Shown here: positions 1-64,000 of the stretch, piece by piece
Numbering within the stretch: the stretch's first letter is position 1
Layout of the letters: each line of letters opens with the position of its first letter
From: Paracoccaceae bacterium
GTDB taxonomy: Bacteria; Pseudomonadota; Alphaproteobacteria; Rhodobacterales; Rhodobacteraceae
Length of the DNA stretch: 64,000 nt
Assembly: GCA_022824005.1 (NCBI GenBank)
Contig: JAJEBG010000033.1
Span: 1-64,000 of the forward strand
Direction: 5' to 3'
Notes under the pieces: generated by a model
Told to the model about the DNA's origin: nothing
What the model saw: only the letters and a program-made list of their open reading frames with translations
Databases searched by the model: none
Position numbers and translations under genes: made by a program

Positions 1-153
1 TTTTGACCATTTAGGTCGCGGTTTTGGTGTCCAAAATTGGTGAAAAAATCATTTTTTGGTGGTCTTTTTCGAATCAGCAATCAAGATTTAAATAAATCTG
101 TATATTGGGCAATTAGTTCAAATTAGTTCGCCGATTATGGCTCTTGTCACTGG

Positions 154-183
154 CTTGACGCACAAGTCAAGACTTGCTAATTT
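154..183 (+). promoter_or_regulatory. Operator-like inverted repeats in the promoter region of the codA-type operon
   Basis: Two overlapping perfect inverted repeats lie about 90 bases upstream of the first gene: CTTGAC-N6-GTCAAG (154-171) and CAAGTC-AA-GACTTG (163-176). A -35-like TTGACG (155-160) and a weak -10-like TAATTT (178-183) sit 17 bases apart around the second repeat, so a bound repressor could block polymerase. The repeats are seen directly. The promoter assignment is inference, and no regulator gene is next to it. Confidence 0.4.
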
Positions 184-260
184 TATTTGATGGGTGCGTT
201 CGGGAGTCAAATGGGGGTCACGAAACCGCTCACATTTCTATTGAGAAAGGACAGTGAATA

Positions 261-1250
261 ATGCTCAAAACTATTTTGTTAGCTTCTGCCAGCGTGGTCG
301 TCGCCTCTAGCTCGATGGCGATGGACCACAAGAAAGTCTCTTTTGGCACCAATTGGGTCGCGCAAGCCGAGCATGGTGGTTTCTATCAATCAGTCGCCGA
401 CGGAACCTATGCCGAATGCGGTCTTGATGTCACCATCGTCCCGGGGGGCCCGCAAGTGAATAACCGTGCGCTCATGATGGCCGGCAAAATGGATTTTCAC
501 ATGGGTGGAGATCTCTTGCAAGCCTTCAACTCGGTCAAAGAAGGCATCCCCGTCGTGTCAGTGGCGGCCATGTTCCAGAAACATCCGCAAGTCATTCTGG
601 CCCATCCAGGAAAAGCCAGCAGTTTTGAAGACCTCAAAAACTTGACTCTTTTGATTGGTGACAATGGTTTTCAATCTTTTTATCGTTGGATGGTGGCCGA
701 GTATGGCTTTACCGAAGAACAGCGGCGGCCTTACACGTTTAATCCGGCTCCATTCCTCGCCGACGAGGATTTAGGGATGCAGGGTTATCTCTCGTCCGAA
801 CCCTACTTGGTTCAAAAGGAAGGTGGTTTTACGCCCGAAGTCTTCCTGATTGCTGACGCTGGATATTCAACCTACGCCACCACTATTGAGGCCATGGCCG
901 ATACCATTGCCAATGATCCCGAGAGTGTGGCCTGTTTTGTCGACGGCTCCATCAAAGGTTGGTACAACTATCTTTATGGTGATCCATCTGCGGCCAATGC
1001 GCTGATTCGCAAGGATAATCCTCAGATGACTGACGATAAGATTGCCTACGCTATTGACCGTATGTTGGCCGTTGGAATCGTTGATTCCGGCGACGCCCTC
1101 GATCACGGCATTGGCGCGATGACGGCGGAAAAAGTCGAAGACTTTTATAACAAGGTCAGGTCAGCCGGTGTCTTTGAAGATGATATTGATTGGCAAAAGG
1201 CCTTTACAACCCAATTCGTCAATAAACGTGTGGGAATGGACCTGAAATAA
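261..1250 (+). CDS. ABC transporter substrate-binding protein, NMT1/THI5-like
   Basis: Periplasmic binding protein of 329 residues for an ABC importer of the nitrate/taurine/thiamine-pyrimidine class. The N-terminus (MLKTILLASASVVVASSSMA) is a typical signal peptide. The mature part opens with FGTNWVAQAEHGGFYQSVA and continues with GLDVTIVPGGPQ and MMAGKMDFHMG, the pattern of the NMT1/THI5 fold, closest in feel to ThiY-type pyrimidine-precursor binders. The ATG is preceded by GAGAAAGGA. It is the first gene of an operon with its own ATPase and permease and with catabolic enzymes, so the ligand is probably the substrate of those enzymes. The ligand cannot be read from the sequence. Confidence 0.85.
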   Translation: MLKTILLASASVVVASSSMAMDHKKVSFGTNWVAQAEHGGFYQSVADGTYAECGLDVTIVPGGPQVNNRALMMAGKMDFHMGGDLLQAFNSVKEGIPVVSVAAMFQKHPQVILAHPGKASSFEDLKNLTLLIGDNGFQSFYRWMVAEYGFTEEQRRPYTFNPAPFLADEDLGMQGYLSSEPYLVQKEGGFTPEVFLIADAGYSTYATTIEAMADTIANDPESVACFVDGSIKGWYNYLYGDPSAANALIRKDNPQMTDDKIAYAIDRMLAVGIVDSGDALDHGIGAMTAEKVEDFYNKVRSAGVFEDDIDWQKAFTTQFVNKRVGMDLK

Positions 1251-1278
1251 GGCCCACGAAACAGATTTAACAAAGTTG

Positions 1279-1306
1279 GAGTGGACGACCCTCTTGTTGT
1301 CCACTC
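1279..1306 (+). terminator. Intercistronic stem-loop between binding protein and ATPase
   Basis: An 11-bp stem (GAGTGGACGAC paired with GTTGTCCACTC, one G-U) closes a 6-base loop 29 bases after the binding-protein stop. Only a weak T-rich tract follows, so it is better read as an mRNA-stabilising or partial-termination hairpin that makes the binding protein more abundant than the membrane components. It also occludes the GTG at 1281, which argues against that codon as the ATPase start. Confidence 0.55.
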
Positions 1307-1364
1307 TCGTTTGTCGGTTTTGCCGTTGTCATTAAGCCTATCTTCAATTGATGGAACTCCCACC

Positions 1365-2144
1365 TTGGTAGATACACATAATCAAGAAAAATTGCTGGCG
1401 GTCAATTCCGTTGGAAAGGTCTTTAGCAAGGGTGTCGTCGCATTGGAGGACATGCAACTGACGATCAATGAAGGTGACTTTCTCAGTCTTCTTGGCCCGT
1501 CCGGTTGTGGCAAATCAACGATTTTGCGAATGATTGCCGGCCTTATGGAGCCAACGACGGGACGAATTGAATGGGAAGGTGGCGTCGAACAGAGCAACGG
1601 TTCAATAGGTGTTGTTTTTCAGGAACCCACCCTGATGCCTTGGGCGACGGTCGAAAAGAATGTGTGGCTGCCGTTTCGTCTGCAAGGAAAAACCATGCGG
1701 TCAATGCGCAACGAAATCGACGAAGCCCTTCATTTGGTGGGACTTGACGGCTTTGCCGGCAGCTACCCTCGCGCCTTGTCGGGGGGAATGAAAATGCGGG
1801 TCGCCATCGCCCGTGCTTTGGCCACCAGTCCACGTGTCATTTTGATGGATGAACCCTTTGCCGCTCTTGATGAAATTACGCGTTTCAAACTCAACAATGA
1901 CCTGCTTGAACTCAAAGCCAAGATTGGTTGTACCATTCTTTTCGTGACTCATTCGGTTTTTGAGAGTGTGTTTTTGTCGGACCGGATCGCTGTTATGACG
2001 TCACGGCCGGGCCGCGTTCATTCAGAAATCGCGGTAAATGAACCTTACCCGAGAAATGAAACGTTCCGCACATCGGCGAGCTACTCCTCGTATTGCAGAA
2101 CAACTTCAGAGGCGCTTGAAAACTCGATTTCAGAGGCCGTCTAA
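1365..2144 (+). CDS. ABC transporter ATP-binding protein (SsuB/TauB type)
   Basis: Cytoplasmic ATPase energising the importer. It has Walker A GPSGCGKST, Q-loop region VVFQEPTLMPW, signature LSGGMKMRVAIARAL, Walker B VILMDEP and the H-loop histidine in FVTHSVFES. The ORF track begins at GTG 1281, but that codon sits inside a stable hairpin. TTG 1365 has GGA 9 bases upstream and gives MVDTHNQEKLLAVNSV, a normal lead-in for this family, so I place the start there with moderate certainty. The C-terminus is short after the D-loop (ALDEITR), as usual for SsuB. The permease gene follows at once. Confidence 0.85.
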   Translation: MVDTHNQEKLLAVNSVGKVFSKGVVALEDMQLTINEGDFLSLLGPSGCGKSTILRMIAGLMEPTTGRIEWEGGVEQSNGSIGVVFQEPTLMPWATVEKNVWLPFRLQGKTMRSMRNEIDEALHLVGLDGFAGSYPRALSGGMKMRVAIARALATSPRVILMDEPFAALDEITRFKLNNDLLELKAKIGCTILFVTHSVFESVFLSDRIAVMTSRPGRVHSEIAVNEPYPRNETFRTSASYSSYCRTTSEALENSISEAV

Positions 2145-2176
2145 AGACACAGAATGACGAACGATTGGGGCGCAGA

Positions 2177-3052
2177 ATGACTTTTGTTCAAACGAGAATG
2201 AGCGGCGGCATCGACGACGCTTCACTGGCTGCGGTGAATGAAGAGCGCAAACGATTGATGCGCCGTCGCTTCGAAAAAATTGGCAAATGGCTGCTCCCCG
2301 CATTGGTGTTGCTCTTGTCCTTGTGGTTCTGGGATCGCATCGTCGTGTGGAATGAAATCCCCCATTATATTTTACCCGGGCCCGGTAAGGTGTGGACGAC
2401 GCTCGTCACGGATTGGGGCTTGCTTTATGATGCCCTCAAAATCACCTTCAGAATCACTATGCTGGCTTTACTCGTCGCGGTGATCGGAGGGGCGGGTCTG
2501 GCGATTCTCTTTACCCAGTCACGGCTGTTTGAAATGTCACTTTTTCCGTACGCGGTGGTGCTGCAAGTGACGCCGATCATTTCAATCGCGCCGTTGATTT
2601 TTATTTATGTGGAAAACAAACTCGCAGGACTCTTGATCTGTGCGTGGATCGTGGCCTTTTTTCCTATTCTTTCAAATACCACTTTGGGATTAAACTCGAC
2701 TGATCACAATTTGCGTGATTTATTTCGCATTTATGGCGCGACCCGTTGGCAGCGACTGGTTCACCTGCAACTTCCGACCGCCCTTCCCTATTTCCTTGGC
2801 GGACTTCGAATCGCTGGGGGTCTGTCACTGATTGGCGCGGTCGTGGCCGAATATGTCGCTGGCACCGGCGGCATCGGCTCGGGTCTCGCATTTACCATCC
2901 TTGAAGCGGGATACCGGTTGAATATCCCGCGTATGTTTGCTGCTCTCCTCATCATCGCGGGCACCGGCGTCTTTATTTTCCTGACGCTCTCAATCATCAG
3001 CCATCTTCTCCTACGAAAATGGCATGAAAGTGCCTTGAAACAAGAGCAATGA
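2177..3052 (+). CDS. ABC transporter permease (SsuC/TauC type)
   Basis: Inner-membrane permease of the same importer. A hydrophobic segment (LLPALVLLLSLWFW) follows a basic N-terminus, then come further membrane spans and the EAA-like loop LRDLFRIYGATRWQRLVHLQ that contacts the ATPase. The ORF track starts at TTG 2165; ATG 2177 with GGGG just upstream is preferred and gives 291 residues. It overlaps the following codA-like gene by 4 bases (ATGA), which implies translational coupling. Confidence 0.87.
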   Translation: MTFVQTRMSGGIDDASLAAVNEERKRLMRRRFEKIGKWLLPALVLLLSLWFWDRIVVWNEIPHYILPGPGKVWTTLVTDWGLLYDALKITFRITMLALLVAVIGGAGLAILFTQSRLFEMSLFPYAVVLQVTPIISIAPLIFIYVENKLAGLLICAWIVAFFPILSNTTLGLNSTDHNLRDLFRIYGATRWQRLVHLQLPTALPYFLGGLRIAGGLSLIGAVVAEYVAGTGGIGSGLAFTILEAGYRLNIPRMFAALLIIAGTGVFIFLTLSIISHLLLRKWHESALKQEQ

Positions 3053-4326
3053 CAGCATTTCTGCCGATTTCCGATGCCATGGATTCATTTGGCATCCGTC
3101 ACGTCACGCTGGCTTCCAATTCGCGCCCATCGGCCATGGGAAAACACCAAATCTTCGTCAAGGATGGGCGAATCGCAGAACCTTCTGTTGACGTCCCGGT
3201 CATCGATGCGCAAGGGGCTATGCTTTTGCCAAGCTTCGTCGATATGCACACGCATCTCGACAAAGGGCATATATGGCCTCGAGCCGCCAACCCAGATGGC
3301 ACCTTTATGGGCGCGCTTCTCACGGTTCATAATGATCGACAAGCGCATTGGAGTGAGGCCGACGTCCGTCAAAGAATGGAGTTTGCCCTAAAATGCGCTT
3401 ACGCTCACGGGACACGCGCTATTCGTACCCATCTCGATTCGTTGCCCCCACAACATCAAATCACTTGGGCTGTTTTCGATGAAGTCCGCCAAGAGTGGCA
3501 AGATAAGATCGAGTTGCAGGCGGTGACAATCCTCGGCATTGACCTCATTGAGGATAATCCACAAGCTTTCCAAGATGTGGCCGACACGGCGGCCAATTTC
3601 GGTGGCGTTTTGGGCTGCGTGACCTATCCAATGGCTCGCTTGGACGATCATTTAGATGTTTTTTTTCAAACCGCGGCAGAGCGGGGCATGGATGCAGATT
3701 TTCACGTTGATGAAACCCACGATCCGAAGGCCAATACCCTGCTTTCTATTGCTCAGGCGGCTGAACGGGTGAATTTTTCGGGAACCATCGTCGTGGGCCA
3801 TTGCTGTTCTCTCGCTCGGCAAAGTGAGAAGGAATCAAAACACACACTTGATCGCGTCGCAAAAGCCAAAATCAATGTGGTTTCACTCCCCATGTGCAAC
3901 CTGTATTTGCAAGACCGTAAGGACGAAAAAACGCCGTTGTGGCGGGGAGTGACTCTTGTCCACGAAATGCGCCAACGGGGAATCCGCGTCGCCTTCGCGT
4001 CTGACAACACGCGCGACCCTTTTTACGCTTATGGTGATTTGGACATGGTTGAGGTGATGCGTGAAGCGACACGAATTTGTCACCTTGATCATTCAAAACT
4101 CGAATGGTTTAACGCATTCTCTGCATTGCCTGCTGAAATCTGTGGATTCTCCCCCTCCCACCTTCAAGTGGGGGATGCTGCCGATTTCATTGTCACTCGG
4201 GCGCGAAATTGGTCTGAATTTTTTTCCCGACCCCAATCTGACCGAATCGTTGTGAGGCACGGGCGCGTGATTGACCGTCAACTGCCCGACTATCGAGAAC
4301 TTGATAACTTATTTATGGTGAAGTGA
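3049..4326 (+). CDS. Cytosine deaminase-family amidohydrolase (CodA-like)
   Basis: Metal-dependent amidohydrolase of 425 residues in the cytosine/creatinine deaminase and N-isopropylammelide hydrolase group. Metal-site motifs are visible: HTHLDKGHIW (HxH), a further histidine in TRAIRTHLDS, ADFHVDETHD, VVGHCCSL and the catalytic aspartate in VAFASDNTRDPF. The family removes an exocyclic amino group as ammonia from N-heterocycles. Cytosine, creatinine and related rings are all possible substrates. Linkage to an NMT1-type importer, a flavin oxidase and a creatininase-family gene suggests a specific catabolic substrate rather than plain pyrimidine salvage. It overlaps both neighbours by 4 bases or fewer. 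Confidence 0.82.
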   Translation: MTAFLPISDAMDSFGIRHVTLASNSRPSAMGKHQIFVKDGRIAEPSVDVPVIDAQGAMLLPSFVDMHTHLDKGHIWPRAANPDGTFMGALLTVHNDRQAHWSEADVRQRMEFALKCAYAHGTRAIRTHLDSLPPQHQITWAVFDEVRQEWQDKIELQAVTILGIDLIEDNPQAFQDVADTAANFGGVLGCVTYPMARLDDHLDVFFQTAAERGMDADFHVDETHDPKANTLLSIAQAAERVNFSGTIVVGHCCSLARQSEKESKHTLDRVAKAKINVVSLPMCNLYLQDRKDEKTPLWRGVTLVHEMRQRGIRVAFASDNTRDPFYAYGDLDMVEVMREATRICHLDHSKLEWFNAFSALPAEICGFSPSHLQVGDAADFIVTRARNWSEFFSRPQSDRIVVRHGRVIDRQLPDYRELDNLFMVK

Positions 4327-5735
4327 TGACACAAAATTATGAACCTCTCATCAATGAACTCAGCCACTTGGATATTGACACCAACCCCGTGTCAGTTCGA
4401 TCCAAGAGTCGTGACTTCTTCTGGTATTCGCCCGTCTTGAAATCACATTTAGACCATATCACCGCGGCTTTTGCGATCTCACCTCGCTCAGAGGCCGAAG
4501 TCATCGAAATTCTGACCGCGTGCTATAAGCATGATGTGCCCGTGACCACGCGCGGCGCCGGTACCGGCAATTACGGGCAAGCGATGCCGCTCGCGGGTGG
4601 ATGTGTGATGCATATGCGGCATATGGCGGAGGTCAAGGATATTAAGCCGGGGCGCGTGAGCGTCCAGCCCGGCTGCCTTCTCAAGGATTTGGACGCCGCC
4701 TGTCGCGCTCATTCAGGCCAAGAAATCCGTATGTTCTCATCCACTTGGGCCACCGCCTCCATTGGAGGATTCATCGCCGGGGGGTCAGGCGGTGTCGGCT
4801 CTTGCACCTGGGGTCAATTGCGCGATTTTGGCAACATTATCCGATTGCGCGTCGTGACAATGGAAGAAAAACCCCGCGTTCTTGAATTTACCGGCGATGA
4901 ATTGCCACGCGTTTCACATGCCTATGGCACCAACGGCATCATCACCGAAATTGAGATGCCATTGGCTCCGGCTTATGACTGGGTGGGCTTATTCGTGGCC
5001 TTTGACGAATTTCTTGACTCGGCCAGATTTGCCGCTGATGTGGCCAATGAGGATGGCATATTGATCAAACTCGCGACGCCGTTTGAGGCCCCGATCGCCT
5101 ACGATTACTTTCCCCGCGTCAAGCCCCATATCAATCGCGAAGACAATCTTGTGGCGCTGATGGTCGCGCCGCACTCCATTGATGGCTTCATGACCTTTTG
5201 TAAGACCTATGAGGCAAAGGGGGGCGTCCGTATCATTTACCGTTCAGATAATAATGACTGGTCGCGTGATCCCGGACCTTTATTTGAGTATGGCTGGAAC
5301 CACACCACGCTCCGTGCTTTGCGGGTTGATCCGAGTGTGACCTACCTTCAGGTTCGTTACGGCTATCCTCATCATCTCGAGTTGGTGGCCAAGATTCGAG
5401 AGACCTTTAGCCCAGAGGTGCTGCAACATCTTGAAGTCATCCGCGAAAATGGCAAAGTTATGTTTGCTGGACTCCCCATTGTGAAATATTCGACCGAGGA
5501 GCGACTTGATGAAATCGTTCGTCTCCACGAAGAAATGGGGTGTATGATATTTAATCCCCATCGCTACACATTGGAGGAGGGCGGACGACAACATGTTGAT
5601 GAGCGGCAACTGAATTTCAAGCGCGAAGCCGATCCCAAAGGTTTGCTCAATCCCGGCAAAATGATTGCATGGGATGACCCTGACTGGGATTACCAGAGAA
5701 AATATGCTTATCCGGGTGTGATGGCTGCTGAATAA
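4326..5735 (+). CDS. FAD-binding oxidase/dehydrogenase (GlcD/VAO type)
   Basis: Flavoprotein of 469 residues from the vanillyl-alcohol-oxidase/FAD_binding_4 superfamily. The FAD PP-loop is seen as VTTRGAGTGNYGQAMPLAGG, followed by SIGGFIAGGSGGVGSCTWGQ, and the C-terminus FNPHRYTLEEGG...LLNPGKM matches the cap end of D-lactate/glycolate dehydrogenase relatives. It oxidises a small organic substrate; which one is unknown. The ATG overlaps the previous TGA (ATGA); the upstream GTG in the ORF track is not needed. Genes for two quinone-reductase-like flavoproteins follow and could handle the electrons or a quinonoid product. Confidence 0.8.
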   Translation: MTQNYEPLINELSHLDIDTNPVSVRSKSRDFFWYSPVLKSHLDHITAAFAISPRSEAEVIEILTACYKHDVPVTTRGAGTGNYGQAMPLAGGCVMHMRHMAEVKDIKPGRVSVQPGCLLKDLDAACRAHSGQEIRMFSSTWATASIGGFIAGGSGGVGSCTWGQLRDFGNIIRLRVVTMEEKPRVLEFTGDELPRVSHAYGTNGIITEIEMPLAPAYDWVGLFVAFDEFLDSARFAADVANEDGILIKLATPFEAPIAYDYFPRVKPHINREDNLVALMVAPHSIDGFMTFCKTYEAKGGVRIIYRSDNNDWSRDPGPLFEYGWNHTTLRALRVDPSVTYLQVRYGYPHHLELVAKIRETFSPEVLQHLEVIRENGKVMFAGLPIVKYSTEERLDEIVRLHEEMGCMIFNPHRYTLEEGGRQHVDERQLNFKREADPKGLLNPGKMIAWDDPDWDYQRKYAYPGVMAAE

Positions 5736-6313
5736 TGCGTGCGCTGGTGCTATTCGCTCATCCTGTTGAGGATAGTTTTTCGGCCGCGTTGCACGATCTT
5801 GTTGTTCGTCAATTGAATCTGCGGGGTTGGGATGTTGATGATTGCGACCTCTATAAGGAGAAATTCTCGCCCGTTGTGACCGCGCATGAGCGACGAATTT
5901 ACCATGACGAATCGGCTAATGTGGCCCCCGTTCAAGACTATGTCGATAGGCTGCGGGCGGCCTCGGCTTTGATTCTTATTTTTCCGGTGTGGATTTTTGG
6001 TTTTCCGGCCATCCTCAAGGGATTCTTTGATCGTGTCTGCGTCCCCGGTGTGGCGTTCAAACTAGAGAATGGCAAACTCAGCCCCAACTTGACGCAAATC
6101 AACAAAATCGCCGCCGTCACCACGTATGGAGGTCACCGCTTTCGTGCTTTAGCCGCCGGCGACCCGCCGCGTAAAATTGTGACCCGCACGATCGGCTTTT
6201 ATTGCCAACCCAAAAAAATCCGTTATCTGGCACTTTATGATATGAACCGCACAACGATCCAAAAACGTGAGGCCTTCCTTCGGCGCGTGAGTGATGAAAT
6301 GGATCGATTTTGA
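5735..6313 (+). CDS. NAD(P)H:quinone oxidoreductase-like flavoprotein 1 (Flavodoxin_2 fold)
   Basis: A 192-residue cytosolic flavoprotein of the NQO1/MdaB/KefF family, which moves two electrons from NAD(P)H to quinones or similar acceptors. Family marks are the start ALVLFAHPVEDSFSAALHD, the FMN/FAD-binding stretch LILIFPVWIFGFPAILKGFFDRV and TYGGHRFRALAAGDPP. Start and stop overlap the neighbours by one base each (TAATG, TGATG), so it is translated as part of the operon. The next gene is a paralogue. Confidence 0.8.
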   Translation: MRALVLFAHPVEDSFSAALHDLVVRQLNLRGWDVDDCDLYKEKFSPVVTAHERRIYHDESANVAPVQDYVDRLRAASALILIFPVWIFGFPAILKGFFDRVCVPGVAFKLENGKLSPNLTQINKIAAVTTYGGHRFRALAAGDPPRKIVTRTIGFYCQPKKIRYLALYDMNRTTIQKREAFLRRVSDEMDRF

Positions 6314-6912
6314 TGCGGGTTCTTGTCGTCTATTGTCACCCCAATCCAGAGAGCTTCAATGCCGCGGTTCTCGACGTGGTGGAACAGAAACTCGCCACCG
6401 CTGGCGTTGAAACACGTGTTGAAAATCTCTACGCGGATGGATTTGAGCCCGTTCTTAGTCAGCAGGGATTGGCCGACTATCACTCTATCCCAAAGAATCG
6501 GGAAGCCGTTCAGCGGCATATCGAAAATATCGAATGGTGCAATAGTTTGATCTTCATCTATCCAACCTGGTGGTACGGTGTTCCGGCTATGCTCAAGGGT
6601 TGGTTAGATCGCACACTGGTGCCGGGTTCAGCCTTTCATCTGCCCATGCATGGTGCCAAATCGATTGAGCCGGGACTGCAACATATCACGCGGTTGGCGG
6701 CCTTCACGACATGTGGTGCAAGTTGGCGATGGACGCAACTTATGGGCGCACCCGGAAAACGAACCTTATTGCGAGGTGTTCGGTCAATTTGTGCCTTGCG
6801 AGTTCGCACCATTTTTGCGGCGCATTATTCCATTGACTCGTCAACCGAGTTGAGCCGAAGTCGGCATTTGCTGAAGGTAGAACGGCAGATGGATAAGTTC
6901 TTGGCCGCATAA
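6313..6912 (+). CDS. NAD(P)H:quinone oxidoreductase-like flavoprotein 2
   Basis: Paralogue of the preceding gene, 199 residues, with VLVVYCHPNPESFNAAVLDVV at the N-terminus and LIFIYPTWWYGVPAMLKGWLDR in the flavin-binding region. ATG 6313 overlaps the preceding TGA by one base; the TTG used by the ORF track lies one codon upstream. Side-by-side paralogues may form a heterodimer or act on different intermediates; this is inference. Within the operon it is a likely partner of the FAD oxidase. Confidence 0.8.
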   Translation: MRVLVVYCHPNPESFNAAVLDVVEQKLATAGVETRVENLYADGFEPVLSQQGLADYHSIPKNREAVQRHIENIEWCNSLIFIYPTWWYGVPAMLKGWLDRTLVPGSAFHLPMHGAKSIEPGLQHITRLAAFTTCGASWRWTQLMGAPGKRTLLRGVRSICALRVRTIFAAHYSIDSSTELSRSRHLLKVERQMDKFLAA

Positions 6913-6933
6913 CCTGATGGGAATGAGGATGTC

Positions 6934-7728
6934 ATGAAAAAAACCGATTGGGACGCGTTCAAGGCCGGCGACTTTAAATCCATTGATGCCAATCGCACGA
7001 TCGCTGTTTTGCCGACCGCCGCCATTGAGCAACATGGCCCTCACCTTCCTGTCGGTACAGATACACGGATCGCTTGCGGGATGCTCAATAAAGTGAGACA
7101 TTCTCTTCCCTCTGATCTTGATATTCGAATCCTGCCTATCCAATCGGTTGGGAAGTCAAATGAGCATCTCTGGGCCCGCGGCACATTGACCCTGACGGCC
7201 GAGACGGCACTCCGTGTGTGGACTGAGATAGGAATCTCGGTCGCACGGACGGGGGTGCGTAAAATAGTGATTGTCAACTCGCATGGTGGCAACCTTGATC
7301 TTGTGTCGATTCTGGCCCGTGAATTGCGGGTACAAGCCGGAATGCTGGCGGTCAAATGCCAATGGATGAGTTTCGGCCTCCCTGATGGGCTGTTCTCGGA
7401 GCGCGAACAAAAAATCGGCATCCACGGCGGCGATGTCGAAACATCACTGATGCTCCATTTTCACCCAGAACTCGTCGATATGTCGCGAGCTCAAGATTTT
7501 CCATCAACCGCAGAAACTGATCAAATTCCCCCTGTCGGTGCGATCAATTATGGTTGGGTCGCGCGCGATCTAAGCCCCCACGGAGTCGTTGGAAATGCAG
7601 CCGCGGCCACCGCGGCCAAGGGAGAGGCCGTCGCTCATTATCAGGCACAAGAATTTATTAATCTTCTTCGCCGCGTTGAGACAACAAAACTGGATCGATT
7701 CTCGCCGGCCGATTCTCAACCTAATTGA
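6934..7728 (+). CDS. Creatininase-family amidohydrolase
   Basis: A 264-residue metal hydrolase of the creatininase/MftE/ArfB family. Expected metal ligands are seen: EQHGPHLPVGTD (Glu, His, Asp), the histidine in VNSHGGNLD and the Glu in GGDVETSLMLH. Members open cyclic amides such as creatinine or cleave formamides. It is the last gene of the operon, 21 bases after the previous stop, with GAATGAGGATGTC ahead of the ATG. Together with the CodA-like enzyme it points to degradation of a nitrogen ring compound; the true substrate is not identifiable from sequence. Confidence 0.8.
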   Translation: MKKTDWDAFKAGDFKSIDANRTIAVLPTAAIEQHGPHLPVGTDTRIACGMLNKVRHSLPSDLDIRILPIQSVGKSNEHLWARGTLTLTAETALRVWTEIGISVARTGVRKIVIVNSHGGNLDLVSILARELRVQAGMLAVKCQWMSFGLPDGLFSEREQKIGIHGGDVETSLMLHFHPELVDMSRAQDFPSTAETDQIPPVGAINYGWVARDLSPHGVVGNAAAATAAKGEAVAHYQAQEFINLLRRVETTKLDRFSPADSQPN

Positions 7729-7753
7729 GATGAAGCCCTCAATGCGGCATAAT

Positions 7754-8647
7754 TCATTGTTCGAGGCGGGCTAAATAGTCAGCGATCGCCTCATGATCCT
7801 CTAAAGGCACATGATGGGAGTAAGAGAGGGTCACAAGATACATTGAACTTCTCTCATCAATGGCTCCCGACCATTCGCTCAAAGCATTCAAAATTTTATC
7901 AGCGTCAAGGCCGGCGATGCGAGGGGCCGCTTTCTCTCCGTCCTTCAACGCTTTAGCCCCCATGAATGGCCGCGATTTATCTTCAACAAAAAAAACATCG
8001 CGCGGCGTGTGGCAAACCCCACAATGCCCAATACCGTTGACAATATATTGGCCTCGCTCCCATCCTTCTGATGAATCATCAATTCGATTATCGGGGACGT
8101 CTCGCTGTGCCAACACTTTCCAGAAAGCGAGCGCCGGTCGAATGTTAAAGGGAAAAAACAATTGATGCTCCGGTGCCCTCCCATGAGCCGCCGGCAGAGT
8201 TTCAAGATACGCTTTAAGGTGAAGCAAGTCAGTGAGTGAAACCTGAGCATAGGAGAGGTAAGGGAAGGACGGATAGTAATGCTGGCCCTCGGGACTGATC
8301 CCCTCGCGCATGGCATTGACAAAATCGGCATCGGACCAAGCGCCAATTCCCGTCTCCTTGTCAGGCGAGATATTGGGCGCGTAGAATGTTCCAAAATCTG
8401 TCTCGAGCCCCTTGCCCCCGATGAGAATCGTCTTGTTGTCGGAATGGCTATGGCAATGGGCGCAACCACCCATATGGAAGATCAATTCGCCGCGCGAGAC
8501 CTCTTTAACAAACCTTTCGGGAAGGGCCGCTTTGAGCTCGGCGTCAGATAATCCGGCCATTGAAGACAGGTAAAGGAATCCGCCGCCAGAGAGACAGACA
8601 ATGGCGGCAAGATATGCGAGCCCTTTGACCAAGGCAGGATCATCCAA
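7754..8647 (-). CDS. Diheme cytochrome c
   Basis: Membrane-anchored cytochrome with two c-type heme sites, CAHCH in the N-terminal half and CGVCHTPRD in the C-terminal half. It resembles the cytochrome subunits of membrane alcohol/gluconate dehydrogenases. One hydrophobic N-terminal segment (GLAYLAAIVCLSGGGFLYL) would export and anchor it. The only in-frame start near the N-terminus is TTG, directly after the TGA of the upstream cytochrome c' gene; no clear ribosome site is seen, so coupling by re-initiation is likely. It would carry electrons in the periplasm; the donor is unknown. Confidence 0.8.
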   Translation of the reverse strand: MDDPALVKGLAYLAAIVCLSGGGFLYLSSMAGLSDAELKAALPERFVKEVSRGELIFHMGGCAHCHSHSDNKTILIGGKGLETDFGTFYAPNISPDKETGIGAWSDADFVNAMREGISPEGQHYYPSFPYLSYAQVSLTDLLHLKAYLETLPAAHGRAPEHQLFFPFNIRPALAFWKVLAQRDVPDNRIDDSSEGWERGQYIVNGIGHCGVCHTPRDVFFVEDKSRPFMGAKALKDGEKAAPRIAGLDADKILNALSEWSGAIDERSSMYLVTLSYSHHVPLEDHEAIADYLARLEQ

Positions 8648-9082
8648 TCAGTTGCGATATTGGCTGTGGCAGGATTTGCACGTGGCCGCAAGGCTAGAAA
8701 ACGCCCGTTGAAATTGTTCCGACGATTGTGCTTGCTGAACCAACTCGCCAGCCATTCTCAATTCAGCGGCCTTTTCGGCAAACCCTTTTGGATCGTCGAA
8801 AATTAGCGGTGCCGCTTGTGTCCGCCCCCCACTCTTTGTCCCGGGCGGGAAAAGGAGGGGATAGCTACTCGCCATAACAGCTAATGATTGACCTGAAAGT
8901 TGCACGATATCGGCGTTGAAATCAACGCGGCCTTGCGCCATGGGGCCGAGCCGACGCATCTCGCCACCGACAAATTTCATTATCTGTTTTCGTGCTTCAA
9001 TATAGGCGAGTGAATCTTGTGCTAGGGCACCGCTTGCCACGCCATTTGTGATCAACAATACTAGAGTCAATAGAAGTCTCAT
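8648..9082 (-). CDS. Cytochrome c' (class II, monoheme)
   Basis: Periplasmic class II cytochrome of 144 residues with a signal peptide (MRLLLTLVLLITNGVASGALA) and the heme motif CKSCH at the extreme C-terminus, as usual for cytochrome c'/c556. ATG 9082 is chosen because GGGAGGAG lies 5 bases upstream; the GTGs before it are within that spacing. It is first in a two-gene unit with the diheme cytochrome. Members bind NO or shuttle electrons; the role here is open. Confidence 0.82.
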   Translation of the reverse strand: MRLLLTLVLLITNGVASGALAQDSLAYIEARKQIMKFVGGEMRRLGPMAQGRVDFNADIVQLSGQSLAVMASSYPLLFPPGTKSGGRTQAAPLIFDDPKGFAEKAAELRMAGELVQQAQSSEQFQRAFSSLAATCKSCHSQYRN

Positions 9083-9122
9083 CACCACTCCTCCCGTTAA
9101 AAACTATCCCTATCCAAGTCCC

Positions 9123-9172
9123 TTAACGACACGAGACCATCCGTTAAGTCTCATCTCAAGACACGGTGAGAC
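9123..9172. promoter_or_regulatory. Paired inverted repeats upstream of the cytochrome genes
   Basis: Two back-to-back inverted repeats of identical architecture: TTAACG-N13-CGTTAA (9123-9147) and GTCTCA-N13-TGAGAC (9148-9172). They lie 41-90 bases upstream of the cytochrome c' ATG. The regular 25-base size suggests operator sites, but short repeats also occur by chance and no promoter was identified with confidence. Confidence 0.35.
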
Positions 9173-9651
9173 GAATCTCACAAATCTCAACAAACCGGTT
9201 TATTGATGGCTCAATGTCTTCACCATTTCTGTAGGTTTTACAAATTCTTTGCCACCTCCACCACGCCGTATTCTGCCTTACACCAAAGTCTCGATTCCGT
9301 CTCATGCTCCGCACCCCTTCAACGATGTCACATATACCCATTGGCGATCGGGACGGCGCAATTTTGTCATCACTGTACCCAATGTGCACTCAAATATTGG
9401 TGACAATCGCGGCAGGCATCGGATGTAATTTTTTCCAATTGCTCTCAGTGATACGAGAACTCCCAAGATGCAAACAATGGCGGCATGGTGGTCAGACATA
9501 CCCCTTAAACCTTTGCCGTGTTGATTTTTTAGTCGAGAACATCTCCATCAGTTCAATGATTGTCAGACCATTTTCTGAAGGTGATGGGCAGATTCAGATT
9601 TCCATAATGATGAAGCATGAGGGATGGGTACATGTATATATCGAGAAAAAT
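9173..9651. other. Non-coding gap without a convincing gene
   Basis: ORFs on both strands here (for example 9304-9828 +, 9302-9499 -) resemble no family I recognise and lack ribosome sites, and the longest runs into tesA antisense. I see no RNA gene or clear terminator. It may be decayed sequence. Confidence 0.4.
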
Positions 9652-10362
9652 CTACTCAAGCCTTCCCGCCCGGTCAATGAGTTCAAGAACCATCGGGCCT
9701 ATCGCATCCACGATCAGGCCGACACCTGCCGCGTTGGGATGGAGGCCATCATCTTGAAAATAGGTCTCACGAACAAAACGAGGGGAGCCAGTGGATTCGA
9801 GTGGCGAAAAGAATTCTTTGAAAAATAGGGTGCCGTATTCTGCCGCCAGATCAGGAAAGATCGATTCAAAACTCTCTTGATAACTTGGACCATAATTTTG
9901 GGGAGCGATCTGCCCAATGAGGAGAGTGGGAATGTTGGCCTCGGACACTTGGCGCAAAATATCCGCTAGATAACGTCGGCTTTGTTCGGGATTAAGACCC
10001 CGCAAGACATCGTTGCCACCAAGAGCAAGAATAAAGGCATCCGGCTCGGTCTCTAAAGTCCAAGCAATTCTCGCCAATCCGCCTTGAGTCGTCTCGCCAG
10101 AGACGCCCGCATTGACAATCCTCGCCTCGACCTTGTTGCTCCGAAGCCAACGGTTCAGTTGCGGAACAAAACCATCATCGGGGGGTAAGCCAAACCCATG
10201 AATGAGACTGTCGCCAAAGGCGGTAATCTTCATCTCTTTGGCAAGCGAGGGTTGAGTCAAAACGACAATTGACAGACATATTACAGCAAAAAACTTGCAG
10301 ATTCGCCTGTAATCACCATATCTATTGAATGGCCGCGTTCGATGATTTTGGAAAATATGCAT
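9652..10362 (-). CDS. tesA: SGNH-fold arylesterase / acyl-CoA thioesterase I
   Basis: Periplasmic lysophospholipase/esterase of the TesA family, 236 residues. Block I ITAFGDSLIHGFGLPPDDG contains the nucleophilic Ser, block III has LGGNDVLRGL, and the catalytic Asp/His pair is in FQDDGLHPNAAG. The N-terminus (CKFFAVICLSIVVLTQPSLA) is a signal peptide. The ORF track start (10560) is too early; ATG 10362 fits the signal peptide and has GGA 8 bases upstream. The start codon overlaps that of the divergent ybbA-like gene by two bases, the same gene order as E. coli tesA/ybbA-ybbP. Confidence 0.87.
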   Translation of the reverse strand: MHIFQNHRTRPFNRYGDYRRICKFFAVICLSIVVLTQPSLAKEMKITAFGDSLIHGFGLPPDDGFVPQLNRWLRSNKVEARIVNAGVSGETTQGGLARIAWTLETEPDAFILALGGNDVLRGLNPEQSRRYLADILRQVSEANIPTLLIGQIAPQNYGPSYQESFESIFPDLAAEYGTLFFKEFFSPLESTGSPRFVRETYFQDDGLHPNAAGVGLIVDAIGPMVLELIDRAGRLE

Positions 10363-11050
10363 GGCTGATTCCGTACTCTCGCTTGATGGCGTATCACTGA
10401 CATTAAAAGGGAATGCTGGTGATATTGAAATCCTTAAAGACATTTCATTGTCCGTTCGCAAGGGCGAAACCGTTGGTTTGACAGGGCCATCCGGCTCGGG
10501 AAAATCGTCCCTTTTAATGTTGATGGGAGGTCTCGAAAAGGCTTCGTCGGGTCGCATCAAAGCATTGGGCCATGAATTAACGCTCTTGAACGAAGATCAA
10601 CTTGCACGATTCCGTATGCGCCATGTGGGTGTCGTCTTCCAGTCATTCCATTTGATTCCCACGATGACAGCTCTCGAGAATGTCGCCACACCACTGGAAT
10701 TGGCAGGTCGAAAAGATGCCTTTGATCGCGCCCTCAGCGAATTGGAAAATGTCGGTCTTCAAGATCGAGTTGATCATTATCCATCACAATTGTCGGGAGG
10801 AGAGCAACAACGAGTCGCTCTCGCCCGGGCATCGGCCCCCTCGCCCGATCTCTTATTAGCCGATGAGCCGACGGGAAATTTGGATACGGCCAATGGGGCG
10901 GCGATCATGGAACAAATGTTCGGTCTGCGCGATCGGAAGGGCAGCACACTGGTTCTTGTTACTCATGATAGTGAGATCGCCCGACTTTGTGATACGACGT
11001 TGAGTTTGCATGACGGTCGTTTGGAAACGTTGAAAGCGACCGCGTTATGA
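10361..11050 (+). CDS. ybbA: ABC transporter ATP-binding protein, YbbA/LolD type
   Basis: ATPase of 229 residues from the MacB/LolD/FtsE class, partner of the large FtsX-like permease downstream. Walker A is GPSGSGKSS, signature LSGGEQQRVALARA, Walker B LLLADEP, with the family D-loop TGNLDTANG and switch TLVLVTHD. It overlaps the next gene by 4 bases (ATGA). The E. coli orthologue is of uncertain function; an envelope role is likely. Confidence 0.88.
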   Translation: MADSVLSLDGVSLTLKGNAGDIEILKDISLSVRKGETVGLTGPSGSGKSSLLMLMGGLEKASSGRIKALGHELTLLNEDQLARFRMRHVGVVFQSFHLIPTMTALENVATPLELAGRKDAFDRALSELENVGLQDRVDHYPSQLSGGEQQRVALARASAPSPDLLLADEPTGNLDTANGAAIMEQMFGLRDRKGSTLVLVTHDSEIARLCDTTLSLHDGRLETLKATAL

Positions 11051-13584
11051 GCCAATGGCCGGTGGCGGTCGCCTTGGCGCGGCGCGAGTTGCGCAGTGGA
11101 ATCAGAGGTTTCTGGGTTTTGCTTGCTTGTCTTGCGCTGGGTGTGGCCTCAATCGCCGCTGTCGGTACGGTGCGATCAAATATCGAAAAGGGTCTAATCG
11201 ACCAAGGGGCCAACTTGCTCGGTGGTGACGCCGAAATTGAACTCAGTTATCGGTTTGCCACCGGTGAAGAGCACCAATGGATGCAGGACAACTCGTTATC
11301 TGTCTCGGAAATCGTTGAATTCAGATCAATGGTCGTGACTGATGCCGATGCTGAAATGGGTCAGGCGCTGACGCAATTGAAAGCGGTTGATGACCGCTAT
11401 CCTTTGATTGGCGAAGTGAGACTGGATCCCCCCATCACGCTCACCCAAGCACTAGCAGAAAATGATGGTGTGTATGGCGCGGTGATGCATGGCGATCTTA
11501 TCAACCGACTCCAGATCAACATTGGCGACTCTTTTTCCTTGGGCAAAAACCTTTACCGCCTCAATGCGCGCCTCGCCTATGAGCCGGATAGTGTCAATGT
11601 CGGTTTCGCCTTGGGGCCCCGCACCCTCGTTCATGCCAATAGTCTGAAAGATTCGGGGCTATTGGGACCCGGCACTTTGTATTCGACCAAATATAAGTTG
11701 AAACTTCCTCGGGATTTGGACCTTGAGGCTTACAAAAAAGACGCGCAATCGGCGCTTGCCGATTCAGGTCTTCAATGGACGGACCGACGCAATGGCAATC
11801 CTTCAGCACAAGCCTTTGTTCAGCGAGTGGGCGCATTTCTGGTTTTGGTCGGCCTTGCTGGCATCGCGGTTGGAGGTGTAGGCGTCGCCTCAGCGGTGCG
11901 AGTATATTTGGAATCAAAAACTCAAACCATCGCCACACTCAAAACACTCGGGGCCACGCGGCGGACAATCTTTATCGCTTACCTTCTTCAAATTGGCGTG
12001 ATGATTACGCTTGGTGTGGGGATTGGCGTTATACTCGGGGCTCTGTTGCCGTGGCTGTTTGAACCCTTGCTCGCCGAACAACTGCCTATTCCGATCAAGC
12101 GATCAGTGCCCATTCTCCCCCTTTTGGAAGCGGCGCTTTATGGGACTTTGGCGGGTTTGGCCTTTTCCCTATGGTCATTGGCCAGGACAGGTGAAATCAA
12201 AGCGGCAGAACTCTACCGCATTGGTTCGAGCCGATTAAGGCGGTTTCCGCCACCGATAGCGCTGTTATCGGTGGTCATTATTGGCGGACTCTTGGTCACC
12301 GCCGCCACGCTCTTGTCAGGAGCCCCAAAAATCGCCCTGTGGGCGACAACGGGGATGGTCACAACATTGATGGCTCTTGGGCTCGCCGCGAGCGCAATCC
12401 GTCTGATATCACGCGCCCTCGCGCGAGGCCGGATTGTTCGTGGACGAACAGGATTGCGCTTGGCCATCGGGTCAATCGGTGGGCCCAATAGTGATGCCGA
12501 GTCAATCATTCTGGCCCTCGGCTTGGGTCTCACGGTCATTGCAACCATCGGGCAAATCTCCGCCAACCTCAACAAAGCGATTATAGATGATATCCCCCAA
12601 CAGGCGCCCACCTATTTCGTTATTGATATCCAAAATCACCAATTTGATCCATTTATTGAAGCCACCGCTTCATTTGCAAACCTCACTAAAGTGGACACCG
12701 CCCCCATGCTACGCGGCATCATTTCCAAAATTAACGGCGTGAACGCCATTGAGGCCGCCGGAACACATTGGACTCTTCGTGGCGACCGAGGAATTTCCTA
12801 TGCCCAAACCCCACCCCAAGACACGATCATAACTGAAGGCGAATGGTGGCCAGATCAATATTCTGAAAATCCGTTGGTGAGTTTCGCTGACGAAGAGGGG
12901 CGCGAGTTGGGACTCAAAATTGGCGATGTTTTAACGCTCAATATTTTGGGCCGTGACATTGATGCCACCATCGCCAATTTTCGTGAGGTCCAATTTGAAA
13001 CGATTGGGATCGGATTCATTATGCTTATGAATCCTTCGGCCATCGCTAGTGCGCCGCACACACATATTGCGACACTTTATACCGAGGGTGATCAAGAACA
13101 AGATATTTTCCGTGCCATCACTTCGAAATTCCCCAATGTCACGGTCATTTCGGTTAAGGAAGGGATTGAAAGATTCGCTGAAATTCTCAACGGTCTAGCC
13201 GCCGCTATAACGTATGGCTCTGGTGCTACCCTGGCCACCGGATTGATTGTCTTGATTGGCGCGGCGGCGGCTGGCGAGAGGCGTCGGGTCTATGAGTCGT
13301 CAATATTGAAGACTTTGGGCGCCTCGCGTCGCCGAATTCTCATCTCCTTGGCTCTACGTGCGACGATTTTAGGAACCGGCGCTGGAATTGTCGCCATCGC
13401 CGCCGGTGGCACCGCCGGATGGGCTGTGATGACCTTTGCCATGCAGGCAAATTATCACTTTGAGTTCCTCTCAGCCATCGCCATAGTCGTCGCCGGTGGG
13501 CTGGTGTCTCTCATTGCAGGCCTGTTATTTGCCCTCGCTCCGCTCAACGCGAGTCCATCAAGAGTTCTCAGATCGCCTGACTAA
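11047..13584 (+). CDS. ybbP: FtsX-like ABC transporter permease, YbbP family
   Basis: Large inner-membrane protein of 845 residues. It starts with a membrane span (GFWVLLACLALGVASIAAVGTV), has a long periplasmic domain, then FtsX domains around residues 260-390 and 720-840, including the typical loops SKTQTIATLKTLGATRRTI and RRVYESSILKTLGASRRRI. Central spans (about 400-510) complete the 8-10 helix YbbP layout. It forms a complex with the upstream ATPase. Synteny with tesA supports the name. Confidence 0.87.
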   Translation: MSQWPVAVALARRELRSGIRGFWVLLACLALGVASIAAVGTVRSNIEKGLIDQGANLLGGDAEIELSYRFATGEEHQWMQDNSLSVSEIVEFRSMVVTDADAEMGQALTQLKAVDDRYPLIGEVRLDPPITLTQALAENDGVYGAVMHGDLINRLQINIGDSFSLGKNLYRLNARLAYEPDSVNVGFALGPRTLVHANSLKDSGLLGPGTLYSTKYKLKLPRDLDLEAYKKDAQSALADSGLQWTDRRNGNPSAQAFVQRVGAFLVLVGLAGIAVGGVGVASAVRVYLESKTQTIATLKTLGATRRTIFIAYLLQIGVMITLGVGIGVILGALLPWLFEPLLAEQLPIPIKRSVPILPLLEAALYGTLAGLAFSLWSLARTGEIKAAELYRIGSSRLRRFPPPIALLSVVIIGGLLVTAATLLSGAPKIALWATTGMVTTLMALGLAASAIRLISRALARGRIVRGRTGLRLAIGSIGGPNSDAESIILALGLGLTVIATIGQISANLNKAIIDDIPQQAPTYFVIDIQNHQFDPFIEATASFANLTKVDTAPMLRGIISKINGVNAIEAAGTHWTLRGDRGISYAQTPPQDTIITEGEWWPDQYSENPLVSFADEEGRELGLKIGDVLTLNILGRDIDATIANFREVQFETIGIGFIMLMNPSAIASAPHTHIATLYTEGDQEQDIFRAITSKFPNVTVISVKEGIERFAEILNGLAAAITYGSGATLATGLIVLIGAAAAGERRRVYESSILKTLGASRRRILISLALRATILGTGAGIVAIAAGGTAGWAVMTFAMQANYHFEFLSAIAIVVAGGLVSLIAGLLFALAPLNASPSRVLRSPD

Positions 13585-14072
13585 TCGATTCGCTCCACAC
13601 AAAAACTCTGCTCAAATTGATGAATATCTAAATTGTTGGCTTCGCCAACATAATCCACCACGGCAAACAATCCCTGACCACTCAATGGCGTGAGCACGCC
13701 GTGCCAAACGCCACGGCGGATATTGATCCCTTGGAAAGGACGCGATTCAAAAGCCATTGGTTGGCCAGGCTGACCACCATTATCGGCGGCAACAATGACA
13801 AGAAGTGTGTCTCCCCCCATGGGCAAAAAAGCCTGCGAGCCCAAAGGATGGCGTTCCATTAAACTGAACTCATAAGGCAAAGTACGTATTTCAGCATCAA
13901 AGAGACTGATTCCGATTTGCCCCGACGTTTCAAAATTCAATCGGGCGAGGTCATGATGCCGCTGACACATTCCCTCATTGATGGTCATCGGAGACTCGCC
14001 GACTTCAATCACATCACCAAACTCCGAGAAGCCGTCGCCTGTCAGTTTTGTGCAAAAAATGGTGTGTTTCAT
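13581..14072 (-). CDS. allA: Ureidoglycolate lyase
   Basis: Cytosolic enzyme splitting ureidoglycolate into glyoxylate and urea, 163 residues. Diagnostic stretches are FSLMERHPLGSQAFLPM and NIRRGVWHGVLTPL, the conserved core of AllA. ATG 14072 lies 9 bases after the stop of the upstream aminohydrolase gene; an earlier ATG (14090) overlaps that gene but has its purine tract abutting the codon. It is last in the ureide unit, and the urea it yields would feed the urease encoded upstream. Confidence 0.88.
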   Translation of the reverse strand: MKHTIFCTKLTGDGFSEFGDVIEVGESPMTINEGMCQRHHDLARLNFETSGQIGISLFDAEIRTLPYEFSLMERHPLGSQAFLPMGGDTLLVIVAADNGGQPGQPMAFESRPFQGINIRRGVWHGVLTPLSGQGLFAVVDYVGEANNLDIHQFEQSFCVERID

Positions 14073-14080
14073 GACCGATT

Positions 14081-14920
14081 TCAACAACATCCTTCCCTAC
14101 CAGACCAGAGTTTGGCATGGCGGTTGACATCTTTGTAGAGAAGGTAGCGAAATGGAGATGGGCCGGCGGCATAGCAAGCCTGCGGGCAAAAGGCTCTGAG
14201 CCACATATAATCTCCCGCCTCAACCTCTACCCAATCCTGATTCAAACGGTAAACTCCCTTGCCTTGCAACACGTAGAGGCCATGCTCCATCACATGAGTC
14301 TCGAGGAAGTTCATCGCCGCGCCCGGCGCAAAATTAACAATATTGACATGCATATCGTGGCGAAGATCGTCTGGATCGACAAATCGGGTGGTCGACCAAC
14401 GGTCACCATATTCGGGCATGGGTGTGGGCGTGATGTCGGCTTCGTTCAGAAAAATCGCGTTTGGAGGATCCAAATCGGGGATCACCTCAAAACGTTTGCG
14501 AATCCAATGAAAAACGCAGTCCCCCTCTCCTTCGGCGCGCAAGGCCCAGCGACGGCCGGGCGGAATGAAGGCAAAGCCACCGGGTTGAAGTCGGTTTGAG
14601 ATTCCCTCCACCTCAAGGTCGCACTCACCATGAGTAACAAAAAGAACACTTTCGGCACGCGCGTCAGGCTCTGGGTCAGAACTTCCCCCACCTGCTTGAA
14701 CTTCCATAATGTAATGCGAAAAGGTTTCGGCAAATCCGCTGAGCGGTCGTGCGAGAACCCACAAACGCGTGGCCGCCCAATGAGGCAATCGACTGGCGAC
14801 AATATCGCGCATCACTTCACGGGGCATCACCATATGGAAATCGCTGCAAACTGAACGTCCACTTAGCAGTTGTTTTTCTTTCGGATGTCCTCCCGGGGGC
14901 CGGGCGTAGCTGCGAGTCAT
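14081..14920 (-). CDS. allE: (S)-ureidoglycine aminohydrolase
   Basis: Bicupin enzyme of 279 residues that releases ammonia from ureidoglycine to give ureidoglycolate. The second cupin keeps the metal-site pattern NFLETHVMEHGLYVLQGKG and the GDYMWLRAFCPQACYA ending typical of the UGHY/YlbA family. ATG overlaps the stop of the PuuE-UraD gene (ATGA), and allA follows, so the three steps are co-translated. Regulation is not visible; the unit seems to be read from upstream. Confidence 0.88.
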   Translation of the reverse strand: MTRSYARPPGGHPKEKQLLSGRSVCSDFHMVMPREVMRDIVASRLPHWAATRLWVLARPLSGFAETFSHYIMEVQAGGGSSDPEPDARAESVLFVTHGECDLEVEGISNRLQPGGFAFIPPGRRWALRAEGEGDCVFHWIRKRFEVIPDLDPPNAIFLNEADITPTPMPEYGDRWSTTRFVDPDDLRHDMHVNIVNFAPGAAMNFLETHVMEHGLYVLQGKGVYRLNQDWVEVEAGDYMWLRAFCPQACYAAGPSPFRYLLYKDVNRHAKLWSGREGCC

Positions 14921-16374
14921 TTCTCTGGCTCTTTCTCAAAAATCGCCACCAAGCGATACCACGCGATGCGCTCGACTTGTCGGCATGCTTCGTTGAATTC
15001 CTCTTCTTCATTATTGTCGACCCTGCGGCGAAATGAATCAAGGATTGTCTGGCGCGTATGGTCGCGCACCGCAATGATAAAGGGAAAATGAAAGCGTCGA
15101 CGATAGCGGTTGTTCAACGCCTCAAATTCTGATCTCTCTTCATCCGTTAAGGCATCAAGCCCGGCCGAGGCCTGCTCACTCGCTGACTCAGAGGTCAGAC
15201 GTTTGGCTTGGGCCAATTTCCCCGCGAGTTCCGGATGGGCCATCAATACATCCATTTTCTCGTCATCTGAGGCTTGACGAAAGGCTTGGCACAGCAAGCT
15301 ATGTATCCCCTCTGCACAATCATGGGCAGGTCCAAATTCAAGATCAAAACTTCGCGACGCGACCCACGGTGAATGCTCAAAGACGGCACCATACTGCTTG
15401 ATAAACATCTCTTTGGTCACCTTTGAATTCCACCATGGCAGCTGTTTTGGTGGCGGATAATGTTTTGCAAAATGACGGGCAATATCAATCCGTCGGGCAA
15501 ACCAAACGCCACTCTTTTCTTGGGCATATTTAATGAACCGTCTCACGGCCATGGCGCGGCCTGGCCGACCGGCCAATCGACAATGGAGACCAATGGACAT
15601 CATTTTTGGTGTCCCCGCTTGACCTTCTTCATACAAAAGATCGAACGAGTCTTTGAGATAATCAAAGAACTGACTTCCGGAATTAAATCCCTGAACGGTG
15701 GCAAATCTCATATCATTGACGTCAAGAGTGTAGGGAATAACCAATTGATCACGTCCATCAACCCGCACCCAATAAGGGAGATCATCGGCATAGGAGTCGG
15801 AGATATAGGCAAAGTGCCCTCTCTTGGCCGCCAACTCAAAGGTGTGCATGGAGCAGCGGCCAGTATACCATCCTTGCGGAAGCTCCCCGGTGACATCTTG
15901 ATGAAGTCGCACCGCCGCTTCCATGTATTCAGATTCCTCGGCTTTGGAAAAGTCCTTGTATTCAATCCACTTCAGCCCATGGCTCGCCATCTCCCAACCT
16001 GAATCCTGCATGGCTTTAGTTTGTGATGGCGACCGCGCCAGTGCGGTCGCTACGGCAAAAACCGTGGCGGGAACACCTCTGTCATCCAAAATACGCCGCA
16101 AACGCCAGAAGCCCGCCCGCGCCCCATACTCATAAAGGGACTCCATATTCCAATGGCGCTGGCTCGGCCAGGCATCGGCGCCCACGATCTCAGACAGGAA
16201 CGCTTCCGATGCTTCATCGCCGTGCAGGAGACATCTCTCACCGCCCTCTTCGTAATTGACCACAATCTGCACGGCCAGACAGGCTTCATTCGGCCAAACG
16301 ATCTTGGGAGGCGTGGAGCCATATCCTCGCATGTCGCGTGGATACCAGTTTTTCTCTGTCATGTTTCTGTCCAT
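14917..16374 (-). CDS. Bifunctional PuuE allantoinase / OHCU decarboxylase (UraD) fusion
   Basis: Fusion protein of 485 residues. Residues about 1-310 are a cofactor-free PuuE-type allantoinase of the polysaccharide-deacetylase fold (YEEGGERCLLHGDEASEAF, MASHGLKWIEYKD, MMSIGLHCRLAGRPGR). Residues about 320-485 are a 2-oxo-4-hydroxy-4-carboxy-5-ureidoimidazoline decarboxylase (FEHSPWVA, then LNNRYRRRFHFPFIIAVRDH). It would convert OHCU to S-allantoin and then open the ring to allantoate, two consecutive steps of urate breakdown. Fusions of these domains are known. Urate oxidase and 5-hydroxyisourate hydrolase are not in the window. A second ATG lies four codons in (16362). Confidence 0.88.
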   Translation of the reverse strand: MDRNMTEKNWYPRDMRGYGSTPPKIVWPNEACLAVQIVVNYEEGGERCLLHGDEASEAFLSEIVGADAWPSQRHWNMESLYEYGARAGFWRLRRILDDRGVPATVFAVATALARSPSQTKAMQDSGWEMASHGLKWIEYKDFSKAEESEYMEAAVRLHQDVTGELPQGWYTGRCSMHTFELAAKRGHFAYISDSYADDLPYWVRVDGRDQLVIPYTLDVNDMRFATVQGFNSGSQFFDYLKDSFDLLYEEGQAGTPKMMSIGLHCRLAGRPGRAMAVRRFIKYAQEKSGVWFARRIDIARHFAKHYPPPKQLPWWNSKVTKEMFIKQYGAVFEHSPWVASRSFDLEFGPAHDCAEGIHSLLCQAFRQASDDEKMDVLMAHPELAGKLAQAKRLTSESASEQASAGLDALTDEERSEFEALNNRYRRRFHFPFIIAVRDHTRQTILDSFRRRVDNNEEEEFNEACRQVERIAWYRLVAIFEKEPEK

Positions 16375-16499
16375 CCGTATCTTGCCATCTTCGAGTCCGA
16401 CAAAGATCGCTCAATTGTCAAGGCCTTGGCCGCAAAGATCTTTCGCTTGCGCGAGATGACTCTGGGTTCTCGATCGCCCGCTGGTCGGTTGACCACGAC

Positions 16500-17132
16500 T
16501 CATTCAACTTTGGAAGAGGCGAGACCGCCTTTGAGTTGAATAAATTCTGCCACCTCTCGAACGCCCTCTCCAGCACGCAGATTGGTGAACAGAAACGGCC
16601 TCTCGCCACGCATCATTACCGAATCCCGTTCCATAACGGCAAGACTAGCCCCCACATGGGGGGCGAGATCAATCTTGTTGATCACCAAAAGATCCGACCG
16701 GGTAATGCCCGGGCCCCCTTTACGAGGAATTTTGTCGCCAGCAGAGACATCAATCACATAAATCGTTAAATCGGCCAATTCGGGGCTGAATGTGGCGGCT
16801 AAATTATCCCCCCCTGACTCGATAATGATGAGGTCAAGAGCAGGAAAGAGGTTTTGCATTTGGCGAATCGCCGCAAGATTGGCCGAGGCATCTTCTCGGA
16901 TCGCTGTGTGTGGGCAACCGCCGGTCTCAACCCCAGCGATTCGCTGACTCTCCAAAGCGTGAGAGCGGGTTAAGAATTGGGCGTCTTCCTTGGTATAAAT
17001 GTCATTGGTAATGACCGCGATCTCAAACTCTTCGCGGAAAGTCTTGCATAGTCTGTCCAGTAAAGCCGTCTTGCCGCTCCCCACAGGGCCGCCGACCCCG
17101 ACTCGCAAAGGGCCGTTATAGTCTTCATTCAT
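16500..17132 (-). CDS. ureG: Urease accessory GTPase
   Basis: SIMIBI-class GTPase of 210 residues that drives nickel insertion into urease. P-loop [14 protein letters not shown], the nickel/zinc-binding CPH motif in [18 protein letters not shown] and the guanine motif [12 protein letters not shown] are present. There is no His-rich N-terminal tail. The ATG overlaps the ureF stop by 4 bases. It is last of the ure genes; 125 bases separate it from the PuuE-UraD gene. Confidence 0.95.
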
Positions 17133-17866
17133 GAGCGAAATAGCCTCGTATATTGAGTTTCGTGATGCATCGAGTCGATATCGATAAGAGGTGCAGAGGA
17201 GCCGATCTCATCAAGCGTGAGGGTTTGAGCTTGTCGACAGGCCCGAGAAGTGATCTCGGAAAATGACGCCAAGACTTGCAAGCCTTGTGTTTGACCCAAC
17301 GGAATGAGACGAACCCCCGCCGAGACCAGCGATGTGGCGAGGGAATGGTACCAACTGGTCAATGATGCGTTGAGAGGAATCCTTTGCAGGGCGCAGGCAA
17401 TGGCGACAGCGACAGGATAGGTCTGAATCTGGTCAAAGAAATCCACTTGCTCTGACCCCATCTGTTGCACCGCTTTTATAAAAGCCTCGCCCTGTGTGCG
17501 GCTCTCAAGAGCCAATTCCTCTGTCGGCAATAGGGCATTGGATAGATCATCAATATCCCCGAGTCGAACGCGCGCTCCCTCAATCGTCGCTTTGTAAGCT
17601 TCACAAAAGATCACTCCTTCAGAACGTCCACTGCCGTGCATCAGAACCGTCTCCAACCAAGATTTGAGGTGAGAAGAGTCAGTGACCGCTCCCTTCTCGA
17701 CGGCCATTTCCAACCCGTGCGAATAAGCAAATGACCCCACGGGAAAAGATGGAGAAAACCACATCAATAGCATCTGCAACTGATCTTGGCTCAACTCGTC
17801 TCTCCCACCTTGAACCTCAACCGAGCCATCACGAATTGACGATAGCATCAGGTCATCTTTCTTCAT
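17129..17866 (-). CDS. ureF: Urease accessory protein
   Basis: All-helical accessory factor that joins UreD and UreG on apo-urease. Family marks are [25 protein letters not shown] and [20 protein letters not shown]. The ORF track start (ATG 17866) overlaps ureE by 14 bases; ATG 17848, with AAGAAAGA upstream and just after the ureE stop, is an alternative. The protein is about 245 or 239 residues, normal for UreF. Confidence 0.93.
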
Positions 17867-18314
17867 GGTGGTTCGTCAATTGATGGTGATACGCCCCCCT
17901 CTCGGGGTTGAAGGCTGCCTGTACGGGCTCGGGCGCACATCCCTGTCCTTTCAGCATGGTCTCAATCACCGAGTCATGACGGACACGAATCCGGTCAGCG
18001 GTAATATCAGCTGGACAATGGTGGTTACCAAGATGCCATGCCACAGACATAAAATGTTGAGGGTCAGACAATCGAATTTCGAGCAGCGGTTCAGGTGCTG
18101 ACAGCACCTGCAGCCAGTGTCCATCGTTGAGTTTAAGACCATCGCCATCCGCCAAGATGACCGCCTGCGGTAAGTCAAGGAGAACCGGGCCGATGCCGGT
18201 GTCATCGAGTCTCACCCGTCGCCGGTAGCGGGACTCATAGTCAAGCTTCACCGCCCCAATGGCATCTTCCGCCGGCCAATCACCGCAACGTGCCATGGCA
18301 ATTGCACGGCGCAT
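17853..18314 (-). CDS. ureE: Urease accessory nickel chaperone
   Basis: Nickel-delivery protein of 153 residues. The central MSVAWHLGNHHCPADITADRI is the conserved UreE nickel-site region, and the C-terminus ([13 protein letters not shown]) carries a modest His cluster rather than the long polyhistidine tail of some homologues. ATG 18314 overlaps the ureC TGA by one base. Confidence 0.93.
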   Translation of the reverse strand: MRRAIAMARCGDWPAEDAIGAVKLDYESRYRRRVRLDDTGIGPVLLDLPQAVILADGDGLKLNDGHWLQVLSAPEPLLEIRLSDPQHFMSVAWHLGNHHCPADITADRIRVRHDSVIETMLKGQGCAPEPVQAAFNPERGAYHHQLTNHHEER

Positions 18315-20023
18315 CAATAAAGAAAATACCGTTGCGCCATGGGTAGTTTTTCAGCGGGCTTGCAGGCCAGCAATTCCCCATCGGCGCGCACCTCATAGGT
18401 CTCCGGGTCAACCTCAATATTTGGCGTCGCGGTATTGAGTATCATCGACGACTTGCCGATGCCGGATCGGGTGTTCTTGACGGGCAACACCTGCCGTGAC
18501 AAGCCAAGTCTATCTCCGATGACTCGCTCGTGCGCCGCTTGACTAACGAAGGTGGCCGCTAAAGGCCCTAGCGCTTTGCCAAATGCGGCAAACATGGGTC
18601 GATAATGAACCGGCTGTGGTGTCGGTATCGACGCGTTGGGATCGCCCATTGGGGCCGCCACAATCATTCCGGACTTCAACACGAGGTTCGGTTTGGCACC
18701 AAAGAAGGCCGGATCCCAAACCACTAGGTCGGCTAATTTTCCGACTTCAACGGACCCAACATAGGGGCTGACCCCTTGCGCGATGGCAGGATTGATACCG
18801 TATTTGGCGATATAACGGCGCACACGGAAATTGTCATTATTGCCCGTCTCCTCACTCAAGGCCCCGCGCTGGCGTTTCATCTTGTCGGCGGTTTGCCAAG
18901 TGCGAATAATCACTTCCCCTACCCGACCCATGGCCTGACTGTCTGAAGCCATAATCGACATCGCCCCCATATCGTGAAGAATATCCTCGGCGGCGATCGT
19001 TTCAGGACGAATGCGACTGTCTGCAAAGGCCAAGTCTTCGGGAATTCGCGAATCGAGATGATGACAGACCATCAGCATATCGAGATGTTCTGCCAAGGTG
19101 TTGACTGTAAAGGGGCGGGTCGGATTGGTTGATGATGGGAGAATATGGCTCTCGCCGCACAGGCGGATAATATCAGGAGAATGACCACCTCCCGCGCCTT
19201 CGGTATGAAAAGCGTGGATGACACGATGACCAATCGCTTTCATGCTGACTTCAACAAAACCCGATTCATTCAGTGTATCGGTGTGGATCATCACTTGGAC
19301 ATCCATCTCATCGGCGATATTGAGACAAGTATCAATGGCCGAGGGTGTCGTGCCCCAATCTTCATGGAGTTTGAGTCCGCAGGCCCCCGCCTCAATCTGT
19401 TCCATGAGGGGTTCGGTTCGTGAGGCGTTGCCCTTTCCGAAAAAACCGAGATTGACCGGGAAAGCTTCGGCGGCTTGCAACATTCGGCTCATGTGCCAAC
19501 TGCCGGGTGTGCATGTGGTGGCGTTGGTACCGGTGGCGGGCCCCGTTCCTCCCCCCATCATGGTCGTGATACCGCTGTAGAGAGAATCTTCGATCTGTTG
19601 AGGACAAATAAAATGGATATGCACATCAAGGCCACCCGTCGTGACAATTTTGCCCTCTGCGGCGATGGCTTCGGTGCCGGGCCCTATGACGATGTCCACC
19701 CCCGGTTGGATATCGGGATTTCCGGCCTTGCCGATCGCCGCAATCCGTCCATCTCTAATACCTATATCAGCCTTGATGATTCCCCAATGATCGACAATCA
19801 CCGCATTGGTAATGACGGTATCAACCGCGCCTTCGGCTCGCGTCACCTGTGACTGGCCCATGCCATCACGGATGACTTTACCACCGCCAAATTTAACCTC
19901 GTCACCATAGACTGTGCGATCAGATTCGATCTCAATAAAGAGTTCGGTATCGGCCAGCCGAATTCGATCCCCCGTCGTCGGACCGAAAATGCTGACATAT
20001 TCACTTCTGCTGATTTGGCGCAT
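18314..20023 (-). CDS. ureC: Urease subunit alpha (catalytic)
   Basis: Catalytic subunit of nickel urease, 569 residues, full length. Active-site elements are complete: HIHFICPQQ (His pair), the carbamylated lysine in [12 protein letters not shown], the flap-region histidines in VCHHLD, and [13 protein letters not shown]. It hydrolyses urea to ammonia and carbamate. It is flanked by ureB and ureE. Urea could come from the ureide genes just downstream or from outside; no urea transporter is encoded here. Confidence 0.97.
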
Positions 20024-20029
20024 GACAAG

Positions 20030-20341
20030 TCATTGATCTAAAGAGCCATTGATACGGCCATGGAATCCCCTGACCACACGTCGACCCGAATAGGCAACCA
20101 ATTGCACGGTTCGGCTTTGACCGGGCTCAAAGCGGATGGCGGCGCCAGCGGTCACATCAAGTCTAAAGCCACGGGCGGCATCACGGTCAAATTCCAGTTC
20201 CGGGTTGGTCTCATAGAAATGGTAATGCGAGCCGACCTGAATAGGACGGTCGCCGCGATTGGTGACCTCAAGGGTTACGGTATCGCGTCCCGTATTGATT
20301 TGGATTGTCCCTGAGGCGACAATGACTTCCCCCGGAATCAT
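20030..20341 (-). CDS. ureB: Urease subunit beta
   Basis: Structural subunit of 103 residues, marked by [29 protein letters not shown] and [15 protein letters not shown]. It is a separate gene rather than fused to ureA, as usual in proteobacteria, and sits six bases ahead of ureC. Confidence 0.96.
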
Positions 20342-20350
20342 CTTTCCGCT

Positions 20351-20653
20351 TTAACGAATGGGTTGGTGAACGGTGACAAGTTTGGTTCCATCAGGAAAGG
20401 TCGCCTCGACTTGGACTTCATGTAATACATCGGCCACGCCTTCCATCACTTGGTCACGTGTCAAAACACTTGATCCCTCGACCATCAACTGGGCCACATT
20501 CTTTCCATCGCGGGCGCCTTCCACCACATAATCACTGACCAACGCAACGGCTTCAGGAAAATTGAGTTTGACCCCTCGCTCCAATCGACGCCTCGCCACC
20601 ATCGCGGCCATCGAAACCAACAATTTGTCTTTCTCTCTTGGTAGCAGTTGCAT
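20351..20653 (-). CDS. ureA: Urease subunit gamma
   Basis: Structural subunit of 100 residues, opening [20 protein letters not shown] and containing [21 protein letters not shown] and [20 protein letters not shown], all classic UreA stretches. It lies 29 bases after ureD and 9 before ureB. Confidence 0.96.
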
Positions 20654-20682
20654 GCCCGTTCCAAATTCGCATCGTTTAAAAA

Positions 20683-21534
20683 CTACAACTTCCAGACTCT
20701 CGGCAAATCAAGTCTTGAAAAACCAATGGCCTGACGCAAATCAGTCCAGAGTTTAGAAATCAAGTCTCGCAGTCTGGCGGCATCATCATTGACAAATCTT
20801 CCAATAACCAGTCCATTGACGATTGTAAAGCCGCCGAGGGCACTCGCCCCCATCGACTGCCGCCCACAATCGCGCACCGTGACTAAATCTGGGGCTTGAC
20901 AGACCATCAATGCCATCGCCGCCGCTTCATTGAAAGCAAAGGGTTGGGTTAATATGGACGTTTGACGGCCAGTGCCGACCACCGTTCTATCCGAAAAGAC
21001 CAATTTTCCGTTCCTCAAGATTTCCCAATGATCATAGAGGGAGCCTTGCTGAAAAGTCTCGCCCCGGGCGCGGCGACCAAAAACGGTCATCTCTCCAGCC
21101 AGAAGAAAGGAATCTTCATGCAAGCTAAAACGTGTCAATCGATGCAGTTGAGCCTGCTCAAATAGAATGGTCTCCTGTGGCATCCATTCCAAACACCCCA
21201 TAGATCCAACCGTCAATTCCGAAGTCATTCGGCACAGTGCCCCATGCGACCGATAGATTTTCTCGGCCGCCTGACTGGTCAGTGTCACATCGGCACCGCT
21301 ATCAATATCAAATTTCTGATCAAACTGGTCACCGCCCACCATTCCCGCGGCGATATTGGTGATCACGGCCTCAACATAGGAATGATTCGGCACCGACGGG
21401 AAGAAAACGCGGCCCGGCCAATTTTGATCAAGCTTTTGAAGTCGGGTAAGACCCCCATCGCCGCGAAATGTGGCGCTTATGCGGCCATGTGCCCTTTGAA
21501 TCTTCTGGGATTGATCTCTGAACACCTTCGGCAC
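20683..21534 (-). CDS. ureD: Urease accessory protein UreD
   Basis: Scaffold protein of 283 residues that binds apo-urease first and recruits UreF and UreG. Recognisable stretches are [25 protein letters not shown] and the final [12 protein letters not shown]. Start is set at GTG 21534: a perfect AAAGGAGGT ends 6 bases upstream, whereas the TTG in the ORF track (21540) abuts it. It is first gene of the ure operon, so the promoter should lie in the 21541-21898 gap. Confidence 0.92.
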
Positions 21535-21540
21535 CCTCAA

Positions 21541-21898
21541 ACCTCCTTTTGTCTTGGCGGGTTTTCAGCGACGAGTCATCACTTTACACGACATGAGATT
21601 AGGCGACAAAACGCCTGTCATGACGTTCTGCCAGACCACTTGGCGTCGAGATTTCTTTTTCCTAAACATTGCATCCGTAAGCTAGCCGACGCGTCCACTC
21701 GCCACCATTCGTTATCGACATTAATTTTAGTCAATTGTTATTTTTCAGTAGGTTCTATTCATTATATGATATATAGTTCGGGACAAAAGAGTGATGCTGT
21801 GAGGGGGTTTTAGTGGCCAATCGTTCACGCCACAACAATTGAGGACCCTTCGAATACGAGGCGATCATGCCTCACTTTAGAACATCTCGAAGGAGGAC
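21541..21898. promoter_or_regulatory. Divergent intergenic region between ureD and glnD
   Basis: This 358-base AT-rich gap must carry promoters for both the urease block (leftward) and glnD (rightward). It contains an AT-rich stretch, TTATATGATATATAG, near 21763-21777 that could serve as a -10 region. I could not fix transcription starts. Nitrogen control of both flanking units would fit, but no unambiguous NtrC or sigma-54 site was seen. Confidence 0.4.
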
Positions 21899-24712
21899 AT
21901 GTTGACCCCAACATCTGCGCCTGAAAGCCCCGTCTTCACCCCGCTCGATGATTTGCTCATCCCACCTTCTGACATTTTTGAAGAAACCTCAATGGAGTCC
22001 TTTCTCATCGATTCGGATGCCGGGGACCGCGCCTCGTTGAGATCTAAAGTCCTTAGCGAAATGGCCGAGCGGCGAGAGTTGGCGCTCAACGAAATCAAGA
22101 AGGCCGCTTTCGCCCAGTTCCCGACCAGTCCTTACGCTTCTAGGCGGGTCATTCGCTCTTATGCTTATCTCACCGATTGTCTGGTTCGCGCGGCGCTAAA
22201 ATTCGCCTTACATTCTTGCCCCGCCCGAAGCGCCAAAGAAGGGCGATTCGCCGTCATTGCGGTCGGTGGCTATGGCCGCGCGGAGATGGCCCAACATTCC
22301 GACATTGACCTCTTGTTCTTGATCGAAAAGAAAGTCGATTCGTGGATCGAAAACGTCATTGAAAATGTTCTCTACCTACTTTGGGATCTCAAACTGACCG
22401 TGGGGCATTCATGCCGCACCGCTAAAGATTGCGTCCGATTGGGACGTGAAGATTATACCATTCGCACGGCCCTCCTCGAAAACCGATTTATTTTTGGTGA
22501 CTCGGAATTGGCCGAAAATTTGGACTCTTCGTTGTGGGATGAATTGTTCAAAGGGACGGGTCGCGAATTTGTGGAAGCCAAGCTCGCGGAAAGAGATTCG
22601 AGGAATGAGCGCCAAAATGGCAACCGCTACCTTCTTGAACCCAACGTGAAGGAGGGCAAAGGGGGATTGCGTGACCTCCAGTCTCTGTTCTGGATTGTCA
22701 AATATCTTCATCGCGTCAATAACCCCGTCGAACTTATTAATCTCGGTGTCTATTCCATTGAGGAATATGAAAAATTCATGAGCGCAGAAGCTTTTCTTTG
22801 GTCAGTTCGTTGCGTTCTCCACATTATGGCGGGCAAGGCGCAGGATAAATTGCATTTTGACGTGCAGGCGGATGTGGCACAAATTCTCGGTTATGAAGAC
22901 AGCGACGCGCGGCCGGCGTCTGACCATTTCATGCAAGATTATTTTCGCTTTGCCACCGATGTCGGTGAATTAACACGGATTTTTCTGACCGCTCTTGAAG
23001 CCCAACATGTCAAGCGAGAACCCTTGGTTATCGGATTGCTGCGAAGCACCGGCTTACAGCTTGGGACTAAAGTCAGCCCGGGTTACAAGACTTTACAAGG
23101 TCGCCTGGCCATTGCCGACAATGAGGCTTTTCTCGCCGATAAGCGGAATATCATGCGATTGTTTAACGAAGCGTTGCGCAGCGGTTTGTTGATCCATCCC
23201 GATGCCATGCGATTGGTGGCTGCCAATGTTCATCTTATTGACGATGATTTCCGCCAAGATACGGAAATCTGTACCGATTTTTTTGATCTTCTTCTCCGCC
23301 ACGGCAATCCTGAACGGGCTTTACGACGAATGAACGAATTGGGGGTTTTAGGCCGTTTTATCCCCGAATTTCAAAATATCGTCGCCATGACACAACCCGG
23401 GGGTTACCATCACTACACCGTTGACGAACACACCATTCAATGTATCTCAACCCTGTCGCAAATCGAACACGGCGAATATCGCGAAGAATTGCCGTTGGCC
23501 TCGGAAATACTAGAAAAGGGTGTTAATCGAAAAGTCCTGTATTTGGCCCTTCTGTTACACGATATAGGCAAGGGTTCGGGTCAAGACCACTCACTCCGTG
23601 GGGCTGAAATCGCGCGCCAAGTGTCAACCCGTTTAGGATTAAACGAAAATGAAATTGAAACGGTAGACTGGCTCGTCTACCACCACCTTTTGATGTCGGA
23701 CACATGCCAAAAGCGCGACATTTCCGATCCCCGAACCTTGTGGAATTTTGCCCTCGAGGTCGCCAGCCGCTCCCACCTCAAATTACTCACCGTTCTCACG
23801 GTCTGCGATATTCGAGGTGTGGGCCCCGGCACGTGGAGCAATTGGAAAGCTCAGCTCTTGCGAGATCTCTACAGGATGACCCATCAAGCCCTCACTGAAG
23901 GGCGTGGAGACATGATACAGACCGGCGTCCAAGACGCCCAGCAGAGTTTTAGGGAGGCCTTGAACGACTGGTCGGAAACCGAGATCAATACGGAAATTGA
24001 GAGGCATCCCGATTCATTTTGGCAGGGTCTTAAGACTGAGATACAGATTGTTTTTGTTCAACTCTTGAAAAATGCTCGACATGGTGAAATCAAAACCGAT
24101 GCCGTTTTGGATTCCCACCGAGACGCGACACGAATCTGTTTTGCTATGACGGACCAACCGGGATGCTTTGCGCGTATCGCCGGTGCTTTATCCCTCTCAG
24201 GTGCCAATGTGGTTGATGCCAAGACATTTACCACCTTCGATGGCTTTGCCACGGCCGTTTTCTGGGTTCAAGATCAAAATGGCAAAGTTTTCGGCAAGGC
24301 GCGCTTCAAACGAATGCAGAAAACCCTTGAGCAAACCATGGCCGGTGAGATGGATATTGCCGAGGCGTTGGAGAAGCGGGAAAAACAGGTCGGTGAATCG
24401 ATCGCAGCCAAACGTTCAAGGAGTTTCCGTGTGCCCACTGAAATTACTTTCGACAATGATGGATCGGACATTTATACCATTGTCGAGGTGGACACCCGTG
24501 ACCGCCAAGGATTGATGTTTGACATCGCTCACACTCTCTTTGAATCCAATGTGACGATCGCAAGTGCTGTCATCGCCACCTATGGCGCGCAAGCCGTCGA
24601 TGTCTTTTACGTCAAAGATATGGCGGGGTTGAAACTGTATTCAGAATCACGCCTCCAATCATTGCGGAAAAAACTCGCGGAAAAAATTCTTCATAAGACG
24701 CCTGTTTCCTGA
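21899..24712 (+). CDS. glnD: PII uridylyltransferase / uridylyl-removing enzyme
   Basis: Nitrogen sensor of 937 residues that adds UMP to PII proteins at low glutamine and removes it at high glutamine. Domain order: nucleotidyltransferase (GGYGRAEMAQHSDIDLLF, about 124-141), helical domain, HD hydrolase (LLLHDIGKGSGQDHS, about 550), then two ACT glutamine-binding domains (about 750-830 and 860-930). AAGGAGG sits only two bases before the ATG, so the adjacent TTG (21902) could be used instead. It adjoins the urease/ureide block, so the nitrogen sensor and nitrogen scavenging share a divergent region. Confidence 0.95.
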   Translation: MLTPTSAPESPVFTPLDDLLIPPSDIFEETSMESFLIDSDAGDRASLRSKVLSEMAERRELALNEIKKAAFAQFPTSPYASRRVIRSYAYLTDCLVRAALKFALHSCPARSAKEGRFAVIAVGGYGRAEMAQHSDIDLLFLIEKKVDSWIENVIENVLYLLWDLKLTVGHSCRTAKDCVRLGREDYTIRTALLENRFIFGDSELAENLDSSLWDELFKGTGREFVEAKLAERDSRNERQNGNRYLLEPNVKEGKGGLRDLQSLFWIVKYLHRVNNPVELINLGVYSIEEYEKFMSAEAFLWSVRCVLHIMAGKAQDKLHFDVQADVAQILGYEDSDARPASDHFMQDYFRFATDVGELTRIFLTALEAQHVKREPLVIGLLRSTGLQLGTKVSPGYKTLQGRLAIADNEAFLADKRNIMRLFNEALRSGLLIHPDAMRLVAANVHLIDDDFRQDTEICTDFFDLLLRHGNPERALRRMNELGVLGRFIPEFQNIVAMTQPGGYHHYTVDEHTIQCISTLSQIEHGEYREELPLASEILEKGVNRKVLYLALLLHDIGKGSGQDHSLRGAEIARQVSTRLGLNENEIETVDWLVYHHLLMSDTCQKRDISDPRTLWNFALEVASRSHLKLLTVLTVCDIRGVGPGTWSNWKAQLLRDLYRMTHQALTEGRGDMIQTGVQDAQQSFREALNDWSETEINTEIERHPDSFWQGLKTEIQIVFVQLLKNARHGEIKTDAVLDSHRDATRICFAMTDQPGCFARIAGALSLSGANVVDAKTFTTFDGFATAVFWVQDQNGKVFGKARFKRMQKTLEQTMAGEMDIAEALEKREKQVGESIAAKRSRSFRVPTEITFDNDGSDIYTIVEVDTRDRQGLMFDIAHTLFESNVTIASAVIATYGAQAVDVFYVKDMAGLKLYSESRLQSLRKKLAEKILHKTPVS

Positions 24713-24954
24713 CCCAAGAGGCGTTTCAATGATTCGATACCGCTTTGGGAACTATCTTTATAAAGTTACCATCACTGCGGTACGGCCAATGTCAATGAGA
24801 CCTTTATTGACCAGATGGAGAGTGTTGCTAAAAGCATGGAGGGGAAAAACTGACATACAATGAACTGGTGTCCGGTAGGGATGGCAAGCCAAATAACCGA
24901 GTATAGTGACACAATCCTTTGGTCATATAAACCCAGGAAGAAAGAAACATCTCA

Positions 24955-25143
24955 ATGACTACGCAAAGGACATATCAAGACGATGAGGGACTCAACGGGC
25001 AGAAAACTCTCAACGAGGGGAAGTCGGAATCAAGATACCGGCTGAGCGAAAAGACCATCCGCATCCTCAAGGAGAATAAGAAGATCAAGTCGACTCCGAT
25101 TGATGAATTTTTTTTGACTGGTTCCGCAAATAGACTTCGTTAG
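24955..25143 (+). CDS. Small hypothetical protein (62 residues)
   Basis: I do not recognise this protein. It is polar and rich in Lys, Glu and Asn, has no membrane segment or cysteine motif, and looks largely disordered (NGQKTLNEGKSESRYRLSEK). A purine tract (AGGAAGAAAGAAA) precedes the ATG. The stop overlaps the end of the convergent hemC gene. The 240 bases upstream hold nothing recognisable. It could be spurious. Confidence 0.35.
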   Translation: MTTQRTYQDDEGLNGQKTLNEGKSESRYRLSEKTIRILKENKKIKSTPIDEFFLTGSANRLR

Positions 25144-26054
25144 AGATCAGCAAAATCAGCGAGGACTTGCCCCGCCAATTGAAAACCAATTTGCTTGGCT
25201 TCGGTGATCCGCCCCTGTCGTGATTTCGAAATGGTTGATTCTCCATCGGGGCTCAACAACTCGGCGCTGAGGAGAATGTCCTGGTCCTTAATTTCTGCGA
25301 ATGCGCCAATTGGCGTTGAGCAGTCACCGCCGAGCGCCGCAAGAAGAGCCCGTTCGGCCTGGACTTGGATGGATGTTTGTTCGTCATTCAAAGTGGCAAT
25401 GAGCGAAGCGGCCCGTTGATTGTTCAGGCATCTTTCAAGACCGATGACACCTTGTGCCGGTGCCGGCAGCATTTCGGTGAGGGGGATAGATGTATAACGT
25501 GCTTTTGGCAGTCTAAGCCGATGCAAACCAGCAAGAGCAAGAATGGCCATGTCCACTTCGCCTTCGTCAAGTTTACGCAATCGTGTACCCAAATTGCCGC
25601 GCAAATTGACTGGCACCAGATTCGGATTCGTTCTCAAAATCTGCGCCGTGCGGCGAATACTGGAGGTTCCTATTCGCGTGCCATCTGGCAAATCCTGAAG
25701 ACATGTTCCTATATCACCCACGAGGGCATCACCGGGCGGGGCCCGCTTTAATACACCATCGACAATCAGCCCTTCGGGTTGGCGAACCGGCAGATCTTTC
25801 ATTGAGTGGACAGCAATATCGATTCGGCCAGCAATTAATTCGTCTTCGAGCTCTCGTGAAAAAATACCTTTGCCGCCAATGTCGCTGACACGAGACGTCA
25901 AATTGACATCGCCGGTGGTTTTAATTATTCGACATTCAATTTCATTTCGGGCACAAAATCCACATGAAACAGCGCGCTCGACGACCTCTTGAACTTGGGC
26001 TTGCGCCAAGGGGGAGCCTCTTGAACCCAATATAATCGTGTTCCCCATCAACAT
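25140..26054 (-). CDS. hemC: Porphobilinogen deaminase (hydroxymethylbilane synthase)
   Basis: Cytosolic heme-pathway enzyme of 304 residues joining four porphobilinogens into hydroxymethylbilane. N-terminal ILGSRGSPLAQAQ, KDLPVRQPEGL, and the cofactor-anchoring cysteine in ALGGDCSTPIGAFAE are all present. It diverges from hemE. An internal ATG two codons in is possible. Confidence 0.95.
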   Translation of the reverse strand: MLMGNTIILGSRGSPLAQAQVQEVVERAVSCGFCARNEIECRIIKTTGDVNLTSRVSDIGGKGIFSRELEDELIAGRIDIAVHSMKDLPVRQPEGLIVDGVLKRAPPGDALVGDIGTCLQDLPDGTRIGTSSIRRTAQILRTNPNLVPVNLRGNLGTRLRKLDEGEVDMAILALAGLHRLRLPKARYTSIPLTEMLPAPAQGVIGLERCLNNQRAASLIATLNDEQTSIQVQAERALLAALGGDCSTPIGAFAEIKDQDILLSAELLSPDGESTISKSRQGRITEAKQIGFQLAGQVLADFADL

Positions 26055-26152
26055 CTCACCGATTTTGTTGCCCGCAAAAACATAACCCTTTGATTACTTG
26101 CGATAAGAGGCCTTGCCAAGTATTGGAATGTCCATCTCGTTCATGGACGATC

Positions 26153-27190
26153 ATGTTTCAGTACAAACCCATTCTGCGTGTTCTCGCCGGTGAGAGAGTT
26201 GACCCTCCGCCAATCTGGATTATGCGCCAAGCCGGACGGTATTTACCCGAATATCGTGCCCTCCGTGAACAAGCGGGCGATTTCCTGACCCTCGTCTATA
26301 CACCCGAGTTGGCCGCCGAGGTGACATTGCAACCCATTCGCCGCTTTCACTTTGATGCGGCCATCATTTTTGCCGATATTTTACTTGTTCCACATGCTTT
26401 GGGTTCAGATTTGAGATTTGATATCGGATCAGGCCCGCATCTGTCATTGATTCGACAACAAAGTGATATTGATCGGCTCAGGGACGCCGAATCTGTCAAT
26501 GAGACATTGTGGCCTATCTTTGAAGCCTTAAAAATCACCAAGTCGAATCTGCCTAAAGAAACAACGCTGATTGGATTCGCCGGATCCCCATGGACTACCG
26601 CCACCTATATGATCGCCGACCGACATCGATTCGACACAGCGATTAAGTTCATTGAGCAAGAACCACGGATTTTTGACACTTTGATACGTCGACTGACCCA
26701 TGCCACGATTGAATATCTCTCGGGCCAAATTGCCGCTGGAGCGGAAGTCATCAAACTCTTTGACAGTTGGGCCGGTCAATTGAGTGGTGATCATTTCTTA
26801 AGGTATGTCATCACACCCACGAAAGACATCATTCAAGAACTTCGACGTCGACACCCTGATATTCCCATCATCGCTTTTGCCCGCCAGGTGGACAGTTTAA
26901 GCCTCCGAGACTACGCCGTTCAAATTAACCCCAACGGCTTGGCCATTGATCCTTCCGTCACAATTGACCAGTGGCGTGAAAATATTCCGCCATCAATCAG
27001 TGTTCAGGGAAATTTGTCCCCCGCCTATCTTTGCGGTGAGCGCCAAGACCTTGAAAACAAGGTAAAAGTCATACTCAATGATTTTTCTGAAATCCCTCAC
27101 ATCTTCAACCTCGGCCACGGCATCCCGCCACAGGCAAAAATCGAAAATATTGAATGGATGCTCAAGACCCTTCGGGATTGGAGGCGTTGA
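26153..27190 (+). CDS. hemE: Uroporphyrinogen decarboxylase
   Basis: Converts uroporphyrinogen III to coproporphyrinogen III. The N-terminal substrate motif PIWIMRQAGRYLPEYR is intact, as are TLIGFAGSPWTTATYM and GHGIPPQAK near the C-terminus. The ORF track start (26090) would add 21 unrelated residues; ATG 26153 gives 345 residues and the normal N-terminus MFQYKPILRVL. It is flanked by hemC and hemF on the opposite strand. Confidence 0.94.
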   Translation: MFQYKPILRVLAGERVDPPPIWIMRQAGRYLPEYRALREQAGDFLTLVYTPELAAEVTLQPIRRFHFDAAIIFADILLVPHALGSDLRFDIGSGPHLSLIRQQSDIDRLRDAESVNETLWPIFEALKITKSNLPKETTLIGFAGSPWTTATYMIADRHRFDTAIKFIEQEPRIFDTLIRRLTHATIEYLSGQIAAGAEVIKLFDSWAGQLSGDHFLRYVITPTKDIIQELRRRHPDIPIIAFARQVDSLSLRDYAVQINPNGLAIDPSVTIDQWRENIPPSISVQGNLSPAYLCGERQDLENKVKVILNDFSEIPHIFNLGHGIPPQAKIENIEWMLKTLRDWRR

Positions 27191-27210
27191 TTTTAGTAAT
27201 TGCGAGATGC

Positions 27211-28092
27211 CTATGGCCATCGGGCTAAAGGGGGCAGACTCATCAAGACAGCGCGTGGGTCATGCCCTGACTCGAGGCCAAATTTTGTGCCCCGATCATA
27301 AATCAAATTAAATTCGGCGTAATGGCCCCGCCTCACGAGTTGGATGTCGCGATCCGATTCGCGCCAAGGCGCATGTTGGCGACGAAGCAAGATCGGTAGA
27401 TAGGCTTTGAAGAAGGCGCGCCCCACATCGGTGACAAATTGGAAATCAGTCGGCCAATCACCGGTGTTGAGATCATCAAAAAATATTCCCCCCACACCTC
27501 TCGGTATTTTGCGGTGCGGAATAAAGAAATAGTCATCGGCCCATTGGCGAAAACGCGAATAATAATTTTGATCTGTGCGATCACAAACCTTTCGCAAAAT
27601 CGTGTGGAATTCTTCAGTATCTTCAGCGATAGCAAGGTATGGGTTCAAATCAGCCCCGCCGCCGAACCACCATTTTGTCGGTGTCCAAAACATCCGTGTG
27701 TTGAAATGCACCGCTGGAACATGAGGATTGAGAGGATGGGCGACCACCGAGACTCCCGATGCCCAAAATTTTGGATTCTTGTCCCAACCCTGAACCGATT
27801 TCTCGGCGGCTAATCGACGCAAGAGGTCGCCCGCTAGTGAGCCATGGACCGTCGATGCATTAATGCCGACTTTTTCAAACAATCGGCCTCCACGTAAAAT
27901 CGACATCACACCCCCGCCCCCATCTTTATCGCGCATCGCGGTTTCTTCTGTCACAAAAGTCGGGGCATTTTGACGCTCGGTCCAATGAGCGGCCTCAAGA
28001 TTTTCAAATCTTTGCCGGCAGGTTTGCTGCAATGTCTCAAACCACTTTTGGGCACGAGTTTTCTCTACGATCATGTCGGTTGCGAGGGTCAC
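27211..28092 (-). CDS. hemF: Oxygen-dependent coproporphyrinogen III oxidase
   Basis: Aerobic oxidative decarboxylase of 293 residues making protoporphyrinogen IX from HemE's product. The family signature AVHFNTRMFWTPTKWWFGGG is complete, and GVGGIFFDDLN follows. Start is GTG 28092 or ATG 28074. It lies two bases after the recR stop on the same strand, so the two are co-transcribed. Confidence 0.95.
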   Translation of the reverse strand: MTLATDMIVEKTRAQKWFETLQQTCRQRFENLEAAHWTERQNAPTFVTEETAMRDKDGGGGVMSILRGGRLFEKVGINASTVHGSLAGDLLRRLAAEKSVQGWDKNPKFWASGVSVVAHPLNPHVPAVHFNTRMFWTPTKWWFGGGADLNPYLAIAEDTEEFHTILRKVCDRTDQNYYSRFRQWADDYFFIPHRKIPRGVGGIFFDDLNTGDWPTDFQFVTDVGRAFFKAYLPILLRRQHAPWRESDRDIQLVRRGHYAEFNLIYDRGTKFGLESGHDPRAVLMSLPPLARWP

Positions 28093-28094
28093 GG

Positions 28095-28697
28095 TTAATA
28101 CTCGCGCCGTGAGCGCATGGCAGCTGTAATCGTGCCGCCATCGAGAATCTCTAACTCACCCCCCATCGGCACACCTTGACCCAGAGTCGTGACGCGGACA
28201 TTCTGCCCCGTCAATTGTTCGGCGATATAGTGAGCTGTCGTCTGTCCATCGACGGTGGCTCCCAAGGCTAAAATGACCTCCTGAGTGGCATCACGTCGGA
28301 CTCTCTTCAAAAGTTCTGGAATGCGCAGCTCATCGGGACCGATATGATCAAGCATAGAGAGAACACCTCCCAAAATATGGTATCGACCTTGATACGCCCC
28401 AGCGCGCTCTACAGCCCAAAGGTCAGATACATCTTGAACGATACAGATTTCTGAACTTGACCTTTGGGGTGAAAGGCAGATGCTACATTTATGAGCCGAA
28501 CAGTAATTGCCGCAATCCACACAAGTTTGAACATTTTCTGACGCTCGGATCATCGCGGTGGCAATATCGTTGAGTCGGCTCCTATTGCCGGTTTTCAAGA
28601 GATGCAGCACAACCCGCCGTGATGAAACCGGGCCAAGGCCAGGAAGTTTGGCAAGTAAATCAATCAGAATATTGATTTCGTTTAATTCTTTTTTCAA
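28095..28697 (-). CDS. recR: Recombination mediator protein
   Basis: DNA-binding protein of the RecFOR pathway that helps load RecA at gaps. It has an N-terminal HhH region (LLAKLPGLGPVSSRRVVLHL), a zinc finger of four cysteines (CVDCGNYCSAHKCSIC) and a Toprim domain (EICIVQDVSDLWAVERAGAY). At 200 residues it is the normal size. dnaX is upstream on the same strand, with a 70-base gap and no ybaB between. Confidence 0.95.
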   Translation of the reverse strand: MKKELNEINILIDLLAKLPGLGPVSSRRVVLHLLKTGNRSRLNDIATAMIRASENVQTCVDCGNYCSAHKCSICLSPQRSSSEICIVQDVSDLWAVERAGAYQGRYHILGGVLSMLDHIGPDELRIPELLKRVRRDATQEVILALGATVDGQTTAHYIAEQLTGQNVRVTTLGQGVPMGGELEILDGGTITAAMRSRREY

Positions 28698-28767
28698 AAC
28701 GTCACCAAAACCTGATTTTTAACTGATATTGTGAAACGGCTGGGTTGGCAAAGAAGGGATCATTCAC

Positions 28768-30339
28768 TCACTTGTTGGACCTGACCACTTGCACCTCCGC
28801 ATTGGGAAAAGCCTCTTTAGCACTCTTTGACAATTCGTGTTCTTTAGCCTCACGCAGTCTTTTGTCTTGCAGCGGTTCAGAGGCGGTGTGAGACTCACCC
28901 AACTGTTCCCCCTCAACCGAATCACGCTTGAGTTCTGTTACTCGGGGCGTTTCGGGGTCTGAAACCATTGAAGGGGGCGTCTCAATCATCTCAAAAGCAT
29001 CAGAAATATGTGGCTTGACCGTTTGATGAATCGTTGGAGCCGGACTCGCGCCTTTTGATTCTTCTGTCGACAGGTTGTCACTTTTTACTTCGGCGTCGTG
29101 ATGGCGTGGCGGCTCCGATTTATTATTGGCCGAATGGCTGGAAGGCGACGATTCTTTTGAGACTCTTAAAGGGGTAGCACGGTCAAGGTTGAGTTTCTTT
29201 AACAATTCTGCCGCCGAAGGCAGGTCCTGAACGTAACAAAGGCGAATAACCGCCATTTCTACCGCCATCATGGGGCTCGGCGCATTGGCAGCTTCTTCGA
29301 GGGCTTTCAGCAGCATTTGCCACGCTCGGGAGAGCGATGAGACCGGCAACTTTTTGCCTAATTCGAGACTGCGCTCGGACTCACTAGGAGAAAGTTCCGC
29401 ATCCTGAGCCACTTCGGGTGACACATTCATGATCGAAATCAAATGGACCGCTTCAGCAAGATCACGCAATATAGCGATAGGATCGGCTCCGGCACTAAAT
29501 TGCGCATTGATCTCACCCAAAGCGCCAGATGCGTCCCCCTTCATGATCAACTCAAGGAGGTCCAAAGTTCGACCGCGGTCGGCAAGTCCAAGCATGTCGC
29601 GAACCGCCGCCGCGCCGATTTTTGCGCCGCCCTGCCCGACCACCTGATCAAGAAGACTGACCGCGTCACGCACAGAGCCCTCGGCCGCTCGAATGATTAG
29701 GTCGACAGCATCTTGGGTCACCGGAATTTGTTCTTGATTGGCGATAGAAAATAAATGTTCGCTCATGACCTTTGGGTCAATTCTTTTTAAATCAAATCGT
29801 TGGCACCGCGACAGAACCGTCACCGGCACTTTACGAATTTCTGTTGTCGCAAAGATAAATTTGACATGCTCTGGGGGTTCTTCAAGCGTCTTCAACAAGG
29901 CATTGAACGCATGCGTCGAGAGCATATGAATTTCATCGATGAGATACACCCGGTATCGCCCCTCGCCAGGTTCAAAGGCGACATTCTCTAATATCTCACG
30001 CATCTCATTCACTTGGCTTCTTGACGCGGCGTCAAGTTCAAGGACATCCATATGGCGTCCCTCTGCAATATGAAGACAGCTGTCACACTGGCCGCAAGGC
30101 TCAACCGCTTTAGTGGCCCCGTTTCCTATACAGTTGAGACCCTTGGCGATAATTCGCGCTGTGGTTGTCTTGCCCACGCCCCGCACACCGGTCAGCATAT
30201 AGGCTTGGGCGACACGCTCTTCAGCAAACGCATGTTTCAAGATCCGCACCATCGCTTCTTGACCAATCAACTCATCAAATATGCGGGGCCGATATTTTCG
30301 GGCTAAGACTTGATAGTTTCCGCTAGAGGATTTTGCCAT
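28768..30339 (-). CDS. dnaX: DNA polymerase III subunits gamma/tau
   Basis: Clamp-loader ATPase of 523 residues. Walker A GVRGVGKTTTARIIAKGL, a zinc site C...CGQCDSC, Walker B LIDEIHMLS and the SRC motif VLSRCQRFDL are in place. After about residue 370 comes a low-complexity linker rich in Ser, Pro and Glu and then the tau tail. ATG 30339 (MAKSSSGNYQVLARKYRP) has AAAGG upstream and replaces the longer ORF-track start. Confidence 0.95.
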   Translation of the reverse strand: MAKSSSGNYQVLARKYRPRIFDELIGQEAMVRILKHAFAEERVAQAYMLTGVRGVGKTTTARIIAKGLNCIGNGATKAVEPCGQCDSCLHIAEGRHMDVLELDAASRSQVNEMREILENVAFEPGEGRYRVYLIDEIHMLSTHAFNALLKTLEEPPEHVKFIFATTEIRKVPVTVLSRCQRFDLKRIDPKVMSEHLFSIANQEQIPVTQDAVDLIIRAAEGSVRDAVSLLDQVVGQGGAKIGAAAVRDMLGLADRGRTLDLLELIMKGDASGALGEINAQFSAGADPIAILRDLAEAVHLISIMNVSPEVAQDAELSPSESERSLELGKKLPVSSLSRAWQMLLKALEEAANAPSPMMAVEMAVIRLCYVQDLPSAAELLKKLNLDRATPLRVSKESSPSSHSANNKSEPPRHHDAEVKSDNLSTEESKGASPAPTIHQTVKPHISDAFEMIETPPSMVSDPETPRVTELKRDSVEGEQLGESHTASEPLQDKRLREAKEHELSKSAKEAFPNAEVQVVRSNK

Positions 30340-30448
30340 GATGCCTTTGCCTCTACCCTTTTGCGCGTTAAGATTCCAGTCCTTCAAGACTGGTACAAGA
30401 GTCCTGACGTCTCCAATCTATTTGAAGCCATAAGGTCTTGGACTCAAC

Positions 30449-30859
30449 TCATTTGTCTTCAAGCAATTGCAAGATCGTTCTTGCGGATGATTTGATAGCG
30501 TCCTCGGCCCGCCTTCGGTCAACCGCATTTTTGAAATCTGGTAAGGAAATACGCATCTCATGCCGATTTTCCTGACTTTGGCGCGGCGGATGGGCCAACA
30601 AATAAGCCTCTCGGAAAACGTCCTTCTCACTGTCCGAGAGATTGCAAATTTCAATAACCGAATCGACATATTTCTGTGGAAGGGGAACCGGGTAATGGGC
30701 ATTGAGAATTTGGCTAACAAAACTCTTGCTCGTCCCTGTTTGCTCGGCGATACGCCGTTGGGTTCCTGCCGGACATCGCCCAATAGCCTTGCGGAGGAGT
30801 TCTTTATAGGCTTTGATTGCCCTCACCTTTTGACTGTTATTGTCCGACAACCTTTTCAC
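30449..30859 (-). CDS. Small helix-turn-helix protein, uncharacterised
   Basis: A 136-residue protein whose residues about 25-55 read as a helix-turn-helix (GTQRRIAEQTGTSKSFVSQ), followed by PLPQKYVDSVIEICNLSDSEKDVF and a charged C-terminal helix. Probably a DNA-binding regulator. It lies upstream of dnaX on the same strand, after the SRP RNA gene. Start is GTG 30859 with only a weak ribosome site. Target unknown. Confidence 0.6.
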   Translation of the reverse strand: MKRLSDNNSQKVRAIKAYKELLRKAIGRCPAGTQRRIAEQTGTSKSFVSQILNAHYPVPLPQKYVDSVIEICNLSDSEKDVFREAYLLAHPPRQSQENRHEMRISLPDFKNAVDRRRAEDAIKSSARTILQLLEDK

Positions 30860-31209
30860 TTCACCAGCGTTTTCAATGGATTTTCCCTATAGGGAGAACC
30901 TCACTCTTGATCAACTTATGCCCTATATGCAAGATGTTGTTTCGTCGGCTTTATTCGATTCCTGATGGCCCGTCGTGAGGTGGTAAGAGCCAAAAGTTGG
31001 CGATCCACAAAATTTACGGTGACCGCCGGGTTCACATTATTGTGCTTGTGATGATCGGGAGACTCTTAAATTTAGCAGCGATAAACCCTCTAGGTCGCCA
31101 TTATGAGACTCCAAAAATTCGTTTGCCATTGATGCGAAGAGACCTGCCCAAATGGCTAGCGGCCGCAGAGAAAAATGTCACCACTCAATCCTTAAGGCTT
31201 TGAAGTGGA
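30860..31209. other. Gap without a supported protein gene
   Basis: The 68-residue ORF 30997-31203 (+) has no ribosome site or recognisable similarity and is probably chance. The region separates the HTH gene from the SRP RNA and may hold the HTH gene's promoter. Confidence 0.35.
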
Positions 31210-31218
31210 GTAGAGGGT

Positions 31219-31314
31219 GGGAGCTGGCAAAAAATCGGCCCGAACGGGATTCGTTACGGCTGCTTCCTCTCGGACCTGACCGGGTTGGCGAGCCGTCCGT
31301 CCGCACCAACTCCC
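31219..31314 (-). ncRNA. ffs: Bacterial small signal recognition particle RNA (4.5S)
   Basis: On the minus strand, GGTCAGGTCCGAGAGGAAGC carries the universally conserved SRP helix-8 tip (compare GGTCAGGTCCGGAAGGAAGCAGCC of E. coli). The flanks GGGAGTTGG and CCAGCTCCC pair as the terminal helix, giving a rod of about 96 bases. The RNA partners with Ffh for co-translational membrane targeting. It lies upstream of dnaX-recR in the same orientation, a common arrangement. The exact 3' end is uncertain, and no U-tract terminator was seen. Confidence 0.93.
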
Positions 31315-31321
31315 ATTAGAA

Positions 31322-31350
31322 ATCTAATGTCAAATCACCGATTTTTCAAG
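31322..31350 (-). promoter_or_regulatory. Predicted sigma-70 promoter of the SRP RNA
   Basis: Minus strand: -35 TTGAAA (31350-31345), 17-base spacer, -10 TAGATT (31327-31322). The predicted start, seven bases downstream, coincides with the first G of the RNA at about 31314-31315. The fit in spacing supports both the promoter and the RNA 5' end. Confidence 0.65.
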
Positions 31351-31364
31351 CATAAGGGAGCATC

Positions 31365-31412
31365 CGTGTCTCTCCCTCTTGATGTTTGGCGTCTTGTCAG
31401 GCGAGACACGGG
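31365..31412. repeat. Nine-base inverted repeat downstream of the ABC permease
   Basis: CCGTGTCTC and GAGACACGG are perfect complements separated by 30 bases. It sits between the stop of the minus-strand permease gene and the SRP promoter. No T-tract follows on the transcribed side, so it is not a standard terminator, though it may fold to end or protect the transporter mRNA. Confidence 0.35.
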
Positions 31413-31427
31413 ATAGAGAAAAAAAGA

Positions 31428-32186
31428 CTAATCCCGTTCAGCCCAGCCGGCAAAAATCTGCTCAAGGGCGACCACAATGTAGTAAAGAACAATACCTAGA
31501 AAGGCCAAGGCAATTAAAACCGCGAACATCAAAGGATAGTCGGCATTGATTTTTCCACTGTCGAACAAATGGCCTAACCCCTTGCCATGAGGCTCGACGA
31601 TTTCCATCAAATTGGTCCCAATAAAGGCCAATGTCACGGCGATTTTTAACGCGCCGAAAAATTCGGGCAATGTTTTGGGCAGCGCGATTTTTAGAAAAAT
31701 TGTTGTCTTTGAGGCGCCAAGAGCGCGCAGAATATCACGGTATTCAGGCTCAAGAGTGGAAAGTCCAATGGAGACGGATACGGCAATTGGAAAAAATGAA
31801 ATCAAGAAGGCGATGAGCACCGTATTGAGATCATCCAACCCCACCAATAACAACGCAATCACCGGCACCACCGTGGCTTTGGGAATGGCATTGAAGCCAA
31901 CAAGCAATGGATAAAGGGCATCACGCGAGGTTCTTGAGAGTCCCATGACCATACCAAGTAAAACCCCCACAATCACTGAAATACCAAGCCCGACAACAGT
32001 CCGCCAAAGCGTATCCCATCCATATTCTAGGAAAAGTATACGGAATTTCCAAAAGGCCGGGCCGAGGTCTGACGGTGACGCCATCTTATAATTTGGCCAG
32101 TCATTGACCCAAACGATCCATTCCCACACCAAGAGAAAGCCAATCATCGCGGCGAGGGGCACAAGAAATTTATGGGAAGCGCTCAT
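31428..32186 (-). CDS. ABC transporter permease (second NMT1-type system)
   Basis: Inner-membrane permease of 252 residues with about six spans, beginning MSASHKFLVPLAAMIGFLLVWEW. The EAA loop reads YRDILRALGASKTTIFLKIALP. AGAGGA precedes the ATG by about 9 bases. It is third gene of a binding protein-ATPase-permease operon of the nitrate/taurine/pyrimidine class. Confidence 0.87.
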   Translation of the reverse strand: MSASHKFLVPLAAMIGFLLVWEWIVWVNDWPNYKMASPSDLGPAFWKFRILFLEYGWDTLWRTVVGLGISVIVGVLLGMVMGLSRTSRDALYPLLVGFNAIPKATVVPVIALLLVGLDDLNTVLIAFLISFFPIAVSVSIGLSTLEPEYRDILRALGASKTTIFLKIALPKTLPEFFGALKIAVTLAFIGTNLMEIVEPHGKGLGHLFDSGKINADYPLMFAVLIALAFLGIVLYYIVVALEQIFAGWAERD

Positions 32187-32206
32187 TCACTATCCGTCCT
32201 CTTTTC

Positions 32207-33004
32207 TTAATTATTTGGGTCGGCAATCTGCGAACGCAATGAGGCCAATAGACTGGTCACATTGGGTGCATATAGATCATCCAATTGTCGCTCAGAACCA
32301 AGTTCAACCGCCACCGAATGTTTGATTTTGGCGGGCCGCTGCGACATGACATATATTTCATCAGACAGAAACACCGACTCGCGAAGATCGTGCGTGATCA
32401 ACAAACATGTGAATGGCTTGATACGTCGCAACCGATGCATCATGGCCCAGAGTTCTTCACGGGTAAAGGCATCCAAGGCACCGAAGGGTTCATCCAATAT
32501 GAGGACATCGGGATCGTGAACCAGTGCCCTGCATAGCGACACGCGCTGTTTCATTCCCCCTGACAATTCAGAGGGTCGTTTGTCCTCAAAACCCTCAAGT
32601 GACACCATCGAAAGGAGTTCCATTGCCCGCTCTTGACGCTGTTTGTGCGACATTTTGGGCGCCACAATCTCAAGGGGAAGAATCACATTTTTCAAAACGC
32701 TTCGCCATTCGAGCATCACTGGGTTCTGAAAAGCCATCCCGACCGTCGCCCGAGGGGAGGTCACACGTTCCCCGGCCAGATAAATCTCACCAGATACGGG
32801 CTTGATCAGTCCCGAAATGAGACGAGTCAGGGTCGATTTACCGCAGCCTGACGGGCCAACGACAGCGGCAAAATGATTCTTACGGATTTGAAGCGAAACA
32901 TCGTTGAGAACCGGAAAAGCTCCGTTCTCAATCTCAAAAGCGTGCGAAACGCCCCGTAAATCAATTTGAACGGGGCGTTCCGCTTCATTCAGATCAGTGC
33001 CCAC
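32207..33004 (-). CDS. ABC transporter ATP-binding protein (second NMT1-type system)
   Basis: ATPase of 265 residues with Walker A GPSGCGKSTLTRLISGL, signature LSGGMKQRVSLCRAL, Walker B VLILDEPFGALD and the switch histidine in LLITHDLRESVFLS. The start is GTG 33004 with no obvious ribosome site, 36 bases after the binding-protein stop, so it may depend on coupling. Confidence 0.87.
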   Translation of the reverse strand: MGTDLNEAERPVQIDLRGVSHAFEIENGAFPVLNDVSLQIRKNHFAAVVGPSGCGKSTLTRLISGLIKPVSGEIYLAGERVTSPRATVGMAFQNPVMLEWRSVLKNVILPLEIVAPKMSHKQRQERAMELLSMVSLEGFEDKRPSELSGGMKQRVSLCRALVHDPDVLILDEPFGALDAFTREELWAMMHRLRRIKPFTCLLITHDLRESVFLSDEIYVMSQRPAKIKHSVAVELGSERQLDDLYAPNVTSLLASLRSQIADPNN

Positions 33005-33040
33005 TGAGGAATCGTCAATAAATGGATTCAGATATCCAAT

Positions 33041-34057
33041 TTATTGAAGCATCCGATCCGCGGCGTCGCCGAGATAGTCACCAGAGAAATAGACACTCGC
33101 GTCCATCAATGGATTGATGAAATCGTAATTTTCCTGCAACTGCACCAGTGATTGGGCAAATCGGTCGGAGTCAATACCACCGATACCCGACTTCATCACG
33201 TAGTCGGTCAACACATTGGCATCAATCGCTAGTTGCAATCGACGGGTTTCCAAGGCGACATCAGCCGCGGGATTGCGATCCGCTACCATTTTGGCTCCGG
33301 CGGCCGGATCTTTGATCACGTCTTTCCAACCGTTGGCCACGGCTTGGATAAATCCCTTGACGATATCAGGATTGGCGGCCGCATAATCGGTGTTCACGAT
33401 AATCACGTTGCCATAAAGTGCCAGTCCATGATCAGCCATGAGAATGACCGAAATATCGTCTTCAGGCACACCGAGCCGCACCAAATTCAAAAAACTCGAA
33501 AAGGAAAAACCGGTAACCGCATCAACTACGCCTTCTGCCAAACTCGGCTCACGCGTGGGAAAACCGACAGGCTCGACGGTGATGGCATCGACATTCAGAC
33601 CATTGGCACTCGCAAAGGCCGGAAACTGAGCCCAGGCCCCGTCGGGCGGCGGCGCGCCAAGAATGCGACCTTCAAGATCGGAGGGTGAAGCGACACCGAG
33701 AGACTTCCGTCCAACGACGGCGAAGGGTGGCTTGTCATAAACCATCATCACGGCTTTCACCGGGGCCCCGGGGTTCGAGTCAAGAAATTTTACCAACGAA
33801 TTAATGTCAGCAAATCCGAATGGAAACGCGCCAGTGGCCACTTTTGGAATTGCGTCCAACGAGCCTTGCCCCGCTGAGACTGTGACATTCAGTCCCGCGT
33901 CAGCAAAATGCCCATTGTCGATAGCCGCAAAATAGGCCGCGCTCGGACCTTCAAACTTCCAGTCAAGAGTAAATTCAATATCTGTTTGCGCCAGTGACGC
34001 GGTGGCGACAAATCCACCGATGAGTAGTGATGCCACCATAGCCATGAGTCTTGACAT
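33041..34057 (-). CDS. ABC transporter substrate-binding protein, NMT1/THI5-like (second system)
   Basis: Periplasmic binding protein of 338 residues with signal peptide LMAMVASLLIGGFVATASLAQ. The mature part begins EFTLDWKFEGPSAAYFAAIDNG, then GLNVTVSAGQGSLDAIPKVATG, the NMT1 pattern. AAGGAG lies 6 bases before the ATG. Likely ligands include thiamine-pyrimidine precursors, sulfonates or other small organics; neighbours give no hint. It is clearly distinct in sequence from the binding protein at 261-1250. Confidence 0.85.
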   Translation of the reverse strand: MSRLMAMVASLLIGGFVATASLAQTDIEFTLDWKFEGPSAAYFAAIDNGHFADAGLNVTVSAGQGSLDAIPKVATGAFPFGFADINSLVKFLDSNPGAPVKAVMMVYDKPPFAVVGRKSLGVASPSDLEGRILGAPPPDGAWAQFPAFASANGLNVDAITVEPVGFPTREPSLAEGVVDAVTGFSFSSFLNLVRLGVPEDDISVILMADHGLALYGNVIIVNTDYAAANPDIVKGFIQAVANGWKDVIKDPAAGAKMVADRNPAADVALETRRLQLAIDANVLTDYVMKSGIGGIDSDRFAQSLVQLQENYDFINPLMDASVYFSGDYLGDAADRMLQ

Positions 34058-34079
34058 GTTTCGCTCCTTATCATTGAGA

Positions 34080-34131
34080 GTTGAGTCAACAAGAAAATGA
34101 TTCCTACTCTCGTGACCATATCAAATTGATA
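34080..34131. promoter_or_regulatory. Operator-like palindromes upstream of the second ABC operon
   Basis: GTTGA-G-TCAAC (34080-34090) and TATCAA-A-TTGATA (34119-34131) are perfect palindromes with one-base centres. They lie 22-75 bases upstream of the binding-protein ATG, a normal place for repressor sites. No regulator gene is adjacent. Confidence 0.35.
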
Positions 34132-34211
34132 GATCCAAGACAAATGATTGATGTCACTCGCATGTTCACGAGATTTCATTCGATAGGTGGCTCGGACATG
34201 AGCCAGCCCGA

Positions 34212-35132
34212 TTGTTGACCTCTGATCTCGCTTTTTCCGGTGGCAGTCACTTGCTCTCTCGCCGCGCCGTCATGCGGGCACGTGCATCAAGCATCAATCA
34301 TCCCGAGGCGCGATTCTTGGCCTTTTGGCGCGGCAGACCGCTGGTTGATGATCGGGGATTATGTTGGTTGCGCCGTGATCACGCCATCCTCGCCAATCGC
34401 GACTCAACTCTTTATCTTGGTGATCTCTCCGATAAGCCAAGATTCGCCTGTTTGATTCCTCATGGACAATGGGCACGAGAGGGGATGGTTGGCGTTCAAT
34501 TCCAAGATATTGAGAACGCGGAATTTGTCAGTTTGCGTTCAGTGATGGGCCGAATGACCGCCGAAGATGGCGAACTGGCCGCGGTGGCTCAATCCTTGCT
34601 GAATTGGCATCAAACTCATACCTTCTGTCCCAATTGTGGTCATCGGACCCAGTTCACCTGCGAGGGATGGCAACGCCATTGTCCCCATTGCCACACCGAG
34701 CATTTTTGTCGAATCAATCCCGTGGTGATCATGTTGGTGGTTCACCAAGACAATCTTCTCCTTGGCCGCGCATCGGTTTGGCCAGAAGGAATGCACTCAC
34801 TCCTCGCCGGCTTTATCGAGGCGGGCGAGACCGTTGAAGCGGCGGTGGCGAGAGAAACTTTTGAAGAGGCGGGCGTCAGAGTGAGAAATGTCAAATATGT
34901 GGCTTCCCAACCTTGGCCCTTCCCCGCCTCATTGATGATCGGTTGCCACGCTGAAGCGATCAATTCTCACATCAACATCGACACTCATGAATTGGAAAGC
35001 GCCGTTTGGGTCTCGCGACAACGAACGAGAGCCATTATTTTGAACCGCGACGGGGACATCTTGCCACCGAGGAAAGGTTCAATTGCCGAATTCATGATTC
35101 ACCTTTGGCTTGATAGACAAACCCCGCCTTGA
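34212..35132 (+). CDS. nudC: NAD+ diphosphatase (Nudix, NudC family)
   Basis: Hydrolyses NADH/NAD+ and can remove NAD caps from RNA. The zinc ribbon (CPNCGHRTQFTCEGWQRHC plus C of PHCH) is at about residues 138-160, and the Nudix box GFIEAGETVEAAVARETFEEAGVRV follows, with the NudC-type SQPWPFPASLMIGC motif. Start is uncertain: TTG 34212 or a later codon such as the Met at residue 20. It converges on pheA with one base between the stops. Confidence 0.9.
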   Translation: MLTSDLAFSGGSHLLSRRAVMRARASSINHPEARFLAFWRGRPLVDDRGLCWLRRDHAILANRDSTLYLGDLSDKPRFACLIPHGQWAREGMVGVQFQDIENAEFVSLRSVMGRMTAEDGELAAVAQSLLNWHQTHTFCPNCGHRTQFTCEGWQRHCPHCHTEHFCRINPVVIMLVVHQDNLLLGRASVWPEGMHSLLAGFIEAGETVEAAVARETFEEAGVRVRNVKYVASQPWPFPASLMIGCHAEAINSHINIDTHELESAVWVSRQRTRAIILNRDGDILPPRKGSIAEFMIHLWLDRQTPP

Positions 35133-35133
35133 C

Positions 35134-35976
35134 TTAATCTTTTTGGCGTTCCGGTGCCGAGGGATAAACGCCCAATATTCTCACCTCACTGGTAAAAAAA
35201 CTCAACTCCTCCATCGCCAATTCGACCGGCCGATCATCGGGATGTCCTTCAACCTCAGCAAAAAATTGCGTGGCATTGAACGAGCCATCAAGCATGTAGC
35301 TTTCCAGTTTTATCATGTTGACATGATTGGTCGCGAAGCCCCCGAGGGCCTTAAATAAGGCGGCCGGCAGATTGCGCACCTGAAACATGAAGGCGGTAAT
35401 CATTCCATCCTCGGTGGCGCGGCGGCGATAGTCAATCTCGCGTGTCATCACAAAGAAACGTGTGCGGCTGAATTTTAGGTCTTCCACGCCCTCGACGAGT
35501 GTTTCAAGCCCATAAATCTTGCCGGCCAATTCCGAGGCTAGTGCGGCGGTACTTGAATCCTGAAGTTTGGCAACATGTTTGGCCGCGCCCGCGGTATCAG
35601 CCCACGCTGAAGGGCGAATCTTGTGCTGTTTCAAAAACTCTTGGCATTGTCCGAGCAGCACCGTGTGACTTAAGGCCGATTCAATGTCAGATAAGCGACT
35701 CCCCGGAGGTGCTAGCAAATTGATTTGAATACGAATCAATGTTTCATCGACAATGAAAAGGCCCGACTCGGGCAACAATTTGTGAATATCGGCGACTCGA
35801 CCATAAATCGAATTTTCCACCGGTAGGGCGACAAAATCGGCCTCGCCAGAGCGAACGGCATGTGCCGCTTCAGTGAAAGTTTCACAGGGCAAAGGTTCAC
35901 AATCAGGCCGTGCCTTTCGGCAGGCTTGATGAGAGTAGGCACCAAGTTCGCCTTGAAAGGCAATTTTTGACAACAT
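35134..35976 (-). CDS. pheA: Prephenate dehydratase
   Basis: Monofunctional enzyme of phenylalanine synthesis, 280 residues: catalytic PDT domain (IAFQGELGAYSHQACRKA, LPVENSIYGRVADIH, with KFSRTRFFVM carrying the TRF motif) and a C-terminal ACT domain (LPAALFKALGGFATNHVNMIKLESY) for feedback control by Phe. There is no chorismate mutase domain. ATG 35976 with GGAAG 7 bases upstream replaces the ORF-track start. Confidence 0.93.
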   Translation of the reverse strand: MLSKIAFQGELGAYSHQACRKARPDCEPLPCETFTEAAHAVRSGEADFVALPVENSIYGRVADIHKLLPESGLFIVDETLIRIQINLLAPPGSRLSDIESALSHTVLLGQCQEFLKQHKIRPSAWADTAGAAKHVAKLQDSSTAALASELAGKIYGLETLVEGVEDLKFSRTRFFVMTREIDYRRRATEDGMITAFMFQVRNLPAALFKALGGFATNHVNMIKLESYMLDGSFNATQFFAEVEGHPDDRPVELAMEELSFFTSEVRILGVYPSAPERQKD

Positions 35977-36100
35977 ATATGGCTTCCAAGAACAAATCTT
36001 TGAAAATTGGCTTCTATATCTTGCCACCAGAGAAAGAAAGCAGATAGCGCATGGATCAATCTGGTCAAGTCATGATTCAATGTTTCTTTTGGAGTTGTCT

Positions 36101-36625
36101 ATGCTTGACACAATGACGGCCACAAAGATCGTGGGAGCCATATGCGCGGCCCTGCTCGTTTTGCTCCTTGGACAATGGCTAGCTCACTCCATCTATCAAG
36201 TCAACAAAAGCGAGCACGGCAAGGAGCCTCACTCAATTATCTTTGCCGATCTTGAGACAAATGTGGTGGCGGCGATTGATGTCGCGCCCGTCGTTGATAT
36301 CGCCGAACTGCTCGCGACCGCAGATCCGGCGAAAGGTAAGAAAGTTTTTGCCAAATGTAAGGCTTGTCACAAAGCCAATGAAGAGGTCAACGGCGTCGGT
36401 CCGCATTTGGTGGCCATCATCAACCGGGCGGTGGGAGAAGTGGCTGACTTTCGTTACTCCAACCCGATGGCCGAGCTTGGCGGTGTGTGGAATGTTGAAG
36501 AATTATCGGCGTTCATTCTCAATCCGAAATCTTACTTACCGGGCACAAAAATGTCATTTGCGGGATTAAAAAAAGATACCGATCGAGCTCATTTGATTGC
36601 TTATCTCCAATCCTTACAAGATTGA
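36101..36625 (+). CDS. Membrane-anchored c-type cytochrome (mitochondrial type)
   Basis: Monoheme cytochrome of 174 residues with an uncleaved N-terminal anchor (IVGAICAALLVLLLGQWLA) and a class I heme motif CKACHK at about residue 85; the distal methionine is in YLPGTKMSFAGL. It resembles CycM/cytochrome c552 that links the bc1 complex to the aa3 oxidase. ATG 36101 has GGAG 7 bases upstream. It diverges from pheA, an order often seen in alphaproteobacteria. Confidence 0.9.
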   Translation: MLDTMTATKIVGAICAALLVLLLGQWLAHSIYQVNKSEHGKEPHSIIFADLETNVVAAIDVAPVVDIAELLATADPAKGKKVFAKCKACHKANEEVNGVGPHLVAIINRAVGEVADFRYSNPMAELGGVWNVEELSAFILNPKSYLPGTKMSFAGLKKDTDRAHLIAYLQSLQD

Positions 36626-36885
36626 TTTCACCTCTTGGGTCAGGGGTTGGGCTCAAACTGACTCAATCCACTTTAGCGACGACCAAAATGCCGATTTGTC
36701 CTATTAAGTTGAGCCAGATTCTTGGATAAGTCACAGAGCGACAAGATGGCGCAAAAAATCTTACTAGAGAGGCCATGCGATGGTCATCTTTCGGAGCCAG
36801 AATGATTCGCAAACGGCCATGACATTGTGTTAAATACCCTCTACAAATAACCGATTTGTCAACGATTTTCCCAGATGGAGATAAA

Positions 36886-38784
36886 ATGATGCTAGATAGA
36901 CTTCTCAAAGTCGAGTGTAATCATTCCTCGAAGAGAATGGTGTTTTGTTTCTCCATTCTCGTCTTCATTCTCGGATTGATGGCAGCTCCTGCATGGCCCG
37001 ATGGTCACCAAAAGATAATCAAATCTCACGGGATTTCAAAATTTGGCAATCTCAAATATCCAGCCTCCTTCCCACATCTTGATTATGTCAATCCCGACGC
37101 GCCCAAAGGAGGTGAAATCGCCATTTGGGGTTTTGGTACATTTGACTCGATGAATCCCTACAGCCGCAAAGGCCGAGCCGGTGCCCTCTCCAGCATTTTC
37201 TTCGAGTCGCTGTTGACCGGAACAGCCGATGAAGTGAGCAGCAATTATGGACTGATCGCTGAGTCGTTGGAATATCCGGAGGATCGCTCATGGGTTATTT
37301 TCAATTTACGTCCCCAAGCTCGATTCTCAGATGGAACCCCTATCACCACAGAGGATGTCCTCTTCTCTTATGAATTATTTCTCAACGAAGGTTTGACTTC
37401 GTTTCGAGCTGAATTGGGTAAAGCCGTCGCAGAAACCGAGATTTTGGGCCCTCATCGCATCAAGTTTGTGTTTGACACCACAGAATCAACTCTGACCTAT
37501 CCCGCCATGGTCGGCGGTATACCGATCTTTTCAAAAGCCTGGTTCGACAAGACGGGGGCTAAACTAGACGAATCTCGAATGGAGCCGGCTCTGGGCTCAA
37601 GCCCCTATATCGTTGATGAAATTGAGCCCGGTCGCCGCCTCATCTACCGAAACAATCCCAACTATTGGGGTCGAGACTTACCGATTAATCGGGGTCAAAA
37701 TAATTTTGAAACCATCCGTGTCGAATATTTTGCCGATACCAGTGCCGCCTTCGAGGCCTTCAAAGGGGGCGCCTACACATTTCGTAACGAGAATTTCTCG
37801 AAGAATTGGGCCACTGGTTACGAATTTCCAGCCGTTGACAAGGGTTGGGTTGTGAAGCGAGAATTTCATGACGGAACGCCGGTTAGCGGGCAGAGTTTCA
37901 TATTCAACCTGCGGCGTGAAAAGTTCCAAGACCCAAGGGTTCGGGAAGCCATCGGCTTGATGTTCAACTTTGAATGGTCCAACGAGACACTCTTTTTTGG
38001 CATTTATAATCGCATTAATTCCTTTTGGGAAAATTCTGATCTGGCGGCCTCTGGTTTGCCGGGTGAGGATGAACTCGCATTGCTTGAACCGTTGCGCGGG
38101 ATGGTTCCTGATTCAGTGTTTACTGAACCGGCGGTTATGGCCCCAACATCAAATTCGCGGCAATTGGATCGAAACAATCTACGCAAAGCCTCCAATCTCC
38201 TTGACGAGGCTGGTTGGAGAGTCGGTGACGACGGGCTGAGACGCAATTCAGATGGCAATGTGTTAAAGGTCGAGTTTTTGGGTTCAAGCCCATCTTTTGA
38301 CCGCATCATCAACCCATATGTCGAAAATCTTCGAGCGGCGGGTATTGACGCCAACTACACACGGATTGATCCATCGCAGTTCACCAATCGCGAACGCGAG
38401 CGTGATTTTGATATCATCACATCGAGTTTTGGTTTCGGTTTGGAGCCAAGCGGGCCGGGTCTGCGGCAATCGCTGGGATCTGAACATGTGGATGGCGCCT
38501 TCAACGACACAGGTCTTGCGAGCGAGGGTGTGGATCGCTTGATCGACCATATCCAAGAGGCAACGACCATCGACGAATTGCATGTCGCGGTTCGTGCCCT
38601 TGATCGGGTATTGCGAGCGGAGAGAATTTGGGTCCCTCAATGGTTCAAATCTTTGCACACCGTGGCTTATTATGATCAATTTGAACATCCTGAAAATCTT
38701 CCCCCCTACAGTCTCGGTCAACTGGGTTTCTGGTGGTTCAATTCTGAAAAGGCGGCGCGACTGAGCGAAGAGGGCGCACTCTAA
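36886..38784 (+). CDS. yejA: Extracellular solute-binding protein of a YejABEF-type peptide importer
   Basis: Family 5 periplasmic binding protein of about 632 residues. The signal region is KRMVFCFSILVFILGLMAAPAW; the mature part has FPHLDYVNPDAPKGGEIAIWGFG, the YejA hallmark. ATG 36886 has GGAG upstream; the ORF track adds ten leader residues. It is first of four genes matching yejABEF, which imports oligopeptides and microcin C-like compounds. Confidence 0.9.
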   Translation: MMLDRLLKVECNHSSKRMVFCFSILVFILGLMAAPAWPDGHQKIIKSHGISKFGNLKYPASFPHLDYVNPDAPKGGEIAIWGFGTFDSMNPYSRKGRAGALSSIFFESLLTGTADEVSSNYGLIAESLEYPEDRSWVIFNLRPQARFSDGTPITTEDVLFSYELFLNEGLTSFRAELGKAVAETEILGPHRIKFVFDTTESTLTYPAMVGGIPIFSKAWFDKTGAKLDESRMEPALGSSPYIVDEIEPGRRLIYRNNPNYWGRDLPINRGQNNFETIRVEYFADTSAAFEAFKGGAYTFRNENFSKNWATGYEFPAVDKGWVVKREFHDGTPVSGQSFIFNLRREKFQDPRVREAIGLMFNFEWSNETLFFGIYNRINSFWENSDLAASGLPGEDELALLEPLRGMVPDSVFTEPAVMAPTSNSRQLDRNNLRKASNLLDEAGWRVGDDGLRRNSDGNVLKVEFLGSSPSFDRIINPYVENLRAAGIDANYTRIDPSQFTNRERERDFDIITSSFGFGLEPSGPGLRQSLGSEHVDGAFNDTGLASEGVDRLIDHIQEATTIDELHVAVRALDRVLRAERIWVPQWFKSLHTVAYYDQFEHPENLPPYSLGQLGFWWFNSEKAARLSEEGAL

Positions 38785-38808
38785 ACCCTCTGACCAACGG
38801 ATTGAGGC

Positions 38809-39897
38809 ATGGGCGCGTATATTCTCCGACGGCTGGCACTTGTCGTGCCGACTCTTCTTGGCATCATGGTGATCAATTTCACCTTGGTGCAATTTGTTCC
38901 CGGAGGACCCATTGAACAGATTCTAGCACAACTTGAGGGTGAAGGTGATGTGTTCGAAAGCGTGGCCGGCAGTTCAAGCGATGCCGGTATCGTTGAGGCG
39001 TCAACGGCGGATGAGAGGTATCGGGGCTCAAGAGGTTTACCCGAGGAGTTTATCAAGGAACTTGAGATTCAATTCGGTTTTGACAAACCGCCCTTGGAAC
39101 GTTTTCTTGACATGCTGTGGGGTTACATTCGGTTTGATTTCGGTGAGAGCTATTTTCGCTCGATCAGTGTCGTCGATCTGGTCATTGAGAAATTGCCCGT
39201 CTCCATCACATTAGGTCTTTGGTCAACACTCGCCGCCTATCTCGTATCCATTCCTTTGGGCATTCGAAAAGCCGTTCGCGATGGCACACAATTCGATACT
39301 TGGACATCGGGGGCGATCATCGTCGGCTATGCGATACCGGGATTTCTGTTTGCTATTTTGTTGTTGGTTCTCTTTGCTGGCGGTTCATATTTCCGAATTT
39401 TTCCCCTACGTGGTCTCGTCTCTGACAATTTTGCTGATCTCAGTTTGATCGGTCAAATTCTAGATTATTTCTGGCATATCGCCCTCCCTGTCCTCGCCTC
39501 AACTATCTCGGCCTTCGCGACACTGACATTGTTGACGAAGAACAGCTTTCTTGATGAGATCAAAAAGCATTATGTCATGACGGCGCGGGCCAAGGGCGTG
39601 ACCGAACGTCGTGTTCTTTACGGTCATATTTTCCGCAACGCGATGCTGATTGTAATTGCCGGCTTTCCGGCGGTGTTTGTGTCTGTCTTTTTTGGCGGTT
39701 CGCTGATTATTGAAACGATTTTTTCTCTCGATGGCCTCGGACGCCTCGGTTACGAAGCGGCGGTGGCGCGAGATTATCCGGTCATTTTTGGCACTCTTTA
39801 TGTGTTTGGATTGCTTGGCCTCGTTGTCGGAATCCTCTCTGACCTCACCTATGTATGGATTGACCCCCGCATTGACTTTGAGACGCGAGAGACGTGA
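38809..39897 (+). CDS. yejB: Peptide ABC transporter permease YejB
   Basis: Inner-membrane permease of 362 residues, opening [23 protein letters not shown] as in DppB/YejB. The long periplasmic insert between spans 1 and 2 (about residues 40-130) is typical of YejB. The coupling loop [26 protein letters not shown] contacts the ATPase. GAGG precedes the ATG. It overlaps yejE by one base. Confidence 0.92.
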
Positions 39898-41003
39898 TGA
39901 AACTCTCTCCCCTCGCCCGCCGTCGACTGACAAATTTTCGCTCAAATGCTCGAGCCTTTTGGTCTCTGATCATATTTTTGATCCTTTTCACTCTTTCGCT
40001 GTTCGCGGAATTCATCTCCAATGACAAACCCTTGCTGGTGAAATATCAAAACTCGTATTATTTTCCGATTTTCCAATTTTATCCTGAAACAGCGTTTGGC
40101 GGTGATTTCCGCACCGAAGCCATTTACCGCGATATTGAAGTCCAATGTTTGATCCGCTCGGGCGGCTCTGACCTTTGTTGGGACGATCCCGGCGCCACAC
40201 TTGCTGATGCCGCCGATGGCGAAATTAATGGTCAAGACATCGTCCAAGGTTGGTTGATTTGGCCGCTCATTCCCTATTCTTTTGATACCGTCAACGATTT
40301 GGGACGGGCCGCTCCGTCCCCCCCTGATAGCGATCACTGGCTTGGTACCGATGATACGGCAAGAGATGTGCTGGCAAGGGTGATTTATGGTTTTCGCTTG
40401 TCGATCAATTTCACCATTGTCGTCACTTTGGCGACCTCCATCATTGGCGTGGCTTCAGGGGTTGTTCAGGGATTTTTTGGTGGCGCGATTGATCTATTTT
40501 TCCAACGATTAATTGAACTGTGGGGTTCAACGCCATCCCTCTATATCATCATTATCGTGGCCGCGATTTGGCAGATGGATTTCTGGCTTTTGGCCTTCCT
40601 CATGACGCTATTTGGATGGACAGCCTTGGTCGGCGTGGTGCGGGCGGAAAGTCTTCGCGCCCGCAATCTTGAATATATCCGTGCCGCGAGAGCGTTAGGT
40701 TTATCAAGCACAGCCATCATGTTTCGCCATGTCCTTCCCAACGCGATGGTGGCCACGTTAACCCTTCTGCCCTTTATCATCACCGGCGTCATCGGCTCCC
40801 TCGCGGCCCTCGATTATCTCGGCTTTGGTCTCCCCTCGTCAGGCCCATCACTGGGTGAATTGACACTGCAAGCAAAGCGCAACTTGCAAGCACCGTGGCT
40901 GGGATTCACGGCATTCTTTACCTTTGCCATTATGCTGTCGTTGCTGGTTTTTATTTTTGAAGGGGTACGCGATGCCTTTGACCCGCGGAAAGTCTTCGAA
41001 TGA
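39897..41003 (+). CDS. yejE: Peptide ABC transporter permease YejE
   Basis: Second permease, 368 residues. It starts with SPLARRRLTNFRSNARAFWSL and a span, then the YejE-type insert with YFPIFQFYPETAFGGDF, LGTDDTARDVLARVIYGFRLS, and the EAA loop LEYIRAARALGLSSTAIMFRHVLPN. TGATG overlap with yejB; ATGA overlap with the ATPase gene. Confidence 0.92.
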   Translation: MKLSPLARRRLTNFRSNARAFWSLIIFLILFTLSLFAEFISNDKPLLVKYQNSYYFPIFQFYPETAFGGDFRTEAIYRDIEVQCLIRSGGSDLCWDDPGATLADAADGEINGQDIVQGWLIWPLIPYSFDTVNDLGRAAPSPPDSDHWLGTDDTARDVLARVIYGFRLSINFTIVVTLATSIIGVASGVVQGFFGGAIDLFFQRLIELWGSTPSLYIIIIVAAIWQMDFWLLAFLMTLFGWTALVGVVRAESLRARNLEYIRAARALGLSSTAIMFRHVLPNAMVATLTLLPFIITGVIGSLAALDYLGFGLPSSGPSLGELTLQAKRNLQAPWLGFTAFFTFAIMLSLLVFIFEGVRDAFDPRKVFE

Positions 41004-42601
41004 AACCGCCTCTCCTCAATATTGAAGATTTGTCGGTGACCTTTCGGCAGGGCGGCGAGGCAACCCATGCGATTCGCCATGTCGATCTTCATGTTGATGA
41101 AGGAGAAACAGTGGCGATTGTCGGTGAGTCCGGCTCTGGAAAATCGGTGACGGCGCTATCAACGGTCGGTTTACTCCCCGATAACGCCACCCTCAGCGGC
41201 TCTGTCCAATATCGCGGCCAAGAGATGGTCGGGGCGACAAGTGATGATCTACGAGGGGTCAGAGGCAATGACATCAGTTTTATTTTTCAAGAACCCATGG
41301 TTTCTCTCAATCCCCTGCATACCCTTGAGAAACAAATCGGCGAAAGTCTCGCCACGCATCAGGGACTGACCGGACAAAAAGCACGTGATATTATCGTTTC
41401 ACTCTTGGAAAAAACCGGCATTGACAATCCCGTCCAACGACTGAAATCCTACCCCCATCTTTTGTCCGGTGGCCAACGCCAGCGGGTGATGATTGCCATG
41501 GCTTTGGCCAACAATCCCGATTTGTTGATCGCTGACGAACCCACCACGGCGCTTGATGTCACCATACAAGCGCAAATTCTGGACCTTCTCAAAGAACTTA
41601 AAGGATCGGAGGGAATGAGCCTTCTGTTCATCACCCATGATCTTAATATCGTGAAACAGATAGCCGATCGGTTTTATGTGATGCGCGATGGCCAAATTGT
41701 TGAACATGGCGACACGCATTCGATCTTCAATGGGCCTCGTCACGACTATACCAAGACTCTCCTCGCTGCGGAGCCCACCGGTCAACCAGCCCCTATTCCA
41801 CGAGGGAGAAAAACGGTTCTCTCGGCGCATCGGCTTAAGGTTTGGTTTCCTATTCAACGCGGCCTTCTTAAACGAACCGTCGGTCATATAAAGGCCGTCA
41901 AAGAGGCTAATTTCAGCATCCGCGAGGGCGAAACCATTGGTATTGTCGGTGAGTCAGGTTCAGGCAAAACCACATTGGCACTCGCCGCGATGCGCCTTGT
42001 CTCCTCGGAAGGCAGTATTGCCTTCGTCAATGAAGAATTACAGGGGCGCTCGCACAGAAGTCTACGTTCAGTGCGACGTCATATGCAGATGGTGTTCCAA
42101 GATCCGTTTGGCTCGCTGTCCCCCCGCATGACCGTCGGCCAGATCGTCTCGGAAGGACTATCGGTGCACGGCATTGCAAATCTCGAAGAAAAGCAGCGTC
42201 TGTCGCTTGAAATCTTACAGGAAGTCGGTTTGGACGCCGACGTATGGCCTCGCTATCCGCATGAATTTTCAGGCGGACAACGCCAACGGATTGCCATTGC
42301 TCGCGCCATGGTGCTGAAACCCAAACTTGTTTTGCTTGATGAGCCCACCTCGGCCCTTGACCGAACCGTCCAATCGCAAATTATTGACCTCTTGTTGAGT
42401 TTGCAGCAGAAATATCGTTTAGCTTATTTCTTTATCAGCCACGACCTGCGGGTAGTGCGCGCCATGTCACACCAAATTATCGTCATGAAAGACGGCGATA
42501 TCGTGGAGGCGGGAAGAACTGACCAAATATTCCGCCAACCCAAGACGGAATATTCAATCTCTCTGATGGAGGCGGCGTTTGGCACCGCATCGCTCGGTTA
42601 G
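41000..42601 (+). CDS. yejF: Peptide ABC transporter, fused ATP-binding protein YejF
   Basis: Tandem ATPase of 533 residues. First domain: [40 protein letters not shown]; second domain: [40 protein letters not shown]. Both halves keep complete catalytic motifs. It closes the yejABEF operon and overlaps the convergent isomerase gene by 4 bases. Confidence 0.93.
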
Positions 42602-43272
42602 GTTAAATAGTCGGGGACGATCAATCGATACGGTTCTTCATCTTCTTCAATGGTGGGAAAACGCGGCGATTCTGAAAAGAAAAAATTGTCGGTTTTGTCG
42701 TCGTTGACGGAAGAGACCTCGCCGACCAGACTCGCCCCGCCATGTCCCCAAAATTCGTGGGCACAATTAGGGACTAAAGTGATGGACTCACCGGGATTGA
42801 CAATGACAACCTCGCCTGCCTTGACCTCGTGGGCGATTTCGTCCATGCAAAATGAGACCGGAGATTTGGTGTCGAGTTGCCCCTCGCTATCAAGGTTAAA
42901 CAGTTGAATGGCCAACGGCGCTCCTCCCCGCACAATAATATCTTCAGTCTTATTTTTGTGATAATGCATCACCGTCTTCTGGCTCTCTTGGCTCACCAAG
43001 AGTTTTTCTGCGTAAGGTCGTGAACACCCTTCGCTCCCCGGTGGCAGACCATTTCTTAAGGTAAAGAGCACTAAACCATAGTGATCAAAGTCACCGCTGC
43101 CAAAATCGGTGATATCCCATCCCATCCCAACTTTCTTGATTTGCTCAATCTTCTCCGATGGCTGCTCCCACTCTGCTCGGCCCCAACGTGCCATGGGGGG
43201 AAGGAGGAATTGATATTGAGAGATGAAATCTTCAGCCTCGCGGATCACTTTGTTAATCTCTGAACGTTTCAC
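42598..43272 (-). CDS. D-lyxose isomerase-like cupin (D-lyxose ketol-isomerase family)
   Basis: A 224-residue cupin starting MKRSEINKVIREAEDFI, the typical opening of the D-lyxose isomerase family. The metal site reads MHYHKNKTEDIIVRGG with a later histidine in VPNCAHEFWGHGG. It would interconvert D-lyxose and D-xylulose, or a related ketose/aldose pair such as mannose/fructose. Start is GTG 43272 with AAAGGAGA upstream. It stands alone, converging on yejF; no sugar transporter or kinase is next to it. Confidence 0.82.
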   Translation of the reverse strand: MKRSEINKVIREAEDFISQYQFLLPPMARWGRAEWEQPSEKIEQIKKVGMGWDITDFGSGDFDHYGLVLFTLRNGLPPGSEGCSRPYAEKLLVSQESQKTVMHYHKNKTEDIIVRGGAPLAIQLFNLDSEGQLDTKSPVSFCMDEIAHEVKAGEVVIVNPGESITLVPNCAHEFWGHGGASLVGEVSSVNDDKTDNFFFSESPRFPTIEEDEEPYRLIVPDYLT

Positions 43273-43306
43273 GATAAGTCTCCTTTAGCTCCGATCCATC
43301 ACGCTT

Positions 43307-44659
43307 TCATTTGCTGACAATAGTTTGGCAGTCAACGCGCCGGGCGCTGAGGCGCGTGCAAGCCCTATGCGAGTCATTGGCGGTGAGTTCGGTGAACCCC
43401 GCTTCAAAGACGCCCCCCTTTTGCCGAATAAACTTTTTGGCCAACGACAGGGTAACAAATTCCATCACCATGACTTCCGTCAGTCGTCGGTTGGCCTCCC
43501 ATTGCGTGGCAAAGGTTCCGAGGAGAATACCATCGGCTGGTTGACGATCACCCATCGCACCATGATCCTGATGAGGACGCAGTTTAGGTCGGGCCCACTC
43601 CAAGGGTTTCAACTTCTCTAACTCTTTTGTCTCGCGCTTTGGAGCGGGGGAAATTGCCGCCGCCACTTGATCAACCAGTGACAAAGGCGCGTCGCTCGAA
43701 CCCCTCTCTTCATACACAGTTTCGGGGCGGCGCAATCGTCCGGGAGCCGAATCAACATTTGTGTCAACACGGGTCATTTGAGCGAAGGGAATTCTTGGCA
43801 TTGACGGGGGCTTCAGAGCCACATGGTTCTCGGCCATCTTGAAGCCTCGGTCCATCAATTTTGCGACTTGGGCATTGCGCGAGGCACCTGACCGCCCCCC
43901 GAAAACAGTCACAATTATGCGCTTGTCGCCCCGTTTGGCCGAGGCGGTGAGACAAAATCCTGCGGCGTTGGTAAAGCCCGTTTTAATCCCGTCGGCTCCT
44001 GCCGATTGTCGTAAAAAATTTCGATTGGTGTTTTTGACCTTTTTGCCGCCACCGATATCCGCCCTTAATTTTGAAAACAAATGATAATATTCAGGATAAT
44101 TGTAAATGACATGTCGTCCTAAAATCGTCATATCTTGAGCCGAGGATAAATGTCCCTTCTGAGTCAAACCGTGGGCATTCTTAAATGTCGTCTGGCTCAT
44201 ACCCATCGCCCGTGCGGTGTGATTCATTCGTGCCGCGAAGGCTTTTTCACTGCCCGATATAGCTTCCGCGATCGCGGTGGCCGCGTCGTTGGCGGAGCGC
44301 ACCGCGGCGGCCCGAATCAGGTAGCGAAGTTTGACCCTTGAGCCGGGTTTTAGGTGAATTTTGGAAGGCGCTTCGCTAGCGGCAAATTTTGAAATCTTGA
44401 CTCTCGTATCCAAACCAATTTCACCATTTTCTACCGCTTGGATGGCGACATAAATAGTCATCATCTTGGTCAACGATGCCGGATGAAGGCGTAGGTTGGC
44501 GTTTTCCGAGTGAAGAATTTTTCCATTTCGTGCATCCATGACAACGGCGGCGTAGGTCGCGGCCGAGACGGAATGATAAGTTGACATCACGAAAAGGATA
44601 CTAAAAACCGTGATGGTCAGGAAAAAAGATTTGGCGACAAGGCGCAATAGCCGAAACAT
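43307..44659 (-). CDS. D-alanyl-D-alanine carboxypeptidase with C-terminal SPOR domain
   Basis: Penicillin-binding protein 5/6 family enzyme of 450 residues trimming peptidoglycan stem peptides. All three motifs are intact: SxxK in PASLTKMMT, SxN in RSANDAATA and KTG in DGIKTGFTNAAGFC. The C-terminal about 80 residues (ILLGTFATQWEANRRLTEV...) look like a SPOR peptidoglycan-binding domain. A signal span (SFFLTITVFSILFVM) is present. ATG 44659 has GGGAGGT four bases upstream, better than the ORF-track start. It is the last native gene before the mobile island. Confidence 0.92.
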   Translation of the reverse strand: MFRLLRLVAKSFFLTITVFSILFVMSTYHSVSAATYAAVVMDARNGKILHSENANLRLHPASLTKMMTIYVAIQAVENGEIGLDTRVKISKFAASEAPSKIHLKPGSRVKLRYLIRAAAVRSANDAATAIAEAISGSEKAFAARMNHTARAMGMSQTTFKNAHGLTQKGHLSSAQDMTILGRHVIYNYPEYYHLFSKLRADIGGGKKVKNTNRNFLRQSAGADGIKTGFTNAAGFCLTASAKRGDKRIIVTVFGGRSGASRNAQVAKLMDRGFKMAENHVALKPPSMPRIPFAQMTRVDTNVDSAPGRLRRPETVYEERGSSDAPLSLVDQVAAAISPAPKRETKELEKLKPLEWARPKLRPHQDHGAMGDRQPADGILLGTFATQWEANRRLTEVMVMEFVTLSLAKKFIRQKGGVFEAGFTELTANDSHRACTRLSARRVDCQTIVSK

Positions 44660-44917
44660 TCGGACCTCCCTCATATTTAGATGCGACTTTCTTTTGAAGT
44701 CTGCAAGGTCACTGCTGATAGACCTAAACGCCTCCTAACATGTTTTTGTTGCGAGTCCAAGTCTCGTTTGACATCACTTCAAGACCATTTTTTGTTGAAC
44801 CTTGGGTTCTGATGTGTCCGGGAATGGACATGCTTGAGGCGACCCGGGTTCTTTGCGCGCCGGTTTCAATGGCCTTTTCTGGTGATCAGGGCTGTCCAGG
44901 CACGCTCTTCGGGGTGT
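44660..44917. other. Left junction of the mobile island
   Basis: Upstream region of the carboxypeptidase gene passing into GC-richer sequence near 44.8 kb. No gene is supported. The switch in composition marks where foreign DNA begins; no direct repeat was identified that would define an attachment site. Confidence 0.4.
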
Positions 44918-45348
44918 TCAGGCATAGCTGCCCCGTCGCGCCGTCCTGCGGCGCTCTCTCGGCACATCGCGCGGGGTCAGGAGCGACGGTTCATCCGCCG
45001 GGTGAATAAGGATCGCGTCGAGTGCGTCCTAGGCGCGGGCGGCGTAATGCCGGTTGGCCTCGGGCATGTAGCTGAAGCGTCCGCCGCCGCCAGGCTTGGC
45101 GATTGCGATGTTCATCAGGCAGGAGAGGTTGCGCGGCAGATGGCGCACATGAGACCAGCAGCGGTCCTCGTCATAGGTGAAGTCGCGTACGTAGTGAACT
45201 CTATTCTCTATGACCCAGAACTCTATTCTCTATGACCCAATGGTCGCGCACGAGCCCCAGAAGTACCTTGGGTCCGGCGCGTTCGGGACCGAGCGAGGGC
45301 GCATCGCTGAAGTCGATGGCCTTGAGGTCGTCGAGGATGGCCTCTCCC
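44918..45348 (-). pseudogene. Remnant of an ISAs1-type transposase (C-terminal part)
   Basis: Minus-strand reading gives KAIDFSDAPSLGPERAGPKV and then DHWVIENRVHYVRDFTYDED, the conserved DDE C-terminal region of ISAs1-family transposases (HWxIENxxHxVRDVTFxED). It is dead three ways: the 22-bp duplication at 45196-45239 shifts the frame and gives an immediate stop, a TAG replaces a sense codon after NRHYAARA, and the N-terminal two thirds are missing where the IS5-type element begins at about 45349. Confidence 0.7.
45196..45239. repeat. 22-bp perfect tandem duplication
   Basis: GAACTCTATTCTCTATGACC followed by CA occurs twice in direct succession (45196-45217, 45218-45239). It lies inside the ISAs1-type transposase remnant at the conserved IENRV segment. 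Because 22 is not a multiple of three it destroys the frame; removing one copy restores it. Confidence 0.95.
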
Positions 45349-46239
45349 AATGTGATATTTCCCTACTGAATTTGACCACAGACAGGGAGGGCCACATGGC
45401 TTGGAACGAGACCACCCGCGAGAAGTATAAGCGTAGTTTGGACCGATATGAAAGCGATTTGAGCGACGAGGAATGGCGGGTGATTAAGCCGCTCCTCCCG
45501 GCTCCGTCGAAGCTGGGACGCCCCGCAGCGTCGACCTTCGATCGGTTTTCAATGCGATCCAGTATATGCTGGCGACAGGATGTCAGTGGCGTGCGCTTCC
45601 CAAATGTTTTCCGCCGTTTACGACGGTCCAGAACTACTTCTACGCGTGGCGCGACGACGGTGTTCTGGAACGCATGATGGATGCGCTGCGCGATCTTGTG
45701 CGGGAGCAGGCTGGGCGCTCCGCGTCGCCGACGGCGGCCGTAATCGACAGCCAGTCGGTGAAGACGACGGAGATGGGCGGCCCGTCAGGATACGACGCGG
45801 GCAAGAAGATCAAGGGCCGGAAACGCCACGCCACAGTGGACGTGGAGGGGTTCCCGATCGCGATCCAGGTTCACGCGGCTGACGTGCAGGACCGCGACGG
45901 TGCGCCGGACGTCATTCTTGCGATGTTGGAAAAGGCGCCTGAGGTGAGGAAGCTGTGGGCAGACGGCGGCTATACGGGACCTAAGCTGGAGGCCGCGCTG
46001 GCGGAACACGGCCTCGGATCAATTCTGGAGATCGTCCACAAACCCAAGGAAATCAAGGGTTTTACCGTCCTTTATCGCCGGTGGGTGGTGGAACGGACAT
46101 TCGCTTGGCTGTCGTGGTGCCGACGCTTGGCGAAGGACGTGGAGCGGACCTTGGCCAGTTCTCTAGCCTGGGCCCAACTGGCCGCGTGCCGGTTCCTGAT
46201 GCGACGAATGGCGCGAGCAATAACTTAATTATCACAATA
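45349..46239 (+). mobile_element. IS5-family insertion sequence
   Basis: An element of about 890 bases carrying an IS5/IS427-group transposase. Near-matching inverted ends are proposed at AATGTGATATTT (45349-45360) and AATTATCACAAT (46228-46239), 10 of 12 positions complementary. The left end coincides with the point where the ISAs1 reading frame stops being readable. The right end might instead extend to GGCTC at about 46264, so the boundaries are tentative. No target duplication was confirmed. Confidence 0.7.
45396..46228 (+). CDS. IS5-family transposase in two frames (-1 frameshift at CGC CCC GC)
   Basis: Reading starts at ATG 45396 (GGGAGG upstream) with MAWNETTREKYKR and SDEEWRVIKPLLP. 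At the CCCC run (45521-45524) a -1 shift continues as GRPRSVDLRSVFNAIQYMLA and TGCQWRALPK, matching the family consensus; without the shift the protein ends at 45677. The DDE residues lie in VIDSQSVKT, LWADGGYTG and VVERTFAWL. The shift may be programmed, as in many IS427-group elements, or an inactivating deletion. Confidence 0.82.
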
Positions 46240-46330
46240 TGTTAACCTAATTATGATTCAGGCTCTAAACGCTCTTGTCCTGGTGAGGGTGTGGCAGATG
46301 CTATCGACTCGAATGAACCCCCCCCTGGCT

Positions 46331-47593
46331 TCAGGCTCCGAGCCTCTCCAACAGGGACCTCGCTCGTCCTGCGACGGTGTTACAAATGTTGTTCATTAGG
46401 GTGTGCCGGGCGGGCGGCAATTCAAGCGTGGACACGACACTTCCCGATTGCTCGATGATCGCTTCTGCAATCTCTCCCATCCGCCTGCGGACAAATGGCG
46501 CGCGAATCTTGATGTTCTTTGCGAACTTGTCGAGATCGGTGGGGTAAATTTCCTCTAGCATCCGGCGTCGGCCGATCTTCATGGCGAAGCGCTGGCTGAG
46601 GTCCGGATAGGCGATGGTGGAGAGAAGATCATAGAGCGGTGCGAGCTGCGTCCGGTCTGGCAGGTACAGCAAGCTGAAATTCTTCGCATGGGCATCGGCG
46701 TTGCCGATGATCGCGTTGAACAGGGCCGCATCCAAAAGCTTCAGGGCTTCAGCCCCGGGGCGGGTCGTTACGCGTCGGACGAGCACAAAACAATCACGGA
46801 AGACCGGTCCGCCATCGCTGGCGTATTTACGTGCCGACGTGAAGCCGAGAGCTTGGCAAAAATCCTCTTGATGAAGGCGAATGGTCTTGCCGTCCTCTCC
46901 TGTCAGCCGGTCATAGCGTTCGATCAGCAGAAGCCGTTTGTCGCCGACACTGCGATACTGGACGTCAGCGACGTCGAGACCGATTGCGCGGGCGAGCCGC
47001 ATGCAGAAGGCCTCGTTCTCGGCGATGCCCTCGAACCTTGCGATCTCGGGTTTCAGGATATGAGTTGTCGGCTGCCCCGGTGCGGGCAGGGCGATTTCTC
47101 CGTCCCTGTAGACGACGGGCAGTTTCGATTGAGCCCCGGCCAACGAAAGCCGCAAACCGTCTTCGCCGCCCGCGAGCATCGGACGCGTCGGCAATCGATC
47201 AATCAGCGTGACCAGTTTGTTATCGCTTAGAATGCGGGATCTGTCGGGTGTGCCTTCTGATGCGGGCTCGATGCCCCCCGGCCACACCTCAATGGCTCCG
47301 GCAACCTCGCCGCCAATCTCTTCCAAGAGGCGGAATTCATTCCGTTCCGAGATACCCAGCGCCTGCGCGATGGCGGTGCGCTGCGACGCCTCCGGCAGGA
47401 GGCCCTCAAAGAACGGGAGGGTCGACCGCTGGTCGAAGGGTTCAGGCTGTAGGGGTAAGGAGACTGACACTGGTCTTGCGTTCGACGTGGCGAGCCAGTC
47501 TTCGGTATAAGTGAACTCTGGCTCACCGTATTCGTTCAGGGCAAGCTGGCCAACACGCGCACCATTCCACCAGACGATCAGTCGCCGTGTCAT
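46331..47593 (-). CDS. hipA: HipA-type serine/threonine kinase toxin
   Basis: Type II toxin of 420 residues; E. coli HipA phosphorylates glutamyl-tRNA synthetase and induces growth arrest. Kinase features are intact: ATP-loop RLSLAGAQSKLPVVY, HILKPE (ATP lysine), IERYDRL, catalytic loop NAIIGNADAHAKNFSLLY and the metal aspartate in LAPLYDLLST. It overlaps hipB by 4 bases (ATGA). It sits in GC-rich foreign DNA next to an IS element, so it was probably acquired horizontally. No inactivating change was seen. Confidence 0.92.
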   Translation of the reverse strand: MTRRLIVWWNGARVGQLALNEYGEPEFTYTEDWLATSNARPVSVSLPLQPEPFDQRSTLPFFEGLLPEASQRTAIAQALGISERNEFRLLEEIGGEVAGAIEVWPGGIEPASEGTPDRSRILSDNKLVTLIDRLPTRPMLAGGEDGLRLSLAGAQSKLPVVYRDGEIALPAPGQPTTHILKPEIARFEGIAENEAFCMRLARAIGLDVADVQYRSVGDKRLLLIERYDRLTGEDGKTIRLHQEDFCQALGFTSARKYASDGGPVFRDCFVLVRRVTTRPGAEALKLLDAALFNAIIGNADAHAKNFSLLYLPDRTQLAPLYDLLSTIAYPDLSQRFAMKIGRRRMLEEIYPTDLDKFAKNIKIRAPFVRRRMGEIAEAIIEQSGSVVSTLELPPARHTLMNNICNTVAGRARSLLERLGA

Positions 47594-47808
47594 GTGGCAT
47601 ACCCGTCTGGCAAGTTGAAAGTTACCTCAATCCCAAGTGCGGCCAGAACGGCCAGCGTCTTGCCGAGCTGGGCCGTTTCCTTGCCAGCTTCGAGCTCAAT
47701 CAGAAAGCGCACGCCGACATTCGCCGCGGCGGCGAGTTCGTCCTGCCGCAGGCCTTGAGCCTTTCGGGCTGCGCGTATGGTGGTTCCAATGTCTGTTGGC
47801 GTCATCAT
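47590..47808 (-). CDS. hipB: HipB-type antitoxin (XRE helix-turn-helix)
   Basis: A 72-residue DNA-binding antitoxin that neutralises HipA and represses the pair. The helix-turn-helix spans IRAARKAQGLRQDELAAAA and VGVRFLIELEAGKETAQLG. ATG 47808 has GGAAG six bases upstream; the ORF-track start at 47856 lies upstream of the predicted transcription start and is rejected. The ribosome site lies in the first operator, so repression could act on both transcription and translation. Confidence 0.9.
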   Translation of the reverse strand: MMTPTDIGTTIRAARKAQGLRQDELAAAANVGVRFLIELEAGKETAQLGKTLAVLAALGIEVTFNLPDGYAT

Positions 47809-47815
47809 CGTAATC

Positions 47816-47829
47816 TTCCTGAACGGGAA
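47816..47829. promoter_or_regulatory. hip operator 1 (TTCCTG-AA-CGGGAA)
   Basis: Imperfect copy of the palindrome TTCCCG-NN-CGGGAA, one mismatch. It overlaps the predicted -10, the transcription start and the hipB ribosome site. Confidence 0.7.
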
Positions 47830-47856
47830 GATATATGACTGAAGCGATGGCGTCAA
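47828..47856 (-). promoter_or_regulatory. Predicted hipBA promoter
   Basis: Minus strand: -35 TTGACG (47856-47851), 17-base spacer, -10 TATCTT (47833-47828). The start would fall near 47821, inside operator 1, leaving a leader of about a dozen bases. Operators 1 and 2 bracket this promoter. Confidence 0.6.
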
Positions 47857-47864
47857 GCAAAATG

Positions 47865-47878
47865 TTCCCGAACGGGAA
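47865..47878. promoter_or_regulatory. hip operator 2 (TTCCCG-AA-CGGGAA)
   Basis: Perfect palindrome with six-base arms, just upstream of the predicted -35 box and exactly 49 bases from operator 1. Confidence 0.75.
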
Positions 47879-47913
47879 GAAGGAGGCAGATGGGGTCCCC
47901 TTCGAGCTAATTA

Positions 47914-47927
47914 TTCCCGCTCGGGAA
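47914..47927. promoter_or_regulatory. hip operator 3 (TTCCCG-CT-CGGGAA)
   Basis: Third copy, perfect arms, extended by flanking A/T (ATTCCCG...CGGGAAT). It begins exactly 49 bases from operator 2. The even spacing suggests cooperative HipB/HipAB binding along the DNA. Confidence 0.75.
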
Positions 47928-48329
47928 TTATATGATTTGGCTTTGTGTTTGATGAAACTCGATCTTGTACACTCAAAGTGTACAAAAGCGCCCGCCTTCA
48001 AAAGGCCTCCCACCGATTGCGGAACGCTTCGTCAACGCACCAAGCCGCTTCCTGAACCCTTGCAAATTCATGTCGATCACCCGACGCATTTGCGAGATTC
48101 CGAGGTGGCAGTTCACATGATTTGCCCCGACCATGTCCATCATGGCGGTTTCGACGGCTGCGCGGATCGTTACTGAGTTCGGTGACAGGTTTTTTGCAGC
48201 TGTTTGAAATTCTTGATGCGGACTACGAGCACCGACGGACTCTGGCCGAAAAAATCGACCGCGCACAGAAACTATCTGCTCTCGCCAAGCCGCGCGCACC
48301 GCATCGAAATCCGCGAACAAGTCCCTCGG

Positions 48330-48590
48330 CACAGGGTGCGCGTTCATCATAAACTCATCACGACGATAGCTCAACGACCCGCCATCACCATATTTAGGGC
48401 AGTCATGTTTGTGCCCCATCAGGAGGAAGCGCAGAGCGTAGTCGATGTTCGCTTCCTGCATCCGTTTCTCCAACGAATGTCGGAACGAGTAAATGACGTG
48501 ATCCAACGTCGGGAATAGTTCACGCCGCCTGAAAGCAGTGCTCATCGCCGCTGAGAAGGAATTGGATTTGTCGACATAACGTGCAAACCC
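48330..48590 (-). pseudogene. Tyrosine recombinase/integrase fragment
   Basis: Within ORF 47973-48686 the stretch GFARYVDKSNSFSAAM...VIYSFRHSLEKRM...LLMGHKHDCPKYGDGG matches the catalytic C-terminus of a phage-type tyrosine integrase (HxxR box and GH...YGDGG segment). The N-terminal and core-binding domains are absent; residues before it overlap the neighbouring DUF4338-like frame and look like read-through. The rest of the ORF (about 47973-48329) resembles nothing I know. It marks the island as once self-mobile. Confidence 0.65.
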
Positions 48591-48844
48591 GTCCGGCGCA
48601 CGATTGGATGCTTCAAGTGCAGGCGCCGGAACTGCTGCCAGCCGACCAGCGCGATCCAAATCCCGCCGTGCAGCGCGACATAGCACAGGCCCTTGCCGAT
48701 GATGCCGTGGAACCGAAGATAGTGATGCTCCTCCACCAGACGCTCCCAGAGCCGAAGCTCACGTGCACCACGGGTCGGTCGCACCGACTCCTCGCGAAGG
48801 TCAATGGAGGAATCCGGGGTCGGAAGAATCACAATGGCCGTCAC
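48542..48844 (-). pseudogene. DUF4338 (DruA-like) N-terminal fragment
   Basis: From GTG 48844 the reading RELRLWERLVEEHHYLRFHG and GKGLCYVALHGGIWIALVGW resembles the start of DUF4338 proteins, found in the Druantia DruA protein and in transposase-associated genes. It stops after about 100 residues where integrase-like sequence takes over in another frame, so only a fragment remains. The assignment rests on a short motif. Confidence 0.4.
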
Positions 48845-49160
48845 GTTGCCATGTCAAAAACGGAATGGCCCGCCCCAGTATCACCGCGTGACGATCACCG
48901 AACCGACACAAAAATAGTCCTGGACATCACTCGTGCAACGTTTGATTCTTCGCCTCACTGACACGAGAGGCAAAACGTCATCCCGCCCTCGTCCATTAAG
49001 CTCTGAGGTTTGAATACCGATCTTTCTCCACTCCTTTTGCACAGAAAAGAGATCAAGCTCAGAGCAAGGACGATTTCACCATCTCGACGCAAATGAGCAT
49101 ATTTTTTTGTGTTTGCCGCCCCCTTATGGTAACTTCATATTTTGTTTATGGAATCGAAAA
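48845..49160. other. Right junction of the island and clpS upstream region
   Basis: No gene is supported. The GC-rich island ends near 48.96 kb and lower-GC native sequence resumes. The T-rich stretch near 49.11 kb probably holds the clpS promoter, but no clear -35/-10 pair was fixed. Confidence 0.4.
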
Positions 49161-49517
49161 ATGACTCTCGATGACGCATTGCCTCTGATCATTCTGGCTC
49201 AGTCGAAACCCGAAGATGATGGGACTGGAACCTCGGTGTTGACCAAGCAGAAGGAAAAAACCAAGCGGGCCCCCCTCTATAAGGTCTTGCTGCTTAATGA
49301 CGATTATACACCAATGGAATTTGTCGTGGCGATCCTTGAGCAGGTCTTCCGTATGCCGAGAGACCGAGCCATTTCACTGATGCTTGATGTCCATAAAACG
49401 GGGATTGGCGTCGCCGGTGTTTATGTCCATGAAATTGCCGAGACAAAAGCCGCTCAAGTTCTATCCATTGCCAAAAGCCACGAACATCCTCTTCAATGCA
49501 CGATTGAGAAAGAATAG
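49161..49517 (+). CDS. clpS: ATP-dependent Clp protease adaptor ClpS
   Basis: N-end-rule adaptor of 118 residues delivering substrates to ClpAP. The conserved core [20 protein letters not shown] carries the substrate-pocket Asp-Asp, followed by [23 protein letters not shown] 49161 is preferred over the ORF-track start because of GGAA upstream and the usual length. clpA, the common neighbour, does not follow; an SDR gene does. Confidence 0.93.
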
Positions 49518-49553
49518 TGGCCGCTGAAGGTCACTCACATCAACGATCGTCCA

Positions 49554-50363
49554 ATGAATTTTTCTGTCAATGACAAAACGGCTATTGTCACAGGAGCCGC
49601 GACCGGTGTGGGTCTTGCCATCGCCCGCCATTTTGCCGAGCGTGGGGCCAATGTCATGTTTGCCGATAGCGATATCAAAGCCCTGAAAGTTGAGACGACT
49701 CCTCATCAGGCGAATATTGCCTGTTTTGCCGGAAATCTGAGTGACAAATTGTCGCGCATCAATCTGCTGAAAGAAACCGTGTCAACATTTGATCGGGTTG
49801 ACATTCTTGTCAATGCCAATCGGCAGGTGATCACGCGGCCTGACATCTTAGCAAAACGCCGCCCAGACGATCTTGAAACGATGCTAGAGCAGAACTTGCG
49901 ACAACATTATGAATTGTCGTGGCTCGTCGCCGAAAAGTTTATTGAACAGGAGCACAATCGATCGTCGAGTGGCCATGACTCGATTGGCTCTATCGTCAAT
50001 GTCTCTTCAATCGCGGCGCAGCGGATGGTGCCAGAGTTGGTTGAGTATTCGGTGAGCTGCGCCGCTCAGGACCAATTGACACGGTCAATGGCAGTGGCCC
50101 TAGCACCAAAGAATATTCGTGTGAACGCGGTCGCTTTTGGCTCTGTCATGAGCAAGAGTTTGGCTGCCAAACTCAATGCCAAGAAGGGTCACCGAGAATT
50201 TATTGAGAAAGCCACGCCGCTCGGGCGCATCGCAGAGGCCGATGACGTGGCTTCCGTTGTCCTCTTTCTGTCTTCGGACAGCGCCCGATTTGTCACCGGG
50301 CAAGTCCTCAATGTCGATGGTGGCCGATCGTTGCTCGATCGCTCAAGCAGCCCCTATCACTAA
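49554..50363 (+). CDS. SDR-family protein with altered catalytic motif
   Basis: Rossmann-fold protein of 269 residues with an intact cofactor loop (TGAATGVGLAIARHFAERG), Ser-bearing IVNVSSIAAQRMV and the C-terminal FVTGQVLNVDGG. The catalytic YxxxK reads YSVSC: the lysine that lowers the tyrosine pKa is cysteine. The NNAG motif is also changed (NANR). It may bind NAD(P) without normal dehydrogenase activity. The gene overlaps the convergent trcR by 4 bases. Substrate unknown. Confidence 0.8.
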   Translation: MNFSVNDKTAIVTGAATGVGLAIARHFAERGANVMFADSDIKALKVETTPHQANIACFAGNLSDKLSRINLLKETVSTFDRVDILVNANRQVITRPDILAKRRPDDLETMLEQNLRQHYELSWLVAEKFIEQEHNRSSSGHDSIGSIVNVSSIAAQRMVPELVEYSVSCAAQDQLTRSMAVALAPKNIRVNAVAFGSVMSKSLAAKLNAKKGHREFIEKATPLGRIAEADDVASVVLFLSSDSARFVTGQVLNVDGGRSLLDRSSSPYH

Positions 50364-51034
50364 CTCTTGTCGAGCTTCTCGCCGCCGCTCAGTGAGAAGT
50401 CACTCAAACCAAAAACGTGCGATTGCAATTTGCTGTCGTCTTTCAGAGATTCTTCGATTGACAGAATTTTTTTCCCTGTATCGGCTGTCTCAACCGTATC
50501 GGACTTGGCGGTGCGCTCACCGGCTTTTTTAACCGCATCATCAAGTTCAATCTGCTGACATAGTCCGAGGGCGACAGGATCGGTTGGCTGAATATTAGAC
50601 ATATTCCAATGCGTTCGCTCACGAATCGCATCAATGGTGGTCTTGGTTGTTCCAATCAGTCGGGAAATCTGGCCATTGGTCAATTCTGGATGATTTTTGA
50701 GGAGCCAAGCGATCGCTGCCGGTCGATCCTGTCTCTTTGATAAAGGTGTATATCGGGGCCCCTGGCGTCGGTGCTCACCAACGGCGACAGGATTTTCCAT
50801 CAATTGCAGTTCGTGCTCGGGGTCTACTTCCCCGCGTTTGATCTCTTCGCTCTCAAGTTGGTGATTGACGATGGGATCCATGCCCTGCGTTCCCAAAGCC
50901 ACTTCACCATCGGCAATACCTTGCACCTCAAGTTCGTGCAGACCACAAAACGCGGCAATTTGGCTAAATGTCAGCGATGTATTGTCGACCAGCCAAACAG
51001 CCGTTGCTGTTGGCATGATTGGCTTTTTTTTCAT
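50360..51034 (-). CDS. trcR: DUF1013 cell-cycle transcriptional regulator TrcR
   Basis: A 224-residue alphaproteobacterial protein. The N-terminus has AVWLVDNTSLTFSQIAAFCG, then GPRYTPLSKRQDRPAAIAWL and ISRLIGTTKTTIDAIRER, two helix-turn-helix-like segments characteristic of DUF1013/TrcR. The C-terminal tail is acidic and polar. ATG 51034 (MKKKPIMPTATAVWL) follows AAGGATAAATTTAGG; the ORF track extends it without support. The family is close to restricted to Alphaproteobacteria, supporting the taxonomic call. Confidence 0.85.
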   Translation of the reverse strand: MKKKPIMPTATAVWLVDNTSLTFSQIAAFCGLHELEVQGIADGEVALGTQGMDPIVNHQLESEEIKRGEVDPEHELQLMENPVAVGEHRRQGPRYTPLSKRQDRPAAIAWLLKNHPELTNGQISRLIGTTKTTIDAIRERTHWNMSNIQPTDPVALGLCQQIELDDAVKKAGERTAKSDTVETADTGKKILSIEESLKDDSKLQSHVFGLSDFSLSGGEKLDKS

Positions 51035-51138
51035 CCTAAATTTATCCTTTTCATCAAGAGCAAAACGCCATGAAGGGGGAATGAGCCATTCTAACAACCC
51101 GCCACAACGAGAGCAAGATGGTCATCCTTATCCTCTCG

Positions 51139-52131
51139 CTAGAGCGATAGAACAATCTTGCCAATATGTTGCGATGATTCGACGCGCCGATGGGCATCAG
51201 CGGCCTTGGCGAGGGGAAATGAAGAATCAATCACCGGCGCTATGCGCCCGTTATCAAGCAGAGGCCACACGTTTTGCCGCAATGACCGCGCGATTTTGGC
51301 TTTGGCAAAATCCGATTGGGGACGAAGCGTGCTCCCGGTGAGGGTCAAACGTCTTGTCATCAAGTGAACAAAATTCACCTCAACCTTCGGGCCTCGAAGA
51401 AAGGCAATCTGGACCAGTCGTCCGTCGTCCGCCAAACATCGCAAATTGCGGGGGATATAATCGCCCCCCACCATATCAAGAATCACATTCACCCCTTTGC
51501 CGCCCGTCGTCTCAGAGACAACTTGGACAAAATCCATATCTCGATAATTGATACAAATTTGTGCCCCCAATCGCTCGCAGGCGCGGCACTTTTCGTCACT
51601 GCCCGCCGTGGCCAACACGTTGGCACCCATCGCTGAAGCCAATTGGATGGCGGTGGTGCCAATCCCCGAAGAGCCACCGTGAACGAGGAAGGTCTCCCCC
51701 GCCTGTAGCTGACCGCGAGAAAAAACATTGCTGTAAACCGTGAAAAAAGTCTCACACAGTGCCGCCGCCGCGGTCAATTCCATTCCCTTTGGTATCGGCA
51801 GGGCATGATCTTGATGGGTTAAGGCATATTCGGCGTATCCACCGCCCGGCAATAGCGCCGTTACGCGATCCCCGACTTTCCAGTCGGTAACGCTCTCACC
51901 GATAGCCACCACCTCGCCGGCCGATTCGAGTCCGGGTAAATCAGACGCGCCGGGGGGCGGATGATAAAGCCCTTGGCGTTGCAGAGCATCGGGTCTGTTA
52001 ACCCCCGAAGCATGGTTTCGAATTAAAATTTGTTGATGACCCGGAACCGGGATTTTTCGCTGTCGCTCAACGAGAACCTCCGGCCCCCCGCTCTTAGAGA
52101 TTTCAATCACCCGCATCAAATCTTGTGCCAT
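51139..52131 (-). CDS. Zinc-free quinone oxidoreductase (MDR superfamily, QOR/PIG3 type)
   Basis: NADPH-dependent quinone or enone reductase of about 330 residues. N-terminal GGPEVLVERQRKIPVPGH, LPGLESAGEVVAIGE and the cofactor-binding FLVHGGSSGIGTTAIQLASAMG identify the PIG3/QOR branch; the catalytic-zinc cysteines of true alcohol dehydrogenases are absent. Start may be ATG 52131 or the ATG at 52116 (MRVIEISKSGG). It lies 26 bases after coq9 on the same strand. Confidence 0.88.
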   Translation of the reverse strand: MAQDLMRVIEISKSGGPEVLVERQRKIPVPGHQQILIRNHASGVNRPDALQRQGLYHPPPGASDLPGLESAGEVVAIGESVTDWKVGDRVTALLPGGGYAEYALTHQDHALPIPKGMELTAAAALCETFFTVYSNVFSRGQLQAGETFLVHGGSSGIGTTAIQLASAMGANVLATAGSDEKCRACERLGAQICINYRDMDFVQVVSETTGGKGVNVILDMVGGDYIPRNLRCLADDGRLVQIAFLRGPKVEVNFVHLMTRRLTLTGSTLRPQSDFAKAKIARSLRQNVWPLLDNGRIAPVIDSSFPLAKAADAHRRVESSQHIGKIVLSL

Positions 52132-52157
52132 CAAAACGACCACTATTATCTGAAATT

Positions 52158-52844
52158 TTAGTTTGAGCGCGACGTTGAGGGTTTATGAATTCGCCTCCCG
52201 ACTTGGTCCAAAACACGCATCAATTGACGACCCATGAGATTTTCTCGCACGCGTTTCTTGACCCCTTCAACCCTCATGACGTCATCAATACGGCGATCAA
52301 TAAAGTCCCAAGTGTTTTCACTTTCCGAACTTGAATCGCCAAGCCAATAAAGAAGTGATGCACTATAGACCGTGGAGAGGATGAGGCGTTTGGTATACCA
52401 GTTGATATCTTCAGACGAATCACCCAAACCTTCCCATATGCTGTCGGTCGTCCGCCAGATCACGCATGCGCCCACACCGGCACTTCTACACTGGGAGAAA
52501 AGAGCCACGGCCTTACGTGTGGCAACACGATGTTCAGCCATCACCGATAATCTCAGCCGAATCGCCTTCGCGACCCGGTAACTATAACGCAATTGGGAAA
52601 TATCGCTGCCTTGCAGTTTCTCGGCCATGAGATCGTCACCGCGGCGAAAATAAGCGATCGCGAGATCAAGACATTGCCTAGGGCAGGCCTTGATGGCATC
52701 AGAAAAATCAATGCCGGCCTCTTCCACTGCAATGTGAAAGACAGCGTCATTCCAACCCTTGTCAGCCGCCATTGGCAAGACTTTATCAAGAAGCAAATTG
52801 ATCGTTTGATCTTGATCCGGGTCACTTTGATTGGCATTTATCAT
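52158..52844 (-). CDS. coq9: COQ9-family ubiquinone biosynthesis protein
   Basis: A 228-residue lipid-binding helical protein that in mitochondria assists COQ7 in quinone hydroxylation. It has a TetR-like N-terminal region (DKGWNDAVFHIAVEEAGIDFSD) and the conserved C-terminal DWYT-equivalent INWYTKRLILSTVYSASLLYWLGD. AAGGAGAAATAATAA precedes the ATG. It is typical of Alphaproteobacteria and of eukaryotes. Confidence 0.92.
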   Translation of the reverse strand: MINANQSDPDQDQTINLLLDKVLPMAADKGWNDAVFHIAVEEAGIDFSDAIKACPRQCLDLAIAYFRRGDDLMAEKLQGSDISQLRYSYRVAKAIRLRLSVMAEHRVATRKAVALFSQCRSAGVGACVIWRTTDSIWEGLGDSSEDINWYTKRLILSTVYSASLLYWLGDSSSESENTWDFIDRRIDDVMRVEGVKKRVRENLMGRQLMRVLDQVGRRIHKPSTSRSN

Positions 52845-53077
52845 TTATTATTTCTCCTTGGTTCATACCCTTCTCTCTTTCCGCTTTAGTTAAACCTCAT
52901 CACCGTCCGCTCGACAAAAAGGAAAGATTGTCCAAGAGGGTTCAGCCGAATCTCATGTTACATCTATTTTAGTGATTGTCTGAAACAAATTTCAAGACTC
53001 GACAATTCCAATCCGTAATCTTATATACTCTTTCATTCAATGGAAACGGGGTTGTTCAGAAGGACAAAGATCAATCG

Positions 53078-53281
53078 ATGCTCGTTCAAGTTCGCGATAA
53101 CAATGTCGATCAAGCTCTACGCATTTTGAAAAAGAAACTTCAGCGTGAAGGCGTCTTTAGAGAAATGAAATTGCGACAACATTATGAAAAACCGTCCCAG
53201 AAACGGGCACGAGAAAAAGCCGAGGCGATTCGACGAGCTCGCAAATTGGCCCGCCGACGAGCGGTCAGGGAAGGCTTTTAG
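53078..53281 (+). CDS. rpsU: 30S ribosomal protein S21
   Basis: A 67-residue basic ribosomal protein: [20 protein letters not shown] and a C-terminus of Arg/Lys repeats ([16 protein letters not shown]). ATG 53078 is the family start, with AAGGAC upstream; the ORF-track start at 52976 adds 34 unrelated residues. It diverges from coq9. Confidence 0.95.
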
Positions 53282-53327
53282 CCGCAGCGAGCAGATTTCT
53301 GAATGTGAATACGCTTCGGGATGACTT

Positions 53328-53462
53328 TCAGCTATTGAATAGGGCCAAAAAGATCAGGGCCGCAATGGTGACCACGGCGACCCAAACTATGGCCTTAAGA
53401 AATCCAGCAAAGGTTTTTTCGTGACTCGTGATCTCCATCTTGCCACGTTCATATTCGCTCAT
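53328..53462 (-). CDS. aa3-type cytochrome c oxidase subunit IV
   Basis: A 44-residue gene too short for the ORF track. Translation on the minus strand gives MSEYERGKMEITSHEKTFAG and then FLKAIVWVAVVTIAALIFLALFNS: a short polar head with the EKTFAGF signature and one membrane helix, as in the COX4_pro_2 family of Rhodobacter and Paracoccus. A GTGAGATGA tract precedes the ATG. It packs against subunits I and III of the aa3 oxidase, whose genes are not here. Confidence 0.88.
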   Translation of the reverse strand: MSEYERGKMEITSHEKTFAGFLKAIVWVAVVTIAALIFLALFNS

Positions 53463-53524
53463 TCATCTCACTCTTCAAAAATAAATATGGGGCGTGAATT
53501 TTTTAGCCAAGACTGACAGAATCG

Positions 53525-54583
53525 TCAAGATCGCTGATATCGCCAAGCGCCATCGCGTGAATCAACGACTCGATTGACTTGACCCGCTTGATATAGCCAG
53601 TTCATATGGGCCACTGCTTCCGCCATCGCGAGACCATATTCCTTCCTCCGAATAGGGCGCTCGAACAGGGGTTCAAGAATTTCATGGACGGTCTGCGGAG
53701 TGGTCAACTCAGCCTTGATCCGATCGAGCGCGGCAAGGTGATTATCAATCAATTGCTCAAGGCGAAGCGGCAATCCATAGAAGGGTTTTTTGTGACCGGG
53801 AAGCACCAACTGCTCGGGCCGGGCATGGCGAGAAAAGGCACGACACGAAGCCAGCCATTCTTTTAGGGGGTTAGCCCCCGGTTCGGTGGCATAGACTCCA
53901 ATATTAGGCGTGATATCGGGAAGAAACTGGTCACCTCCTACGACGATGTCTGCCTCTTCACACCACAACGTGGCATGCGCTGGAGCGTGCCCATGACCGA
54001 TTCTCACTCGCCATTCACGTCCACCAAAACTTAACCGGTCTCCTTCTTGAATACGGGTAAAACCCAAAGGCATGGGCATCACGCAATCGGCAAAGTTGAA
54101 GGGTCTGCGATTCTTATATTTTTCGAGAAGATCAGGTGGGACTCCGCACCGCTCTTGGAAGGTGATGGTCTCACTGCTCGGGCGGTCTTGGATGTCCAAA
54201 GTCAGCATTCTCGCCATCAACCAAGCCGTGCGAGTGGCCAAAATCTCGGCTTTAAAATGCGATTGGAACCAACCCGCCATCCCCACATGATCAGGATGAT
54301 GATGGGTTAGAATCACGCGGCGAACTGGCTGGCCTCGCAACACGGAGTGTAAAATTTGTGGCCATAATGATCGGGTTTCATCGGTATTCATTCCACAATC
54401 AACCAAGGTCCAGCCGTCTTGATCCAAAAAGGCAAAAATGTTGACATGATCAAGCGCCATCGGAAGCGGCAAGCGGAACCACAATATCCCCTCTTCAATC
54501 TCAACGGCCTCAATCCCCGTCGGCGATGTGGGATAGGGTTGACGAATCGTTGTCGAATCCCTTTGGGTTGTCACTTCCGCCAT
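53525..54583 (-). CDS. MBL-fold metallo-hydrolase
   Basis: Metallo-beta-lactamase-fold hydrolase of 352 residues. The zinc motif is THHHPDHVGMAGW, further ligands lie in IGHGHAPAHATLWC and VGGDQFLPD, and LVLPGHKKPFYG provides the last histidine. A winged-helix-like tail (about 290-350) is as in LACTB2/SDSL-type members. ATG 54583 is chosen over the TTG in the ORF track. It may act on a thioester or lactone, and the acyl-CoA dehydrogenase gene lies upstream on the same strand. Confidence 0.83.
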   Translation of the reverse strand: MAEVTTQRDSTTIRQPYPTSPTGIEAVEIEEGILWFRLPLPMALDHVNIFAFLDQDGWTLVDCGMNTDETRSLWPQILHSVLRGQPVRRVILTHHHPDHVGMAGWFQSHFKAEILATRTAWLMARMLTLDIQDRPSSETITFQERCGVPPDLLEKYKNRRPFNFADCVMPMPLGFTRIQEGDRLSFGGREWRVRIGHGHAPAHATLWCEEADIVVGGDQFLPDITPNIGVYATEPGANPLKEWLASCRAFSRHARPEQLVLPGHKKPFYGLPLRLEQLIDNHLAALDRIKAELTTPQTVHEILEPLFERPIRRKEYGLAMAEAVAHMNWLYQAGQVNRVVDSRDGAWRYQRS

Positions 54584-54710
54584 GGGGCTGAAACCTCTTC
54601 TCTCTTGATCAGCCAAGGGGGCAGATGTCTAATCCAATCAGGTAGGGCCATGAGGGTTCCGAATGAAGATTGAGCTTTGATTCTCACAAATCGGTCTGCG
54701 TTCTCCACCA

Positions 54711-56393
54711 TCAAAGATGGAGAGCAAACAAATCATCATCCCCTAAAACCGATTCGCTGCACAGATGATGAGTTTCAGGAAGGCATCGCTTCATAAAAAT
54801 CTCGGCCAACGCGTATCTATCTTTGTCGTGCGCCGCCGCCACCAAGTGGCATTGACCGCCAATCACCAGAGCCAATGCGCGCAAGAATGAATTGGCCCCG
54901 GCGGCGCGAAAACTAAAGGATGACGCATCGGCAAGAGTTTTGGCGCTTGAACGCACACATGTTTCGGCTTCCTTCAATAGGGACGCGAGATCGCTATGCG
55001 ATGAGGCGGCGATGGTTGACTGTATCCCATTCAGAAGATCAAAGATGGCACCTGACGGGGCGAGTCTCCGATTCACGAGATCAAGCGATTGAATATCGTT
55101 TGTGCCTTCATAAATGGTGGCGATCATGGCATCACGGAGAAACTGCGATGCGCCCGTTTGCTCAACATATCCAGCGCCCCCATGGACTTGCAGCGCCGCC
55201 GATGACACCTCAAGGCCGATATCAGACCCAAAAGCTTTGGCTACGGGCGTGAGCACGGCGGCTAACTCTTGCCAATGGCACTCCGATTCCTCCTTCGCCC
55301 TATCAAGACTGTAGGCACAGAGAGCACAAATCGACCGTGCCGCAAAAATCATTGCCTGCATTTTGGCCAACGAGCGGCGAACGTTGGGATGCGAAGCAAT
55401 AGAACCATTCTGACCTCGCTCTGTCTTGCCTTGCACCCGTTGCAAAGCATAATCTCTGGCCTGCTGCCACGCGGCATCTGCCACACCGACACCTTGTATG
55501 CCCACACCCAAACGGGCATTGTTCATCATGGTAAACATCGCCGCCAAGCCACAATGTGGCTCACCAATCAACCAAGCGCGGGCTTGGTCGTATCGAACCA
55601 CCGCGGTGGGGGACGCATGAATCCCCATTTTGTGCTCTAGCGACAAAATTTGAATGTGATTGCGCTCACCCGGCTCACCCTGATCATTGGGAACGAATTT
55701 CGGTGCTAAGAAAAGCGTTAAACCTTTCGAACCTCGGGGCGAGTCAGGCAATCGCGCCAGCACCAAATGGCAGACATTTGAAACAAAATCACTATCAGCC
55801 CAACTGATATATATTTTCTCGCCGCTGAGCAGATATTCATCTTCAGTCACAGGAGTGGCGAGGGTGCGGATGGCCCCGACATCAGAACCCGCCTGCGGCT
55901 CGGAAATGTTCATGGTACCACTCCACTCACCAGCGATCAGTTTTCTCAGGTAAAGGGCCTTGATATCGTCGCTAGCATGCTGTTCGATGGCATCAATTTG
56001 ACATTGTGTCAGCATCGGGTTGAGACCAAAGGCCATACAGGCCCCGTTCATCGCATCGGTAAACGCACAGCGGAGGGCGATGGGAAGACCGAGCCCTCCG
56101 TATTCGGGATCGGCTGTAAGTCCTATCCATCCCCCCTCGGTGACCGTGGAATAAGCTTCTGCAAAGCCCGGCGGTGTTCGCACCACTCCATTTTCAAGTC
56201 GGGATGGATGGGTATCGCCGATTTGTTGGATCGGCAGGATGGATTTTTCAGCTATATTGCCGGCGGTCTCCAATACCGACAACACTTCATCACCTTCTAA
56301 AGTTGAAAATAATCCATTTTCGATCTGGGGAATGTTGGGAAAAACCTGTTGATCAAGAAACTGATATTCTCCGACGGGGGCTTGATAAGACAT
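54711..56393 (-). CDS. Acyl-CoA dehydrogenase, large type (DmdC/AidB-like length)
   Basis: FAD enzyme of 560 residues that inserts a 2,3-double bond in acyl-CoA. MSYQAPVGEYQFLD is the N-terminal motif of the long ACAD subgroup; GTMNISEPQAGSDVGAIRT binds FAD/substrate, and the base is the Glu of IYEGTNDIQ. The extra C-terminal domain matches members such as DmdC (3-methylmercaptopropionyl-CoA dehydrogenase), but the exact acyl substrate cannot be assigned. ATG 56393 replaces the longer ORF-track start. Confidence 0.88.
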   Translation of the reverse strand: MSYQAPVGEYQFLDQQVFPNIPQIENGLFSTLEGDEVLSVLETAGNIAEKSILPIQQIGDTHPSRLENGVVRTPPGFAEAYSTVTEGGWIGLTADPEYGGLGLPIALRCAFTDAMNGACMAFGLNPMLTQCQIDAIEQHASDDIKALYLRKLIAGEWSGTMNISEPQAGSDVGAIRTLATPVTEDEYLLSGEKIYISWADSDFVSNVCHLVLARLPDSPRGSKGLTLFLAPKFVPNDQGEPGERNHIQILSLEHKMGIHASPTAVVRYDQARAWLIGEPHCGLAAMFTMMNNARLGVGIQGVGVADAAWQQARDYALQRVQGKTERGQNGSIASHPNVRRSLAKMQAMIFAARSICALCAYSLDRAKEESECHWQELAAVLTPVAKAFGSDIGLEVSSAALQVHGGAGYVEQTGASQFLRDAMIATIYEGTNDIQSLDLVNRRLAPSGAIFDLLNGIQSTIAASSHSDLASLLKEAETCVRSSAKTLADASSFSFRAAGANSFLRALALVIGGQCHLVAAAHDKDRYALAEIFMKRCLPETHHLCSESVLGDDDLFALHL

Positions 56394-56488
56394 GGGCGAC
56401 ACTGATTGAATACGGATAGTCGACAGTCTAGGGCAATTTGTGGGCGAGTGCCACAAAAAACGCCACGATCTTGATATGGAGATAGTGT

Positions 56489-57454
56489 ATGTTGAAGACC
56501 GAGATTCTGGCTGATGATGGGATATCCATCGCTCGCGCCGCGCAGATTCTGGCGCGGGGTGGCACGGTCGCGTTTCCTACTGAAACCGTCTACGGATTGG
56601 GAGCCGATGCGCGAAACCCTTGCGCATTGGAAAAAATATTCGAGGCCAAGAAACGCCCGTATTCAAATCCACTGATTGTGCATTTCAGTCATCTCAGCGC
56701 GGCATATGAACTTCTCACTTTCAATGATTTGGCCCTCCGCCTTGCCGAGCGGTTTTGGCCCGGCCCGATGACACTCTTGTTACCGAAGCGTCCTTCATCA
56801 CCACTCGACTCGCTTGTCGCTGGCAATCAATCACTCGTCGGCATACGAATCCCATCGCATCCCATTGCCCAACGTTTACTCAATGAATGCGGCCAACCGC
56901 TGGCGGCTCCGTCGGCCAACCTGTCTAACCATGTCAGTCCGACACAAGCCAGTCACGTGCTTGACGATCTCGACGGTCGGATTGACGCGATCATTGACGG
57001 TGGCGATTGTCAATGGGGTCTCGAATCGACAATCTTATGGCCCAAAAAAAATGAGATCATCCGGCTGCGCTCGGGAGCTTTGACGGATTCCACGGTCTCG
57101 AACTCATTGGGAATTAAACCCAAAGCTTTAACAGGGAAAAACCAACCGCAGACACCGGGCCAACATCGTCAGCATTATTCACCTCGCGCACATCTTTGTA
57201 TCAATGTCAGAGATTTCGCCGAGAATTTTGTCCGAATCGGCTTCGGTGATCCTAGTCCCAACGATGATTTCAACTTGTCACCGCGTGGTGATATCGAAGA
57301 AGCGGCCGTCAATCTCTACGCCCTGCTCCGTCTCGCTGATACAAAAGCGTCGCAATTAGGCAAATCGGTAATTGCTATTGCGCCTATCCCTTGGGGAGGT
57401 TTGGGGACCACCATCAACGATCGCCTCACACGCGCCGCAGAGGAAAAAGATTAG
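56489..57454 (+). CDS. tsaC: L-threonylcarbamoyladenylate synthase (Sua5 type)
   Basis: Makes threonylcarbamoyl-AMP for the t6A37 modification of ANN-decoding tRNAs. The YrdC domain has GGTVAFPTETVYGLGADAR, KKRPYSNPLIVHF and the SANLS segment; a Sua5 C-terminal domain (after QTPGQHRQHYSPRAHL) brings the length to 321. GGAG precedes the ATG. It diverges from the acyl-CoA dehydrogenase and overlaps the convergent yqgE-like gene by 4 bases. Confidence 0.93.
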   Translation: MLKTEILADDGISIARAAQILARGGTVAFPTETVYGLGADARNPCALEKIFEAKKRPYSNPLIVHFSHLSAAYELLTFNDLALRLAERFWPGPMTLLLPKRPSSPLDSLVAGNQSLVGIRIPSHPIAQRLLNECGQPLAAPSANLSNHVSPTQASHVLDDLDGRIDAIIDGGDCQWGLESTILWPKKNEIIRLRSGALTDSTVSNSLGIKPKALTGKNQPQTPGQHRQHYSPRAHLCINVRDFAENFVRIGFGDPSPNDDFNLSPRGDIEEAAVNLYALLRLADTKASQLGKSVIAIAPIPWGGLGTTINDRLTRAAEEKD

Positions 57455-58023
57455 GCGCTTCCTCCCATTGAAGTCAACATACTCGGTCGGATACCCATTG
57501 ATTTGAGGGCCGATTCCCATTTCTGATCGTCTTGCGTATCGAAGACGAGTGTCCGCCCGCCTTTACAGACCAGCCAAGCGTTTTTTCGCAATTCACTTTC
57601 TAATTGACCCGGCCCCCAACCGGCATAACCCAAAGCGATGATCATATTTTTTGGCCCATCACCCCGACTAAAGTCTTCAAGAATATCCGGACAGGCGGTG
57701 ACACAATAATGCTCTCCGAGCGCCACTGTTTCTGAATAATCTTTGACATCACGAGAGTGGATAATGGTCGCCCGTTCACAATCAACAGGGCCGCCGTAAT
57801 ATACAGGCAGAGGATCTGACTCACTCTTGACTTTCTCTTCTTCCTTTGACCACGTGCCCACCTGCATCAAACCGGCCACCTTATTCACCACCACACCCAT
57901 CGAACTCTCTTCATTGTGATGAATCATCAAAATGACACTGTTGGTAAAACGCTTATCCGCCATTTTTGGCATTGAGACCAAGAGTTGGCCGACAAGTTCC
58001 TTTTCGTCAAAATCCATTCCCAT
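57451..58023 (-). CDS. YqgE/AlgH family protein (UPF0301)
   Basis: A 190-residue protein of unknown biochemical role. Family stretches are GQLLVSMPKMADKRFTNSVI, MIHHNEESSMGVVVNKV, YYGGPVDCERATIIHS and ALGYAGWGPGQLESELRKNAW. ATG 58023 gives the usual N-terminus; the ORF track adds 23 residues rich in Lys, Arg and Cys that look like upstream noise. Confidence 0.92.
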   Translation of the reverse strand: MGMDFDEKELVGQLLVSMPKMADKRFTNSVILMIHHNEESSMGVVVNKVAGLMQVGTWSKEEEKVKSESDPLPVYYGGPVDCERATIIHSRDVKDYSETVALGEHYCVTACPDILEDFSRGDGPKNMIIALGYAGWGPGQLESELRKNAWLVCKGGRTLVFDTQDDQKWESALKSMGIRPSMLTSMGGSA

Positions 58024-58335
58024 CAACCTACGTTTACACTTGCACCTTATGGCCTCCCAACGCTTAATGTATTGACTCTGTTTGTGCCACAACTTTTATC
58101 ATGTGAGGAGAAATATCCGCCCCCGACAAAATCGGCGTCTTGTCCTCTGCAAGCCTCGGCATTTCGAGACGACAAGAAATTGGGCGGCGGAGCCGAGACT
58201 CCACACCGAAACGCTACGAACAGGAGTCAAGAATGGTACTGTTGAGGAGATATCAGAGAGAACAATCCGTTTATCTCATCAATCTTGAGGGGCACCAAAA
58301 TTTCAAATGCTAACCCAATTGAGGTTCAAACCGCC
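58024..58335. other. Divergent gap between yqgE-like gene and the DsbD-alpha-like gene
   Basis: About 310 bases that should hold both promoters. Short ORFs (58082-58288 +, 57985-58245 +) are low-complexity and unsupported. No RNA gene or repeat was seen. Confidence 0.35.
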
Positions 58336-59229
58336 ATGATAACAGGTATCCGTTCAATCATCTCTTGCTTTGGTTTGATCTCGATAAGAGTTTTTGGCCT
58401 GACTTTGGCCCTATTTGGATGTGCACACATGGCTCATTCATTGGCCATGGCGGAGCCATCACTTTTATTCAGTAACGAGAATCCGCCAGCAAAAGTTGAA
58501 ATCCTGAAAGGGTGGCGCCAACATCATCACGAGGATTCTCATCATGTCTTTGCCTTAAAAATCGTCCTCGCCGAGGGTTGGAAAACCTATTGGCGATTGG
58601 TGGGCGACGATGGCATCGCCCCGCATATCACATGGACTCTCCTTGCCAACGCATCAACACCCGAGATTCATTATCCCAATCCGACCTTGATCGTTGATCC
58701 TGATGCCGCGATTTCCATCATCGGTTACCGAGATGAAGTTGTCTTTCCGATCATCGTGGACGTGCCTAATCCCAACGCCCCCGTTCGTGTCGCGGGTCTT
58801 TTTGAATTCGGAATCTGTGATGATATTTGTATACCAGAACAAATCCAATTCAGAGCCGAGTTGGGAGCTGAACTCTCTATTTGGGTGGATGAAATTATCC
58901 GAGTGCTGGACAATAAAATGGTAACAGTTGTCCGCCCATTTGACTGTCGATTGAGACCTAGTGAAGACCATCACTTTATCCTAGATGGTCAAATAAAGAC
59001 GGATTTTCGACCGCCTTTGGCCATCGCCGCCCTCCCCGATTATCTCCATCCTCATGTGGAATTCAGTGATATCAAATCGAGCCTTTCGGACGACGGCACG
59101 GTTCGCCTTCAGGCACGAATAGATTCATCAGAGGCATCGATCTTGGGAATTGAAAGATCAAAAATCAAGATCGTCGTTGTCACAGAAAACCAAGCGATTG
59201 AATACACCGGCTGCGGAAGTGACGGCTAA
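58336..59229 (+). CDS. Periplasmic DsbD N-terminal-domain-like protein
   Basis: A 297-residue protein with an N-terminal export segment (SISCFGLISIRVFGLTLALFG region) followed by an immunoglobulin-like DsbD-alpha domain: KIVLAEGWKTYWRLVGDDGIAP, SIIGYRDEVVFPIIV and the redox-like FGICDDICIPEQIQF (CxxxC). Unlike full DsbD it has no transmembrane core or thioredoxin domain, so it probably accepts electrons from a separate membrane protein such as CcdA/ScsB type. ATG 58336 gives the export signal; the TTG in the ORF track is unlikely. It ends against the RND gene with a 4-base overlap. Confidence 0.78.
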   Translation: MITGIRSIISCFGLISIRVFGLTLALFGCAHMAHSLAMAEPSLLFSNENPPAKVEILKGWRQHHHEDSHHVFALKIVLAEGWKTYWRLVGDDGIAPHITWTLLANASTPEIHYPNPTLIVDPDAAISIIGYRDEVVFPIIVDVPNPNAPVRVAGLFEFGICDDICIPEQIQFRAELGAELSIWVDEIIRVLDNKMVTVVRPFDCRLRPSEDHHFILDGQIKTDFRPPLAIAALPDYLHPHVEFSDIKSSLSDDGTVRLQARIDSSEASILGIERSKIKIVVVTENQAIEYTGCGSDG

Positions 59230-62200
59230 GACCGGCTGTATCGCCCAAAATAAAGAAGAACCAGTCCAAGAATAAAACTCGTCGCACAGATCAGCATGAT
59301 ACCGATGAGGAACGAAGCGAGACCCGTCACTTGCGGGGGCAAAGCCCAAGCCACGTCTAACCATGGCATCAGAGGCGTGGGCCATTCGCCGAACCAAATG
59401 ACCGAGCCGAGCGTCATCCCGAACCAACAGGTCATAAGGATGGCGGCGGCGAAGATCACAAGGCGAATTATTCGGCCCCGTCGTGGGGCGCGAAGGGCAC
59501 GAGACAAAGAGCGTCGGAACCTCGCGGCATCGGTTTGAATGGCGACCATGGCCGGCACCAGAAGCAAGACCAGAAACATAGCGAATCCCAAACCATAGAC
59601 GAGCGTGATTACCGACGGTTTAAGAAAACTCGCTTGTGCCGATGTTTCATACAAGAGTGGAATTAACCCCACGACCGTTGTCAAAGTGGTTAGCAATACA
59701 GGTCGAAATCGATCAACCACGGCGTTCTTGATCGCTTGAAGAATCCCCTGCTCCTTTGAATATTTGTCGATCGTCGTAATGAGAATGATGGAGTCATTGA
59801 CGATGATACCCACCATGCCCACAAGACCAATCACCGAAAACATCGAAAATGGAACATTCCAGATATAATGCCCCCATATCGCGCCCACGAGACCAAAAGG
59901 CACAGTGAGCAGAACAATCAGCGGCCGCGTCCAACTCGAGAAGACCCAAGCCATCACCAAAAAAATCCCCAACAGCACCATGATCAATCCAATCAACGCA
60001 TCGTTGAGGAAGTTTCGTTCATCTTCGGCCAAACCCGAAAGTTTCCATGTGATCCCATATTTTGTTGCGATGTTCGGCAGGATCGTCATCTGCAATTCTC
60101 GGGCGACTTCCGAAATACGGTCAGGATTATCTTCCGAGACCTCCCCGGATATGGTGACAACGCGTATCCCATTATCACGACGGATCGTCGAGAACCCGAG
60201 TGACCGAACAGCGGTCACAATGTCCGACAGCGGCGCGTATTCACCTGATTGAGACCTTAAACTCCACTGCTCAAGAAAATTCGAACTCTTGGTTTCACTT
60301 TCTCGGACTCGGACAATGATTTCTCCTGTTCGTGTCCCATCGGGAAAAGAGGCCGCCACCACGCCCGCCAATCGGTCACGCAGGACAGATCCCACTTCAT
60401 CAATGGTAAAGCCAAGGGCCCGGCCTTGCGGAGTGAGTTCAAGGACCAATTCCTCCTTGCCAAAGGCAAGATCATCTTCAAGGGAGGAGAATTCTGGATA
60501 CGAAGCGAACTCGCTCTTCACCTCTTCGGCGGCGATTTTCAACACGTCAGCATTGCCGCCCGACAATTGGAGCTGCAACGGGTCACTTCCCGGGCCAAAT
60601 CGTCCACTGCGAAACGATAATGTTTCGAGCAACGGGTGACGTCTGATTTCTTGCTGCAAACGAGCGGCAAATGCAAACGAAGAGTAAGGTCGAAGGTCGG
60701 CATCTATCAATTCAATGGCAATGGTTCCGATCAAATCCCTGTCTTTGGTCTCAGCCCCCGCAAGACCCCGGCCCGTAAAGCCACCAATACCGGCAACCAC
60801 ATAAGTGATGGGGTTGAGTCCGAATTCCCCCTCATAGGCGGTGCCCACCGCATTGGCGGCACGCTGCAACTCACGCATCATCTCGCTCGCATCGGAACGG
60901 TCCGCTTCGTTGACCATGGCAAAGGATCCGTTGACCGAGCCCAATTCGGGCGCGTTGAAAAACCGCCAACGAACATCTCCACCAATGAACAAAGCGACTT
61001 GCAAGGCCAATAACACAAAGGCTCCCGCGACAATGGGATAGCGAAAGATCAGAATCAATTCGACAAAGGGACGAAATAGCCTTTGTTGGACCCAAGCAAA
61101 TCCTTGGTTAACCCACCGGCTCGGCCAATCGTACCATGGCGTCGAATGCCTCTCCTTCAAAGCGTGTCGCAGATGGTTAGGTAGAATAAAGAAACATTCC
61201 AGCAAAGACGCGGCGAGTACCGCGACCACGGCAAAAGCTAATTCCACAATAATATTGCCAAAACGCCCCCCAATCATGGTCAATCCAAAGAAGGCAATGA
61301 TGGTGGTGATGGTAGCGGCAAATACCGGCGCTGACATTGAGATGGCGGCTCGCGTCGAAGCCACATCCGCCGATTCTCCCAATTGTCGACGCCTAAAATC
61401 GGCGTGCTCACCCACCACAATGGCGTCATCGACCACAATTCCAAGCGTGATGATCAAACCAAAGAGCGAAACCATATTGAGTGACAAGCCAAACGCATAC
61501 ATCAACGCCACCGCGGCACACATGGCTGTCGGTATGCCTGCGGCCACCCAAAACGCGACTCGGAAACTGAGAAACAAATACAACAGCACAATCACTAAAC
61601 CTAACCCAAGAAGGCCATTGCTATAGAGAATGTTGAGGCGACCGGTGATGGCATCAGCGCGGGTCCGAATGAGATCAGTCGTGACCTCTGACGGCAAAGT
61701 GGTAGAAAATTTTTCAACCACCTCCTCAACCATTTTCTGCATTTCGATGGCATCGCCCCTCTCCGACCGGTTGACACGAATAGAGACCGCTGGATGTTTA
61801 TCGACGAAAAAGGCTTGGTTTCGATCGACCCTTTCCACTCGAATGGTAGCAAAATCGCCGACAAAAAGTTTTGAGCCATCTGGATTGGAGCGCACGACAA
61901 TATTTTCTATTTGCTCAGGTGACCGTTTGGCGATGCCGGCGCGAAGTCGCGTTGATGCGCCCACTTCACCGCTTGGGTCTGTTTTGGCTTCACCCCCAAT
62001 TTGACGGGCGATCTGGCGAATAGTGATGTCATGACGCGTCAGGTCAGCTTCATTGATTTCAACAAGTGTTCTTGGCGCTTCAATGCCTGAAATATTGGCT
62101 TGGGCGACGCCTTTCTCGAACAGACGCACGACCAATTCATCGGCCAATCTTCCCAATTGGACAACATCAACTGGCCCGGTGATCATGATGTCAGTTACCC

Positions 62201-62636
62201 GGTCACTCCAAGAGGTCCGTTGCACCTGCGCTATCTCTGCATCATCGGGCAATTCGGGTATGATATTGTCGAGCCCGGCTTTGGTGTCATTGACACCCCG
62301 CTGCATGTCCCACCCTTCTTCAAATTCCAGCGAAATCGTGGCTCGACCTTCAAACGCGTTCGATTGGGTATCAATGACGCCTTCAATATTTTGCAATTCC
62401 ACGATCACCGGTTGAACAATGGCATCGTCGATGTCCGATGCGCCCGCCCCATCCCAAGTGATAGCGACACGGACGCTTTCGTAAACGGTGTCAGGGAAAA
62501 ACTGTGAGCGCAATTGCGGAAAGGCCGCCAATCCAAGGGCAATCACGACCACAAGAATGAGGTTGGCGGCGGTTCGATGGTAGGCAAAATATTTGAGAAT
62601 ACCCGCCAAAGGATTATTCGTTTGCACGCGACTCAC
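59226..62636 (-). CDS. RND efflux transporter, inner-membrane pump (AcrB/HAE-1-like)
   Basis: Proton-driven pump of 1136 residues. The first span is TAANLILVVVIALGLAAFP; the proton-relay region reads IVVDDAIVVGEHADF with paired Asp in helix 4, and a second half repeats the fold (VGIIVNDSIILITTIDKY). Two large periplasmic loops (about 40-330, 570-880) form the porter domain. The C-terminus has extra hydrophobic segments beyond the usual 12 helices, including one ending AAILMTCWFGMTLGSVIWF. Start is GTG 62636 overlapping the adaptor stop (GTGA). Substrate unknown. Confidence 0.92.
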   Translation of the reverse strand: MSRVQTNNPLAGILKYFAYHRTAANLILVVVIALGLAAFPQLRSQFFPDTVYESVRVAITWDGAGASDIDDAIVQPVIVELQNIEGVIDTQSNAFEGRATISLEFEEGWDMQRGVNDTKAGLDNIIPELPDDAEIAQVQRTSWSDRVTDIMITGPVDVVQLGRLADELVVRLFEKGVAQANISGIEAPRTLVEINEADLTRHDITIRQIARQIGGEAKTDPSGEVGASTRLRAGIAKRSPEQIENIVVRSNPDGSKLFVGDFATIRVERVDRNQAFFVDKHPAVSIRVNRSERGDAIEMQKMVEEVVEKFSTTLPSEVTTDLIRTRADAITGRLNILYSNGLLGLGLVIVLLYLFLSFRVAFWVAAGIPTAMCAAVALMYAFGLSLNMVSLFGLIITLGIVVDDAIVVGEHADFRRRQLGESADVASTRAAISMSAPVFAATITTIIAFFGLTMIGGRFGNIIVELAFAVVAVLAASLLECFFILPNHLRHALKERHSTPWYDWPSRWVNQGFAWVQQRLFRPFVELILIFRYPIVAGAFVLLALQVALFIGGDVRWRFFNAPELGSVNGSFAMVNEADRSDASEMMRELQRAANAVGTAYEGEFGLNPITYVVAGIGGFTGRGLAGAETKDRDLIGTIAIELIDADLRPYSSFAFAARLQQEIRRHPLLETLSFRSGRFGPGSDPLQLQLSGGNADVLKIAAEEVKSEFASYPEFSSLEDDLAFGKEELVLELTPQGRALGFTIDEVGSVLRDRLAGVVAASFPDGTRTGEIIVRVRESETKSSNFLEQWSLRSQSGEYAPLSDIVTAVRSLGFSTIRRDNGIRVVTISGEVSEDNPDRISEVARELQMTILPNIATKYGITWKLSGLAEDERNFLNDALIGLIMVLLGIFLVMAWVFSSWTRPLIVLLTVPFGLVGAIWGHYIWNVPFSMFSVIGLVGMVGIIVNDSIILITTIDKYSKEQGILQAIKNAVVDRFRPVLLTTLTTVVGLIPLLYETSAQASFLKPSVITLVYGLGFAMFLVLLLVPAMVAIQTDAARFRRSLSRALRAPRRGRIIRLVIFAAAILMTCWFGMTLGSVIWFGEWPTPLMPWLDVAWALPPQVTGLASFLIGIMLICATSFILGLVLLYFGRYSRS

Positions 62637-64000
62637 CCGCCCATTCTGGCCCGCAATCTATCGAGCATAGCTTGTGGGACCTCTTCCTGTGCCAATTGTT
62701 CCAAAACGCGCTTCTTGGCGGCTTCTGGCATTCGTTGATTATTCTTGACGAGGGCCATCAAATCCTCTCGTTCCTCACGGGTCAGCGAGACGAGCTCCAC
62801 CTCGTTTGGTATTGAAGCATTCTCGGGTAAGACCGGACGAACGCGAATACCACTGCCAATCACCGGGGTTCGCTTGGTGACAATCATCCGTCCAATAAGA
62901 TCATCCGCCGAGACGATGATCTCATCGCCCTGCTTTCGAATGATTTTTGCGTCTCTTTCTTCAAGCCGCTCGCCCTCAGCCACAACCAGTATTTGGCTCT
63001 GTGAGTCAGCGGCCTCGGCGGGCAGAACGAAGACATTGTTGAGAGACGTCTCGGCAACCTCAACCTCCACAAAATCGCCCGGTCGCAAACCCGAACGGCG
63101 ACTGTCCCTCAGACTGGCAAATAGCAATCGGCCGGTCTGCCCCTCAGCCACAATCGCGCTCTCACGCACAATAGTCGCTTGCGCCTTTAAGGACACCCCT
63201 GTCACATTCACCTCAAGAGGTCGGAGACGCCCATCATCTCCGATAATCCGCGAATATTGTTCGTTCGAGACACGAAACGCCACTTCGATGGAGTCGGGAT
63301 CGACAAGTTGTGCGATTCGCTCCTTGGCATTGACGAGGCGGCCTTGCACGAGGTTGACATTCGTGAGCGTCCCCGCGAACTCGGCTTTCAAGCGCGTTTC
63401 GGCCAATTTTCGGCGCGCCTCGCCAATAGTGATGGCTTGGCGGCGCAACAACGATTGGGTTTGCTCCACTCGGGTTTCCGCTTGAGCCACCGTCTTTTTG
63501 CGCGTCAACAAGGCTTGATTGGCGGCGGACAAGGCCAATTCAGCGGCTTCGACCGCGGTATCTGTGGTCACCCCCCGGCTGCGAAGAAGATTTTGCCGGG
63601 CCAAGGATTGCTTCCGCAATTCAACTTGGTGTTCGGCCGCCAATTGCTCCTCATGGGCAATCGCCAAATCACGTCTCGCATCATTGAGTTGAACCTCGGC
63701 ATCATCTTGATTGGCGACGGCCAAATCGACCGCCACTTTAGCATCCGAGGGATCGACGGCGAGAATAAACTCTCCCTCCGCAAACACACCCCCTTCGACA
63801 AAATTTGGCGAGAGTTCCACGATCGCACCGCTCGCCGGAGCTCTGAGCTCCAACGTGCGTAGACTCCGAACCTCCCCGAAAGTGGTGATTTTTGGCACCA
63901 CTGTCGTACTCTCACCGACCTTGACATTTACCGCATAGACCTGCTCGCTCGCTCTGCGGCTTGGGGGTTGGCGTTCCATCCTCTCTTGAAAAGCCGAATA
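62633..64000 (-). CDS. RND efflux periplasmic adaptor (HlyD/MFP), 5' end outside window
   Basis: Membrane-fusion subunit linking the pump to an outer-membrane channel. Visible parts: lipoyl-like half ELRAPASGAIVELSPNFVEGG, a long coiled-coil hairpin (about residues 85-180, rich in Ala/Glu/Gln), then beta-barrel VNLVQGRLVNAKERIAQLVD. The ORF track begins at ATG 63979 (preceded by AAGAGAGG), but there is no membrane or signal segment after it and the frame stays open to the window edge, so the true start probably lies beyond 64000. No outer-membrane channel gene is in view. Confidence 0.88.
   Translation of the reverse strand, partial: YSAFQERMERQPPSRRASEQVYAVNVKVGESTTVVPKITTFGEVRSLRTLELRAPASGAIVELSPNFVEGGVFAEGEFILAVDPSDAKVAVDLAVANQDDAEVQLNDARRDLAIAHEEQLAAEHQVELRKQSLARQNLLRSRGVTTDTAVEAAELALSAANQALLTRKKTVAQAETRVEQTQSLLRRQAITIGEARRKLAETRLKAEFAGTLTNVNLVQGRLVNAKERIAQLVDPDSIEVAFRVSNEQYSRIIGDDGRLRPLEVNVTGVSLKAQATIVRESAIVAEGQTGRLLFASLRDSRRSGLRPGDFVEVEVAETSLNNVFVLPAEAADSQSQILVVAEGERLEERDAKIIRKQGDEIIVSADDLIGRMIVTKRTPVIGSGIRVRPVLPENASIPNEVELVSLTREEREDLMALVKNNQRMPEAAKKRVLEQLAQEEVPQAMLDRLRARMGG

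Follow-up and report, generated by a model that had tools for sequence, protein, structure and literature searches.

A conserved eight-gene operon of a Paracoccaceae bacterium, probably for importing folate-derived pterins and degrading them oxidatively

The eight genes at positions 261 to 7728 of the window, the 64,000-nucleotide stretch of Paracoccaceae bacterium DNA analysed here, probably form one operon that takes up pterins, the bicyclic part of folate, and degrades them by oxidation; a pterin derived from folate, and not creatinine, is the most likely substrate. Operons of this kind are known in part, through a crystallized flavin oxygenase (PDB 6V42) and through pterin deaminases, and that of the window is a further member of an incompletely described kind. 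The gene set, which many marine and soil bacteria possess, is carried by many genomes under misleading names such as cytosine deaminase and creatininase, and a link to pterins would correct these annotations while providing a cultivable test of folate ring breakdown after deamination, the step left open by the study of Variovorax (PMC9513972). If the pterin reading is true, roseobacters may draw nitrogen from recycled products of vitamin breakdown.

Operon layout and proposed route

The window forms the left end of a contig (C24) in a draft genome of 2.26 Mb, and the sequence upstream of its first base therefore lies on another contig. All eight genes are intact open reading frames running in the same direction on the + strand, joined by overlaps of 1–4 bp or gaps of 20–30 bp. 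The first three encode an ABC importer composed of an NMT1/Thi5-like substrate-binding protein of 329 residues with a signal-peptide-like N-terminus (261..1250; Pfam NMT1, 69.6 bits), an ATPase (1281..2144; Pfam ABC_tran, 121 bits) and a permease (2165..3052; Pfam BPD_transp_1, 75.6 bits), the last listed with a TTG start and an in-frame ATG 12 bases further in. They are followed by a CodA-like amidohydrolase, a proposed pterin deaminase (3049..4326; Pfam Amidohydro_3/1; NCBIfam PRK07583, a family named cytosine deaminase, 600.9 bits against a cut-off of 403), an FAD flavoprotein, a proposed flavin oxygenase of pterin/folate catabolism (4323..5735; Pfam FAD_binding_4), two NQO-like NAD(P)H oxidoreductases of flavodoxin fold, FLV1 (5735..6313; Pfam Flavodoxin_2, 96.8 bits) and FLV2 (6310..6912; Pfam Flavodoxin_2, 108 bits), and a creatininase-family metal amidohydrolase, a proposed ring-amide/formamide hydrolase (6934..7728; Pfam Creatininase, 230.8 bits). 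Reading frame coordinates and Pfam matches agree with the original prediction that eight genes of these families are coupled by overlaps or short gaps. The operon start that it gave, position 154, is not upheld: the first gene begins at 261, an in-frame stop lies just before its ATG, and no promoter-like match was seen at 154. Scans for an operon promoter and terminator gave results at or below the level of shuffled sequence, and a riboswitch search at the operon found none. The creatininase-family gene is taken to end the operon because a convergent pair, a c-type cytochrome gene adjoining a cytochrome c′ gene (7754–9088, − strand), comes next on the opposite strand.

The most economical order of events for the proposed route is import, deamination, oxygenation, amide hydrolysis and imine hydrolysis. 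The NMT1-type importer would take up a pterin or pterin-like fragment and the CodA-like amidohydrolase would strip its 2-amino group to yield a lumazine and ammonia, two steps proposed on family and residue evidence. The FAD protein may then oxygenate the ring and so enable its opening, with reducing power derived from NAD(P)H arriving via one or both of the NQO-like flavoproteins; this step is suggested by the title of the 6V42 entry and by orthology. The creatininase-family enzyme would hydrolyse the exposed amide or formamide bond, and RidA, encoded just upstream in most relatives, would clear the resulting imine or enamine as ammonia. We infer the amide hydrolysis and RidA steps, as well as the chemistry and order of events from oxygenation onwards and the substrate in the window organism. 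That these genes make up a complete, unpublished pathway which opens and mineralizes the pterin ring in marine roseobacters, with lumazine oxygenated in a new flavin-dependent reaction before a ring hydrolase of the creatininase family acts, is a possibility we put forward only tentatively; if true, pterins released from dissolved folate would supply nitrogen in sea water. Several proteins of molybdenum hydroxylase type and a urease, also encoded in this genome, could act before or after the proposed pathway. The urease genes (17129–20023, − strand) include those for the alpha subunit (18314–20023) and UreF (17129–17866), and the Rfam model for the 5′ ureB antisense RNA has a match within the same region at 19586–19873.

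The FAD enzyme and conservation of the gene set

When the FAD enzyme was compared by sequence with proteins of known structure, 6V42 scored 592.8 bits (phmmer) and the next structure 50 bits. Identity to 6V42 is 57–58% over the full length, and an AlphaFold model of the enzyme (pLDDT 80.0) has 6V42 as its best Foldseek match with a TM score of 0.88. In a tree of 36 sequences the two proteins fall within one clade of 24 members with support of 100/100, while relatives from Pantoea, Salipiger, Comamonadaceae and Roseateles lie outside it. By these comparisons the FAD enzyme is an ortholog of 6V42, an entry titled ‘flavin oxygenase with cofactor bound involved in folate catabolism’, and it is proposed to be a flavin oxygenase of pterin/folate catabolism; the folate assignment is that of the depositors' title, and literature searches found no paper describing 6V42. 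The suggestion that the FAD protein and its NQO-like partners imply an oxidative step is supported. The accompanying claim that no characterized pathway has exactly this set of genes is only partly right: a relative of the FAD enzyme has been crystallized and filed under folate catabolism, and published work describes pterin deaminases from a related family (PMC9513972). Among the papers available, literature searches turned up none on the operon, the gene set or the full pathway.

The operon context of 6V42 was read from the genus nearest its source, at 90% identity. In two loci of that genus (L170 and L171), in which the FAD gene is 89–90% identical to 6V42, the genes for the binding protein, ATPase, permease, amidohydrolase, FAD enzyme, FLV1 and FLV2 follow one another in the order of the window. 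The likeness to the 6V42/6V43 system therefore comprises both a common clade and a common order of seven genes. The two arrangements differ in that the creatininase-family gene of the 6V42-type operon stands with the RidA gene in divergent orientation, whereas in the window it ends the operon and RidA is found on another contig. A separate cassette (L180, 7834–11902) contains three tandem relatives of the FAD oxygenase.

Relatives of the FAD gene (E ≤ 1e-30) are present in 47 of 198 genomes of the order. The genes for the amidohydrolase, the FAD enzyme, FLV1 and FLV2 lie side by side in every one of the 28 genomes with FAD identity of at least 66%, a set from which the genome of the window is left out. 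Named genomes were scanned as well and yielded 80 loci to which an organism name could be attached, including 63 Rhodobacteraceae-type loci with enough flanking sequence; the run from binding protein to FAD enzyme is collinear in 62 of these, the creatininase-family gene is present in 53, and all eight genes are collinear by best match in 50. Both flavodoxin matches occur in all 63, as best matches of two similar queries, and when separate flavodoxin genes were counted 69 of 73 loci had two and four had one. A Rhizobium plasmid operon likewise has a single flavodoxin gene, and together with the four single-gene loci it indicates that the pair is not strictly needed. Rhizobiaceae-type genomes have the same gene set with a RidA gene, and dozens of genera share these genes and their order, a recurrence which places their co-occurrence far beyond chance. 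Culturable carriers include Silicimonas algicola (L055) and Jannaschia aquimarina (L036).

Downstream of the operon a 2OG-Fe oxygenase gene is found in 40 of 67 loci, and clustering of the neighbouring genes of some 100 loci revealed no widely recurrent partner besides this gene and RidA. Given the conserved set and the lack of any further widely recurring neighbour, the unit is real and self-contained. The neighbourhood check put forward with the original prediction, whether the set is conserved as a unit, thus finds it conserved across Alphaproteobacteria, and this conservation across genomes supports the view of a single functional unit combining import, ring hydrolysis and an oxidative step. 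The flanking genes include no recurring enzyme specific to folate, carboxypeptidase G for instance, and this counts against the folate reading, as do the negative riboswitch search at the operon and the NCBIfam name of the amidohydrolase. Accessory oxygenases observed at L117, L193 and L113 include a Rieske type in Nitratireductor, a TauD type in Ruegeria TM1040 and DIOX_N/2OG-FeII_Oxy proteins in many Rhodobacteraceae.

The type of accessory oxygenase varies among cassettes (2OG-Fe, Rieske or TauD), so the substrates may differ between branches. This would fit an operon directed at another fused or cyclic N-heterocycle, such as a xanthopterin-like pigment, a lumichrome or flavin fragment or a deazapurine, with the folate label of 6V42 reflecting a side activity. 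We consider this unlikely for the window, which belongs to the strongly supported branch of 6V42 and has the same operon order.

Hydrolases, importer and the choice of substrate

The amidohydrolase shares its fold family and most of its metal-site residues with Escherichia coli CodA. In an alignment with 1k6w the metal and acid/base residues of CodA (HxH, HxxE, His and Asp) are kept, the second motif reading HxDE, and they are conserved in 14 members. The substrate-binding Gln156 of CodA, however, is absent: it is replaced by Gly163 in the window enzyme and glutamine occurs at this position in none of the 14 cassette members, while Asp314 of CodA corresponds to asparagine in all 14. On these residues the NCBIfam name cytosine deaminase is probably a misnomer for the window enzyme, and with Gln156 lost a cytosine-type deamination, as first envisaged, finds no support.

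The pterin deaminases Arad3529 of Agrobacterium radiobacter and PDA of Variovorax sp. F1 are also cytosine-deaminase-like amidohydrolases. Arad3529 was reportedly proposed by Fan in 2013 as the start of an undescribed pterin degradation pathway. A Comamonadaceae plasmid has a cassette of the same kind (flavodoxin, amidohydrolase, creatininase-family enzyme, importer, FAD enzyme and RidA), and its amidohydrolase is 36–37% identical to the alphaproteobacterial ones, with 36.8–37.6% measured against those of Rhizobium type. By published description the Variovorax enzyme has a similar identity of 36–37% to Arad3529, and an endoribonuclease gene lies downstream of the Variovorax deaminase genes; that work covered hydrolysis and deamination of folate, with no ring opening (PMC9513972). 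This match in identity level and RidA cassette, a link made through the published description, is circumstantial but specific, and together with the residue evidence it points to the CodA-like amidohydrolase as a candidate pterin deaminase. On the atrazine plasmid pADP-1 an amidohydrolase of the window's deaminase group (L192, 6941–8272) is located behind a BMP-type ABC importer.

The last enzyme of the operon has the fold family and most metal-site residues of Pseudomonas creatininase but lacks the residues that define its substrate. The alignment places HGGN where creatininase has HYEN and reveals no counterparts of Glu122 and Trp174, and the score for the creatininase equivalog TIGR04448 is 86 bits, below the cut-off of 235; creatinine as a substrate, one of those originally suggested, is accordingly unsupported. 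Nor does the enzyme reach the NCBIfam cut-offs for ArfB (27.7 against 180 bits), MftE (117.7 against 172 bits) or IolN (47.6 against 245 bits). Its family also includes BrbF (SMc02977) of Sinorhizobium, a formamidase that acts on a GTP-derived pyrimidine in riboflavin biosynthesis, for which the distant homologue Oant_3869 of Ochrobactrum did not complement (PMC9478397). Although the role of BrbF is biosynthetic and not catabolic, the family can evidently hydrolyse formamides on GTP-derived pyrimidines, and because this Sinorhizobium member deformylates such a compound it is plausible, by analogy, that the last enzyme is a ring-amide or formamide hydrolase acting on a pterin breakdown product.

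The binding protein satisfies the NMT1 family model (PF09084). Its structure could be modelled with moderate quality (pLDDT 77.5), and the nearest folds in the PDB are ThiY (3ix1, aminopyrimidine), the thiamin-bound 4nmy and Thi5, ahead of the sulfonate and taurine binders SsuA and TauA. The modelled fold speaks against a sulfonate ligand, the alternative raised with the original prediction, and would fit a pyrimidine-containing ring, without constituting proof of the ligand. The same folds are what would be expected if the operon degraded a thiamin-type aminopyrimidine (HMP or formyl-aminopyrimidine) by ThiY-like import, CodA-like deamination, creatininase-family deformylation and FAD oxidation, and creatininase-family formamidases active on pyrimidines do exist (PMC9478397). 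Such a route is nevertheless decidedly unlikely: the closest structure to the FAD enzyme is filed under folate catabolism, a TPP riboswitch is absent from the window and seven related loci, and the annotated genes flanking the related plasmid loci examined include none for thiamin. Catabolism of creatinine, or of cytosine or a simple pyrimidine, by the CodA-like and creatininase-like enzymes is very improbable and was rejected on residues (the missing counterparts of Glu122, Trp174 and CodA Gln156) and curated scores (86 against 235 bits for TIGR04448), the points in its favour being the family names, Pfam Creatininase and NCBIfam ‘cytosine deaminase’; it is further disfavoured in that we know of no need for an FAD oxygenase or NQO-like proteins in the known creatinine and cytosine routes.

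RidA and a probable contig junction

The RidA gene, whose product is assigned the final step of the proposed pterin route, is divergent and upstream of the operon in 51 of 65 loci, mostly at a distance of 200–340 bases from the gene for the binding protein. In the genome of the window it lies on a second contig (C54, 1426–1809) and adjoins a gene for polyphosphate kinase 2 (PPK2), the pair occupying 1426–2848 (L187). The same RidA–PPK2 pair stands upstream of the operon in a related locus (L032), with some 1.9 kb between RidA and the gene for the binding protein, and for this reason C54 and C24 probably adjoin at their left ends, a junction deduced from the gene order of L032 and not from the assembly. 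Near the presumed junction, at 490–985 of C54 (L187), fragments resembling a short-chain dehydrogenase are spread over more than one reading frame and may be what is left of a gene that has decayed.
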